This document shows, piece after piece, positions 1 to 64,000 of a stretch of DNA of 64,000 nucleotides (position 1 is its first letter; every line of letters starts with the position of its first letter). The notes beneath the pieces are model-generated. The model did no database searches. It was given only the letters and a program-made list of their open reading frames with translations, and was not told the origin of the DNA. The stretch lies in NCBI RefSeq assembly GCF_008831285.2, contig NC_045144.1:13567858-13631857 (forward strand). Direction: 5' to 3'. The DNA comes from Nymphaea colorata. Taxonomy: Eukaryota > Streptophyta > Magnoliopsida > Nymphaeales > Nymphaeaceae. The position numbers and the translations under genes were made by a program.

Positions 1-1057
1 TTCTTAATTGGACATTAAATTTTTTCTCATATCTAATTTTTTCAAAACAATTTGATTGAATATCCTATCCAAATCATATATATTGATATCATTAGATTTA
101 GGTGGTTCCACCAAGTTTCCTCTTTCATTCAACCTTCTTTTGATTGCAACAAGAAGTGTTACCGATCAGAAAAAAAAATCACTTCAACATATTTATTTAG
201 TTCTAGCTCACTTCTAGTAAAAAAAATCCACATTCTTGCCTTTTGTTGAAGTGTTTAGGATTTGTTGCTCCCAACATTGATGGTTTAAATGCTTAAGAAA
301 TTTGATGATATAGTAAATATGTGGTCAAGAGAAAATAGTTTTAGTTGGAAAAGTATGTCTTTTAAGTTGCGTTTGATAGTCTCTAGTTTGATCTTACATT
401 CGAGGTTGCATAAAAAGGTGTGTTTTATAGCATACATGTTAAACATAGATTTAATGTTGGATGGCAAATGGGGTATGACCTTAAATCTATGGAGGATCTT
501 AGATCACCTCAGATCAGCCTTGAAACAAATTCCCCCTAGGCCTTAGATCCAAGGAAATCTCATCCATGATAGTTGAAATCCACAAGTTGTATGGGTTTTG
601 CATATACTTTCAACATGGATTTTATTTATTTATTTTTTTTTTGGGAGGTTGGGGGGTTCCAATTTGAAAAACATCCCCTATGATCAAACACAACATTAAT
701 GATCGATATGAAACATTTAAGAATCGATTTAAATTTAAATTCTTAAATTATTTAACATGAGTTTTAAATTTTAAAACCCAACATTGAATGAACCGTATAA
801 TCGAATGTATTACTTAGTCATGCGGGCACTACGGAGCTTCTTGTTTGATCGGTCCACTCATCAGGATAAGTTTAAAAAGATAAAAAATCATGATTGTATC
901 ACAAAGAACTGTGAGAAATGCTCAAGAAGTTCTCTGTACTTGAGAAAGTGTAGAAATTAGCGAGAGACGGCCAGCAGAGCTGATCGGAAGCTTTTCAGAT
1001 GTTACAGAGGAAGGAAAGAAGAGAACTTTAATGGAACTTGCAGAGAGGTTTCCTTCT
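1..1057. other. AT-rich intergenic DNA
   Basis: No protein family, RNA gene or repeat structure is recognised here. Short open frames in this stretch have no recognisable composition or motifs. Confidence 0.5.
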
Positions 1058-1500
1058 CTATAAAAGGGATTAATCAATCGACCGCAATCCAGGGCAAGGA
1101 ACAAAGATAATGACTCTGGTTGGGCCCATTTTTCGGTTCTGGCAACGTAGAAGAGCTTCATGACACCTTCTGGTTTGTCTCCCTTTCTCTCTCTCGCTCT
1201 CTCCTTTTCATGATTTCTGCATTCAGACATTTCGAGTGTTTTTGTCCTCTTGTTTGTGGTCCTGTTCTACCGTATGCTCGTTTCAAGCAAGCCCAGATTT
1301 TTGGAAACGCTTCTTCTTGGTCCATTAAGTGATTCGTGATCTTCGAACATGTCTATACATATCTTCCTTCTCGTTCCTAGATAGCTCGGGCTGTTCTCAT
1401 TTTCTGGTGATCCATTCCTCTAAATATTTTGCACAGATCTGCTTTTCCATCTTGCTTACTCAGTTAACTTTACTGCCAAAAAAAGAAAAGAAAAGGCCAA
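1058..1500 (+). promoter_or_regulatory. Promoter-like stretch with TATA box and pyrimidine-rich leader
   Basis: A good plant TATA box (ctataaaagg, 1058-1067) is followed by a C/T-rich patch around 1180-1210 of the kind common in plant 5' leaders. No confident coding exon follows. The copia element inserted at 1922 may have cut off whatever gene this served. The promoter reading is inference only; a chance TATA match in AT-rich DNA is possible. Confidence 0.25.
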
Positions 1501-1921
1501 AAAAAAAGGCTATTCTCTGATGAGTTTTTATTGCTTCAAGACTGCCTAGTTTTTATCCGATTGGAGATTTCTTGATGATGTGCCGTGTGCGCATTTTGGA
1601 TTCAGGAAAAAATTCCTTTGCGGTTTAGCTTTCATTTTCTTGATTGGTTTGTTCTGATTATTAGCAGCAATATTCGAAAAGAAAAAGAAAAGGAATCTGA
1701 GACCCCTTTCTATTACAGTAAGAACTTTTGATCATGCTTGTGATTGGAATGATATTCCTTGTTATTCTGGCCCCCCATTTTGAGTTCTATCTCGTGTGAC
1801 ATATAATCTACAGGGCATAGTTTGGGCATTTTGTACGTGTGGCACAAGTATTTAAGGTGGCATATCACATACATGATGCAGGTCATTCGTTCTAATAAGA
1901 GGGAAATTAGAAGTGTGAGAA

Positions 1922-2441
1922 TGATACGAGTATTTGAGAAAGAAAGAGGATGAGAAAGAAAATTTAACGTGGTTCAGAAAAAGTTCTACTCCATGATCTC
2001 AGCCCTTGAATTTTCTCAATGGACTAGTTCCCTTTCATATGGGGTTCATATAGATTGTACAAATGAATTTGAATACAATGCACACGCCATTTTCTGTACT
2101 CCTTTCCCTCATTTCCATTTACAACTTTGATTCCCTAAATCTTTCTCATGTTGAACCCGACAAATCTTCTTTCCATTGTCATCATCTTTATCCCTTGCTC
2201 TTAATAACATGGGGACATTGTGAGCTAGAGAAACTGATGGTTTCTCTTGTGTGTGAGAAATGGAGGGCGTCAGTTTCTCTTGTGCTTGAGCTGGTACCTT
2301 AACAATGGAAAGATTGACAGCTGGCATCAGTGTTGATGAGCTGGTGGGTGAGAGGAGGACATCGGTTGCTAATGAGCTGGTGCGTGAGAAATGGAAAGAG
2401 CTGAATCCTCCTTTTGTGCGTCCTCCATTCGTGCGTTATCA
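1922..2441 (-). repeat. 3' LTR of copia-1
   Basis: Matches 6153-6644 along its length, including shared blocks 'atctcagcccttgaatttt' and 'cgtgcgttatca'. It carries about 28 extra bases near the 1922 edge relative to the other copy. It starts TGATAC and ends TTATCA, a short inverted terminal match. Confidence 0.85.
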
Positions 2442-5400
2442 TTCCCCCTCAACTGAAGGTAAGGTGGCTGACGAACTCCTAGATGCTGAATGAGGAAGTG
2501 GAGACGATGTTGTGGCAGCGGCTTAGTGAAGAGATCAGCAAGCTGGACTTCGGTTGTAACAAATTGAGTCTCCATGCTTCCCAACGCTACTTGCTCACAA
2601 ACAAAATGATAATCAAGCTCTAAATGTTTCATGTGAGAATGAAAGGCAGGTTTGATGTTAGTATTAGGGCAGAAATATTATCGCATACAAGAATTGGGGC
2701 TTTAGAGAGATGGACACGAATGTCTTGAAGAATAAATGTAATCCATTTAATGTCTGCAGCAGCTCCAGCAAGTCTACGATACTCTGGCTCACACGATGAG
2801 CGAGCCACCGTTGGTTGCTTCTTAGAACTCCAAGAGATACAATTTGGACCAAGAAATGTACAATATCCAGACGTGGAGCATCTTGTAGTAGGACAGCCAG
2901 CCCAGTTGGCGTTAGAAAAAGCTCTTAATGTCAGATCTTTGGATTTCGAAAATTGAATACCATATGTCGAAGTGCCTCTTCGATAAATACACTTTAAGAG
3001 CTGAAAGTGTTTCACTGTTGGTGTATGCATGAATTAACATGCGTAATTGATGGCATAAGTGAGATCCGGTCTAGTAAGGGCGAGACATTGAAGAGCTCTT
3101 GCAAGACTGCGATATTCTTTCAGATTAGAGTATGATTGATCTTGAGCATTTTCAGATTTAGGATGAACTGAAATGAGTTTGCTCGTAGTGTTACACATTA
3201 TGCATATTTGGACTGATGCATAAATAAGCCTGATGAAGTCCGATCAACTTGAATCCCCATGAAATATTTCAGATCCCCAAGATCTGTCATAGCAAACTGT
3301 TGGTTGATGGTTGCGAGAAAGGATGTCATAAGAGTTTCCTGTAAGAATGATGTAATCAACATACAATAGTAAAATGGTGACTGTTTTGCCGTGTCGTCGA
3401 ATAAAGAGAGAGGGGTCAGTGATGCTAGCAACAAATTCCATAGAACATAAGAATGAGCAAATCTCTCATACCACACCCTAGGAGCTTGTTTCAATCCATA
3501 GAGAGCTTGATTTAGGCAACATACATGATGTGGCTTGGATGGATCTTTAAAGCTGGGAGGTTGCTCAATATATACTAGCTCTTGGAGATAACCATTAAGA
3601 AATGCATTTTTGATGTCTAATTGTTTGAGAGGCCAATCAAATGCAAGTGCTAGACTCAGTACGAGCCATATAGTAGCAATACCATAGGTGAGAAAGTTTC
3701 CAGAAAATCCAGACCTTGGATTTGCGTGTATCCTTATGCTACAAGATGCACCTTGAGTCTTTCAAGCTGCCCATCTCCTTTTAGTTTAGTTTAGAAGACC
3801 CAACGGCTACCGATCACATGCATGTCTGAAGTACGAGGCACAAGATCCCAAGTGTGATTAGCCTGTAAAGCAGTTATTTCATCTTTCATAGTTTGATGCC
3901 AACCCGGGTGTTTGAGAGCAAGGGAACAGTGAGACAAGTCTTTAGGAATGGATGTGGTAGTGTGGGCATACTTGGGATTAGGTTTGATAACTCCGGCTTT
4001 GGAACGAGTGATCATTGGATGAGTGGATGACAAGGAGGATGTTGATGGCAATGAGCTAGGTTGGTCAACTAAGGGAGTGTTTGGTATGACTATGGGTATT
4101 GGGTTTTCTATAGTAAATGGATCTTCAATATTATGCATTTACGCTAGGCGTTGGGACTCTAGATGATAGTCTTTGAATGAGTCTGAAAAAGAGACAAAAT
4201 CGGCATTAGTAGTGATGATCCTAGGGTTTGACATGGAAGGGAAAAATTGCTTCATCGAAAACAACATGTAGAGATCTGTATACCCTTCTAGTGGGAGGAT
4301 AAAGGCATCTATACCCCTTATGGTGAAGGAAGATGATTGATGAGCCATACAACAATAGAAAATGCCTCGACCCAAAATTGAGCTGGAAGATTGCTATGAA
4401 ATAACATAGTAAGCTCCAATTTTGTGACAGATCTATGCTTGCGCTCTACCACTCCATTTTGCTCAGGTGTGTTAGGGCAAGACTTTTTATGTTTGATACC
4501 ATTTTCTTTTAAGTAGTTTAGGAGGGCCGTACTATTAAACTCTTCTCCTTCATCACTTTGAAAATTTTTTATTTTGGCATCAAACGGAGTTTGGATCATT
4601 TTGTGAAACTCAAGGAATTTGGCAAAAAAATTAGATTTCTATTTTAGAGGATATATCCAAGAGTATCTAGAAAATTGATCCACAAATAAGGCATAAAATT
4701 TGATATTCTAACACGAAGAAATAGGAGCAGGTCCTCATAAATCACAATGAACCGTAGCAAATAAAGAGTCACAATCATCTTCAATAGAAATAAACAAAAG
4801 CCTGCATGCCTTCCCCATCTACAACTAGCACAAATAAAAGATTCAGACAAATTACTTGTCATAGTAACCAACTTATTCATAGCCATAAAATCTAATATTT
4901 TATGAAGTGGATGGCCAAGTCGTCCATGCCAAACTTCAAAGGGAGCTGATCAGAATCTTGTTGAGAAGAACACAGTCTTTGGTTTTGTCTTGAATGCAGA
5001 TAAGTTGCCTTCTCTAGATCCGGTCGCAATCACCTCATTGGTCTCCTTGTCCTTAATAGAGAAGTAATTATAAGAGAATTCAAACACATAGGGCATAGAA
5101 GAAGTAAGTTGGCTGACAGAGATAAGATTCTTCTTAATATCGGGCACAACAAGAACATTGTCTAGAGGTATTGTGCGATTGCCCACATGAATATCAGTAG
5201 TACCAATATGTATAATATCAAGATGTTGACCATTTCCTACCATAATTTTTTTAGTTCCATTATAGGGAATGCAACTCTTAAATCTACCTGGATCATCAGT
5301 CACATGAGAGCTTGCTCCGGTATCAAGAAACCAGTCTTGATCAGTTGGGTCAGAGACTTTCATAGTAGCAAAGGCTTGGGGCGTATCACAAGGCTGATAT

Positions 5401-5800
5401 GGTTGATCAAATCTGTGTAGCATTTGAAGGCACTATGATTATTTATCCACAAATCTGACATGATACCTTTGATTGGTGGACTCTTCATTGGTCGGCCCTT
5501 GCGTATTTCGAGTCTGAGTTGCCAGATTGAACCCACATCCCTTAGAATTGAATCGAGTGTTGGTATTGTTGTTCCGCTAGTCATTGTTGTAGCGTTTTTT
5601 GTTGTTTTGGTTGTTCGACTGCCATGCGAGAAAGGCCATTTGACTATTTAGTCTAGTCTCTCCTGCATGTAGATCTTTGATTGTTTCATGCCTTTGGAGT
5701 AAGGATACAACATCGAAGTAAGCTGGTGTGGGAATCGACCCATCGACGAATCCAAACAAATCTTGACCTCTATGAGTCCAAGAATTTGTGTTTTTCACGA
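2369..5800 (-). pseudogene. copia-1 gag-pol polyprotein, broken
   Basis: Read from high to low coordinates. A gag relic lies at about 5800-5430 (motif DLFGFVDGSIPTP). Protease follows at 5423-4950 with active-site WFLDTGASSHVT. GAG-pre-integrase WHGRLGHP lies near 4920, and the integrase core at 4599-4318 has FQSDEGEEFNS and PNTPEQNGVVERKHR. Reverse transcriptase is in pieces at 4138-3791 and 3494-3198 (QAPRVWYERF; LLYVDYIIL, where the usual YVDD reads YVDY). RNase H lies at 3030-2629 (STSGYCTFLG, SWSSKKQPTVARSS), and the typical LFTKPLP tail is near 2530. The frames switch repeatedly. The N-terminal half of gag seems deleted, because the PBS lies only about 350 bases before the VDGSIP motif. 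Confidence 0.88.
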
Positions 5801-6141
5801 CAAGAAATTCTTGTGTGACAGCTTGACAGAAACAAAATTAGCCACATTCATGGTGGATGGATAGGGGTATTTAGCTGCCGAATTTGTTGTGGATGTCGAC
5901 ATGTTGAAGACCTGTGACACTTGTAAATTCTATATCTCTTCATAGGGTTGTCCAAAAAATTTGTAAATTTGTCCAAAAATACTAGACACTTGCCTGAATC
6001 CAACGCCACCTAGCTGGACCTGTGAATCGCCTTCAGTCATTCTGGCGAGTTTGCAGCTGCGGCACTTGTAAAATGCCGACTTCTCGCAATTTGAGACACC
6101 CTCCAGCGTCCAAAACCAATCTGCCGGTGAAAGCTTTTACA

Positions 6142-6152
6142 GCTCTGATACC
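6142..6152 (-). other. tRNA-iMet primer-binding site of copia-1
   Basis: On the minus strand this reads GGTATCAGAGC, the usual copia PBS complementary to the 3' end of initiator tRNA-Met, abutting the 5' LTR. Confidence 0.8.
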
Positions 6153-6644
6153 TGATACCATGAGAAAGAAAACGTGGTTCGGAACAGTCCTACTCCACGA
6201 TCTCAGCCCTTGAATTTTCTGAATGGACTGGTTCTCTTTCATATGGGGTTTATATAGATTGTACAAATGAATTTGAATTCAATGCATACCATTTTGTGTG
6301 CTCCTTGTCCTCCTTTCCATTTACAATTTTGATTCCCTAAATCTTTCTCTCGTTGAACCCGACAGATCTTCTTTCCATTGCCATCATCGTTATCCCTTGT
6401 TCTTAATAATGTGGGGACATTGTGAGCTAGAGAAACTGACAGTTTCTCTTGTGTGTGAGAAATGGAGGGCATCAGTTTCTCTTGTGCGTGAGATAGTGCC
6501 TTAACAATGGAAAGATTGAGAGCTGGCATCGGTTGTTGATGAGCTGGTGGGTGAGAGGAGGACATCGGTTGCTGATGAGCTGGTGTGTGAGAAATGGAAA
6601 GAGCTGAATCCTTCTTTCGTGCATCCTCCCTTCGTGCGTTATCA
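6153..6644 (-). repeat. 5' LTR of copia-1
   Basis: The element-internal edge lies directly beside the tRNA-Met PBS at 6142-6152. It differs from the left LTR by scattered substitutions and small indels, so the insertion is not recent. Confidence 0.85.
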
Positions 6645-7079
6645 TTATTCTAGGGAAAGTTGCGCAGGAGGAGGGCCCCTGCTTTTATTAAAAAAAGTGA
6701 ATATCTACAACAAAATAATTGAGGCGCCCAGCATTGTTTTTTGCCTTTTTTTCGAGCCAAAGTTATTAGACATCACCCTAGCTCTTGATCTTCTTCTATT
6801 TGAATAAAAGACCAGCTGGTAACTATGTATTTAATGTTCCATGAAAAAAAAAATATGGCTCTGCTCCTGCAATTGAGCAAAGAAAACTTAAAAAAAAAGG
6901 AAAAAACAGAGGATCACATTGTCCCGAGCTTTGTGAGTAACTTACTCTGTTCCTTGGTTGGGTCCTCTGCTAAAGCTTCTCCACCCACTCCCCTCCTCTT
7001 CCTACAACAACCATCACAAATTCCTTAGCAACTGAAGACCTGGTGACTCTTTTCTGATTGAATCTGCCCACCACCCAAC
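6645..7079. other. Intergenic, nothing recognised
   Basis: AT-rich sequence between copia-1 and the LINE relic, with short A and T runs and no identifiable coding or repeat structure. Confidence 0.4.
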
Positions 7080-8440
7080 ACCAAAGTGCTTGCATCACTT
7101 TTGAAGCTCAGGAAAAGGTGCTGCTTGGATTCCTCTTTCCTACAACATTAAGATAGCATCTATTCACTAACGCAATTCCCCAATTTTTTATCCTACCTTG
7201 CATGGTCATCCTACCTGCTCATGCCAAATATAGAGACTAAGCTTCTCTAGCTGGTGCAGCACTATACTAGACTTTCTTTTTCCAATGGTAGAAGGGAAAT
7301 CTGGTTCTATCACTTGCCATAGAGCTCCACCCTTCAATTGCATATTGGATTTGTCTGTCTAAATTATTTTATCAATTTCATCTGTGAATATCAGATTCGC
7401 CATGGCATTGTGGAGCCTAGGTAAGTTAAGTTGCTGTACGAAGTGGCATCGAGCATCTCTGTCATGGTAAGATACTTCCGATTCATCCAGCTGCCATACA
7501 CCTCACCATTCCACTCATTGAAAAGAATGCTACCTTGTCAGTTATCAATCCAGAATTTGACCTTACAACCATCACCACTCTTCCACTGTACACTATCCCC
7601 TTCCTAGGTTTGCGAAGAGTCCACAGGCTGAAATCCCTCCCCAAATATCTCTTATGTGACCACTCATGAAGTAAGCTTTCTTGGTTCATGATTGAACAAA
7701 TCTGGTCAGCTAGAAGGCTCCTATTGAGTTCTTACAGTGGTTTGATTCCCATGCCTCCTCTATTCCTGCATATGATGGACCAAGAAACAAGGTGTCCCTC
7801 TGAGCTATCCTGCTCATGTCCCCACAAAAAATGAGCCATCTCCTTTTCAATGTTCTTAATGATTGGCTCCCTTTACCAGCTTGTACACCCTCATCCAATA
7901 GGTGATGATAAATGTGATGTTATATTTGATTAGGCTTAGCCCACCGGCTAAGCAAGCAACTTCATCTTCCATGTAGACATTCTACTTCCACCTTCAAGAG
8001 GAGCCGATCATGGTAAGGTTCAGTGAGATTACCTGCAAAAATCAGGATACCAAGATAGTCCAAATAGAGCCTCTAACCTACTAAGGTTCCGTTCCTCAAC
8101 ATGGAAAGGGTAGAAGCCTGGTTTGCCATCATTGACAACAAGACCAACTCCCCTTTCCATGTCACCTAGAAATTTTCTAATACCTTGCAAGGGCTTGAAT
8201 GTGGCAGAGGTAAACACCGAACATCATCTGTGAAGAGGAGTGAACTGATCCTCGGAAGTTAACGAGAAATAACTGGGGGACACATCAGCTTATTGATGAC
8301 CCTCACTTGAAATCCTTTTGAGAATATGTCCATAACAATGATGACGAGGTATGGAGGCAATGGGTCTCCTTGTCTGAGCCCCTCTTACTTGGAAAGTAGC
8401 TACCTTACACACCATTGACATGCATCATTGCTGAAATCCA
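7080..8440 (-). pseudogene. LINE (L1-type) reverse transcriptase C-terminal half, relic
   Basis: The minus strand reads GLRQGDPLPPYLVIIVMD at about 8395-8340, the conserved L1 RT block, then LLFTDDVR near 8240 (counterpart of the FADD catalytic motif). A LINE-type linker follows (RKFLGDMERGVGLVVNDGKP, 8217-8029), then GIEEAWESNHCKNS at about 7770, matching the GGLGIR region, and a decayed zinc-knuckle tail (about 7150-7400). Frames shift many times and stops are frequent. Plant non-LTR elements move by target-primed reverse transcription; this one cannot. Confidence 0.75.
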
Positions 8441-9040
8441 AGGAATGGCTGCTCACCGCACCAGGTATGTTCCCTTGATTAAGTGGAATAAGGAACACCC
8501 AGGGAGGCCTTCTGATGCCAATCGGTGGGTTAAATTTCAGACCTTAAGGGAAGCTAAATGCTGGGGCATTAGTAGTATGTTACATATTGATGTGCAACAC
8601 ATTATTTTGACAGATGCATTTACGTGCTGTAAATGCAATGCAATACTAAGGTGGAAAGACTATTCTCATTCAGCAACAATTCCTTCTCAGCCACTTACAC
8701 CTTGGGGACAAGGTGTTTTTCAAAGGGGTAAGTAAAAGTTAGTTACCAAAAATGGCATCACGGCTTGAGTCCATTGGACTGACCTGATAACCTCCATAAA
8801 TAGGGTTGGAAGGCCAGAACGCGAGGGGGGGGGGGTTGGTGAGGGTTGGGGGGAGGGCCGGGGGCAGCTTTGAGAGTCTTACCTTTGGGAGGAAGAAGCC
8901 CTAATCTGGGATTAGGGTGTGTGTGTGTGTGTGCTTGTCATCTTAGGGTTTCCTTGTAAATAGTTGGTGAGTTAGCAGGGGGCTAACGCACTCCTATCTC
9001 ACAATTCTTTTGTAGTCGTTCACCAGCAACCACAGCTTCA
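8441..9040. other. Block replacing the middle of the LINE relic
   Basis: This lies between the LINE RT and endonuclease parts and is not LINE-like. On the + strand an open frame of 106 codons (8415-8735) has no recognised family. It also has a G-run (about 8825-8835), G-rich sequence to 8870, and a (GT)n tract (8918-8933). It could be an inserted fragment of another element, perhaps a leader or LTR, but no ends or duplications were found. Confidence 0.35.
8918..8933. repeat. (GT)n microsatellite
   Basis: Eight GT dinucleotides in a row. Confidence 0.9.
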
Positions 9041-9049
9041 CAAAATGGA

Positions 9050-9240
9050 ATCTTGTACGAAGAGAAGTTATGAAACACTTCCTAGACATTACGGATCATT
9101 GCTTTGTGATCAGAAAACGGTCTTGGGATGGCCTTCACAGATAGCTACCCATCACACTGATTAATCCACTGAGAATTGACCAACACCCAATCGATTTGCA
9201 ATGCACCCATCAGAATGACGTGGCATTCACAAAGCGCTTT
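9050..9240 (-). pseudogene. LINE endonuclease C-terminal fragment
   Basis: The minus strand reads LQIDWVLVNSQWINQ then AIPRPFSDHKAM, the end of the apurinic-type endonuclease of plant L1 elements (family pattern SRLDRFL...LPRPxSDHxPI). It has the same orientation as, and the expected order relative to, the RT piece at 7080-8440, so both probably derive from one insertion. Confidence 0.6.
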
Positions 9241-10382
9241 CAATCATGTGACAAATTTCATTTTAACATATATTAAGATTGCAGGAGCTAAGATAAGTTT
9301 CTTTGTTTCTTCCTTTTTGCTCCCCTTGTTGTCCTTGCTTTTCTAGAGTACGTGCATGAGACAATCCACCTTAATTTTGTTTGCTTCCCCTATAATTTTG
9401 CAGACACTTGAAAATTTTAAATGCATAAGACCTTATTAAGTGTGCACGAGAGATTAGACCACTTACCGTGTCATGTTGATAACATGGGAAGGCATGTTCT
9501 TACTAGTTTTGTTAAAGGGCATTTTCATAATTTTACGGTAAGTGTTTTCTCTGTTGTATCCCACTTTGGTCCTTATAAGAAGCCTACCATTCTTTAGCCC
9601 ATAACACATGGTCCTTGTTGGGGCCATAACATCTAACCTGTTGTGATAACATTCTTGTGTTTCTCTTTGTTTCAATTTTTTTTAAAAGAAACACACATAG
9701 TTTCTGACTTTTTATCTTTAGTCGAATGCGCTTCTCACACTAGAGTCGACCTTGGTAGGAATTGTCATGTTGCATTAATGGCAAATTTTATTTATCTTGA
9801 ACTTTATTTTTCCTTCATCAAACATGGCTCATTTTTCTCAAAATTTTATTTTTTGCCAACAAACACTGTTCAAAAACAGATTAAACTCTTTTTCTTTTAG
9901 GCAATAAAAGGACTTTGAGTCGAGGTCATAGGTTCAGTTTAGTTATGTGTTAGGAGTTTAAAAATTAAGCAAATGTTTTATATGATTGAAAAGGGTGACT
10001 CCTCCCAATGGTAATTAAAAACAAAAGGGAAAAAGTTACCTCCTGCATGCCAAGTAAACTTTTTAAACGCTGCCTGATCTGCAGCACGAAGTTGGAATTG
10101 AGTCAACTGTCAAGTCTCATCTCGGTGTCGTGTGGCGGGCTTTTTTTTCTTTTCTCCATTTATCTCTACAGATCTAGGCCTTGCGATGGCTCTCTTGCAG
10201 TTTTTCCTTTTTTTTTCAATTGGATCATCCTCATGCAGTCTATTGGACCTTGTTTGCTGATCACTGCTTACAACCATCCAAATTTGCAATTTCGTAGGTA
10301 TTTGGGGCAACTTTTCAGAAGCATCTTTGGGTGCACCTGAAACAGAGGATTTCTCCAACTGATTTCATTTGTGGAGAGGAAC
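9241..10382. other. Upstream region of TNL-1
   Basis: AT-rich DNA with pyrimidine tracts (10139-10160, 10200-10220) ahead of the TNL-1 start codon. No clear TATA box or other element could be assigned. Confidence 0.4.
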
Positions 10383-10930
10383 ATGCCTCTCTATTCTTCA
10401 AGCCGAAAGAGGGTTAGGGAGGAAAAAGCTGGGCCTTCTAGGATTGCTTCTTCTTCTAATGGTGGTGGCTTTAATTTCAACATGTTTTTGAGTTTCAGAG
10501 GCAAAGACACAAGAGGCCACTTCACCAGCCATCTCTACAAGGAGCTGAACCAACGCTGTATATCTGCCTTCTTCGACAGTGTGGGCCTCCAAAAGGGTGA
10601 AAGGATCAGCGAGATCTTGGGATACATGAAGGCATCCCAGGTTGTCATGTCCATCTTGTCCAAGAACTACGCCAAATCGAAATGGTGTCTGCTCGAGGCT
10701 GCCAAGATGCTGGAAATTCACGAAGATGATAAGGAGAATAAGTGGATTATACCTGTCTTTCTTGATGTTTCTCCTTCTGACATCAAAGAAGATAGTGGAT
10801 CATTTCAAGTTTCTATTACAGAAAACCAGAAGAAGGTTAATTTGGACAGGGAACAGACTGAAAAGTACAGATGCGTCTTGAGATCAATAGGGCCAATTGC
10901 TGGATACTCTCTCATAACTGACGCAAATGG
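10383..10930 (+). CDS. TNL-1 exon 1, TIR domain
   Basis: Intact 548-base exon. The start chosen is ATG at 10383; an in-frame GTG at 10371 is not a plausible plant start. A short basic leader (SSRKRVREEK) precedes the TIR, which opens at FNMFLSFRGKDTRGHF (about residues 33-48). Later blocks are AFFDSVGLQKGERI, SILSKNYAKSKWCLLEAAKM and IIPVFLDVSPSD. The catalytic glutamate of TIR NADases, in the WCLxE motif, is present. The donor is at 10931 (aaatgg|gtatgc), in phase 2, the same position and phase as in TNL-2. A GT-rich tract follows within the intron. By itself this could encode a TIR-only protein ending in intron sequence. Confidence 0.88.
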
Positions 10931-11111
10931 GTATGCAATAAGCATGTGCCTCTGTTTATGTGTGTATGTGTGTGTGTGTCAGAAAGGGCAAATAAAATGG
11001 AGAATCATCCTTACCTTATTTGTTTGCTTCACATGAGAAGGTCTCTGTAATAATCTGTGAGTGTTTTATGGCTTACTCTTACCATATAGAATATCACTTG
11101 GCTGCATGCAG

Positions 11112-12221
11112 GGATGAAGCAAGGCTATGCACCATGATATGTGACCGGATTTCGAGCATATTGAAGCAGGTACTGCTTGGTGTGCAACCTATTGGGATTG
11201 ATTCTCAAATAAATGAGGTGATGATTAGGTTGGAAGGAGAAACCAATGGCATTAACATAGTTGGAATTTGTGGAAAAGGTGGCATTGGGAAGACAGCGAT
11301 TGCAATGACCATCTTTGATAAGCTCTCTCATGAATTCAGATACACCAGCTTCATCTCAGACATCCGGGAAGAAGCCAAGAAGCACAATGGGATTTGCTTG
11401 CCACAAGCCAAGCTCATTTCGGATATCTCAAAAGAGACAAGTGTGGTTATAGACACGGTTAATAATGGAATTAGTGCGATCAGACGAAAATTTGGATGCA
11501 AGAAAGTGCTCATAGTTCTAGATGACATTGATGACACTAAACAACTTGATGCATTGGTAGGTGACCAAGTACATGTAAAACGAGAGCATGTATTTGGTGC
11601 AGGAAGTAAGATTATTATCACTACAAGGAACAGAGCCCCACTGATTGCTCATGGTTTAGAAATTTACTACCCCAAGGAGCTAAAATATCCTCAGTCACTT
11701 AAATTATTTTGTCTCCATGCCTTTAAAGTTAGCCCACCAACATCAGAATTTCTTGGCTTGTCAGAGAAGGTTGTCAAAGTTGCAGGAGGCCTGCCATTAG
11801 CTCTAAAAGTATTTGGGTCACATTTTTCCTCAATAAATAGAGTTAGAGAAGTATGGGAGGTTGAGTTGGGAAAATTGCAAAGACATTCACATCAAAAAGT
11901 TCTTGAAAGACTTAAAATAAGCTATGATGGGTTGGAGCTTACACAGAAGTGCGTATTTTTGGATGTAGCATGTTTCCTCATTGGGTCAAGTAAAGAGGAA
12001 GCATTATTCTTCTGGGAAGATCACTATGCTGCAGATGATGCAATTAATGCTCTTGAAAGCAAGTCTCTTCTCACCATGGATGTTGATAATCGGTTCAGAA
12101 TGCATGGCTGAAATCAGGTATGGGAAGATGGATAGTTAAAGAAGCAGGCAATCTCAATCCTCACATGTACAGCAGACTTTGGGATAGGGATGATGTATCT
12201 AAGGTATTGGAGGATACAAAG
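11112..12221 (+). CDS. TNL-1 exon 2, NB-ARC domain (one frameshift)
   Basis: The acceptor gcatgcag|ggatgaa joins in frame to exon 1. NB-ARC motifs in order: P-loop GICGKGGIGKTAIA, kinase-2 KKVLIVLDDIDD, RNBS-B GSKIIITTRN, GLPL GGLPLALKVFGSHF, RNBS-D CVFLDVACFLIG, and MHD read as MHG. Directly after FRMHG the frame hits TGA at 12109-12111. The next frame continues the expected sequence (MGRWIVKEAGNL, YSRLWDRDDVSKVLED) to a donor at 12222. The exon is 1110 bases, one fewer than needed to reach the phase-0 end, which fits a single-base loss. If translated as is, it gives a TIR-NBS protein cut at the MHD motif. Confidence 0.87.
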
Positions 12222-13969
12222 GTAAGGCCTGAATTTGTTCTTATTACATTTCTATCATGGTGTTGGCATTGTAACTAATTATCTCTGACTCTCTTGGTGT
12301 CTTACTCAAGCTTAGGTAATAGAGGAGCAATTTTAGTTTACTGATGTCAATTTGTTCAAGACCCCACAATTTGGTCTAATGGCCTTTGTTCATTAGCCTT
12401 GAACCAAACCGTTTACTTTGTGATTAGGACATTGTCTTTCGACATTATTTTCCACTCAAGTCAATCCATAGTGTTACTATTCTGCAAGCTCTTTGAGTCC
12501 TGCTTAATTTGTTATCACATCTTCTGCTCTTTAACTTTTGCCTTCATAGTTAATCGTGATTCATTCTTTTTTACTTAGACTTTAGGTCCTCATTGAATTT
12601 TTGCGTCTCACACCATGAGAATTATGGTATCTTTATAATAATTGAGTGTAATCTTCAGAAGTTAGTAGCCCCCAAATGGATGCCAATATTGCTGCAAGTT
12701 ATGCCACTATTTGTGTGGTAGTGTCTACTATAACTGTAATAAGTGACAAATCTTGGCAATTGCTGTTTTAGTGATTTTATCTTAGTGGTTCCTATCTTAT
12801 CGGCTATTTTTCAAAACCATCTTTTTCATTTGGAGTTTTCCAAATCCAGCCTTGGACACACCCATCCTTTTATACTTCCAAGATGGCTTAAGGTAAGAAG
12901 TTAACATGGGATTGAAAATAGAGCAGAAGGATACCTTCGCCGTCAACTGTAACCTAATACATAAGATGAGTTTTTTGCATATGTGAAACTTTCTGAAGAC
13001 TAACCATATAATTTGCATGTTCAAAAAAATTCACAATTGTTATATAAAATTATTTCTTTTTGCATGTATATATAATTTCGTAATCCAAAAAATTGGACTA
13101 ATGATTTTGAGAATCCTATACAATATAAAAATATTATTAAAGTTGATTGTGAAGTTGTTTTGGGTATCAGCACTATTTAGTCAGCACTATTTAGTTAGTT
13201 TGGTAAAAAAAAACTCGTCTATAACCTTTTCTGTTCAATTTTATGTATAATCAGGTCATCCCTATCCTTTATTTATGAATTGTCTTTAAAGGGCAAAACT
13301 GTCGGTTGATTAGATTTTCCAACTTAATATTCCTTTACCAAAGTTCATGGATAAAAACCTATGGATTTTAATCCATGGATTGATTACCAAGAGATAGTTG
13401 TTCATAGTGTCTAGCGTATGATTGGCAGAGATTAAAATCCTTAAAATATTGTCTACTGTCTGATGGTATTGAATTAAAATTCATAGACAAAAAAAAAATA
13501 TCTGTTGCAAAGCCTGGCCTACACGGTAAGCTTTAAGTGGTATTAATTATTAAAAGCTAACTATTGAAGCAGGAGGTCACTTGATTTATGTACCATTTCT
13601 TCTATTGTTTCCGGTTTAAAGGCGGGTTCTATTGTTTCTGGTTTAAAGGCCCACCAAGTTTGGAAGAAAAGGAAAGACTGATTCTGCCAAATGTCGGAGA
13701 TTCAAAAAACACGTTTCTCACTTGATTGCATATTTCTAGAATGATTTTCTTGGCTGATAAGGTGGTGGAACGTCCTCAAGGATCAGATACTGGGCTCTTG
13801 AAAGAACAACGATAAACTGATTCTGAAGTTCTAAATGTTTTATCATTTCAAAATTTCGTATATTAACTTCAAGCAAGAAAAGAAAGGAGGAAAGCAATTA
13901 ATACTGAAGACCAAGCCATCGAGCCTTGTGAACCTGTTCAGCAGCTGAGAGCACGTTTCAAACATTGAG

Positions 13970-14480
13970 CCTTGTGAACATGCCAAGGAGGAGGCTGCGG
14001 TGGAAGGGTGAGCTGCTCTAGAGGGGCATTCAAATGGCGGTTAAAGAGATGAAACTACTGTGGATGCTGCAGTTGATGCAGATGTTGCAGTGAAGTGGTG
14101 CAATGAAATTCTTGTTGTGGGAGAAAAAATGAGATGCACCCACAGTAAACTTTTCTATCCAAAAGCAAGCTACAGAACGAAAGCAGGGCACTCAGAGCGA
14201 GTGTGTAGCGGAAGCATGGACAAGCGCAATGAAGGCCAATCCAGGGCAGTCGCTCCTGGGAATCCCTCAGGAAGACAGAGCCAGAGCACGCCTAAGGCAG
14301 GCACATGACAAGAATAAAGAGCAAGCCTGTCTTGAATTTCCAGAAGGCACAGAACTGCAGCATGAGCACCAAAGTTCACTGCTCGGAAAGCTTCTTCGTG
14401 ACTAGGACCAAAGCCTACAGCGGAGCCACAAGGAAAGTGGATGATAGATTTGGAAAACTTGAGAAGGGTATAAACTCTGG
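13970..14480 (+). other. GC-richer, coding-like island within the TNL-1 intron
   Basis: This stretch is clearly less AT-rich than its surroundings. The + frames read hydrophilic, Ala/Gln/Arg-rich peptide (for example GIPQEDRARARLRQAHDKNK at about 14260-14320) with only a few stops. The family is not recognised. It could be a captured gene fragment or part of a transposon. Confidence 0.3.
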
Positions 14481-17199
14481 AACTCGAGTAATAGGATGAG
14501 GAGCATTATGGAAAAATTTCCTATTGTTATCCAGCCTATGCATTCTCTGGTAGAAATCTCGACCATAATTTTAAGAAAATCAGATGACAAACAAGAACTT
14601 AATGTTTAATTGTCTGGCTAACGAACTCCAGCAACATAACCATACGTCAGGCCACCTATAGATAGAGAATTTCTTGTTGAAATTTTACTTCTAACTCTTC
14701 CCACTGCACCCTTTTTGTGGATTAACCCAGTATATCTGGGAACCTATCATTGGCTTATGAAGTTGCAAATTTTTAGTATTTATTTTCCTGAATTAAAATG
14801 TGTGGCTTCATCAGAATCATTTTATAAAAAATAACTTTATAAAAAATATGCTAGTTCTTATTGAGAGCTACATTTTATGATGTATTATCTTTGTTTTTTG
14901 TTGTTTCGTGTTTTTGTTAAAATAGACTCCATGTGACCAAGTACTCCCACTAAGTTTCCTTGTATTTGCTTGAGAAACCTTTTCATTTTCCATAGTCCAT
15001 TTACAGCGTTTTATGAAATTATCTTTTGTTTTCATATTTTATTGTCCAATCACAGAAGGGATTTTGTGTAGCAAACTTACATAACTTATTCTGATTAGTC
15101 CATGCCCCAGCAAGAATATACTTCGCATATGTGTTCACACGCCACCTCTTTCTCAAAGGAGGTCGAAATGTGAATAAGCAAAATTCTTTTAAAACTGAGG
15201 TTTTGGAAAAAAATTTTTAAGAAAGAGGGATCCGTCGGTTGGTACAACCGTTCCTGCCACCTTTAACAGGGGTAATTAGACCAAGGACTAAGGATCACTT
15301 GGATCATGTACGAGTTATTGATGCAAATCCTTTGTGCTTGTGCATTGAGATTTTGGATTCAAGAACCAAATTCATTTTGAATAAGTGATTTGAACCTGTT
15401 TTGAAAATGAATTTGAAGGTTGGAGAGTTTTCAAGTTAATTTAAAAACATTTGTTTTGGTGTCATTTGATTTGAAATCAACAATTCTTGAGGATTTTGAA
15501 GATTTGAGATTGAGTTCTTTGTAGTGAACTCAATATAATGAGTTGAAATGATGATAAACTTTTGGGAAAATAGCTAAGTTTCCTCAGCAAAAAAAATTGA
15601 TTTTGTGTTTTTCTTTCGATAGAACATAAGTTCCAAATTGTTAGAAAACATATTTTTTTCTAAACATATTTTGGCCAAGATTGTGAATGTATTGCTTGTG
15701 TTTTCTTTTGAAATAAGTGAAGTTTACAAATTCTTGTTGCAATATGACTTGGTCACTTTTTGCAACTCAAAGTTGAATCACTTAACTTCTTAAGAATGTT
15801 CACGTGGTGATATTGACTTTAAGTGAAAGTGAATGCATGAAAGGAGAAGGGAAACTATATGAAACATTCATTCTTCTCTCTCTCATAATCTCTCAAGATT
15901 CATTCATTGCAATCACATATCATACAATTTATGCATGAAGATTGATTTTTATTAAAAAATGTAGGACTTTCTCTAAATGTGTTTATTATATTGTCAAGCA
16001 CATGAATTAGTGATGTAGTCCATAAGCTTGAGTCATGGATGACAAATTCAAAACAATTAAGAATTAGGAAAATGAGGATGAAATCAAACTTTAAAATATG
16101 GAGGAAATGTGGATATCATCTTTTTTCCTCAAAATGATCATAAAAACATATTTTATTCTGATTCAAATGGATAAAAATAAAATATTGATTCTAAGAGTGT
16201 TTGACTCTTTGGGAAATGATGAAATTCAGTTTTACTCTATATGAATTAAGCATCAAATTGGCAAAAATCATACGCCGCATGTTCTCATTCATATCATGGA
16301 GTTCAAAGGACCTTTCTTTCTCCCAAAATCAAACAAAATTTCATATTCTTGACCTAAAAAATCCATTCATTTCTTGGATTATGAAAACACTTTTGATCTT
16401 GTTCTTTAAAGGATACAATGACTATGGTTTTTGAAATGTGATCTTACATTCTTTTTTAGACCCAATCAATCACATGTAAGTCTAAAAATTGGTGGAGGAA
16501 ATCAGAAATTTCTAAAAGGCTTTTAGAGAGCCGATTAGGTATTAGGTAGTAGTAGAACCTTTTTATTGTCTTTCAAAATATAATCACTAAATGGCTGAAA
16601 ATTGACATCGAAAATATATAAAATTTGACACTCTTAAGCTAATTCTCATAAAGCACGGTCTAATTTCAGCAACTTTCATACATTTTACGTATGGATTGCT
16701 GAAATTAAATAAAAAATGAAATGAAAATGATTTCATAGCCTTGCACTTATGAAAATCAACGAAATAATCTCCCTTTTAAAAACCAATTTGGAAACCTGTT
16801 CCAACCTGATTTTAAAAGAGAAAAATGATTTTTAAGAAGAGATTGCACATGTCTATATATATATATATATATATACGTATTTTACTCTTCAAAATGAAAT
16901 TTAATCAAGGGACCCCATGACTCATGACTCATGATGATTTATGGCTGGTTTCTTTTATGTAGGAAGACTAAAAACTTGTTTCTAATCTCCTCTACCACCC
17001 TTGATCAATTAAATTGAAAGACATGAATCTGAACGACTTCAAATGAGATGAAAAACAAAACAATGCTTAAGCTAATTCATCCATAATGTTGCCATGCAAG
17101 GGTAGATCACATTCATAAGAATGTATCCATCCCTAATAAGCGTTTTCATCACATATGTTGCAGTAAAATCACTCTCTCATCGTGGGATTCTCTCATGGT

Positions 17200-19000
17200 A
17201 AGGAGTTCAAAATGGTTTTAAGCATGTTATTTTGAAAGGAACGTGGCCTTGGGGCCCTTTTCAAAATTTCATACATGGGTCCATATTTAAGAAAAACCTA
17301 TATATGCATGCATTATGCATTAACATGCACATTTAATCGTAGGTTTCTCCTAGCTGGACATCATTCCCAACCATGAAACAAATGAAAATAAACCCTCCCA
17401 CGGATTGTTGAAGCCAAAATAGATGAAAATTGGTTATAATCACCTACCTTGCGTCTTGATACTTGATCTTCACCTTCACTTGTTTTCTTAAATGGAGCAA
17501 TCCTAAGCAAGAATCCAAACTTAGATTCGAGCTTAGTAAAGCTAGAAGAAGAATAGCTTGCTTGCTGAAACTTGTGGTAGGAAAGAGGGCTTCTCACCAT
17601 GAAAATCCTAAATAAGGGTTCACTTAAGCACCCTAACTTAGCAAAATCAATGGAGAGAATAAAAGAAAATGCAAAGAAATAAGAGAAAAGGGGGAAGAGG
17701 GCTTGGACGAATTTCTCCTCTCTTCCTTGGCTTCTCCCTCCTAGCTCCTTGGCTGCAGCAACTTGATGGAATACTCCCAAAATTCGTGCTCCCCCTTCGC
17801 TACCAAGGAGGGGTTTATATAGAGGAGGAGGTGGGATCAACCAACTTCTTAACTCACCTTGAGAACTTGCTTAAGACCTTGGGGACTTGTAAAATGAGTT
17901 AAATATGTTTAAAAGCTCTAATTGACCATCCTTAGCCCATTTACACGAGCTAAGTGGGCTAGGTTAAGTTTGGTCAACTTTGGTTCAGACCTACCTGATC
18001 GAATTTGACCAAAATTTCGAATGAAAATGCCATTGCATAGGGTTTTGCCTTATTTTGTGCAATTTATTTATTTTTTTTGTTTGAAATCAAGCTTGTTAGG
18101 TTACAACCTAGTTATTAAGCCCCAAATACCATTGAATTACCATAATCTAGTTTAAATTTGAATAAAATTTGAAAATTCTATCAAATTTGGCTAAAAAGGG
18201 TATTTTCGTCCATAACTTGATTAAAAATGGATTTCAACTAAATCAAACTTTTGTTTGAAAAATTGAATTTTAAATTGGTATTTGATTTATGCATTTGACA
18301 AATCCAAACATATATGTGTCTTTCATAAACAAATTTAGGCTCTGTAACCTCAATTTGATTATAGAAGGTAAAATTGCCTATATTAGTCATTTTCGACCAA
18401 TTGACCAAAGTGAAAGCTCATTAGCCAATAGTTTGATTTTTTTTGAGGTAATTTGATAAGTTTGAGCTAAGAACGCTCTTAATTGAGCTAAATTGTACTT
18501 TGACTGAGTTTAATCAAAGTGGGTTCGATTCGATCAAAGTCTATTTTCATCCATTGATTGAGCCATGGGATGGACCTGCACTTTTGACTGTGTTGAGCCG
18601 AAGTTGACCGAACCTAGCTGAATTGGCACCACATTTGGGTGCGCTAGGGTCAAACCTATTTGTATTAAGTAGGTTAGGTGAGTTTGACCAGCCTAGTTAT
18701 TGCTTTTTAGAAATTGACTCCTCTTTAAAGAGGGTCTGGTTAAATAAGAGAGAGAGACATAAATGTCTTTTTTTTCTAGGTTTCTCATTCATTTCTCCTT
18801 GAAAATGATTTTTTATCATTTAATTGGGAGGAAATACTTATTTTATTTTTTTTAATGGGGGGCATGACCCCTGGGGGGCTCTTGACCACGCAGGCTAGGT
18901 GGGGCCCACACGTGGGTCCCACGCAGCATTCTAGATTGAATTAGATCCAATTCTTGGATTTAAGTCAAAATTTGGATTTTGCAATCGGATTTGGATTTCA
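17200..19000 (-). mobile_element. Possible LTR or LTR fragment of a large retrotransposon (minus strand)
   Basis: On the minus strand a strong TATA box (ctatataaaccc, about 17813-17824) precedes a longer open region of 159 codons (17840-17361) with no known domain, ending at a donor-like ggtaggt. This resembles the promoter and transcribed leader of large Gypsy-type LTRs. A G/C block at about 18855-18925 (tggggcccacacgtgggtccca) stands out. No LTR ends, target duplications or partner LTR were found, so this is tentative. Confidence 0.25.
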
Positions 19001-19381
19001 TTTGACATTTGCAATCGGATTTGGATGTCAAATGACATTTGCAAATAGTTTGTACTCGTAATCTTGCATTGGGATTTGTGTCACAAGTTAAATTCATGAT
19101 TTGAATCTAAATTGTTCTTTAGAATCAAAAGTGGCTTTGAAATTGCAAATTTTCAAAATTCTTTTGTGAAATTTTCATATTGTTTCAATTTTGAAACAAT
19201 AGATGTGTGTGTGAAAAATTTGGGGTGTTATCAATATGATTGCCTAAGAATGTTTCAGCTGCAACATTTTGATCTGCAGGGTTCCATAGATGTGTGTGTG
19301 TGTGTCATAAGCTCACGGAAGGGTGAATTATTAAAGACAGAAAAGTGCCTGACCAACAAAATTTCTTCCGTTTTTCTATAG

Positions 19382-19685
19382 GGAAATAAGTCCGTCCAAG
19401 GTATCATTCTCAATACAAAGTATCATTCTCAATACAAACGAAGGATGTGACATTGATTTGAGTAGTAAGGCGTTCGAGGACATGACCAACTTAAGATTAC
19501 TTCGTCACAATTTTGTCAGCTTCGAGGAGTTTGACATTAATCACTTTCCTATGTAACTAAAATGGTTAAAATGGAGGGGATGTGAGCTGGAGCTGGCGAC
19601 TCTGCTTTTTGGTCGCAGGTTTAAGAACCTTGTTATCCTTAACCTATCACAAAGTAACATAAAGCAATTACAATGGGAATTGAAG
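19382..19685 (+). CDS. TNL-1 exon 3, first LRR segment (duplication and stop)
   Basis: Counterpart of TNL-2 exon 3: start GNKSVQGIILNT, then SSKAFEDMTNLRLL, WLKWRGCEL and LVILNLSQSNIKQL, typical of the first TNL LRRs. A perfect 19-bp tandem duplication (gtatcattctcaatacaaa at 19401-19419 and 19420-19438) shifts the frame. With one copy removed, the frame continues as expected until a TAA at 19554-19556, where a lysine codon before WLKW is expected. The donor ttgaag|gttagg lies at 19686. Confidence 0.8.
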
Positions 19686-19779
19686 GTTAGGTTGCCAACG
19701 TATATATATTTCCATATGCACTTTTTACTTTTAAATTTTAGGTTTCATAACTTGACCTTACTGTAATAGTTTTTGCCAG

Positions 19780-20214
19780 AAGTTTTACAGGTTGAAGGTC
19801 CTTGATCTTTCACACTGTTGCCAACTGAAATGCACACCTAATTTTGATTGCATCCTCCAACTAGAGAAATTGCTCCTCAATGGCTGTAGTGCATTGAATG
19901 AGATCGATGCATCCATTTGTCGTCTTACAAAGTTAACCATCCTAAGTATGAAGGACTGCACATCTTTGGAACAGCTGCCCAACCATAGTGGATTGCGACA
20001 AGATGGAAAATGTTCAATGTCTAACATGTCCAAACTTGAGGAACTCAATTTACAAGGCTGTGGACAGCTTCAATCTCTTCCTCCACAGCCATCATCTTTA
20101 AAAAGATTGCTCCTAAGAGGTTGCAAGATGTTGAAAGTTGTTCATGTGTTTGAAAATTTGGAATCCATAGAACTAGTAGACATGGATTGATGTGAAGGAA
20201 TCAAGCATATCATG
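19780..20214 (+). CDS. TNL-1 exon 4, LRR region
   Basis: The acceptor tttttgccag opens KFYRLKVLDLSHC, matching exon 4 of TNL-2. LRR units follow (LEKLLLNGCSALNEIDASIC, LTILSMKDCTSLEQLP, LEELNLQGCGQLQSLP, LKRLLLRGC). The exon is shorter than in TNL-2, with fewer repeats. A TGA at 20188-20190 interrupts VDMD-CEGIKHI. The expected exon end at 20214 gives 145 whole codons, but the donor reads ATGAGC instead of GTGAGC, so splicing is probably lost as well. Confidence 0.78.
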
Positions 20215-20631
20215 ATGAGCATAATTTTTCATCTCTCTCTCCCTCTCTTCTCTAGCTTTAGCACATTTGTTCCAGACGTGCTCATTATGATAAGAAGTCA
20301 TTGCAGGGGAAGACTTTCACACATTTAAAGGAGTCAAGTGTTTCTGGAAGTAAAACATGGTGAAAAACTTTTCTTTTGTAGTTCCAATTTCTTTCCCAAG
20401 AGTGGCAAGGAAGTATTTTAGGAGGCCGCAATTATATTTCTAAAAATTTCTACGGAGGCCTAAAGTATACTTTTCAAAATTTTTAAAGGGACCAAACCAA
20501 AACTTTTATAAATTATAGCCAGTGATTTTTTTTTTTTTTAAAAATCAAGGTGGTGCCATGACCCCTGCCAGCCCTTGGTTCTTCCCCTGTTTCCCAAGTA
20601 GCCCATTGTTTAAGCATTTGCCATTTTGCAG

Positions 20632-21303
20632 GGATCTGGCAATTTAAAGCATGTCTACATTAAAGTCCGTGTTAAGGATATCAAAGACAATCAAGTAATA
20701 TATGATACCATACTTGTGTTTATCCTGAAATAGACCACGAAATTGATGAAAGTTGGTGCTATTCTATTTCTCTTTCCGAGTATGATGATATATATTTTTT
20801 CCATTGCCTTTCTGGGTATCGATGACCGATAACTTCCTTCTAAAAGGCATTCACATTCGGCTTAGAAGTAACAACAAATGGAGCAGAAATCATCTAAACG
20901 AGATTCTTGTAGATGAAAATTTAACCAATCCAAGGAGGACGACTGCTGAGCAAATCCAACCTTCACCATCAATGCTATTACAAGTATCAGAGCCTACATC
21001 TGGATATTGTACATTGGTATTTGATGTAGCATTCAGCTATGCAGAGGATGATGTCAATGCAAATTTTATTGACAATCTATTCAAGGCCTTAGAAGAGCGT
21101 GAGATCTGCATATTTAAAGGTGTAGATGGTGAAAGTAAGAGGGGAAAGGTAGACGAACCACTTAAATGCATTGAAAGATAACTGCATACCCATCTTCTCG
21201 AAGTGCTTGTCTCAGTCAAAGTGGTGCCTTCATTCAGTTGCCTAGATGGTTGAATGTAGGAAGTTGATTATACCAGTATATTTTCAGGTCGATCCTTTCC
21301 CAT
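20632..21303 (+). pseudogene. TNL-1 exon 5: post-LRR domain fused to a second, degenerate TIR
   Basis: The acceptor ccattttgcag opens GSGNLKHVYIKVRVKD, a beta-rich segment like the C-terminal jelly-roll (C-JID) domain of TNLs, continuing in shifted frames through DESWCYSISLSEYDD and FHCLSGYR. From 20804 one open frame runs from the end of that domain (IHIRLRSNNKWSRNHL, EQIQPSPSMLL) directly into VFDVAFSYAEDDVNANFIDN at 21017, a TIR start, with LFKALEEREICIF and EPLKCIE. After a frameshift near 21178 the TIR continues as CIPIFSKCLSQSKWCL and RKLIIPVYFQVDP. The residue matching the catalytic Glu is Ser (WCLHS). At least three frameshifts or stops are present. Confidence 0.72.
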
Positions 21304-22280
21304 GAAAATCAGGGTGGGGGATTGCCCCGCCAATTACCCTTTCATTTATTGATAGTGAAGAACGAAAGAATGGACAGCAGAAAACAAAATACACGCCTAA
21401 GAGCAGATTAATCTCCCTCCTATACACTTCGAGAAATGGCATAGCTCTGCATCTGGTCCATCAAGAAAGGTTTCTGAACCACCATACCATCCTGCCATAA
21501 CATGCCAGCACATACTCTAATGCCATCCATGGACTTAGCAACTATTTCAATTACCCAACTACCTGTGGGCCTTCTAATCCGGAATAGCGAGAATGAAAAA
21601 ATAATGTAAAGAAAATTTAACGTGCTTCAGATATTATCTACGTCCATGGTACTCTGTCATCAAATCGATGATAAGTTATCTTTGATTGCCTTGGATTTTA
21701 TACAAGAGATGGATCAGTTACATTATTTGAATTTTGAATTGCCTGCAGCCTTATTTAGAGGGTTTTGTTTTCATGATAGTTTCTGCACGCGTTCATTGCC
21801 ACAGTCTTCTTCCTGATTATACGTGTGGTGTCAAATCCTTTGCTTGATCATGTGTTACCTTCTTTGGGGAGTGATCTTGCATTATCTTCTTTCCAAGCTT
21901 CACACATGGTGAGTTGCTGTGACTGTGGTCATGTACAAATTATCTTCTTTCCAAGATTGACACATGGTGAGTTGCATGGTGAGTTGTTATCAAAGAAAAC
22001 ATTTGTCTTTAGCTAAATCTTGGTTTCTTTCTGAACATCGTCAGACCAAAATTGATGGACAAGCATCTCACAGCAGTAATGCCAAACATCTTATTTGTCA
22101 CTCTTGATGAATTTCTCATTCTTACTGTGCTTGGCCTGATTTTGCAGCTATCAAATTCTCCACATCATGATATTGAAGCAAAGCCTCCAACAGACGCAAC
22201 TCTTTACATGAGAACATTCTTCGATGTCAGCATAATGAAAAATCTTGTCGTGAGACTAACAATCCCAAACTAGGAACCAA
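21304..22280. other. Repeat-like DNA after TNL-1, with a possible copia LTR scrap
   Basis: The segment at about 21590-21650 (agaaaatttaacgtgcttca) matches the inner edge of the copia-1 LTRs, so part of a solo LTR may lie at 21590-22000. Its ends could not be fixed. 21880-21990 contains the short repeated phrase 'ttctttccaag.ttgacacatggtgagttg'. Confidence 0.3.
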
Positions 22281-22840
22281 TGAACTTACAGATGCAAGAA
22301 GAAACAATAGAAGTAAAGAGAAGATGTTGGTGGTCTTTTCTTGCTCTTTTACACAGAGGGCATCTTGTCGCAAGAGGAAGACCTAATCTCTGAAGCCTAG
22401 ATTCAGTTAGTAGTCTACGGAAACTACTAATGCATGCAAACCAGCTTGCACTAAAGATAATTTTGGGCTTCCAAATCAGATTACACAGTTCCATAATAAT
22501 TTCTTTCATCCTTACTCTACACCATATTTGTTTTCTAGATTAAATAGGCTGCTAACTATCCTTCCACCTCAAATTACCAGGACCTTGAGTGAATCTCATC
22601 CGGCATGCATTCCTTACAACATGAAATTTCAAGAGAGCAGAGCTTTCTCTATGCCGATGAATAGCCTTTGACACTGACAAACCCAGTTCAGCATCTACAA
22701 GATCACGATAATCTGTAGGGATTGATTTGATCAAGATAACACCTTGTCTAGGTTCTAGCCAAAATTTGACTATATTTCCCTATTTAAATCCAGCCAATGA
22801 CTGTCCATGCATTCATTATATTTCTGAATAAAGGAGAGGA
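22281..22840 (-). pseudogene. LINE relic, C-terminal zinc-knuckle part
   Basis: The minus strand reads LIWKPKIIFSASWFACIS, then RLQRLGLPLATRCPLCKR and HQHLLF (22480-22290). This is the zf-RVT tail of plant L1 ORF2 (family pattern IWKxKxPPKISFFxW...RGxxLxSxCxLC...HLFxxC). Upstream, NIVKFWLEPRQGVILI (about 22775) matches the GNGxxIRFWxDxW block. Only this end of the element is recognised. Confidence 0.65.
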
Positions 22841-24235
22841 TTAGTTCCAGTCTTACCACCACAAGTGTCCTTTAATTTCTTGAATTTAAGCCTGCAAATA
22901 GAGGAACATAGGTTCGTATCTGAGAACACTTTGCATCCTATAAAGCCAAAAGCCAAACTTGGCCAAATTTGCCATACATTCAATCCTTTAGATGTAAGAG
23001 ATGAGACTGGAGATTTTGGAACATATATTTCCAATCATAAAAACAAAGAACAAAGAGAGATGGTGGAAGATTGGAGAAAAACATTGGAAATTATCATTAA
23101 AAGATGCCATCATCCACGTATCTATGAAATAAACTGGTCTGTTTCCTCTCTCCTTCTCCTTCTGCCATATGTTACTCTACATATCCTCTAGGTTGTCATA
23201 TTTTTCAAGATAATTTGTGAAATTATTTATTATACTAAAGCCAGCATAGTTGGCAACATTTGACTTAGACTTAGATCGCCTAAAGACTGGGTCAAGAGTT
23301 AGAGAGTTGACTTGGTGACTTGGCTGGGTTATGTCATAAATTCTTATGGTGCATTTTTTCAATAAATAGATGAAGAAGGTAAGTCTACCAGAACTTCATG
23401 TTTGATAGTCTAATAAACTAAAATTGAATAAAATATAGTATGAGTATTTGTGTATGCGTAAAGTTTGTCATATTTCACACTTCAAAAAATAACAAACTTT
23501 TGATAGTGGTTCTCTCTCTATCTCTCACACACATACATAAGGTACATACATAGCCATCAATGAAGACAAATGTGAACTGTGACTTGGTTTCATGGTTGAC
23601 AAATTCATCGATGTGAGTTGTCTGAGTTGGCTAGGATTATCCATTTATTGGGTCACAACCAGGGCTTGCCAAGTCAGTTACGTTCATCAACTAATTACAT
23701 TGTTCATTTTTATTGTGTGGTGTGCTTCAACTTGTATGCTGGTATTCCCTCTCTTACTGTACAGGGAGTTGATGCCATGATAACTCAAAATGAAAACTGG
23801 TCACTTGTCAGACCCGACTTCACCTGTTGTGCCAACCCTCTGGCCATGAGCCCTATCCTCCTCTCGTAACTGCGAGAAGATATGCTTTATAAAATGTTTT
23901 CAAACTAAAGTTTTTCATTCTAAACAAACTTTGGTTTTACATTATATTTTCCTGAAATCTCTCACTGGCCCTAGCTGGGCATACGGGAAACCTATAAGGC
24001 TGGTTATGTAAGCCCACTGAATCCAAAGATTACCCGTTTTGTGCCTCATAGAAGCAAACCCCCAGATTCTCTCAGCTTTGATCTCTCTCTATTTGTTCTC
24101 TTGTTTCAGTTGCTTCTACCTGCTGTTTGGGTGCTTTTACCACTCGTGCCCCCATCCTGAAGACTCCGTTGGTAAACTTGCTCAGGAAACATAGAATGGA
24201 TCCAAGGCACCATTCTGCTGCAAAAAGTCTAACAG
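22841..24235. other. Intergenic, mostly unassigned
   Basis: An open frame of 108 codons at 22865-23191 (+) has no recognised family. 23600-24235 could be the LTR belonging to the PBS at 24236, because it ends near CA just before that site, but its start is not defined. Confidence 0.3.
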
Positions 24236-24246
24236 TGGTATCAGAG
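24236..24246 (+). other. Orphan tRNA-iMet primer-binding site
   Basis: TGGTATCAGAG is a perfect 11-base copia-type PBS on the + strand. No gag-pol follows, and the next 400 bases hold only small tandem repeats, so this is probably the 5' end of a truncated LTR element. Confidence 0.5.
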
Positions 24247-24357
24247 ACAAGGAGACCAATATCGCTTGAAATAAGTAAATTTGAGACTCTTAAACTTACT
24301 AGCATGCTAAAAAATGAAATAAATAGAAACACCAATAGAAATTTATCAAGAATGCCT

Positions 24358-24412
24358 GAAGCATGCTAGATGATATAACCTGCAGCATGCTAGATGATAT
24401 AACTTGCAGTAT
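24358..24412. repeat. Short tandem repeat, unit about 25 bp
   Basis: The phrase gcatgctagatgatataac is repeated about twice, with a partial third copy. Confidence 0.7.
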
Positions 24413-24462
24413 GCTCGAGTTGGTCCAGTTAAAAACAAGAAACCTTAAGCTAAACATATACA

Positions 24463-24489
24463 TTATATATATATATATATATATATATC
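24463..24489. repeat. (TA)n microsatellite
   Basis: Near-pure TA dinucleotide tract. Confidence 0.85.
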
Positions 24490-24501
24490 TCGGCATGATG
24501 C

Positions 24502-24633
24502 TGGCGCATCGCTGATGACTCTTTAAAAAACTTTTCATGTGTTGTCAATGGCTCCCTTAGAAACTTTTGGCGCATCGCTGATGACTCTTTAAAAAGCTTT
24601 TCATGTGTTGTCAATGGCTCCCTTAGAAACTTT
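24502..24633. repeat. Tandem duplication, 2 x 66 bp
   Basis: Two head-to-tail copies beginning tggcgcatcgctgatgac, at 24502 and 24568, differing by one base. The near identity implies a recent duplication. Confidence 0.9.
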
Positions 24634-24639
24634 TGGCAT

Positions 24640-25880
24640 ATTAAGAGTTTCAAATATGGGTGGACATCAAAGTAGGTACTTGACAGGCATAAAGATGACG
24701 GTCGGACCTGGTCCAATTACTAAATGGGCCAGGCTTGAGCCTCCACAAGAGCTTCAAGATAGCCCGAGCCTGACTTTCTCGAGCCCTGATTGGCCCAGCC
24801 GGATGCAATGCCGAGCTTTAGTCGGGATAAGTTGGAGGGACAATGTTGGCTGTTTCAATTAAAAGTAGGTCCCAATAAATGGGCCAAATGCCATCAGCGA
24901 TGGGATGGGTTTTTGTCGGTTACCTTGTCACGATATATCAGACGCTTGAAAAACAAAAAGTAAAAAATGCGAACGTGGAAACATGAAATAGTCTTATTGA
25001 CAACAAAAGAAACTATGATGCCCTTCAGAAACATACGAATACCCTTCCTTAATGCAAAGATAAATATACTACCCTTGTTTTATTGACATACTAGTATAAT
25101 GACTTTTGTTTGCATTAAAATTAATAGCGAACCACATGTTTGACTGTCAAACATATTGGGATACGTTGTACATCAATTAATAAAAACTGAAAAGTAATTC
25201 AGGGGAAGAAACCAAATTATTAGCAACGACAATTTTAGGCAAAAATATTAAATTCATTTATTGGCTACCAAAAGTTCATGTAGTTCCAGATCTTTTGTGC
25301 ACATGAAAACAGTCACTTGCTCACATGAAAAGAAAATTTTGATGCCTTCTGCTTACATAATGAAAAACACTCCTATCACATCTGATCGTAGCTCTTATTG
25401 ACGAGCAGTGTTTGCATGACAGATGTCCAATGTGTCATCTTCTATTGCATTGTTTTTTCCTCATGCTCCAACGTCTGCAGTTACTTTCCTGCCAGTTCTT
25501 GTGACAAACCGTAACCCAAATTGGTATGACTCACTTGCTATCTAATACCCCCAAGCATGTGTTGGCTTTAACGATGATTCATTGTGCGGTGACAGTTTAA
25601 CAACAAATATCAGTTTTAGGAACGGTTGAAAACCATTCTTAAAATATTGTGGATCGTTCCTAAAAATATTAGGAATGGTCATGTTTTGGTTCTATGGGTA
25701 CTGTAACAAAATATCATAGGAATGGATTCCCACCGTTCCCATGAACCTATTAGAAGCACTTTCAGATGAGAGAGGGCTCCCATAACCCTTTTACTAGCAA
25801 AACCAAGAAATGAATATACAAAAAAGTACAAAAAGAAAGACAAAATCCTCAGCATAAAAGCACAATTGAGAAGACAAAAT
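24640..25880. other. Intergenic, nothing assigned
   Basis: AT-rich. 25600-25750 has short inverted and repeated phrases (ggaacggttgaaaaccattc, ttcctaaaaatattaggaat) that could be the edge of a small DNA transposon, but no paired ends were found. Confidence 0.3.
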
Positions 25881-26199
25881 CCCTCATTCTGGGTAATGAT
25901 CCAATTCTACTGTGGAGTCATTTGTATCAAAAAATTTCAACAGATGCAAAGTCTCTTTTGCTGGATTATATTTCAAGAACACAAAAGACCATTCCTTGTG
26001 GACAAAAAGATGGAAATGGGAACCGGCTATACAGAATTCATTCATAACATTTTGAATACAATAACACCACTTCTTTGGCCCACAAACAAAAGCAACCTGT
26101 CCCTGGAAATGTCTAGTTACCAAAAGTTACTCCCAAGCTGCATCTCTTACCTGCAATCTCTTATGTCACTGCTTCACCTGGACAACTGATTTAACACAA

Positions 26200-27890
26200 A
26201 TACCATCTTTGGTTTTCATTACATATGCAATTCTTTGAATTTGTCCATTCTCTGTACAAATAGATTGGAACTTGAATTACTAAAGTTTGGTGAAGGATTC
26301 GGCGGAACTCCCCATTTCAACCAAGAAACTTCTGTTTGCACTTTTTAGTCCAAACAACAACGGAGTTTATATTTAGTTTTTGCTTTATACTAGCAAAGAC
26401 TACCATTAGATAAGTATTTACTCATCGTGTAATTGGTCCAAATTGACATGCCCTGCAACACCCAGAACAACAAATAAATCATGTTGCCTTGTTAGAAACA
26501 TTTAGATATAAAATTCCAACACCATCTTCTTTATAAGGAAAGCCAAGAGAACTCCAACTTAAAATATGAAATTTACATAAATTCGAGTTGTCTTCTCATA
26601 AGAAGCTATTGCACTATCTCTCAATCATTCTATCACCTACCTTTGAAATTTTAAAAGCCATCATCCAATAACCAACTCTTTGATGGATTACATGTTTAAT
26701 TAAACAAATTTTTCCTGTATAAAATACAAGATGGCCTTTCCAAAACTGCAAGATGTGATACTACCTTCTTCACAAGTGATTCACAGCTTCCCACATAAAT
26801 CTTTCTTTGAAAAGTGGTAGTCCAAGGTATTGCACAGACAATTTTTCTTCCTTCCAACCTAAACACTCAAGCAATAGTTTCCTGTGATTGTCATTAACTT
26901 TAAATAATATGACAGGTTTTTTTTGTCAATTAACTCTTAGCGTTGCCTTGAGCTCCATCTCTACTAGGATATTCTTTATACAACTAATAGAGTTTAGATC
27001 TAGTTTACAAACCTTTATGACATCAAGTGCAAAGAATTGACCTGCTAAGATGGAGCTTAAGTTTTCAAGCTTTTAGCACTTTAACATTTGCTGGCCACCT
27101 CCCTCCTTAGTCATCATGAAAAATCTCATAATAATAATTAATAAGAATGGGGACAACAGATCCCCTTGTCTAATATTTTTATCTACATCAAAGAAAGAAC
27201 TTTCATTACCTTCAATTAGCAGAGGAAGACTAGTTGTGGAGATGCATTTAAGGACCTAGTTTCTTTAAGGCTAATATGAGAAACTCTCAAACTATACAAT
27301 CATATGCTTTAGTAATGTCAAGCTTTAACATCATTGAACCATCCCTACTGTTTTGTAAGGAATTAACAAGCTTAAGGACCACAAGAATTTGTTTGTGGAT
27401 TTTTCTGCCTGGTAAAAATTTACCTTCATCATCAGCAATAACCTAAGCAAGATAAATCTCATTCTAACTACCATTATCTTTGCAATATTTTTGTAAAGGC
27501 AATTGAAAAGTGCAATTGGCCTAAAATTTTTAATGCTTACAGTACAATGAAATTGGGGAACCAATGTAAGTGAAAACAATTAATACTCTTAACTACTTTA
27601 ACTGTTTTGAAAAAATCAGCAATAACATCCATCATATCTTCACCGATTATGTGCCAATGACAAACCCATCAGGATCTAGTGTCTTCCCATTTTTCATGTT
27701 AAAAACAGCTCTCATAACCTCATCTTTACTCACAGGCCTCAATAGAAATTCATTCTCCACTGAAGTAATAGTGGGGCCAGCTTTCAAATTATCAAGCATA
27801 TCACATGTAGAAGAAAGGTTGACGTAAAGTAGCGTAAAACAATCTTTACATAGCTCATAAATCTTATTAGGGGTAGAAGCAACAACACCA
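26200..27890 (-). pseudogene. LINE (L1-type) reverse transcriptase, relic
   Basis: The minus strand, high to low: SKDEVMRAVFNMKNGK and DPDGF (about 27770-27660), VSIKNFRPIALFNCLYKNIAKIM (27560-27470; family IKDFRPISLCNxxYKIIAK), IRQGDLLSPFLL (about 27170), LSVQYLGLPLFKERF (about 26840), GKICLIKHVI (about 26700) and FPYKEDGVGILYLN (about 26520). This is the RT and downstream linker of a plant L1 ORF2 in the correct order. Stops and frame changes are frequent. The catalytic FxDD block is not preserved well enough to point to. Confidence 0.75.
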
Positions 27891-30490
27891 ATAACTATAA
27901 ATACGCTTATTTAGGGACTGAATTTGAAAGAGAAAAATGGGGAACTGATTTTTTTTTCCTTTTTTGTGAATAGGTATTCTTTCGGATGAACTGCCTCGTC
28001 TTTCCTCATCCTTGTTTTGTTGTCATCATGCAGTCGGTGTTTTGTTTATTCTTCACAGAACGTCTGCCTCGGTTTGTTGGATGATACCCTAGAAGCTACC
28101 TTTGCCCCCAGGTTTTAGGGTTCAGGGCTTGCTTCTAGGAACTAAGTGGCAGTGGTGCCTACAGTCTAAGAAAGCAGCACCCATCCAAATCAAGCCGATA
28201 ATCTACCACTTACACTGCAACCGGCTTGACCGTTATGTTACACCCTTTGTCTGAGCTTGTTGAACATGTCAAATGAGTTGTATATGAGTATAATACTGCT
28301 CCTATTCGGAATCTATTTACTAATCCTGAGCCCACTTTCGAATATAAATTTTCATTAGATCAAAATCCAATTACTGAACCAAAATCTGAAATCCAAATTA
28401 GAATGAGATCCATAAAGCATTTTTGGCATAAGCATCGCCTGGATCGAAATTCTTCTGTGTTAAAGTTGTACAGATCCGACAGCATTAGGTTAGCTGTCAG
28501 ATTTGAAATTCAAACCAAACCCCAATGGAAAAAAGCAGGCCTGATGGACATATGTCCAACCATGAAGCTTATCATTTACATCCATAAACCCTGCTCTTTT
28601 TGTCTCTCCGGCATAGAGAAATGATGGAAACGTGGATGGCGAAGAATAATGGAACATTCTGAAGGCTACATATATTTTTAAGTTTTAATTTACCATACCA
28701 TCGTTCAAGTTAATTCCAGGTTGACCCCAGAATTACATGTGAACAGATTAATTTAATTGGACATGCAAATAATTAAGTTAGTATACAGTTCTATAAAATG
28801 CATGTGGAAATTTGGAAACTAATGTCACAAACATAGTTATCAGGAAAATACCAGTGGGTTTTTTCTCAAGTATTTTTCAGTAAAGTTTTTTTTCTTTTGA
28901 AAACTTTTTGGAAAAATCACAAGATTTTCGTGATATTCTGTTTTACTTTTTTTCCATAAATTTGGCCATATTAGTGAAAATCTTGAAATATCCGTTACAG
29001 TGGTAACAAATATTGATATATTTATAGAAATCCTATATATTATCAATACAAATAAGTTAGGAAATAATTCCACAAGAGTTTACCAAAATTTTATTTGCAA
29101 CAGCAAGATCTCATTTAATAACTGAAATGTACCTCTGAGACTTGACCTGGGAGGTGATTCGAAAAAGAACCTGCAAGTAAATGGAAGCTTAGCAACAGAG
29201 AACAAGAATCAATGTCCTTTAATTGATTTACAAGGATGATATATGGCCACTGACTTTTGGTGCCCTTTACCAAAAGCAAGACTTAAATTACGCGTACGTC
29301 CACTTTATTTGCAAAAGTTAATTAAATGACAAAAACACATTTATCACAAATCAACAAAGGACGTAATCTGATCAAACCCATCATCAAAATTAAGAAATGA
29401 GGATCTAAAATGAAGCACTCTTTTTTTTGTCTACATTTATGAACTTTTCTTAAACATGTTTGCATCTTTTTCAAGAAACAAATTATGAAAGAATCAGGAG
29501 CTTAGAAAGCGAAACAGTAGGCATATGTGCGTAAAGTTTAATTTACGACATGCATACTGTTCATAGACCACTCCTTTTAGACAAAGTCTCTCTCTCTCTC
29601 TCTCTCTTTCTATATATATATATATATAACTCTTAAAGGTCAACTTAAATATTTTTCATTACGTTAAACAAATATGAACTTTTAGTTTATTTATAATGAG
29701 ACGTAATGGTCGTAAAACTATATTCATTCATGTTATTCTGTTGTTTACCTTGTTAACACATGGGAAATTTATGGGGTGAATTTGTTTGTTCAGACATGTG
29801 GTAGGATTGATTATGGGCTTTTGGCTTGTAAGATTCCATGTTCCGTTTTGGTTGATAGAGAAGGCCTGTGCAACTGTGCTCCTTTTCTAGTGGAAGGAGT
29901 CAGAAGATCCTAGACGTAAGACATCATGCAATGAAATGCATGTTCAGAGCTATGCCGCGCCCTCTTTTCCCTCTATGAGAAAGGTGGAGTAGACTTTGTT
30001 AAACTTTTAAGTGCAGTAAAGCCTTTCTGATTTACTTGCCCAAGTAAATTCCTTGTTGAAGGAATTAAGATCCAAGTATCACTAGTTTCCACGGGAAAAA
30101 TTATGCTATCTCTTTGAATGGAGAAGCTGATAAGCTTTTGTCGATTAATGGAGAGGAGGCATCCTCACTGAAACGTTAAGACATTCACAATCATATCAGG
30201 AAGGACTAGAAAGACCCATTGAGATGTGCATGTTTTAAAAGAAGCTCCCAACTATGGATTGAATCCAGAGATTTGGGGTATTACTAGCGGCAAGATGCCC
30301 AGTTTGAAAGGGATGCAGAAACAGTTGACCAAAGTCCAGTGTTTTGTGGGCCGGAAGTTCAATATTAATATTCTTACCAACTCTCCTTGCAAGAAAGGAT
30401 GAAGTGGTTGTGGAAGTGGAAGTTTTGCATGCTTTTGGTCAAGGAACTTGTGGAAAGAAAGAAATGCGGGCTTACATGATAATGACTGTG
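27891..30490. other. Intergenic, nothing assigned
   Basis: AT-rich DNA. A (CT)n tract followed by (AT)n lies at about 29588-29629. No coding or transposon signature recognised. Confidence 0.4.
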
Positions 30491-30496
30491 GGGGCG

Positions 30497-30903
30497 GTAG
30501 CAAGGGGTCGACTTAAGTCAATTCGACTTCAACTTGATTGAAAAAACTCGACTCAAATTGAATCATTTATAAATGAGTTGAGTTCAAGTTTAAATTTATG
30601 TTTGAAATATTAAACGAGTCGATTTCAAGTTGTAAGAACTCAACTGGTTTAAACTCGGTGTGCCTCAACTATGTGAAACTGGTTAGTCGTAGTTGAATTA
30701 GTTAAATGAGTTAACGAGTTAACAAGTTAGATGACTTAAAAAAAAAACAAGATAGGTTAAGATAAATGAGTTAAGTGAGTTGAGCTCATTCTCGACACTG
30801 TATAGTTGAATCAAGGTGCTGTGGTTCCAATTGAGCTTGAGCTCGAGTTTTTCAAGTTGAGTCAAGATCGAGCTGGCCTCAAGTTGACTCATGTACAACC
30901 CTA
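30497..30903. mobile_element. Possible small non-autonomous DNA transposon
   Basis: The block is dominated by permutations of gagttgagttcaag/cttgaactcaactc. Its two edges show a weak inverted similarity (gtcgacttaagtcaattcga against gtacatgagtcaacttga read from the right edge). No target duplication is visible. A low-complexity repeat is an equally good reading. Confidence 0.25.
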
Positions 30904-31283
30904 GTGATGGTGGATTATTGACTAAAATATTTTGGGATGGTCTAAAACAACTTGTGATGGCAGGTTCTTTCAGGGTGGAATGAAATCTCTCTTTGGCTGA
31001 ATAGAGGCCGGATTCTCCTCATTTTTTATCTTCCTTTTATCATTTGTGAGTAACGTGGAAGTGGGCCAGAAAAAACCTATGCGTTTGTGAGGCTCCAGTG
31101 GACTGGTATGGACAGTTACATACTCCAGCTCCCACAAATTTTTGCTATATTTATATATGTACCTTTGATTCTTTAGTTATTTTTAAATATTAAAGCCCCT
31201 TAAGGTATGAAAATGATTTAAATAATGCCCCTCAGCTAAAAATTGCGAGTTCCACCACTGGTTTTTTTATAGCCACAAATGGG

Positions 31284-31644
31284 TAGGGATCTTAATATAT
31301 CCAATTTGAATTGGATATTCGACCATTCCAACAAAATCAGATATGAAAAAACTTTAATCTCTAATTAAGAAATCAAATTGAATTGATCAAATATACATAA
31401 ATATCTAATCCGATTTGGATGCAGATTCAGACTTCCTATATCCAATGCTCTTACATGCATTTTGAAAATTGGTCGGATTCAGTCCAAAAATCACATTTGA
31501 ATTCAGATATGAATGTAAAAATTGGACTTCGAATTCAGATATAATTTTTCTTTATTTGTACTAGAATCTGAGTGCATAGATATTCGAAAAAATGGATAAG
31601 GTTAAGAGTATATCCTATTGTAATCCAATACATTGACATCCCTA
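31284..31644. mobile_element. hAT-like MITE, 361 bp
   Basis: The left edge TAGGGATCTTAATATATCC and the right edge read inward, TAGGGATGTCAATGTATTGG, form an imperfect terminal inverted repeat. The flanking 8-mers caaatggg (31276-31283) and taaatagg (31645-31652) agree at 6 of 8 positions, as expected for a decayed 8-bp hAT duplication. The interior is AT-rich and has no coding sequence. Confidence 0.5.
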
Positions 31645-31659
31645 TAAATAGGGAGCATC

Positions 31660-32930
31660 TCATTTTCTATTGGGCATTCTTTTGAATTTCCTATGGTATT
31701 GCTTCTTTGCTGGTAAATGCAGAAAGGACAGGATGGCAGGAAAAGCTGCTTTGTCTCCCATGTCGTATTACTTTTGCTAAACACTATCTTGCATCTGTCC
31801 CCCTCCATGCTCTAGCACTCTTTCGACCTCCTGTGATTGTTTTGAATAGGTTTGACAAAATCATTCGTAATTTTATCTGGAATGGTGATCGGCCTTCGAA
31901 TCACCTTGCGCATTGGGATATAGTTCCCTTTCTGCATCTTCTTGGGGGTGCTGGGTTTACCAATCTTAGTCGGGCTTGTAAGACTTCTCTGTGTTCTTGG
32001 TGGTGATGTTTGGCAATTGAGCACTCTCCCATCACCCTATTCATTTGCTCCAAATTTGACATGTCTTCCCCTAATGTTTGGAGTAGTTCCATCTCTCACA
32101 CCTCTCCCTCTCACTTTTGGTGCGACCTGCTTTCCACCCTTCCTCTTTTCCTCTGCCATGCTGACCTTCCATCCTTTGCATCCCCATCCTGGCCTCTTTC
32201 ACCTTCCCATGGTTTCACTTTTTCTTCTTGCTACCTGGCTTATTCGGTTCTTCCATGGCATCGCTTCTACTCTGATCCCTTTGGTCCTCTGGCCCTTCTC
32301 CTCATGCCATTGCTTTTGTTTGGCTTCTTTTTGCTAGCCACATCAACACTTTTGGCCACTTGTAGTGCCTTGGTATCAGTTTAGCTAACCAGTGTCCCCT
32401 CTTTCTCGCCGCGGCTGAGTCTGGGGTCCACCTTTTTACCTTTTGTCCTTTCTTCTTTAGTGTTTTTGCCTCTGTCTGGTCTTCCCTTGTTAGTACTCTT
32501 CCAAACTCACCTCCATTTGTCTTTTTTTCCTCTTTTGTCCTTCCTCCCACTTGTTTGTTTCCTGGGGTCGTGTTTGCAGGTTGTAGCTCATTTCAACTTG
32601 GTGGCGCATTTGGGAGGAGCACAACAACAGGGTCTTCAGGGGCACCTTCTCTTCGCCGAAGTCTGTGGCTCGTCTTGTAAAGGGGGATGTCCATTTTGCC
32701 ATTCAGTTGTGGCGTCGTCCTCCTTCTGCGGTTGGATGATGGTGTCGTTCTGTCCTTTCACTCTCTCCTCACCCCTCTTATTTTGTTTTTCTATGAGTTG
32801 TATTGTATATTTCGTCTCTTTGCTTCTGCATGCAGTTTGTTATTGTAACTAGGGAACTTCATGTCCCCAAATTTTGATATAGATTCCCATTTTATCGGCT
32901 TTCCTTCCCAGTCTCTCTCTCTCTCCTTTT
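31660..32930 (+). pseudogene. LINE (L1-type) ORF2 C-terminal part, relic
   Basis: The + strand reads GWQEKLLCLPCRITFAKHYL (about 31731) then FRPPVIVLNRFDKIIRNFIW and GGAGFTNLSRA (31820-31970). This is the post-RT block of plant L1 (family WQxKxLSxxGRxxLIKxVL...FLWxG...GGLGI). A distal frame gives WEEHNNRVFRGTFSSPKSVA (about 32610), the WxxRNxRxF tail usual at ORF2 ends. Many frameshifts. It lies just outside the MITE at 31284-31644. Confidence 0.72.
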
Positions 32931-33752
32931 TTTTGGGGGGGGGGGGGGTTGGGGGATTAGCGAGACATGTATTTCTTCCTTCCTTTCCATTCTTTTCCTT
33001 CTCATCTAAACACAATAATCATTAATCCCTTCCTTTCTCTTTTCCTCAATTAGCCACTTAAATACCCTTACCTCTTTCTTTTCCATTCCTTCCCTCACTC
33101 TCCTCCCATCCAAACAAGTTGTTAATTTGTTAATTTATTGGTCGTGGATGGTGTTCGCCAAGGTAGGTGAATTGACCTTCGTGCTAATTTGACATAAAAA
33201 AAAACACTTCTTCAATACCCAAACAAGATTTTTTAGGGGTTTTAAAAAGAAGAGCTAGAATTTATTTTTGACATTCAAATTAATTGTTATTTGTTCAAAA
33301 ATTAAAATAACATCATATTGATCCTTAGGCATGTCAACACTGGAATCATATTTAATGCAATTGTTTTTCTGAATTGACCCAAAAATATGGGATGAAACTA
33401 GATGATCTGTTTTTTTAACATGGATTTTTTTTTTTTTTGCTTTGTGAAAGTTAAAAGCTTTTAGCATATCTACACACAGTATCCTTTGCCTTGTAAACCA
33501 AAAAGGGAAAATATGAAATTATCTGCTATTGTGATAGTGAAAACTACAGTTCTTTAAGAACGGTACTGTGGCTAGATTTATAAGGAACTTTGTAATTAGT
33601 TCACTTCTAAAATCCTCTTTTTCCAAGTTCTTCTTAGTAGTCCCTATTATAAAATAAGAGATTGGCTGCAATTTTATGGGAGGTGATTTTGAGGAAGGTA
33701 AGCAACATGTTTTTCATACAAATGGCAAGGCCACTGGCAAACTTGTCTTAAT
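32931..33752. other. Intergenic, with a G homopolymer
   Basis: A G-run at 32935-32948 follows C/T-rich sequence. The rest is AT-rich without recognised features. Confidence 0.4.
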
Positions 33753-36700
33753 CACTACAACAATTATTTGAATCAGCTAGAGTGCCTTTGCATCGAAGAT
33801 CGGTAGCTCCGACTTGGAAAACACCTCACCAACGGTATTGGTGAAGGTCTCGTCACTTATTTATCTTCGATGATTTTTACTGCGTCGGTGGTAGAGGGGA
33901 CAAATTTGTATCCCGCTGTTGATTTCAGCAGCGATTGTGCTTTTCATTGATGACAGTAGTGACACTTTTGTTAAGTGTTGGAGCTTCAAAAGCTCCAACA
34001 AACCACATCATGTTGGTGATAGTGTGAACGACACTATTCTTCCGTCGGAGCCTAACAAACACAATGACAATAAAGCAATGTCATGTGTATTGTATGAATT
34101 GTATAATGTCAGTCGTATGTATTGGTGACATTTTTTTTATTACATTTGATAGAGAGAGAGAGAGAGTAACAAAAAAAATATTTTTTATTATAAAAAAGTA
34201 GTCTACAAGAAGAAAAAATACAAACAATTATATAAGAGTTACAAAAAAAAAAAATCTTATTCCTCAAGCCAACTTTCTTCCACTATAGATACATAGAGGT
34301 TTTCTCAGCCATCTTTAGTGTCAAGTGTGCACCTCTGTGAGCATTGTACCTGTTCTCATCCTGCAAAAAGAATAAGTCATAAGTTTTGTGATGACTAAAG
34401 TATTTAGTTAGCTTTCACAATATATTGAAAATAAATGACCTCACTCTGTCTCATTCCTCAAGCCAATTTTCTTCCTCACGTGCAGCCAACCACTTACCTA
34501 ACATTAATCACAAATCCATAAAGAACTAGGAACCCTTGCCAGGCCTTGTAGCATGATTAAACTTTCAGAAAAAAGACTTCTCCTCGTTCTAAATTCATGG
34601 ATCGAATAGGAAAAAATAAAATAAAGTTTGCACTATTTCATAAGCTTTGTCTCCTTTTACTTTCAATAAAATTAATGGGCAATTACATGCAGAAGAAATG
34701 TCAGAGTGGGAGCAAAAATCCCATTCCAAATCCATAGGTGTTCCTTTTAAACCAAGTTTGAGAAAGTCGAGCTACGTTTTTTCTTCATGCATTGTCTAAT
34801 TAGTAATTTAGTTTGCTTTAGCTACCTATTGCTCAACCCAGTTTCAGAGAATCGTTAGATCTAACTTGGCCTTGAAGGTTGGGTAGACTGCTCCCTACAA
34901 ATAGGTTTTTGCTTATTAGTTTTCAGTTTTCAAGAGATAGTAGCACTTCTGTTTACAACAGTACACTCTAAAAATGATTAGGCTAAGTACTCTGCTTCTA
35001 GTGGAAAGCTCTCATATAGTTATCAAGCTGAAAAAGAACTTTTCGCTTTCTGAACATCTGATAGATGAACTTTGGATACGTATTGGCAACGTATGTGCAG
35101 AAAGAAACAAGTAGCTAACCTTTCAGCAAAGAATTGATGCTTTTATTTGGTATATATTCATATATGCGCAACTTCTGCCCCTTCTCCACGCAGCAACCAA
35201 TCAACCTAGCCAGGTTTGTATGTTGAAGTTTGGCATGAACTCAATTTTCTTTCGGTGAGTGAATCATAAAAGCATTCAACTTAATACTGAATCCAGTTAT
35301 TATGACAAATAGCAATCAAAATCAACTGATTGACAGTGAGAGAGAGAGAGACAGAGAGATTTTCAAACTGCATCAAAAGAATCTTGTGAAAATCAAATAT
35401 AACACTTGCTGCTGTGACCTTCGTTCTTGAACCATGCAGCCAAAAATGGAACCCTGACATAAACTGCTTTCTTGCCATATATATATGTATATAGGCATGC
35501 ATATATGCTGGTTCTTATACACTGGTCAGGACCATTAGCACTCAGTCAGATGCAATCAGTAAAGATGTGAGATGCAGACAAAGCAAGGAAAAGATGTATG
35601 GAGCTTAACCATTTGGTTGTTATTCCTAACAATAAACAATAATAAAGGACTGGTTGACAGGCCAAAAAAGCTTGAAAAGTGCCACTTGAGTTCTTCATCC
35701 TAACAATAATAATAACAGTAAAACAATAATAATGGAAATTTTGCATGTTTTTGGCTCAATTTAAAGGGACCCATTTTCAATTATTTTCTTAATAAAGGCC
35801 AAACTTTCATGAAAAGTATAAAATGAGGGCTTGAAGTGAATTTCTGTTAATTAACTAACAATAGTTGCAAATTTTTATATTAATTAGCATGTGTCATTAA
35901 ATTATATTCTTACTATTTTATCTAATGAATATTTACTTTTCAAGTTCGTAGAAGTTTAGTTACTTCAGGAAGTTTTCACTACATTATTAGCCTAATATTT
36001 GCTTGCAGGTTCTCCAATGCAGCAAGTTTCAACCGATTAAATGATATGATATTTCTAACATCTTGCTTTCATGCTACGGAATTTTCCCTCGCACTGAAAT
36101 CTTCTTGGACATGCAGCTTTACGAGGCCAATACTTGAAAATTCTGCACTAGATCCAAAGGCTTAATTTCTCCATTCCTATCCACTTTTACCTGATCTTCC
36201 GTTTTAGATACTTTGGCTTTTATGAAGTATATTACATCACCAGTTCCCACTCTGATAAACTGTTATCTACTTCATAATAAAAGTTTGTAGGTTTTCACCG
36301 GATCAACAGTTTCTAGGTGATTAGAAAAGTTTGTAGGTTCTCACTGGATCAACTGTTTCTAGGTGAATTAGAAACCCATTTCAATTCATCCTTTGGTCAA
36401 GTGCTGTCTGAATAATATTTACCACAGCTGACCCTTTTCATAAACATAATATAACTATCAAGCATGGTTTTGGGAGAAAAGCATGAAAAGGCTGATGGAA
36501 ACAGTGGCTAATCTCTAACATGCAAATTAAGTTAAGTTCAGATTCGATACAGCTAGAAATAACTTCACATCCATATCACTAATCACATCCCTAAGTACAT
36601 CTACATAGAAGATTGATTTTTAAATCCTTGGAGTTGCTGGAAATCAAGAGTTTGTCATACTTATTTCATAAAAATAATATAGATCTCAATGATTGATCTC

Positions 36701-39382
36701 AATGAATTTTGTAATGCATGGAAAAACTAATGGGGAACAATGAATAATCCCTGTTGGATTATGCCAACAAAATCATGGATTAGGATGAGCAATATACATG
36801 TGAACTTGGGTTCAGTTCAGATTCAGTGCAGTATACCAAAATGGTAGAACCATATTTTTAATAAGTTGGACGCTAGCTTACACCTAAATCTCAATAATTG
36901 ATTTATAATACATGGAAAACTGGTGTGGAAACAGTGGATAATATTCTATTGGATGTTATCAACAAAATCCAGGATTTAGATGAGCAAAATACATGTGAAA
37001 TTTGGTAAATTAGTACAAATTTGCTATAGTAAAAATTACCAAATCTGCAGAATCATAACTAGCTACATCCTTAGTTACAACTAGATCTCAATAATTGATT
37101 TGTACCACGAGGAAAAACTGATGTGGAAATAGTGGGCAATCTCTATTAGATTATGTCAACAAAGGCCTGGAGTAGGATGGGCTAAATACATGTGAAATTT
37201 GGTATTCAGATTAGCTACAGTCAAAAGTATCAAAACTGCAGAAACATATTTATCACTAGTTACATCCTTAGTTGCACCTAACTAGTACATTGAGTTTTAA
37301 GACCTTCAAATTTCTAAAGATGAAGAGTTCAATATTCATGGTTGCATCACTTGGCATAACTTGGTATAAATAGTTGAGTTCTACAGGCCTTATTTAAATG
37401 ACCAAGATCCCCTCATAACTATAATGTAGATACAAATTTAATATGCGACATACTTTAGAAAGCTTCTGGCATTTAAAAAAACTTACCATTTTATCTTTCA
37501 ATCTTGTGCCTCAATTTTGCTCAACAACTCATTTGAAACAAAAGAAGCTTTTTTCTGCCACCACCTTCCTAACAGTCCAAGTGGACCTTGTCACTGATCA
37601 TTAGAACAAAGCTGATTAACAAGGTCCATTTAAAGAAAAAAAAAAGTAAACCAAGGATTTTAGTTATATATCCCCAAAGATGAACAAATTTTCATTTTTC
37701 AGCTTTTGTACTGCATCATCGTCTTAATTAACTTCATTAGTTCGTTTGTTTCAACATATTGGAGATTAACTTTTATTATTTTTTTTATGATTGTATTTTT
37801 TGTCTTGGGCTTCTGCTTGAGACCCCAAAATGAGAGATATGATTAATAATTAGCAGGTCCCAATGATTTTCGAATATCATCTTCCTAGTTTGCATCTCTG
37901 TTATTTTAGCAATGCATAAGGAAGTGATGGCTGCCACACTAAATATGCAGTAAATCCACAACAAGTAATATATGAACAAATTAGATGCTTATTATATGCA
38001 TTTTCTGCATTACCCTTTCAAAACCACCTCTAGAGGTGACCTCCACAAAAATCCAATGCAGATCTAGCTCCTTGTCATGTCCTCAAGAGGTCCGCTTTAA
38101 TGAGGGTCAAACTGATAATGCAAAGTGCTATCTCTTCCCCTTTAATGAGGGTCGAATTGTTTATATACTATCCCTTCTGAAGCATGTGAACGGTGATAGT
38201 GCATGACTTGGCAAGCCAAGTGACAGAGGAAATGACCTCAAAGCAAGAACAAGATACAAACTTAGGTAAGGCAGAGGAAATGAACTCAATAATTCCTAAA
38301 AATATTGAAACATCTAAACATCCCAAAACTAATTTCAAAAGGAAAAAATACTAAGTAATACTCATACAATAATGCATTGGCATTTCAATAAGAAGGCACA
38401 GATGTACAAAATCATGCTGTGGACGAATTTTCAAGATAAAAACACATTCTTACCTTGCTTCTTCTTGTCCTGTCAGGAACCTTCACTAGCAAAACTTTGT
38501 CTATATCTCCAGACCTGCTTTTTATTGTCAAGTGCAAAGGGGACGAAGCTTACAACAACCTTTTTGTCACCAACTTGTCGTCCAACCTTCCTGATCAGGA
38601 AAAGCTGATAAACCACTTCACTAAGCCCAAAACGTTGTGTCCTGAAAGGAAAGGTGATGCATACTTGATGAACCTAGCCGAGAGAAACCTGTATCTACGA
38701 TTCTGCATAGGGAAGAAGGGAGGACAAGAAAGATAGAGATTAGACAAAAGGAGAGCGAGAGAGCAATATCAAAAGAAAGTGAGAGAAAGAAAGACGATTG
38801 AGAGGAGGAGAGAGAGGTATGGCAAGTAAAATTACCTAGCCTGCAAAGGAAGAAGCTGAAATAGAAGGTGGGAGGTGGCTTATTTGGCAGTTACCAAATC
38901 CATAATCTAAAAAAAGGGCGCCAAATTCTCGCCACTTAGTGGATTAGGCATATATGCTCCAACATCCCCTTCCTTTTGGGGAAAGCCTATCAACAACAAA
39001 TTAACTGTCACTACTTTTGATTAAGAAGCTTCGATGCCACCTTCAATGTTGAAGCTTGCACGATAACTTTATCTATGCTCTAATTAACTATCCCTACTTT
39101 TTGAGTAGGGACCTCCAATGCTATCGTTGACCATCGGTGATTGAATATGCTCCATCGACGATGAAGCCATCATCAGAGCTTGGTGGATGTTAATTGATGC
39201 ATAGCCATTGATGGTGTAGCCAAAATCAGAGCTTCAATCACTAACATGCCCACTTTTTCCGTCGTCGCTATGGGTTTCTCTTCTTCAACCGATGAGTAAA
39301 CAAGGATGCACATTGCATATGATCGCCAGCCATCGATGCAGCAAGCAAAAGGTCATCGTTGAAGCCCAGATTTGCTGTAGTG
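33753..39382. mobile_element. CACTA (Spm/En-type) DNA transposon, 5.6 kb, probably non-autonomous
   Basis: The left end is CACTACAACAATT at 33753 and the right end, read inward from 39382, is CACTACAGCAAAT: 11 of 13 bases agree and both have the diagnostic CACTA start. Both ends are flanked by the 3-bp duplication 'aat' (33750-33752 and 39383-39385), the size this superfamily makes. Near both ends, short phrases with cttcgatg or catcgaag recur, as expected of subterminal transposase-binding repeats. No TNP2-type transposase was recognised inside. The interior is AT-rich with a 196-bp tandem triplication (36696-37281). Confidence 0.78.
36696..37281. repeat. Three tandem copies of a ~196-bp unit inside the CACTA element
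   Basis: Copies start with atctcaat at 36696, 36888 and 37085 (periods 192 and 197). They share phrases such as acatggaaaactg, attggattatgtcaacaaa and aatacatgtgaaatttgg. They are diverged, so the array is old. No coding potential. Confidence 0.8.
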
Positions 39383-39639
39383 AATCCAACAAAGCAAAGA
39401 TGTCATGCATGAAATGGATATGATTGCACGTGCCAATCATGACACTAAATCTAGTGAACAAATGTTCAAAATGTAACACTTAATTTTAGGAGTTTGGCTA
39501 GGATATTAATTGAAATGCTAGAATCTAAATAATGCTATGGTTATATATTGTTGGTGTTCTGCATAACCTCTCATATTATCTAGAGAGAAACCTTTACTCG
39601 AGGAGGTAGGCGATTATGCACCGTGTCACATTAAGTTTT

Positions 39640-40507
39640 CTTTTTGTGTTCCATATTTGCCTCATCCACATCAATGCTCGTTGCTTCAAACGACCTATAT
39701 CCCTTTAAACTAAATGTAGCCAATTTTGTTAAGATGGACACATTCCAACTACGCGAAGCCCAAGTAACAGGGCACTATAAAGCCAAGATAATGGAACTTT
39801 TTTATGGTGAATATCCTGTACCTATAAAGGAAATTTAGTCAAATCCAACCCAGATTTCATTGATTTGGAACAATTTGCCACTTCATAAGTGGATTGCATG
39901 TATGCTTTCTGAGTAGTGGTCAATCTGATGGTTGGCTCACAAATAGTAATAGATGTTTAGAATGCTTTATTGTTCCGCTTTCTCATGATTCTCAAGAACA
40001 AGATAAATTCCTTCTTTTGCAAAAATTGCAAACATATGGTAAGGAGAATATGTTCACACAAGAATATATTACTGGCTTTGAATATTTTTGATGAACTCAA
40101 AGCCATTAAGACGCCACTAGCTGATCGCTCTCAAACCTCGAGCTTGTCTAGTGTAATTTTGTGTTGTATATGAGGCCTTTTAACCATCATAGTAAAACTG
40201 CCTAGGTCAACTATTAATGTTACGGTTTCTCAACTTCATGGCCACGAAACAATAATATTTCTGCATAATAGAGATCACGTGGTGTGGATTGGTGATGTCA
40301 AGAAAATCATAAACCAAAGCATTAACTCTCATGGCAAGGGGTTTCACTCCAACAGGACAACTTGCAACATGATAGCAAGAATCAGCTCATAAATTAATTC
40401 AAACAAAACAAAAATCTGAAGAATGGTGGACCAACTGATCATGATAGAGGATTGTTTGCTAAAGCTATGGTTCCCTAATCACAGTTTTATAAAGTATAGG
40501 TGCAAGT
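39640..40507 (+). pseudogene. copia-3 gag fragment
   Basis: Frames combine to a copia gag (UBN2-type): LNVANFVKMDTFQLREAQVTG (about 39700-39760), DKFLLLQKLQTYGKENMFTQ and EYITGFEYF (40000-40090), then NELKAIKTPLADRSQT and VSQLHGHE. Stops and shifts are frequent. It ends at the left target site of the TRIM array, before the zinc knuckle. Confidence 0.65.
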
Positions 40508-40835
40508 TGTAAGAGATGATGTAATGAGGTTGAGGATGAAAATGATCTGACTGTATGATGGAATTAATATTGTTGCTAATGAAGATCAAGGATGAACCGC
40601 AACCTAAAAAAATGGAAAAGCAAAGGAAATGATAATGGATAGCAGTTACTGAGTGCAATAAAAGTTACAATTAGTTTCACAATTCCCTTTATTTACAAGC
40701 AATACCTGGAAATTGCGTAGAGTCTCTCAAAAATATGAGGGATGTGATTGATATTGTCTCTAAGGATGATGGCACCTTATGTGGGAAAGAAATAATCTCT
40801 AGGTTAAAATCTTTGTTGTCTATTTTTTTTAGTCA
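40508..40835 (+). repeat. TRIM-like LTR copy 1
   Basis: Starts tgtaagagatg and ends agtca. Followed by a decayed PBS (tagtgttggagcaagg). Confidence 0.75.
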
Positions 40836-41004
40836 TAGTGTTGGAGCAAGGAATGCTAAAGAAGATTCATGCCTGAATGAAGGCCTTTAAATGACCAAAA
40901 ATATTGTTGTCTTCTTCACCAAAACATGGATTCAGTCTAGTTTTAAGCAAGTTGTCCAAGATAAATGGGCACTCAACAAAACTGTTGTTAAGTTAAAGGG
41001 GAAA

Positions 41005-41345
41005 TGTAAGAGATCATGATATGATGACATTAAAGGTAAAGATGATCTTAATGTATGATGCCATTAATGTTGCTACTAATGAAGATCAAGGATGACTCAC
41101 AATATATCAAAAGAAAACAAACCGGTAATGTGTAACAGTTACCAACTGCAATAGAAGTTGCCATGGTGTGAATCTTCCATTGTAACTACTGCATTTATTT
41201 CTGAGCAAAATCTGGAGATAGTTGTAGAATCCTTTACTAATATGAGAAATGTAATCTATAATGTTTGTAATGCTGATGTTGTCTTCCATGGGAAAGAAAC
41301 AACCTCCGTGTTAAATCCTTTATTGTCTATGATTATTTTTTATCA
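41005..41345 (+). repeat. TRIM-like LTR copy 2
   Basis: Starts tgtaagagatcatgat and ends tttttatca. The best-preserved copy, followed by PBS tggtaccagagc. Confidence 0.8.
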
Positions 41346-41514
41346 TGGTACCAGAGCAAGTTATGCTAAATAACATTTGTGCCTCAATGAAGGCCTCTGA
41401 ATAACAAAACATATTGGTGTCTTTTTCACCAAAGCAATGTTTCAGCCTACTTTTAAGCAAGATATAGATGACAAACTCAGACTCCACAAATTTGTCATCC
41501 AGTTTATGGGCAAA

Positions 41515-41795
41515 TATAAGAGATGATGATGTGATGGCATTGAAGATCAAAATAATCTAATTGTCTGATGGCATTGATGTTGCTGCTAATGAAGATCAAT
41601 GATGACCCTATAGCATATCAAAAGAAAACAACATGGTAATACCAAATGCAATTGTAGTTACCATCATGTGAAACTTCTGCACAACTTATCCCCTTATTTA
41701 GGAGCAATATCTAGAAATAGTTGTAGAATCCCTTATAAAAAAGGGGGGCGTGCTCTATATCATCTCTAAGTTTGATGGTGACTTTTCCATAATCA
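41515..41795 (+). repeat. TRIM-like LTR copy 3 (internal deletions)
   Basis: Starts tataagagatgatgatg and ends aatca. About 50 bases shorter than its sisters; followed by PBS tggtatcgaagc. Confidence 0.75.
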
Positions 41796-41965
41796 TGGTA
41801 TCGAAGCAAGGCTTTGTAGAGAAAGATTTATGCCTGAATCAAGGCATCTAAATGACCAAAAATATTGTAGTCTTCTTCACCAAGGTAAGGATTTGATCTA
41901 GTTTTAAGCAAGATCTACATGACAAACTAAGACTCAACAAAATTGTTGTTCAGTTTCAGGGGGAA

Positions 41966-42288
41966 TGTAAGAGATCATGATGTGATGACATTGAAGATAA
42001 TGATGATCTCCATGTATAACGGCATTCATGCTGCTGCTAGTGAAGATCAAGGACAACCCACAACATATCAGAAAAAAACAAAATGGTAATGCATAGCAGT
42101 TACCAAATGCAATAGAAGTTACTACGGTGTGAAACATCTGTTGTAACTGCTCTCTTTAGTTGTGATCAATCTCTGGAAACAATTGTAAAATCCCTTATAA
42201 ATTTGATAGACATTATCCATATTATGTCTAAGGCTGATGGTGCCTCCCATAGGAAAGACATCTCCTCCATACTAAAATCTTTTTATCA
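41966..42288 (+). repeat. TRIM-like LTR copy 4
   Basis: Starts tgtaagagatcatgat after purine tract agggggaa and ends ttttatca, where the interrupted copia-3 reading resumes. Confidence 0.75.
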
Positions 42289-43520
42289 CAAGATTAGTCA
42301 AACTTGTCATGGAGAGGATGCTCCGCAGGCCTTCTATTCAGATAATTATGAGGAAACTTGGTCTCCAAATGGTGGGGACTTGTTTTATATGACATGATGC
42401 AGGTAAACTTGAAAATTTTTCCTTACAAAGGTTCAAAAAAAATAATGGTTGGAAATTATGAAAAATTGGTGACTATTCATATTGAAACTGCCTGAATTTA
42501 TTTTGGTCTAGAGAATTTTAATCTTAAAAACATTCTAGTTGTGCACGACGTGAAAAAAAACTTGGTTTCTGTAAGCCAATTACCTACTAAGATGTCATTT
42601 GCTTTTAATTTATGCCAATGGCTTTGTGCTAAAGGACAAGGGGCAACAAAGGGTGATGGAATTGGAACTAGATCAATTATTATTTCTGAATTTAATATAG
42701 AATGCTTGGAAGCTCTTCTTAATTCAGATGCGCTTCAAGGGATGTCTGCATTAACATCTTGGCCATCCTCATAACCAAACTAGTTGACTGTCTATAGAAA
42801 CAAATTTAGTTTCAATGAACACCTTAGAAAAGATAAATCAACTTTATTCTAGTCGTTAAATGAGAAAAATGAGCCAATTGCCTTTTGTACCTGTTTCTAG
42901 ATATAGTGAAGAACTATTTGAAAAAATTCCTTATGCTTTGTGGAGCCATGTTTTATTCCCTGTCAAAAATTTCAACTTTGTGTCATATACGTATATAAAT
43001 ATAGAAGGTTTTCATAGTTCTTTCCATTAAACTGCAAAGCCTAGTTATGTCAAACATTCAAATATTTTCATAAGAAAGTTTTCAGCCTATTTCAAAGTCT
43101 AGTAGAAACATTTCAAGCTGACGAAGGAGTGAATCTAATAGCTAGGACATTCTCTTTTTATCTTGGAAAAAGTGGAATTCAACATAAAAAGGTTTGTTTA
43201 ATAGCTCAATAACAAAATGGCCTTTCATAACACAAGCACCATTCTATCATTGAATAGGGGTTTAAATTTTACTTTACGGCCATGTTCTCAAATGGAATTG
43301 GTTAGAGGATTTTCTAATGGCAGTTTGGTTGATTAATAGACATCCTTCCCACCATTATTGCTATCATGCTATGGCTTCATTATTTGTATAACTTTTCAAA
43401 ATACACCACACTATTCATCCTTGAGATCATTTTGGCTAAAGTGCTCTCCATACCTCAAAGCTTATGCCTAAGAACTAATTTGAACCTAATTCTTGCTTGT
43501 AGTTGTCTAGGGTGGCCAGT
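42289..43520 (+). pseudogene. copia-3 zinc knuckle, protease and integrase fragment
   Basis: Starts with a knuckle relic (QTCHGEDAPQAFY), then the protease region (FPYKGSKKIMVGN at about 42420, with the active-site motif eroded) and the linker VVHDVKKNLVSVSQLP at 42541. Integrase pieces follow in several frames (LVRGFSNGSLVD, PYLKAYA near 43455). It stops at 43520 where copia-2 is inserted. Confidence 0.75.
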
Positions 43521-43840
43521 TGTTAAGAAATAAGCGATATGTATGTGCATATATTATCTATATTCTTGTATGTATAGTGCATATGTAACTATAGGTTAAT
43601 ATATGTATTAATATGTATACTTGTACATAGGAATTTATGTAATTTTTATTTTTTATTTTGTTATTATTTGTATTAGCCATTGGGCTAGTCCATGCAGGCC
43701 CTTCCTTTTCCGTAATGATTTTTTGAATATAAATATGCCACTATTCCGTTTACAATGTAAGCTGCTATAAACAACATTTTTGTGGTTGATGCCTATTCTT
43801 GTTGTATGACTATTTTGTGACGGTTGAAGTCACATTCTCA
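43521..43840 (+). repeat. 5' LTR of copia-2
   Basis: Shares with 52313-52621 the phrases catatattatctatattc, actataggtt, atgccactattcc and gctataaacaaca. It is 320 bp and ends ttctca beside the PBS. Confidence 0.85.
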
Positions 43841-43851
43841 TGGTATTAGAG
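43841..43851 (+). other. tRNA-iMet primer-binding site of copia-2
   Basis: TGGTATTAGAG differs by one base from the standard PBS TGGTATCAGAG. Confidence 0.7.
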
Positions 43852-46616
43852 GCGTTGGGCTGATTATTTGAAGAATTTTTAAAGCTGATTTTATGTTTAT
43901 TTGAAGAATTTTTGAAGTTAATTTTTGCTATGCTCAAATCATATTCAAGCCATTAGGCGCACCAACTATTTGTGATTTTTGTTGTGAGAATTCCTACATC
44001 TAAGATAAGTCTTCTTCAATCCCTTTCCGCTGCACCTCTTAGTGAGTGGATGTATTTTCTAAACAGCACTGTCGTGATGCATATAATCAGCTGCTTTAAT
44101 CAAATTTTATTGTTGTACACCAAGTATTCAACAGATTAACATACCAAGTGCATGTTTGATTATAGCAGAATCTGGTTTTAATTTCTGAAGATGCAAAACG
44201 TTTCTTTACTTCTGGAATGACACTGTTGATCACCATTTTCTGAAGTCTATCATACTTTCTGTTCATGTTTACATGTAAAATTTTTCAATCTCACATACAG
44301 ACCGTATAAATGAGATGAAATACCTGTACTCACCTAGTTTTTCTTATGTGGGATTCTGAGATATGGGACCCAACTTCTCGGTACGAGGTTTGACCATTCT
44401 TGTTGCTTTTACCCATGCTAATTAGACCAATGACTAGATTAAACGTTCCAATTTCTAAGTCTAAAAAACCAAATGTGATCTACTTTGAACCTTTGCATGT
44501 TTTAAAATCTAAGTAGATCTCAGAAATAGACTCATGAACAAAATGAGAATCAATGTGATATATTGTTCATGTTTGGATCATCATAGAGAAATTCAAATCA
44601 ATATTCTAAAATCAAACATGATGCATGCAAAACTAGTCCATGTAGATTTGAAGATTGGTCTCTATTGGGACTTAGGTGTTGGACATGGACCTATTAGGGA
44701 GAAACTGGATCCAAATTCAAAACTTATAATCATGATATTAGAGATTGTGTATAATTCTTGTTCTAATTTGCAATAGCAAATGACATAGAGATCAAAATAT
44801 CATGTGATGTTATGAAAGTTCAGAATTCATGATCCTAGCTCCAAAGTCAGAAATCCAATAAATTTTGATATTGTGTTTACAATTTGATCTTCTAAAATCC
44901 ATAATAGGAGAAGGTAGATCCAAAGTTCATATTTATCATGGTTTAAATTTCTTGTCTAGAGTGTAATTATTTGAGTATCGACCTAAGATTTATAATCCAA
45001 ACCTCATTGTGTAAAATCTGATCCAAAATACAAGATCCAAAATTTAAGGTTTGAGATCCAAAATCTGGTATCCAGAATTTATGATCCATAATACAAATCC
45101 ATAATCAAATATCCAAAATTCAATACTTGAGATCCAAACAAGAGTGTGCTAGAATTGGTTTTAATATCAATGCTTGATCATCATAAGGTTCACAATTTGA
45201 ATCCAAGACTTTTGAATTAGAATCCAAGATCCAAATAGGCTGAGGGTAGGTCGGTCAAGGGAGACTAAGTTTGGGTTTAATCTTGCTTAAACTAGTTTTG
45301 AACCTACTTGACACAGGTTTGTATTTGTAGCAAATGTATTTGATCTTGATCAAACCAAATGACTTCTAATATGATCTCCATTTATCTTGTTTGGATGTGT
45401 ATTAAAGAAATTGGCTAGGTCTAGGATATGGGACTTGGTTCATAAGTAGTGGGCTCTAAGACCAGTCTAGGCTAGGTCTTAGAGAACTGAACTAGGCTTG
45501 GACTCCACATCTACATGACCTAGGGTTGTTGAAATCATTTGAAGAAGTTGATTTTGAAAACATTTTGGAGAAAGCTAAGATTTTGAAATGGTTATTGTAT
45601 GAGGACCAAGTTGGATTTGGACTTTCACATACCTGGGCTAATGCCACAGTATATGCTACTAGGCTTATAGGGTCTGGTTTTAGACAAGGGTGAACGTGAG
45701 TGCAAGGTGATCCAAATGCATGCTAAAATGAATGTGCAATACATATCTAATGAAAGCATAAAAAAAAACATTCTATATGTATCATTTAAGCAAAGACTAA
45801 GCAAAAATATAGAATTAAAAGAAAAGACAAGGAAGAGGGGCATACCTAACTTTGGCATAGCCTAATGACATTAAATTAAATCTATCCTAGAAAAACAAAT
45901 AAGCTAAACCAAAGCATTAAGAAAGAAAATAAAGCAAACCTATTAACTAAGCAAGAAATAAAGTAGACTTAGAATGTAAAAACAAAAAAGAAAACTAAAT
46001 CATGCATAAAAGAAAAGTACTAAATTACAAATAAGAAAAGCCATTTGAGCAACGAATTAGAATATTAATATATTATATGAGCTTCTCTAAGCAAGCTCAA
46101 AGTGTGGAGAGAGAGGTGGGGGTGACGGGGAGAGGGGGGTGAGCCCCTATTCATTGGAGAGGGAGGTGGTGAACCCCTTTGAGATTATCGATAGAGGACT
46201 AAATATCTTGTCCCTTTCTCTCCTCCAAAAACTCAAAACCATACTCTAAAATTGTGTTTTCATTCAAAATTTGTCTGTTGTGATTTTGTGAAAAGCAATG
46301 GATGCACAGAGAAGTGCTAACCAATTCTTGAAAAATGATTTAGATTGACATTGAGCATGAACAACAAATAATGCAAGAATGTGTAGTGGAGAAACACATA
46401 TTAAAATCATGGATTAAAATTGAATGTGAAACAAAAAAATGTTCATTCCAGCTACACACAAATACTGATTCCATCTATGCTGGCGTGCTCATCAAAGAAT
46501 TCTGCATGTTTCAAGTCCTATCATACAAATTGACATTAAGCATGGAGTGAGAGAATCACGACGCAATATTTGGATATAATGTGCATTAATCTCACATGTG
46601 GATAATGTTCTAGAAG

Positions 46617-46744
46617 ATGGATCTGGATATGATATTGAGATATGGATGCTGATCTGATATTGAGATTTGAAATTGGAATAATGGATCTGGATATGATATT
46701 GAGATATGGATGCTGATCTGATATTGAGATTTGAAATTGGAATA
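46617..46744. repeat. Perfect tandem duplication, 2 x 64 bp
   Basis: Two identical head-to-tail copies starting atggatctggatatgat at 46617 and 46681, with a short third start at 46745. Identity implies a very recent event. Confidence 0.92.
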
Positions 46745-47461
46745 ATGGATCTGGATCTATGAAAATCGATCTCAGATCTAAGACTTGGATATGAGATCCA
46801 AATATGGAAATTGGACTTGGTTAGGAAATTTGGGTATGGAATCTGAAATCGACATATGAAATCCAAGACATGGCTTGACCTGGGCTAGGTTCAATTTTGA
46901 AAACTAGGTTCAGACCTTGGCTGGGTTTAGGTTTACTAGGCTCAGCATGGGTGTTTGGTCTGGTGAGAAATTAGAGTGAGTTGAGTCTGGCCTCGAGTCT
47001 ACTAGGTTCAAGTGATTATATATGAAAGGGTAACTTAGGTTCAAAGGGCTCCTACGTTAGTGTTTATTGAAAAAACGTGCATGGTGACAAATGACCAAAA
47101 TGACCATGTGTGTAATTGTTTTTCAGATGAGTTTTCTCAATCTCACTAAACCAGCCTGTGGGCCCACTTTTAGATCGGCTCTGCTTAAAATTTTACTGAA
47201 AATTTGCTCTAAAACTTTTTAAACAATCAAAATTTCAAAATTTTTCAAGCTTTAAATGTCATATTTATAAAGAGAAATTGGCTATCCTTGGAATTGACAT
47301 TGGTGGAGCTAAGGGTGCTTGGATAAACCACTTACCTATAAGAATATGCTGAAATAGTTTGATTCAGCTAAATTGATCTTGACAACCATTTATAGAGTAT
47401 AGGAAGTACTACGACTAAACTCCATGGCTTTCAAAACTAAACTGAAATCAAGCTGGGACAA

Positions 47462-47830
47462 ATGAACTCAAAACAAACTAAATGAAGATTGGTTGATACA
47501 TGATAAATATGTCTCTATCTTAGTTTTAGTTCATTCTATTAAGTTGAGCTCAAATTCAACTGAGAGCAAGAGCTTGGAACTAAATTGAACTCAAACATGA
47601 ATGAATGAACTCAAATCAAACTAAGAGAAGATTGGTTATACATAATAAACATGATCCTAGCTTGATTTTAGCTCACTATACCAAGTTGAGATCAAACTAA
47701 AGTTCAAACCCCTTAAAACAGGAGAGACAAAGGGCTCTAGAGTCTTTAGAACTCAAACTAGGATGAATGAACTCAAACCAAACTATGGGAAGATTGATAT
47801 ATACATAACAAAGTGATCTTAGCTCGGTTC
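47462..47830. repeat. Degenerate tandem repeats, unit about 140-160 bp
   Basis: Copies start with atgaactcaaa at 47462, 47605 and 47767, followed by aaact..gaagattg and a shared tatacataa.aaa..gat phrase. Much diverged. Confidence 0.6.
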
Positions 47831-48172
47831 GAATTGACATTGTCTCGATGTTCCAAAATTAGGAGGTGCATAGTTTCAATGTTTTCGAAGTCAAGTTATA
47901 GGGGTAAAATGTCATTTTTCACTTGGATGACCTAGGTCATCTGAGTCTAGGTGCTTAATGATAAAAAGAATTTTGGTTTTTGAGAACCAATTTAAAAATT
48001 TCATAATGAAGGTTAAAATGGTTGTTTGAACTTCTAAAAATTTTATGTGTTCACAATATGCAAAACTGTTTCATGAAACTTCTATAGTAGAAATAAGGAT
48101 TTATTTGGTAATTTATGAGCTCAATTTTAACATCCTTAGAGTTTATTATTTGAAAACTTGAAGCTTGACTTA

Positions 48173-48770
48173 ATGGAAGATTCTAAGGTTTGGTTTGAAG
48201 GAGGAAGTTATGTCGCTCCACACAAATTTGATGGATCTACTTATACTTTATGGGCCAAATGCTTGGAGATACATGTCAAAGGCAATACTTATGGGGTTGC
48301 ATAAGAGGTATAACTACTCTTCATTCTCTTAAGTTTAATTAAAGTAGAAAATAGAGTCAAGAAAGAATTAGATGGAATGAAAAGACAAAATGCTATAATG
48401 ATATTACAAAAATTAGATGAATGAGAGGCCAAAGACTCAAGAATTAAAGAATAGTTATGGAAGGATTGGACCAAGGTTTGCTCAAAATCTTATGCGCTAT
48501 GAGAGAGCAAGTGAGGTGTGGAAATATCTTAAGGGCATGTTCACTCAAAGGGATATACCCCGAAAATATCTATTGATTCAAAAAGCGCAAAACATCAAAC
48601 AAAGAGAAAAAAGTATAAGAGATCTAATTATAGAAATCTCTAGTTTTTGGAATGAGTTAAATCAACTCAGTCCTAAACTAAGAATAGATTGGAAATGTCA
48701 TGAAATTATAAGAGATGAAGTTGATCAATTTAAATTCTTCAAATTTTCAAGGGCTAAGACCAGAATTTGA
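48173..48770 (+). pseudogene. copia-2 gag, broken
   Basis: ATG at 48173 opens EDSKVWFEGGSYVAPHKFDG and LWAKCLEIHVKGNTYGVA, then a stop. A later frame gives MRYERASEVWKYLKGMFTQR and KSIRDLIIEISSFWNEL (48417-48770), the UBN2 gag core. Gag forms the virus-like particle of LTR elements. Confidence 0.75.
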
Positions 48771-49199
48771 TCAAATAAGGTTAGGTCACATAAGGCCCCA
48801 TTCACAAACTTCATACCAAATTGAGTAGAAAAGAAACTAGAATGAATTTATCAAAGGAAATGGATAGTGTTCTTATATTCAAATAAGAAGATTTATAGCC
48901 ACTTCAACAAAAGAAATATAAAGTTACTTGCCATTTTTATCATGAATCTATTCACATAAGGTCCCATTTCTCAAAACTTAAGGGAAACAACAATGAATGA
49001 CAACTACAAGTTATAGATGAAAATTTCATCAAGGAGGAGCATATACTCAAAGTGAGGAAAGACATTCTAGACAATTTGATTAAACTATAAAAAATGTTGC
49101 AAATGTTCAAAGTAAAAGGTCTGATCTCGTGTCATTTTTCTCGGCATTGATGATGGATTTTCAACATATGATAAAGGAGTCAAATTCCAGAGCTCTAAC

Positions 49200-52100
49200 A
49201 ACAACATCCACTTCTGCCACTTTTGGTGTAGTCTCTTGGTTTTTTTGGTGCATCATTTCATATGAAACCTAACATATCCTTTTTCACTAAGTTTAAACAA
49301 GAAAAAAGAGAATCAAATATATTTACTGCTGATAGAAAATCTTTAAATGTTAAAGGTTTTGGAAATTTAAAAAAAAATGGGAAAAAACAATAGTTCTACA
49401 TACCAAAACTTGTTTATGTTCTCAAACTTCATCTTAATTTGCTTTCTATTTCACAAATTTTAGATCTGGGTCTTTATGTAGCTTTCTCATCAAGTAAATG
49501 TTTGGTGTAATATCACCTAACCGAGAGATTGATTGGGGAGGTTTAGAAGGGGAGATCTTACTACATGAATAATGTATGTATTATAAAAAAAAAAAACATT
49601 GTATACTTGTCAAAGATGTTAACATCAACATTTCACATTAAAGATTAGGATACCTCAACATTAGAAAATTATATATGATGGCTCCTACCAAGACTTTTTG
49701 TATTGAAGTCTTCAAGTGTAAATCATTCCATACATGAAAAAGTGAAATTTTCTATCTTTTGAACAAAGAAGGCTTTTTTTTCTTTTGTATGCTCTTTGAG
49801 CTTGTTCATTCAAATATATGGGCACATCTCCCTTTATGTCAAAAGGTGGATTAAATTATTATGTTATCTTCGTTGATGATTTCACTAGATACTGTTAGAT
49901 ATATTTTCTAAGATTCCAACCTAAAATGTTTGAAGTTTTTAAAAATTTGACAACTTGATAAAGGCACAATTTTATACCAAATTGAAAATCTTAAGAACCA
50001 ATTATAGAGGTGAATTTGTTTCAAATAAATTTAAAAAGTATTTGCAAAGCTTTGGAATAGTTTATAAAAAATCATATCTAAGAACACCTTAACAAAATGG
50101 TCTTCCTAAAAAGAAAAAAACAGAGGCACGTAATAGAAAAAACAAGAATTCTACTTATTGCAAAAAATATACCTAAAACTTTTCGGCTAAAGCCGCCTTG
50201 CCTTCGTTTATCTTATAAGTAGAACGATTTCAAAATTTTTAAACAATATGACACTTTCCAAAAATGTATTTAAATATGAACACAATTATGATAGACTTCA
50301 AATTTTTGGATGCAAGTATTAGGTTTTGAATGACAAGACTGGGAAATTAAGTTCAAAAATATTGAATGTGCTTTCATTAGTTACTCTAAAACTCAAAAAA
50401 GGTTACAAATACTATTACTCAATAAAAGATAAAATAATAGTTTCTAGAAATGTAAAATTTAATAAAAAAGAAAATAGATTTAAAAAATGTAAAGAACTAC
50501 AATATGATAAAGACTATTATTTTTTATTCAAGTATCTTTCTAAATTTGATGATGATTAATTATATGACATTGAAAATAATATTGATGACAGTAATGCATG
50601 TGGATCATCCATAAAATAGTTACATTTCATAAAAGATATTAACAACAAAACAAATAATGAACAACAACACCACGAACCTGTTGATTTTCAATTATTACAA
50701 GAATCTACTTCAAATGATGTCAAACTTAGAAAATCATCCACGAATAAAAGGCAACTTAATAGACTTGTTTCACATGAATCATTAACCTCAGCATATAGAG
50801 CTAGGATTAGTATTATTCACTCTTATTGTGAATCATCTACATTTAATGAAGCCTCAAATCATAATGAGTGGAATGATGTTAAGTTAGAAGAGTTAGAGGT
50901 CTTATTGAAAGCAAAAAAATTGAAATACAAGATTTACCTATAGGAACAAAGACAATTGGATGTAATGAGTCTATAAATTGAAAACTAAGGGTGCTGAATA
51001 TAGGAAAAATATAAAGCTAAACATATTACTAATGGATATGCTCAAGAATATGGAATTAATTATAAAGAAACTTTTTCCCATGTGCTTAGGATGAGTCATA
51101 TTTCATTAACATCTTTTAAAAAGTGGAACATCTATGCAATGGATGTTAAAACTGTATTTTTAAATGGAGATCTTATAGAAGAAGTTTACATAGATGCATC
51201 ACCAGGTTTACAACTTTTACAACTAAAAGTTTTAAGATCTAAGAATGCTCTATATGGCCTTAAAGATGGTCCTAATGCTTAGTTTGATCGATTTAGCTCC
51301 ATTATCTTTAATTGCAGTCTTAATTCATGTTTGATTGACACTACCATGTTCGCTAAAAATACTTTTGCATGTATCATAATCCTCCTATTATATGTTGATG
51401 ACATGATAATTATAGGTAGTAACAAAAAATAATTAAAGAAATGTTAGAATTTATTGCAAAGACATTTAAAATGATGGATTTATGTTTTCTAACATGTTGT
51501 GTATTCCACCTAATGTTAGCTTTCAGCACAAATTAAGTCTGCCGCAAAAGGTTACTACTAACTTAGGAATAGCACATGAGAAAATACTATTGAACCAGTA
51601 GAGAGCAAAAAGATTGATGATGAAATTCGTCTTGTCAATCTTACCCCTTATAGATAGCTTGTGGGATCATTAATGTATCTTAGCATCACTCGTCCTGATA
51701 TCGCTCACATGATTCATATAGTAAATCAATTTCAACATTCTCGATCAACCATTCAATGAAAGTTGTTCTTCATATCGTCAGATACATCAAATGGATAAAA
51801 AATAAGAAAGTATTTATAGTTTCTTCTTCTTCTCTCAATTTGATTGCTTATATTGATACTAATTCGGGAGGAGATCCAAATGATAGACATTAAACCACTG
51901 GGTTTTGTATTTTTTTAGGAGAATCACTCATCTCATAAAAGTGCAAGAACCAACAGAAATTTTCACTAGATACTACAAAAGTTGAGTATCGTGCCATGAC
52001 CTCTACAACCATGAAATTGTATGGCGATCAAATGCTCGTTGATATCGAAACAAAAACAGAAGAACCTACCAAATTGTGTTGTGTCAATAAAGGCTCTACC

Positions 52101-52290
52101 TATATTACTAAAAACCATACATGCCATGAATGAACCAAGCATATATAAATGGACTACCATTATGTTTGTGAAGAATTTCTGAAGAAAACTATTAAGCTTC
52201 CATATATTTCTTCTAAATTTCAGCTGGTCACTTTCTTCACTAAACTTCTATGCATCACCCAAATTTTCGTTTAGATAAACTTTTGATGGT
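49200..52290 (+). pseudogene. copia-2 pol (protease, integrase, RT, RNase H), broken
   Basis: The pre-integrase linker is FYIPKLVYVLKLHLNLLSIS (about 49400). Integrase relics span 49800-50330, then LNDKTGKLSSKILNVLS to 50559. RT includes ITNGYAQEYGINYKETFSHV (about 51030), MDVKTVFLNGDLIEEVYI and NALYGLKDGP (51140-51280), and the catalytic motif LLYVDDMIIIG (about 51390) is preserved. RNase H is decayed (RPDIAHMIHIVNQFQHS at about 51690, GFVFF...SHKSARTN at about 51910), and the tail is FTKLLCITQFSFRLDKLL near 52240, just before the PPT. Confidence 0.8.
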
Positions 52291-52312
52291 AGCACTACGA
52301 GTTTGAAGGGGG

Positions 52313-52621
52313 TGTTAAGAGATAAGGTATATGTATGTCCATATATTATCTATATTCATGTATATATAGTGCATATGTGACTATAGGTTCACATATGTAT
52401 TAATCTGTACAATTGTACATAAGATTTTATTTAGTTTTTACTTTTTATTTTTTGTTATTTGTAACAGCCGTTGGCTAGCTCCAATGGCTCCTAAAGGAGA
52501 AGTAAGAACTAGTCCAACGTCTAGGCCTTGCTGATCCTTTCTTTTGCTTAATGACTCTTTGCATATAATGCCACTATTCCATTTACGATGTAAGCTGTTA
52601 TAAACAACATATTGATGTTCA
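52313..52621 (+). repeat. 3' LTR of copia-2
   Basis: Starts tgttaagagataagg directly after the PPT and ends ttca before the host sequence. It has a deletion near its end relative to the 5' copy. Confidence 0.83.
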
Positions 52622-54030
52622 CCAATATCATAAAGGCTATAGATGTTTATATCCTTCCATAGGTAAAGTCTTCATTTCTTGCGACATGTTTTTGATGAAA
52701 AGGTTTTCCTTCATTATCAGCAACTAGGAACATTGCTTTCTCTATGCAACCAAAATGAAGATCTGGTTAGTTTCTCCAAGCGCATATGATAGGCACTAGG
52801 CATAAGGACGACAAGAAGGATCCAAGCACCCTCACAGTTCAAGCACCAAGCACGATATATATCATTATCATTGTCGTCTTGGCATGCTGCATTGGGTCAC
52901 AATCACTCTAAATTCTTACTCATGCTAAAACATGCATCCCTATTGCACAATATGACACATACAAGGATGCAGTGATTTGTCACCTTAAACAAGAGAGCCT
53001 TCATCTTCATCAATTCCTCTCATTGCACGTGTCCAATGGTTAATTGATCACAGGATGGAATTGAAAAACCTAACCAGAAAGATGTTCCAGCAAAGGTTGT
53101 CTATCCTCAATCATAGACTGTCAAACATGCCCTACAACATCCTAGTTGGTATTAAGGCATGGTCCACATAATGAAGAATTGCAAACCAACGAAGCTTCGA
53201 GATGATTCCAAAAACCCTCAATATGCACATCCTTGGATCCAAATGGATCTTCAAGAAAAAAATAAAAAAATGGGACTTTGGAAAAGCTCAAACTGAGGCT
53301 TATAGTGAAGGGTTTCGTCAAGTCCCCGCAATTGTTTTTATAGGAACCTTATTCACTTGTTGTCAAGGCACCTATAATTTGAATTATCCTTTATGCAGTA
53401 GTTGTCATTGGATATTTCATAGCTAGATGTAAAGAATGCCTTTGTTCTTAGTCTCTTCAATGAAGTTATTTTTGTTGAACCTGAAAGGTTTGCATGTGAA
53501 CAACTTTCCATACATGTTTGCTGACTTAGGCTGCTCTCTGGGCTCAAATAACCACTCAAAGCACGATATTTCAAGTTTGGTACCTTTCTTTTTTCAATAG
53601 GCTGCTTCTCTAGTATCATAAATCCCTCTCTCTTCATCTGCGACAACCAGTTTGGCACTATCATTCTTCTCATATTTGAAGCAATATATTTTGTATAAAA
53701 GTTGGGGTTACCTTACTTTGTGGGCATTGAGATTCATTGATTTTCAAAAGAACATTTTCTTCATCAGGGATGATATGCATCTAAACTTCTGGAGCTAATA
53801 TGCTCTCATACAAGCACGTGGCCACGCTGATGGTCTATGATGTATGCAATACCTAACATGTTCTATTACCATTTTCAAGATCCTATCTATATTAACCATG
53901 ATTTATCATATTTTGTGAATTACGCTTGCCAATTCATGAACTCTCCCATCATTTTGCATTTTCACATGGTAAATGGATCTCCTATTATGTTCATGTCATT
54001 ATGGACTATGGGGCTTCAAGAAGGCAAGAT
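52622..54030 (+). pseudogene. copia-3 integrase end, RT and RNase H fragment
   Basis: Starts HKGYRCLYPSIGKVFISCDM (end of integrase). RT begins TLNMHILGSKWIFKKKIK (53210) with EGFRQVPAIVFIGT (about 53312) and a decayed QLDVKNAFLH equivalent near 53425. The later frames hold YFVGIEIH (about 53715) and DLSYFVNYACQFMNSPIILH (about 53900), then FHMVNGSPIMF. It stops at about 54.03 kb, before the RNase H catalytic blocks, where P450-like sequence starts. Confidence 0.7.
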
Positions 54031-54034
54031 CGCC

Positions 54035-54344
54035 GATTTGAAGCACCACTTCACCATCTCCCAGTTGCTGACACCAGCACCCAGTGAACACCCAATTGCA
54101 GCATCGTGGTAGGGCTGCATTTACAGCAAGTTCCAATATAGCCCACGGAGCGCAGGCGATTTGCATAATGTCAGCAGATGCAAGTACCCGATGATGGGGA
54201 GGTGCCTTGCAGGATCCGGAGGTTCTGGTGCAGTACTGCTGCTCTCGACCTCTCCGTAAACAACTTCAGGAGCCCGAAAAACCGTTGGAAGAAGAGAGTG
54301 GCAGCAAGGAGGAGAAAATCTGAGACGTGTGGAAGGAGAGCCAT
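54035..54344 (-). pseudogene. Cytochrome P450 N-terminal fragment (CYP82-like)
   Basis: The minus strand has ATG at 54344 opening a hydrophobic anchor, MALLPHVSDFLLLAATLFF. A 1-base shift later comes the proline-rich hinge APEPPDPARHLPIIGYLHLL (about 54240-54180), typical of plant microsomal P450s (PPxPxxxPIIGHLHLL). Beyond further shifts, LQLGVHWVLV and MVKWCFKSGD (54095-54040) match the next P450 block. The heme-binding half is not in this window. P450s of this kind are ER-anchored monooxygenases. The fragment ends where the copia-3 relic begins. The CYP82 assignment rests on hinge wording only. Confidence 0.5.
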
Positions 54345-54479
54345 GTTGCTCAGATTCTTGGAGCAACAATGCATGGTGCGATTGAAGTTGAACCAATTGA
54401 TGTCTTCATGACGGTGGCAGTGCAAGTTACTGGCTGTAAGTAGCAGATAATAGTAGTTTGTACACAAATTTTGGGAGGC

Positions 54480-54594
54480 AATGCTTGATCAAGCTTTTGA
54501 ATCTGATCCGCTTGGGAAAGAAACTGTGCCAAGAAAGCAAAGGTATTGGTATCAGCAGTAAAGCAATTATGCAATATGAAGGTGAGATTTCATT

Positions 54595-54627
<33 letters not shown>

Positions 54628-55935
54628 ATTGGTAGAAATATATATATATATATATGTATGTATATTGGTAGAAACCAGAGTAATAGGCCAGGGACAAAAC
54701 CCAGACCCTTTACATATGACATTTAAACTGTTTCTTTCTTTTTAAATTTAACCTTACCAATATGATCTTAAGGATAGGTTGATGCAAAATATATATTCAG
54801 TTGATCATCTTTTGGGTTTTAATTATAACAAGCAAAAATGAATGGCTCTCATACCATCAACATTTTTAGAATAGGAAACTAAAAATAACTTCATTCAAAG
54901 CATGTTTTATATCAAAATAGTTTACAAAAATATATTAGGATGTTTATATTTTATTTAAAGTAATTTTTCAGCAAAACATTAAAAGATCTGGCTTTTTACC
55001 AATTTATTTTATATATATATATTGTCACATATATATATATATTGTCACATATATTGTGTACGGGTATTATACAACAAGGAATTTCATGGGTATAATACGA
55101 CAAAGTTGTATATCTTAAGAATATCTCGAAAAAATCTCAGTAAATTTTTTAAAAAATTTAAAACAATTAATAAATCCTAAAAATTATGAAAAATCATAAA
55201 AAATACTAAAAAACACGTATTATATGTATTTTTTCACGTTTTTTATTTGCTGGCGTTTTTAAAAAAAGACACATTTTTTCACGTTTTATATAGCTAACTT
55301 ATTTTTTTCATATTATACGCATTTTTTTCGAATAAGACGCGTTTTTTGTGACAATGATCAGGGGAAGGTTAATTTCAATCAATTTTGGGTGAAAAATCAG
55401 CAATCTTAGTGAAGCAATTGTTGTCCAACATGGCAGTTCAAACCATGGAATATAGTTGCCTTTAGAATGATTTACTTACTAGTACCAGCTGAGCCAAGAA
55501 AGGAAGGGAGCGAGATGAAACCAGCTGGCTAGTGACCGTCCCCTTCAAATTGCACATACTGGCCTTTGGACTCTTTTGATTTGCTTCTGCTCAACCCAAA
55601 TTGCTGAAGTGTATCCGTGTTACTTGGGGACTTCTACTGATCCATTTATAATATGCAAGTTAGAGTTTGCTGATTTAGTGATACAACATTTGGAAGAAGT
55701 GCAGTTCTCCCAAGATCAATGGAAGATTATTGTTCCGCTGCTAGTTTCAGTGTCATATAGTCATAGAAGCCTGCACCCGTTCCTGTATGAAAATTGTAGA
55801 GTTTGTTGCATTGAAGTAGCACGAAAAAAAAAAACAAAAAAAACAAACTAGTGCAATAACATGCAAACTCCAGCAACAAGTGTGCCACTTTCATCTTAAG
55901 GATCAAGTCCATTTGGCTCACTTTTAAGCTTGGTT
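54480..55935. other. AT-rich repeats between the P450 fragment and the TNL-2 3' end
   Basis: (TA)n/(TATG)n tracts with a duplicated phrase tatgtatattggtagaaa lie at 54596-54672. The phrase tatatattgtcacata is repeated at about 55014-55055. 55070-55350 is rich in acgtttttt and tataatacg phrases. No gene recognised. Confidence 0.5.
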
Positions 55936-56008
55936 ACTGCTGGTGATGAGCCTGAGAAGACTGTTGCTGAGAGGAGCGTGTTGCAATTGACATTAGTGAT
56001 GACTTCTG
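55936..56008 (-). CDS. Possible last exon of TNL-2
   Basis: Acceptor-like gggtcaacag followed by a short Ser/Gln-rich frame (KSSLMSIATRSSQQQSSQ) to a stop, phase-compatible with exon 5. There is no homology support; exon 5 might equally read through its donor to the stop near 56279. Confidence 0.25.
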
Positions 56009-56344
56009 TTGACCCACAAAAGCACAAACCAGTTACCTTGTTGATAATGTAGTGAAAGTAATTATTGGTAATTAACATAAATGAAATATGCATGCTTCTG
56101 CTAGTTTTCACATCTGCTTTTGCAAAAAAACTTGGCTTTATGGTTTGATACAGATATTAAGGTGCAGATCGCATGATGCAAGGTTAGGCCTCAAAGATAT
56201 GTAACTCTGTTAATATTATGTGATTCTGCGTAGGTTCGATCCATATAAAGTAGGCCACAAGTTTGCACAAGTAGCAATTCATAATAGCAGGTGCCAGCAG
56301 TCAGACATAAAAGAATTCAGGGACATTTTTTCACCTGCACTTAC

Positions 56345-56812
56345 CACATGGTTCCAAATAAGAGAATCTGACTCTATATCTACATCTGAAGCATCATCTT
56401 CCTCATCAAATTCATCAAAATCAGCAGGATATTGGAGAAAGATGTCACCGCCAGTCAATTGCAAACTCTGCATTGATACATAAATCACATTTAGCCCACC
56501 CTTCAAGTACCTTTGTATCTCATCATCTTCTTCAAATGTGATATTACACCAGTCTGATACTTCTTCTTCAGCATTACGTTGAGTCCCATAAACTAGACTA
56601 TCATCAGCATCCATGACTTCAATTGTCACGGGTTGCTTCCATACGTTGTTGAAGTCACTTTCTAAGAGCAGTTCCTTTACGACCACCACATGTTTCCTTG
56701 TGAAGCTTTTGGGGAATATAAATTTCAGTAGTTGGCCTCTCATGCTTGCGGGTCCACCAAGAATCAAACTCCCAGAAATGCTAAAGGATTCCAAACTTTC
56801 AAAGGTTGCCTC
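56345..56812 (-). CDS. TNL-2 exon 5, post-LRR (C-JID-like) domain
   Basis: 468 bases, 156 open codons. Acceptor cttctacag; starts EATFESLESFSISGSLILGG, then MRGQLLKFIFPKSFTRKH, VTIEVMDADDSLVYG, EVSDWCNITFEEDDEIQRYL and DIFLQYPADFDEFDEEDD. This beta-rich region after the LRR, with an acidic tail, fits the jelly-roll domain that helps TNLs bind effectors. The donor gtggtaagtgcag lies at 56344. Being open and clean, it suggests the upstream lesions are young. Confidence 0.8.
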
Positions 56813-56910
56813 CTGTAGAAGAGTAAGAGGTAATGAAATTGGATTCAGACACACATAAATATGCACAAGGCGAACATAGGCACACATAAAGAGAAGTGAG
56901 AAAAAAGTAC

Positions 56911-58084
56911 CATGAGTTTGTTCTTCAGAGCATCACAAAGGTCCCTGCAGCCATCCATATTTAGTTGTTTCAAGGACTTCAATGTTTCAAGACCAGGAAC
57001 ATCGACAAGGCACAGGCAAGAAGTGAGGTCCAGTTCTTCCAATTTTTTCAAGTTTGAAACATCTAAATACCTTGCAAAGCATCAGAGTTGTAGACATAAA
57101 GCTCCACAAGAGAGGAGGGGAGTGTAGGAATGGACTCTAGCTGGTGGCAATGCACTAACGAAAGATGCCATAGCTGGGAATGGTTTCAGATATTTGATGG
57201 TAGCTTGCAGAAATTTCCATGATCTAAATTCAAGGTTTTCAGCAATGATGGCTCTCCAAAATCATAGAGTGCATCCTCAAGCCATGTGCACTTACTAGCC
57301 GACAGCAGGTTATATGAAAGAATGATGAAGAAAGCATGGTGAGTCCACTTACTGATAAGGATTTCAACCTTGTAGAAATTTCAAAATCTATAGGAACTTC
57401 TTTGAGATCAGTTCCTGTCAGGTCTACATGAACTAGGCCTGTCAATTTCCTTGCAGAGTCAGGCAAAGCATTGATATTTTCACAATCTCGTATAGACAAT
57501 TACTCGAGTTGGTCACAATCACCAATGGACTTTGGCAGTTCCTGGATTGGAGTTTCGTCTAACCTTAGCTGCCTCAAACTCTTTGCCTCACCAATCGAGT
57601 AGGGCAATTCAGAGAGTGACCTGCAATATGAAACATCTAGCAATTCAAGATTTGCCAAATGTTGGATGGTCTCTGGTATCCCTTCTATTCTGGTTCCCTT
57701 TATCAAAAGCTCCTTTAAAGATTCAAGCCTTCCAATTGATTCGGGTAATTTTTTTATGCTCGTTGAGTCAAGAATGAGCTCAGTCAATGATTCCATGCCT
57801 CCAAGTTTCTCTGGTAAAATAGAAAGTCTCTTGCAGTCATAAAGGTTAAGCTTTTTAAGACAGCTTAATTTACAAATTTCATATGGTAGTTCCTTTAATC
57901 TGATACAGCGCCCCATGGTTAAGATACCCAAGCTTTTCAGATGACCGATAGATTTATCAATTTTAGCCTGCCTAACACAACCATCAAGTACCAACTTCAC
58001 TAGTTCTGGCAAACAGGAAAAACTTGGAGTAGCCACAAGGTGAATACAATTACTGAGATCAAGAACCTTCATTCTGCTATATGT
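56911..58084 (-). CDS. TNL-2 exon 4, LRR region (broken in its second half)
   Basis: Acceptor gacttgcag; starts TYSRMKVLDLSNCIHL. At least nine LRR units are readable (LVKLVLDGC, LGILTMGRC, LKKLNLYDC, LTELILDSTSIKKLPESIG, LKELLIKGTRIEGIP, LELLDVSYCRSLSELP, LRQLRLDETPIQELPKSIG, LSIRDCENINALP, LVHVDLTGTDLKEVP). TAA at 57502-57500 interrupts CDQLE/LSIRDC. Further on come a 2-base-type shift near 57311, TGA at 57188-57186 and a shift near 57070. The last piece, LKKLEELDLTSCLCLVDVP to ALKNKLM, ends at donor gtactt (56910). The LRR would set effector specificity, but the protein is cut after about 195 codons of this exon. Confidence 0.83.
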
Positions 58085-58373
58085 CTGCAAGTCCATTTCA
58101 CTTTCATGAGCAAAAAGCTATCATGATCATGCAAATTGATTGTCTATGTATGCCAGAACATGTAGATGTGCCTTATAGATTTATGTCTATACATAGCCAT
58201 GCATGCACATGCATATGATCACTAGTATGTAAAACTTCAAAGAATTGTTTTCATGAACCACACCGAAAATAGGATCCTACAAAATCCATATTGAGAAACA
58301 AAAATTATTAAACTAGTAATGTGCTTTGAAGGAAGAAAATGGATAGAAAAGGAAGGAAATTCACAAAACTAAC

Positions 58374-58715
58374 CTTCCCTCTTGGTTGTGGTTGTTTTCT
58401 CCATATATATCTGATGTTATTCAGAACAACATCTATCATCCCTCTCATATTCCAATCTTTAGTGATCATGCTTGAAGATAAGTTGAGGACAACTATTTTT
58501 TCAAGGCCAAAGTCTTCTGATAATGACTTCAATGGACATCCTCTCCATTCCAGCCATTTTAGTTTCTTAGGGAAACAATCAAATTTACCCTGTATGTGAG
58601 TGTTATTGACATGAAGCAATCTGAGATTTAACATTTTCTTAAAGGCCTTGGTGCTGACATGCGTGTTGCTTCCCTCTTTAGAGTTGAAAACAATGCCTTC
58701 AATCTTCCTTGATCC
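58374..58715 (-). CDS. TNL-2 exon 3, first LRR segment
   Basis: 342 bases, 114 whole codons, open throughout. Acceptor taatttcag; starts GSRKIEGIVFNSKEGS, then STKAFKKMLNLRLLHVN, LKWLEWRGCPLKSLSEDFG, KIVVLNLSSSMI and KQPQPRGK to donor gggaag|gttag. Same position and phase as TNL-1 exon 3, but without the duplication and stop found there. Confidence 0.85.
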
Positions 58716-59702
58716 CTGAAATTAGATGAAGGAAAGATCTCATTATGACACTTGGCTAGGAAGCTTGTTTAACACATAACCTGGAAGAGCAGAACTTGTC
58801 CTAATGGGATTCAGTTAACTTTAACTGAGCCTGCATCCTTCTAGTAAAGTTTTGAAGTTCAATGCCTGAAAACAGAGTATAGACAATCCCAACCAGGACA
58901 AAATGAACTCAACTACTTTATTACTAAATTGTCATGAATATCACCAAGATTTCGAAAAATATCATAATGTTACGCAAAACTTTTAAAACCATGATAATCT
59001 CAACATCATTCAAGAACTTCAAATATGACCTATTGAAGACACCACAAAGCTAAGGTAAAATTGCAACTTGCAACATATAATACCAAAACATCTGAATATC
59101 ATATCATAAAATTTTACATTCTATTAACCAGGCAACAAGGATAGGTTACCTAAAATAATTGAACAAACTCATAAGGAAAACCAGGCAACAAGGATAGGTT
59201 ACCTAAAATAATTGAACAAACTCATAAGGAATTCTGGGTACCTTTGAATTCAGACCATTAAGAACAAAAGGTCAGAAGTGAATGCAAGCAACAGCTTTTG
59301 ACTGAATGTATTGCCATGTATTCTCCTTACCATCCGACAAATCACATGGCACCAATCTCAGGTATGTTTAATCCAAATTTTCTATAATGAGTTTAAGATC
59401 AATTTCAAGACTACTTAAAAAGTACAAGAAAGAAATAAAGTTTCATAGGTGTTTCAGAGGATCTTTTTCATCTTCTTTTAGAACAGAGTTTCAATAGGAG
59501 TTTAAGAGATCTTTTTCATCTTCGTTTAGGAAATTCGAGAAGTGCATGCACTGAAGATACAACTAAATATGTGGTCATTTTGTGGCCTTTTCCTTAGGAC
59601 TTTTACAGTCAACTTATCTCTTGCATTGGGAGGTAAATCGTACTTCAACTATTTGATACAATATTTAAGATCAAAGAAAGGAGAAAATGGAGGAGAACTG
59701 AC
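58716..59702 (-). other. TNL-2 intron 2, with a 53-bp tandem duplication
   Basis: 987 bases, AT-rich. Two head-to-tail copies of a 53-bp unit (aaccaggcaacaaggatagg...) start at 59126 and 59179. A second small duplication (agatctttttcatcttc) lies at about 59455-59530. Confidence 0.7.
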
Positions 59703-60808
59703 CTCGGCATTCTTTAACACATCCAGTATCTCATCAGGATCCCACAACCTGCTACGCTTTCCAGGATCTGAACGTCCTTCTTGTAACACAATCTCTCTGG
59801 CCATATCTTGAATTTGGTCATGCATTTCAAACTCATCTGTTAAACTGCTGATCTTAATAAGAGACTTGTGTATAAGAGTTCTAATTGTTGCAACAGGGTA
59901 AAGTCTGCTGTCCTTCCACATATGAAAGGCATTTTCTCTGCCCTTTCCCACGAAAAAGCAAGCAATATCTAGCAGTATACTCTTTTCTGCATCATCCAGC
60001 TTATCATAACTTATTTTCAATCTGCCGAATATATCTTTGTCTTGAAACTCTTGCAGCTTTCCAAGCATCTCTGCCCAGTCTTCATGATCTCTAATATCAA
60101 AAAAATGGGACCCAAAAATTTGTAGGGTTAAAGGTAGTCATTGTTAACACAACTTTCTTAGATAGTTTTTCATATTCCTTTGCTCGTTTGTCTCCCATAA
60201 AGGCGTGATAATTGAACAACTGAAGTGATTGTACTGCACTTAATGTTTTTGGTTTGTAAATTTCACTGTTCGTCACTTGGTGCTGAAGTAGCACTTCTTC
60301 CTCTCTGGTTGTGACAATTATCCTGCTTCCTGGACCAAACCAGTCTCGCCTAGCTGCTAATACATTGAGTTGATTTAAATGATTGACATTGTCAAGAATG
60401 AGCAGAACTTTCTTACGAGAAATTCTCCTGCTGATCATGTTAATTCCATGTGCAGTGCTGCTTATAGCGATATCATCGGTTTTCAAAAGGTCTCTAATGA
60501 GCTGGGTCTGCAACGTAACAAGCCCACTGGGACTTGGGGAAATTTCTGCAATGTCTGAAACGAAACTGCTTCCATCAAAAGTAAGAAATATCTCATTGTA
60601 CACGGCCTTGGCAATTGTTGTCTTTCCTATCCCTCCTTCTCCGCAGATACCAATAATGCGAACATCATCTGCTTCAATATCCAACAGCTTCATCACGGCC
60701 TTTACACGAGGCTGCATTCCCACAGGATGTGCTGCGACATCAAGTGGGATCTTGTTTACTTCACTAAGAACCCTCTTGACAACAACTTGAATAAGCTTTG
60801 CCTCATGC
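59703..60808 (-). CDS. TNL-2 exon 2, NB-ARC domain (one frameshift)
   Basis: Starts HEAKLIQVVVKRVLSEV, with P-loop GICGEGGIGKTTIAKAVYN, kinase-2 KKVLLILDNVNH (second Asp replaced by Asn), RNBS-B GSRIIVTTREEEVL, then SLQLFNYHAF and KLSKKVVLT. At about 60140 the bases for the AGG of AGGLPL are reduced, shifting the frame. The next frame resumes at LPLTLQIFGSHFFDIRDHED and runs open through FGRLKISYDKLDDAEKSILL, DIACFFVGKG, MHDQIQDMAREIV and SRLWDPDEILDVLKN to a donor at 59702. The MHD motif is intact. As it stands the product would end just after the lesion (NFWVPFF), lacking the ARC regions. Confidence 0.88.
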
Positions 60809-61608
60809 CTGCCATGTTTGGGGTTGCAAAGCAATTATGAAATATGACAAGTACCACAGGGTGGTGAGTGCTAGAAATACTTTAATGGACTTCATTTCTG
60901 CTATATTAGCAGGAAAAGTTGCAGTATCTTTTCCCTTTAAACTTAAGCATATTGCAGAGTGCAATTATGAGTAAGCCTTTCTCTTAAGGAAGCATAATGG
61001 AACACTCGGTTCGATCGTCCAACCACAAGAGAGAGGTCACACTACTGTTTGTTAGTGATAATTGAAGGCCCATCTTTCAATTTCATGAGCCAGTGACCAG
61101 TGTCACATTTACTTGAAAAAAGACATTTTGCGGTTGGCCCAATTAATGGACTGGCCTGTTCCTTGAGCTAAGCTGAGGTGAGTTCGAGTTCCTTGATTCG
61201 TTTCATCTGAGCTCATGCTAGTTGCTAATGGTGGACTTTGAGCTTGATTTGAGTTTGAGACAAAGCCGTATAAAGGCTGAGCAGTCTCAGTTAGACCCCG
61301 CGTACCCATGTTTGGCATTTATACATTCAACACGAAAACCGCCCTTCAGAAAATCACCTTTACAGGAACGGCTGCTTTGCCAAAAGGTCTTTTTTTTTTT
61401 CTATTAGGAGGCAACATACCTCCATCTGAATCGTGCTTAAATTAATCCGGCTTTGATGTTTTTGTTCACACTCGGCAAAGGGAGAAAAGGGGACCCCGGA
61501 ACCAGTAAATTTGCTTTAAAAGATGTTCTTTTGTCATGCTCTTCATGATTTTGCATATTTCAGATGTGAAAAGAAAATAAAAAATACGATTTTCAAAACT
61601 TATTTTTT

Positions 61609-62034
61609 TACAAGAACGATCTTTTTGTCTAAAAGAAAATCAATTTGATGCGATACCCTAAATATTTTCATTTATAAAACATGCATGTTTGAAGTACATT
61701 ATAAATTCAAGCAGTTATTTGAAAATCTGAAATGTCAAATGGTAATCTAAAAATAGGAATTTTTTTTTTTTACAAGAACGACGCAATACCCTAAATATTT
61801 TCATTTGTAAAACCTTTTTTGGCGAAGTACATTATAAATTCAAGCAGTTATTTGAAAATCTGAAATGTCAAATGGTAATCTAAAAATAGGTAAAAAAAAT
61901 TTTCTACAAGAACGATGCAATACCCTAAATGTTTTCATTTATAAAACCTTTTTCGGTGAAGTACATTATAAATTCAAGCAGTTATTAGAAAATCTGAAAT
62001 GTCAAATGGTAATCTAAAAATAGGTAGCCGCTAT
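61609..62034. repeat. Three tandem copies of a ~134-bp unit in TNL-2 intron 1
   Basis: Copies start tacaagaacga at 61609, 61771 and 61905 and share gtacattataaattcaagca and gaaatgtcaaatggtaatct. The first copy has about 28 extra bases. High similarity suggests a fairly recent expansion. Confidence 0.9.
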
Positions 62035-62176
62035 TTATAAGTTTCCATTCCTATTTATTCAGGATGCATTTGGTAAGTTACAATTGTGATTGGAGAAGTT
62101 AGAATGTTGATGTAAAGCCTAGTTTGATCATGAAAATATAACTTTCCTTCGAGGAGACACGATTTTGTGTGGATGT

Positions 62177-62187
62177 TATATATATAT

Positions 62188-62267
<80 letters not shown>
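62177..62267. repeat. Compound (TA)n(GA)n microsatellite beside a splice donor
   Basis: About 57 bases of TA repeat followed by about 32 bases of GA repeat on the + strand. On the gene's strand this is CT repeat, then TA repeat, starting about 6 bases after the exon 1 donor. Confidence 0.92.
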
Positions 62268-62272
<5 letters not shown>

Positions 62273-62273
62273 C

Positions 62274-62779
62274 CCCTGGGTCTCTGTCTTCAGATCGTAT
62301 CCAGAAACCTCCCCTGCTCTCCTCAGGGCTTGCCTCCATTCCTTCGTCTTCGCCTTCAACTCTTCATCCTCATCGTGCTTCCTGAACGCAGCTTCGAATG
62401 GACCCTTGACATTCCTCACCTCCCGAGGCTCCACGTCGTAGAAGATGGGGAGCACCAACCTCCCGCACGCCACGATCTTGGCGATCTCCACCAGACACCA
62501 TTTTGATTCAGCGTAGCCCTTGGAGAAGATGGGTATGAAGATCTCAGAGCCTTGAATGAATCTGAACAGCTCCTCCACCTTTTTGCCCTTATCCAAGCCC
62601 TGACTGTCTATGAAGACATTTACGCCTCGCTGCTTCAGTGCTTCGTAGAGGTGGCCGGAGAAGCCCTTCCGAGTGTCCTCCCCCCTGAAGCTCAGGAACA
62701 CGTCGAAATCGAACCGGGGACGCTTTGAAGACGACGGATTCAGAGGCTGTGGTTCGTCGGCAGTCTTCCTCTTCGTCAT
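62274..62779 (-). CDS. TNL-2 exon 1, TIR domain
   Basis: ATG at 62779 (MTKRKTADEPQPLNPSSSKR) starts an intact 506-base exon; the frame is open further upstream but has no ATG there. The TIR runs from FDFDVFLSFRGEDTRKGF (residue about 22) through GVNVFIDSQGLDKGKKVEEL, IFIPIFSKGYAESKWCLVEI and LVLPIFYDVEPREV to RRAGEVSGYDLKTETQG. The catalytic glutamate (WCLVE) is present. The donor cagg|gtaccc at 62273 is in phase 2 as in TNL-1. A long (CT)n then (TA)n tract starts a few bases past the donor. Confidence 0.9.
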
Positions 62780-64000
62780 TCTCTCCCCTCGACCGAATTG
62801 CTTCTTTTCAGAAGATTGGTTTTCCTGATATCCAGTGACCAAGCAATTGCCGTCGACTTTCGACTTTCTTGCTCGTCAACACCTTGAAAGATGAAAAACC
62901 ATTAGTTTCTCTTCTCTTCTCCAAATTTATTAGCGGTATCAAAATTCACTGCGGGCTTCGGGCCCTTGATTTTTTGTTATAATTGCACTGACGAATGAGC
63001 AGGCACGATCTAATTGGGAGATGTGAAGCTATAAGGTAGTTGGTGAGAGATTATTTAAATGAAGAACAATCTTGTTGACCTTTTCACATGCATGAACAGG
63101 CAACACATCTGAATTTGATTACCTATTGCATTTAGGAAACTATTCTTTACGCTGTCGGGAAAGTTTTAATAATGCTCTTTGACCTGATCACCTTGATCCA
63201 AAGTCCACTGTTCTGTCTTTGTAGAACTTGAAAATGATGCCTACATTAAGATTTTCTTTTACAGGTTAGTTTTATCAGTTCTATAAGTGAATCATTTTGC
63301 CAATTTGTAAATTTCAAATTCTTTAATTAATCTGCAAATAATTAAATAATTCAGAACTCATTAAGAATATGGGTTGGTACTGTTAAAATGCAAATATATT
63401 CTACCACTAGTAAAAAATAACATTCTGCAAATTGATATCACTAACTGAAATTTGGGTTAATGCTCATCATAAGAGGACTAAGAACCCCTAACTTTAGGCA
63501 AGTTTGAAGTTTATTAGTCGAACCTCTTAAATTTCTGCATATATATGAATATTTGTCCATAATAGTTAGTTTTTCTGAGATCTAAATTACCTAGGCGAAC
63601 TATTTCTGTTTGTTAGTGGAGAAAAGTTATCTAACTGGAGTCCAGAAGCATCGTCGTAGTTGGTTATGGTTTTGTTCATTTATTAGGGGCAAAACTATCA
63701 TTTTTCTGACTCAATAATTAATTCAACAAAAATAGTCTTATGGATGTTTTGGATTAACTCTGAAAACTTCAGTAGGTTGCTACGATATTGGAAAATTCAT
63801 GCATGTTTCATGTCTATCACCAAATCTTTCGGCCCAATTTAAAAATTCCCTTGAAAACAAAAGCTTGTATAGATTTGCCCAAGCTTGACCAGCCTATGTC
63901 ACAACACATATCCGTACTGGAGCAAACACAATAGGTATTGGCAGATTCAATTAGAAGTTATGCAAATTAATTTTAACGCCCAATTCAAACAAAAATTCTA
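62780..64000. other. Upstream region of TNL-2 and AT-rich intergenic DNA
   Basis: The promoter of TNL-2 should lie here, but no clear TATA box or other motif could be assigned. No gene or transposon recognised. Confidence 0.4.

Follow-up and report, generated by a model that had tools for sequence, protein, structure and literature searches.

The window analysed here is a stretch of 64,000 nucleotides (C7:13567858-13631857) of the Nymphaea colorata genome, which was searched as a whole (407.8 Mb in 783 contigs). On its plus strand, a TIR, an NB-ARC and an LRR follow one another in order between 10371 and 20247. The N-terminal TIR exon (TIR1, 10371-10934) is 75.5% identical over 188 amino acids to TIR1 of a relative on contig C2, called gene B below, and keeps the catalytic glutamate (Glu) column in SKWCLLEAAKM. 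NB-ARC1 lies at 11098-12257 (PF00931, E 5.8e-21) and shows a match of 73.5% over 336 amino acids and then, in another frame, one of 72% over 46 amino acids; the frame break is near 12105-12120, in the MHD region. The first LRR exon (19353-19766) is interrupted in translation by an in-frame stop at 19554-19556, and its counterpart in gene B is open. LRR1 (19756-20247) is 70.7% identical to gene B over 164 amino acids.

Further along the plus strand, tblastn with the C2 relatives places a first piece of the post-LRR domain at 20262-20398 (frames 3 and 2) and its middle pieces at 20632-20816 (frames 1 and 3). The open reading frame at 20789-21181, with 130 amino acids and a stop (including ...TLVFDVAFSYAEDD...), covers the end of the post-LRR domain, a conserved linker and the start of a second TIR (TIR2), as seen in the alignment of seven copies of this junction. 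The middle part of TIR2 lies in the +3 frame at 21183-21299, where it bears CIPIFSK, SKWCL and IIPVYFQVDP, is 79% identical to gene B over 39 amino acids and, by eye, has Ser in place of the catalytic Glu (SKWCLHS). The end of TIR2 (FNPLDVRDETGDFGTYISNHK...CHH, 22985-23134) is found beyond an insertion, at 58-60% identity over 50 amino acids to two other C2 relatives, genes A and C; this last piece is absent from the first-pass annotation. Both observations of the first-pass annotation hold, namely that one open frame runs from the post-LRR domain into a TIR start and that the TIR carries on in another frame with the three motifs above. The open frame is not due to chance, since 20632-21299 matches, in pieces, the post-LRR and TIR exons of the three C2 relatives at 42-79% identity, with a best combined E of 6e-46; the 130-residue piece alone matched no Pfam family with the E threshold set at 1. 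The coding frame of the window copy is disrupted by frameshifts, stops and the insertion, and the copy is a pseudogene of a TNL which cannot encode the fused protein. The window also contains a second TNL (TIR, NB-ARC and LRR) on the opposite strand at 56956-62788, whose TIR is sister to the TIR at C7:22898150 with branches of 0.03 and 0.055, and, on the minus strand at 27073-27910, fragments resembling by eye a LINE-type reverse transcriptase (IRQGDLLSPFL).

When the genome was searched with the 130-residue peptide, six further matches were obtained, three on C7 with 95-98% identity and three on C2 with 46-52% identity. All four C7 copies, including the window copy, are broken and have in common the insertion inside TIR2, which is about 1.7 kb long (21300-22984 in the window; both ends are approximate, with ATCCTTT on either side by eye). 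Pieces of it recur elsewhere in the genome, with at least 50 matches when the copies themselves are counted. An intron was considered and rejected, as the splice AG/GT...TTTAG/AT would, by eye, hit a stop immediately. Six other places on C7 (22275173, 22332596, 22647345, 23203326, 24156868 and 24420345) are 84-89% identical to the final portion of the insertion, and they may be additional remnants of this gene family. In the fourth copy (C7:13543174-13543563, minus strand), the post-LRR domain and TIR2 share one frame, with stops. A second NB-ARC (NB2) was found neither beside the window copy (window 23191-57000), nor in the 10-kb slices around the other three C7 copies, nor near any C7 copy among the matches listed in the genome search.

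The C2 relatives at 3.69-3.75 Mb are better kept. Genes A, B and C each carry the post-LRR domain and TIR2 within a single open frame, of 375, 396 and 519 amino acids, respectively, counting read-through of the flanking introns, and NB2 and a second LRR (LRR2) are located downstream of TIR2 in all three. Both halves were found complete in gene B only. The exons identified there have open frames across about 10 kb, from TIR1 (3707626) to LRR2 (3717615), in the order TIR1, NB1, first LRR exon, LRR1, post-LRR domain with TIR2, NB2, an LRR piece and LRR2. In gene C, NB2 is at 3735903 and LRR2 at 3738600; the distance from TIR2 to NB2 is 6.3 kb, compared with 1.2-1.3 kb in A and B, and this gap is probably an insertion. 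Upstream of LRR1 in gene A, just the first LRR exon and a 36-residue piece of NB1 were found within 3680001-3696730. A fourth NB2-LRR2 copy, D, is located at 3745881-3748659, with no TIR match within 3735001-3752000. The NB2 of gene B (C2:3713973-3715427) contains two consecutive winged-helix stretches, that of gene C (C2:3735903-3737333) aligns with it across both, and the MHD motif differs by eye among the NB2 copies (MND, MKD, MDD and MHD).

By eye, the TIR2 donors (AG/GT) and the NB2 acceptors (CAG/G) of A, B and C are of compatible phase, and this phase resembles that between TIR1 and NB1 of B. Because NB2 and LRR2 come after TIR2 in three C2 relatives, the sequences indicate that the ancestral design was most likely a double TNL (TNL-TNL), beyond a mere TNL with an added TIR. 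An ancestral TIR-NBS-LRR-(C-JID)-TIR protein had been proposed in the first-pass annotation. The in-frame TIR behind the post-LRR domain stands, being open in A, B and C and present in the seven-copy junction, but the protein would not end at this TIR in the C2 relatives, where NB2 and LRR2 come next, and the C-JID label lacks sequence support.

On the label, the genome search with PF20160 (C-JID) gave zero matches, none of the eight post-LRR members scanned matched it, and the profile of the post-LRR domain found no C-JID in the PDB, so that the label receives no sequence support from any of the three. The zero count agrees with a survey of 305 angiosperm genomes which reports C-JID as confined to eudicots (PMC12787737); our control genomes gave no PF20160 match either. 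A search with the post-LRR domain of gene A gave 22 matches, counted as 19 loci, consisting of A, B, C, the four C7 copies, one on C11 at 9006 kb, ten cousins that were fetched, and C7:11656411. Three cousins on C11 stop 7-8 amino acids past the post-LRR match. Relatives which end before any TIR, one of the refuting conditions named in the first-pass annotation, do exist, but these are distant single TNLs, with 27-38% identity over that domain.

The other cousins are seven single TNLs on C2 at 3.33-3.47 Mb (L016-L022). Six of them continue for 81-134 amino acids to a stop with introns read through, and L017 has a long open stretch behind the post-LRR domain. The seven have a conserved post-LRR tail of about 90-114 amino acids, which ends near SWYEQRHGTRLPRQ; in two of the seven, the beginning of the tail can be aligned with TIR2. 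The possibility that these tails are degenerate TIRs was rejected because the profile comparison gave no support, with probabilities of 0.3% against 30 TIRs and 0.6% against TIR2 (controls: 0.7% against NB-ARC and 0.2% against LRR), and none of the profiles tried matched the tail. Downstream of the four that were followed (L016, L017, L019 and L022), another LRR and another post-LRR-like stretch can be seen by eye.

The junction between the post-LRR domain and TIR2 aligns in seven copies (A, B, C and the four on C7) with one 18-nt internal gap, and one fusion therefore explains all seven. Both parts are on the same strand and in the same frame, not in separate head-to-head genes, and in A, B and C no stop lies between them. 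Inspection of the seven linkers by eye showed no conserved GT...AG pair with the spacing of an intron. The linker of gene B contains no Met, while an in-frame ATG is present in the linkers of A, C and the C7 copies. Selection was evaluated by dN/dS (Nei-Gojobori, with 95% intervals by codon bootstrap). Within 30 codons on either side of the junction, the values are 0.47 (0.26-0.84) for A-B, 0.30 (0.14-0.59) for B-C and 0.53 (0.18-3.1) for A-C; for the linker, they are 0.31 (0.10-0.94), 0.31 (0.10-1.16) and 0.85 (0-1.8), respectively.

The identity of TIR2 as a TIR domain is clear in the three C2 relatives, with Pfam PF01582 E values of 3.2e-16, 7.5e-19 and 1.1e-16. The TIR2 exon of gene A has the L6 TIR as its best PDB match (E 7.5e-16), and comparison of the three TIR2s with 30 TIRs of the genome gave a profile probability of 100 (E 7.9e-42). 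On the other hand, the catalytic Glu, expected after SKWCL in an NADase-competent TIR, is replaced by Ser in all seven copies, three on C2 and four, by eye, on C7. Glu occupies this position in all three TIR1s, in the one C11 TIR and in 30 of the 31 other TIRs sampled, which consist of 30 picked non-randomly by similarity and position plus the TIR on the minus strand of the window. The RG of SFRG is also gone in the three TIR2s and retained in 28 of the 31 others. Both SH residues are present in the three TIR1s, absent in the three TIR2s and variable among the other TIRs. The RRS1 TIR retains SH, and since none of the three TIR2s does, an RRS1-like TIR-TIR contact is doubtful for TIR2. Judging by the better-kept relatives, this pattern suggests that TIR2 has retained the shape of the domain and lost the enzyme residue. 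A duplicated signalling module, one of the two roles put forward in the first-pass annotation, is thus unlikely, because the catalytic Glu is absent from TIR2 in seven of seven copies.

For TIR2, dN/dS is 0.42 (0.23-0.72) for A-B, 0.39 (0.22-0.66) for B-C and 0.77 (0.35-2.2) for A-C. The values of about 0.4 in the first two comparisons mean that TIR2 was constrained along the split of B from A and C; the recent split of A and C is uninformative. The post-LRR domain gave 0.48, 0.45 and 0.50 for A-B, B-C and A-C, respectively, with all three intervals below 1. NB2 ranges from 0.59 to 0.76 over six pairs (five of the six intervals below 1) and LRR2 from 0.73 to 0.84 in the three comparisons among A, B and D, with C left out and all three intervals including 1. 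Between B and the window, the values are 0.26 for TIR1 and 0.34 for NB1, and silent sites are saturated in TIR1 of B-C.

In the trees, TIR2 of A, B and C forms a clade with support of 100/100 on a long branch, and so does NB2 of A-D. In the best NB tree, built from 19 of the 20 NB loci fetched (L067 had no suitable frame and was left out), NB2 and the NB1 of its own family group together with support of 84/77, which is not firm. Holding TIR1 and TIR2 as one clade gave p-AU 0.039, a borderline value with long branches. A locus on C11 (9005585-9007105, minus strand) was also considered. The first exon of a TNL starts there no more than about 100 bases from the decayed post-LRR domain belonging to an upstream TNL, in a different frame from it, and the place illustrates how two TNLs may come to abut. 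When held as a clade with TIR2 it gave p-AU 0.21, and with NB2, 0.048. It was rejected as an eighth in-frame fusion because its frame differs, it may have its own Met, and Glu is retained.

The TNLTNL architecture is already known, as published surveys record it in grape (alongside TNLT in Medicago, grape and poplar; PMC3782705), in a Brassica/Arabidopsis subgroup (PMC4008172) and in a single sunflower case (PMC6115920). As presented in these surveys, the entries are annotation counts, whereas the present analysis follows the junction base by base through seven copies; a single fusion origin, the loss of Glu from TIR2 and measured selective constraint are added. In the literature searched, no description of a TNLTNL in a water lily was found, leaving aside papers which merely name Nymphaea (e.g. 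PMC9806590). Arabidopsis RPP2a, a TNTNL which functions in resistance (PMC3782705) and is paired with RPP2b, likewise has TIR-NB modules in tandem within a single TNL protein (PMC3782705, PMC12856790), but it is described as repeating TIR-NB before a single LRR, while here a complete TNL and a post-LRR domain precede the second TIR. Cotton GhRVD1 is a TNL with two TIRs which are both N-terminal, adjacent and required for cell death (PMC10170703), unlike the second TIR here, which stands behind the LRR without Glu.

The pairs RPS4/RRS1 and CHS3/CSA1 come closer. In RPS4/RRS1, a Glu-bearing and a Glu-less TIR work together (PMC12856790, PMC7282519), similar to the residues of TIR1 and TIR2 here, the TIR of RRS1 being the one without the catalytic Glu (PMC7282519). 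The two pairs are described as separate head-to-head genes (PMC12856790), in contrast to the head-to-tail arrangement in one frame found here, and TIR2 differs from them in also having neither the SH residues nor the RG of SFRG. About 90% of plant TIRs retain Glu, and those without it appear to be sensor TNLs acting through a paired TNL (PMC7282519). From this we infer, as the best reading of the C2 genes, a fused executor-sensor TNL pair, and the residues fit a Glu-less TIR (TIR2, Ser) beside a Glu-bearing one (TIR1). Absence of Glu is no proof of inertness, as one TNL without it is reported to have still conferred insect resistance (PMC12856790).

According to this reading, the window locus would be a decayed member of a double-TNL family of single origin which works like a sensor-executor pair, and we put the chance of this at about even. 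The family layout would be TIR1-NB1-LRR1-postLRR-TIR2-NB2-LRR2, presumably created once, when the last exon of one TNL was joined in frame with the TNL lying downstream of it, giving a putative single-chain sensor-executor pair. Its second half (an inert TIR2 with NB2 and LRR2) would sense or keep the first half inactive, and upon recognition the TIR1 subunits would assemble as an NAD+-cleaving enzyme. The stronger version, in which the protein is a natural single-chain TNL pair with executor and sensor fixed at 1:1, and the dead TIR2 acts within the chain as the partner of TIR1 or as a brake on it, maintained by selection since a single fusion before the C2 and C7 families split, is put forward tentatively, and it could well turn out otherwise.

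Among the alternatives, the one that survives best, though still unlikely, is that the genes are an unproductive by-product, i.e., decaying fusions in a fast-changing TNL cluster which are inactive as fused proteins. The four broken C7 copies fit it, as do the small pieces left of the N-terminal half of A, the long gap before NB2 in C, the lack of a TIR match around D in the stretch searched, and A-C values indistinguishable from neutral. Against it are the open exons of gene B over its whole length and the constraint on TIR2 and the junction in the B-A and B-C comparisons; nevertheless, genes once under constraint could have begun to decay recently. Less probable still is the other role suggested in the first-pass annotation, an integrated decoy, in which TIR2 would bait effectors that attack TIRs, with everything else in the second half being incidental. 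TIR2 is conserved though Glu-less, its place after the LRR is a common one for integrated domains, and the C7 copies carry TIR2 without NB2 in the stretches searched. That absence says nothing on function, however, because the C7 copies are pseudogenes, and the open NB2 and LRR2 on C2, with the dN/dS of NB2, argue against an incidental second half. The least likely alternative, two adjacent TNL genes with the upstream one ending after the post-LRR domain and TIR2 beginning its own gene, can draw on the in-frame ATG in the linkers of A, C and the C7 copies and on the C11 locus, which demonstrates that such close juxtaposition does occur (in another frame, with a possible own Met and an intact Glu), but it is opposed by the stop-free passage in A, B and C, the linker of B without Met, the lack by eye of a conserved intron-size GT...AG pair in seven copies, and dN/dS below 1 around the junction in two of three comparisons.

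Paired TNLs are known to form hetero-oligomers, and how they associate to form the NAD+ site between two TIRs is posed as an open question in Box 2 of the same article (PMC12856790). If the executor-sensor reading is true, a fused pair at a fixed 1:1 ratio with one Glu-bearing and one Glu-less TIR would permit this question to be tested with one protein. The family also illustrates a route by which a TNL can gain a complete second receptor when one gene boundary is lost, after which the appended TIR loses its enzyme residue and stays recognisable as a domain.
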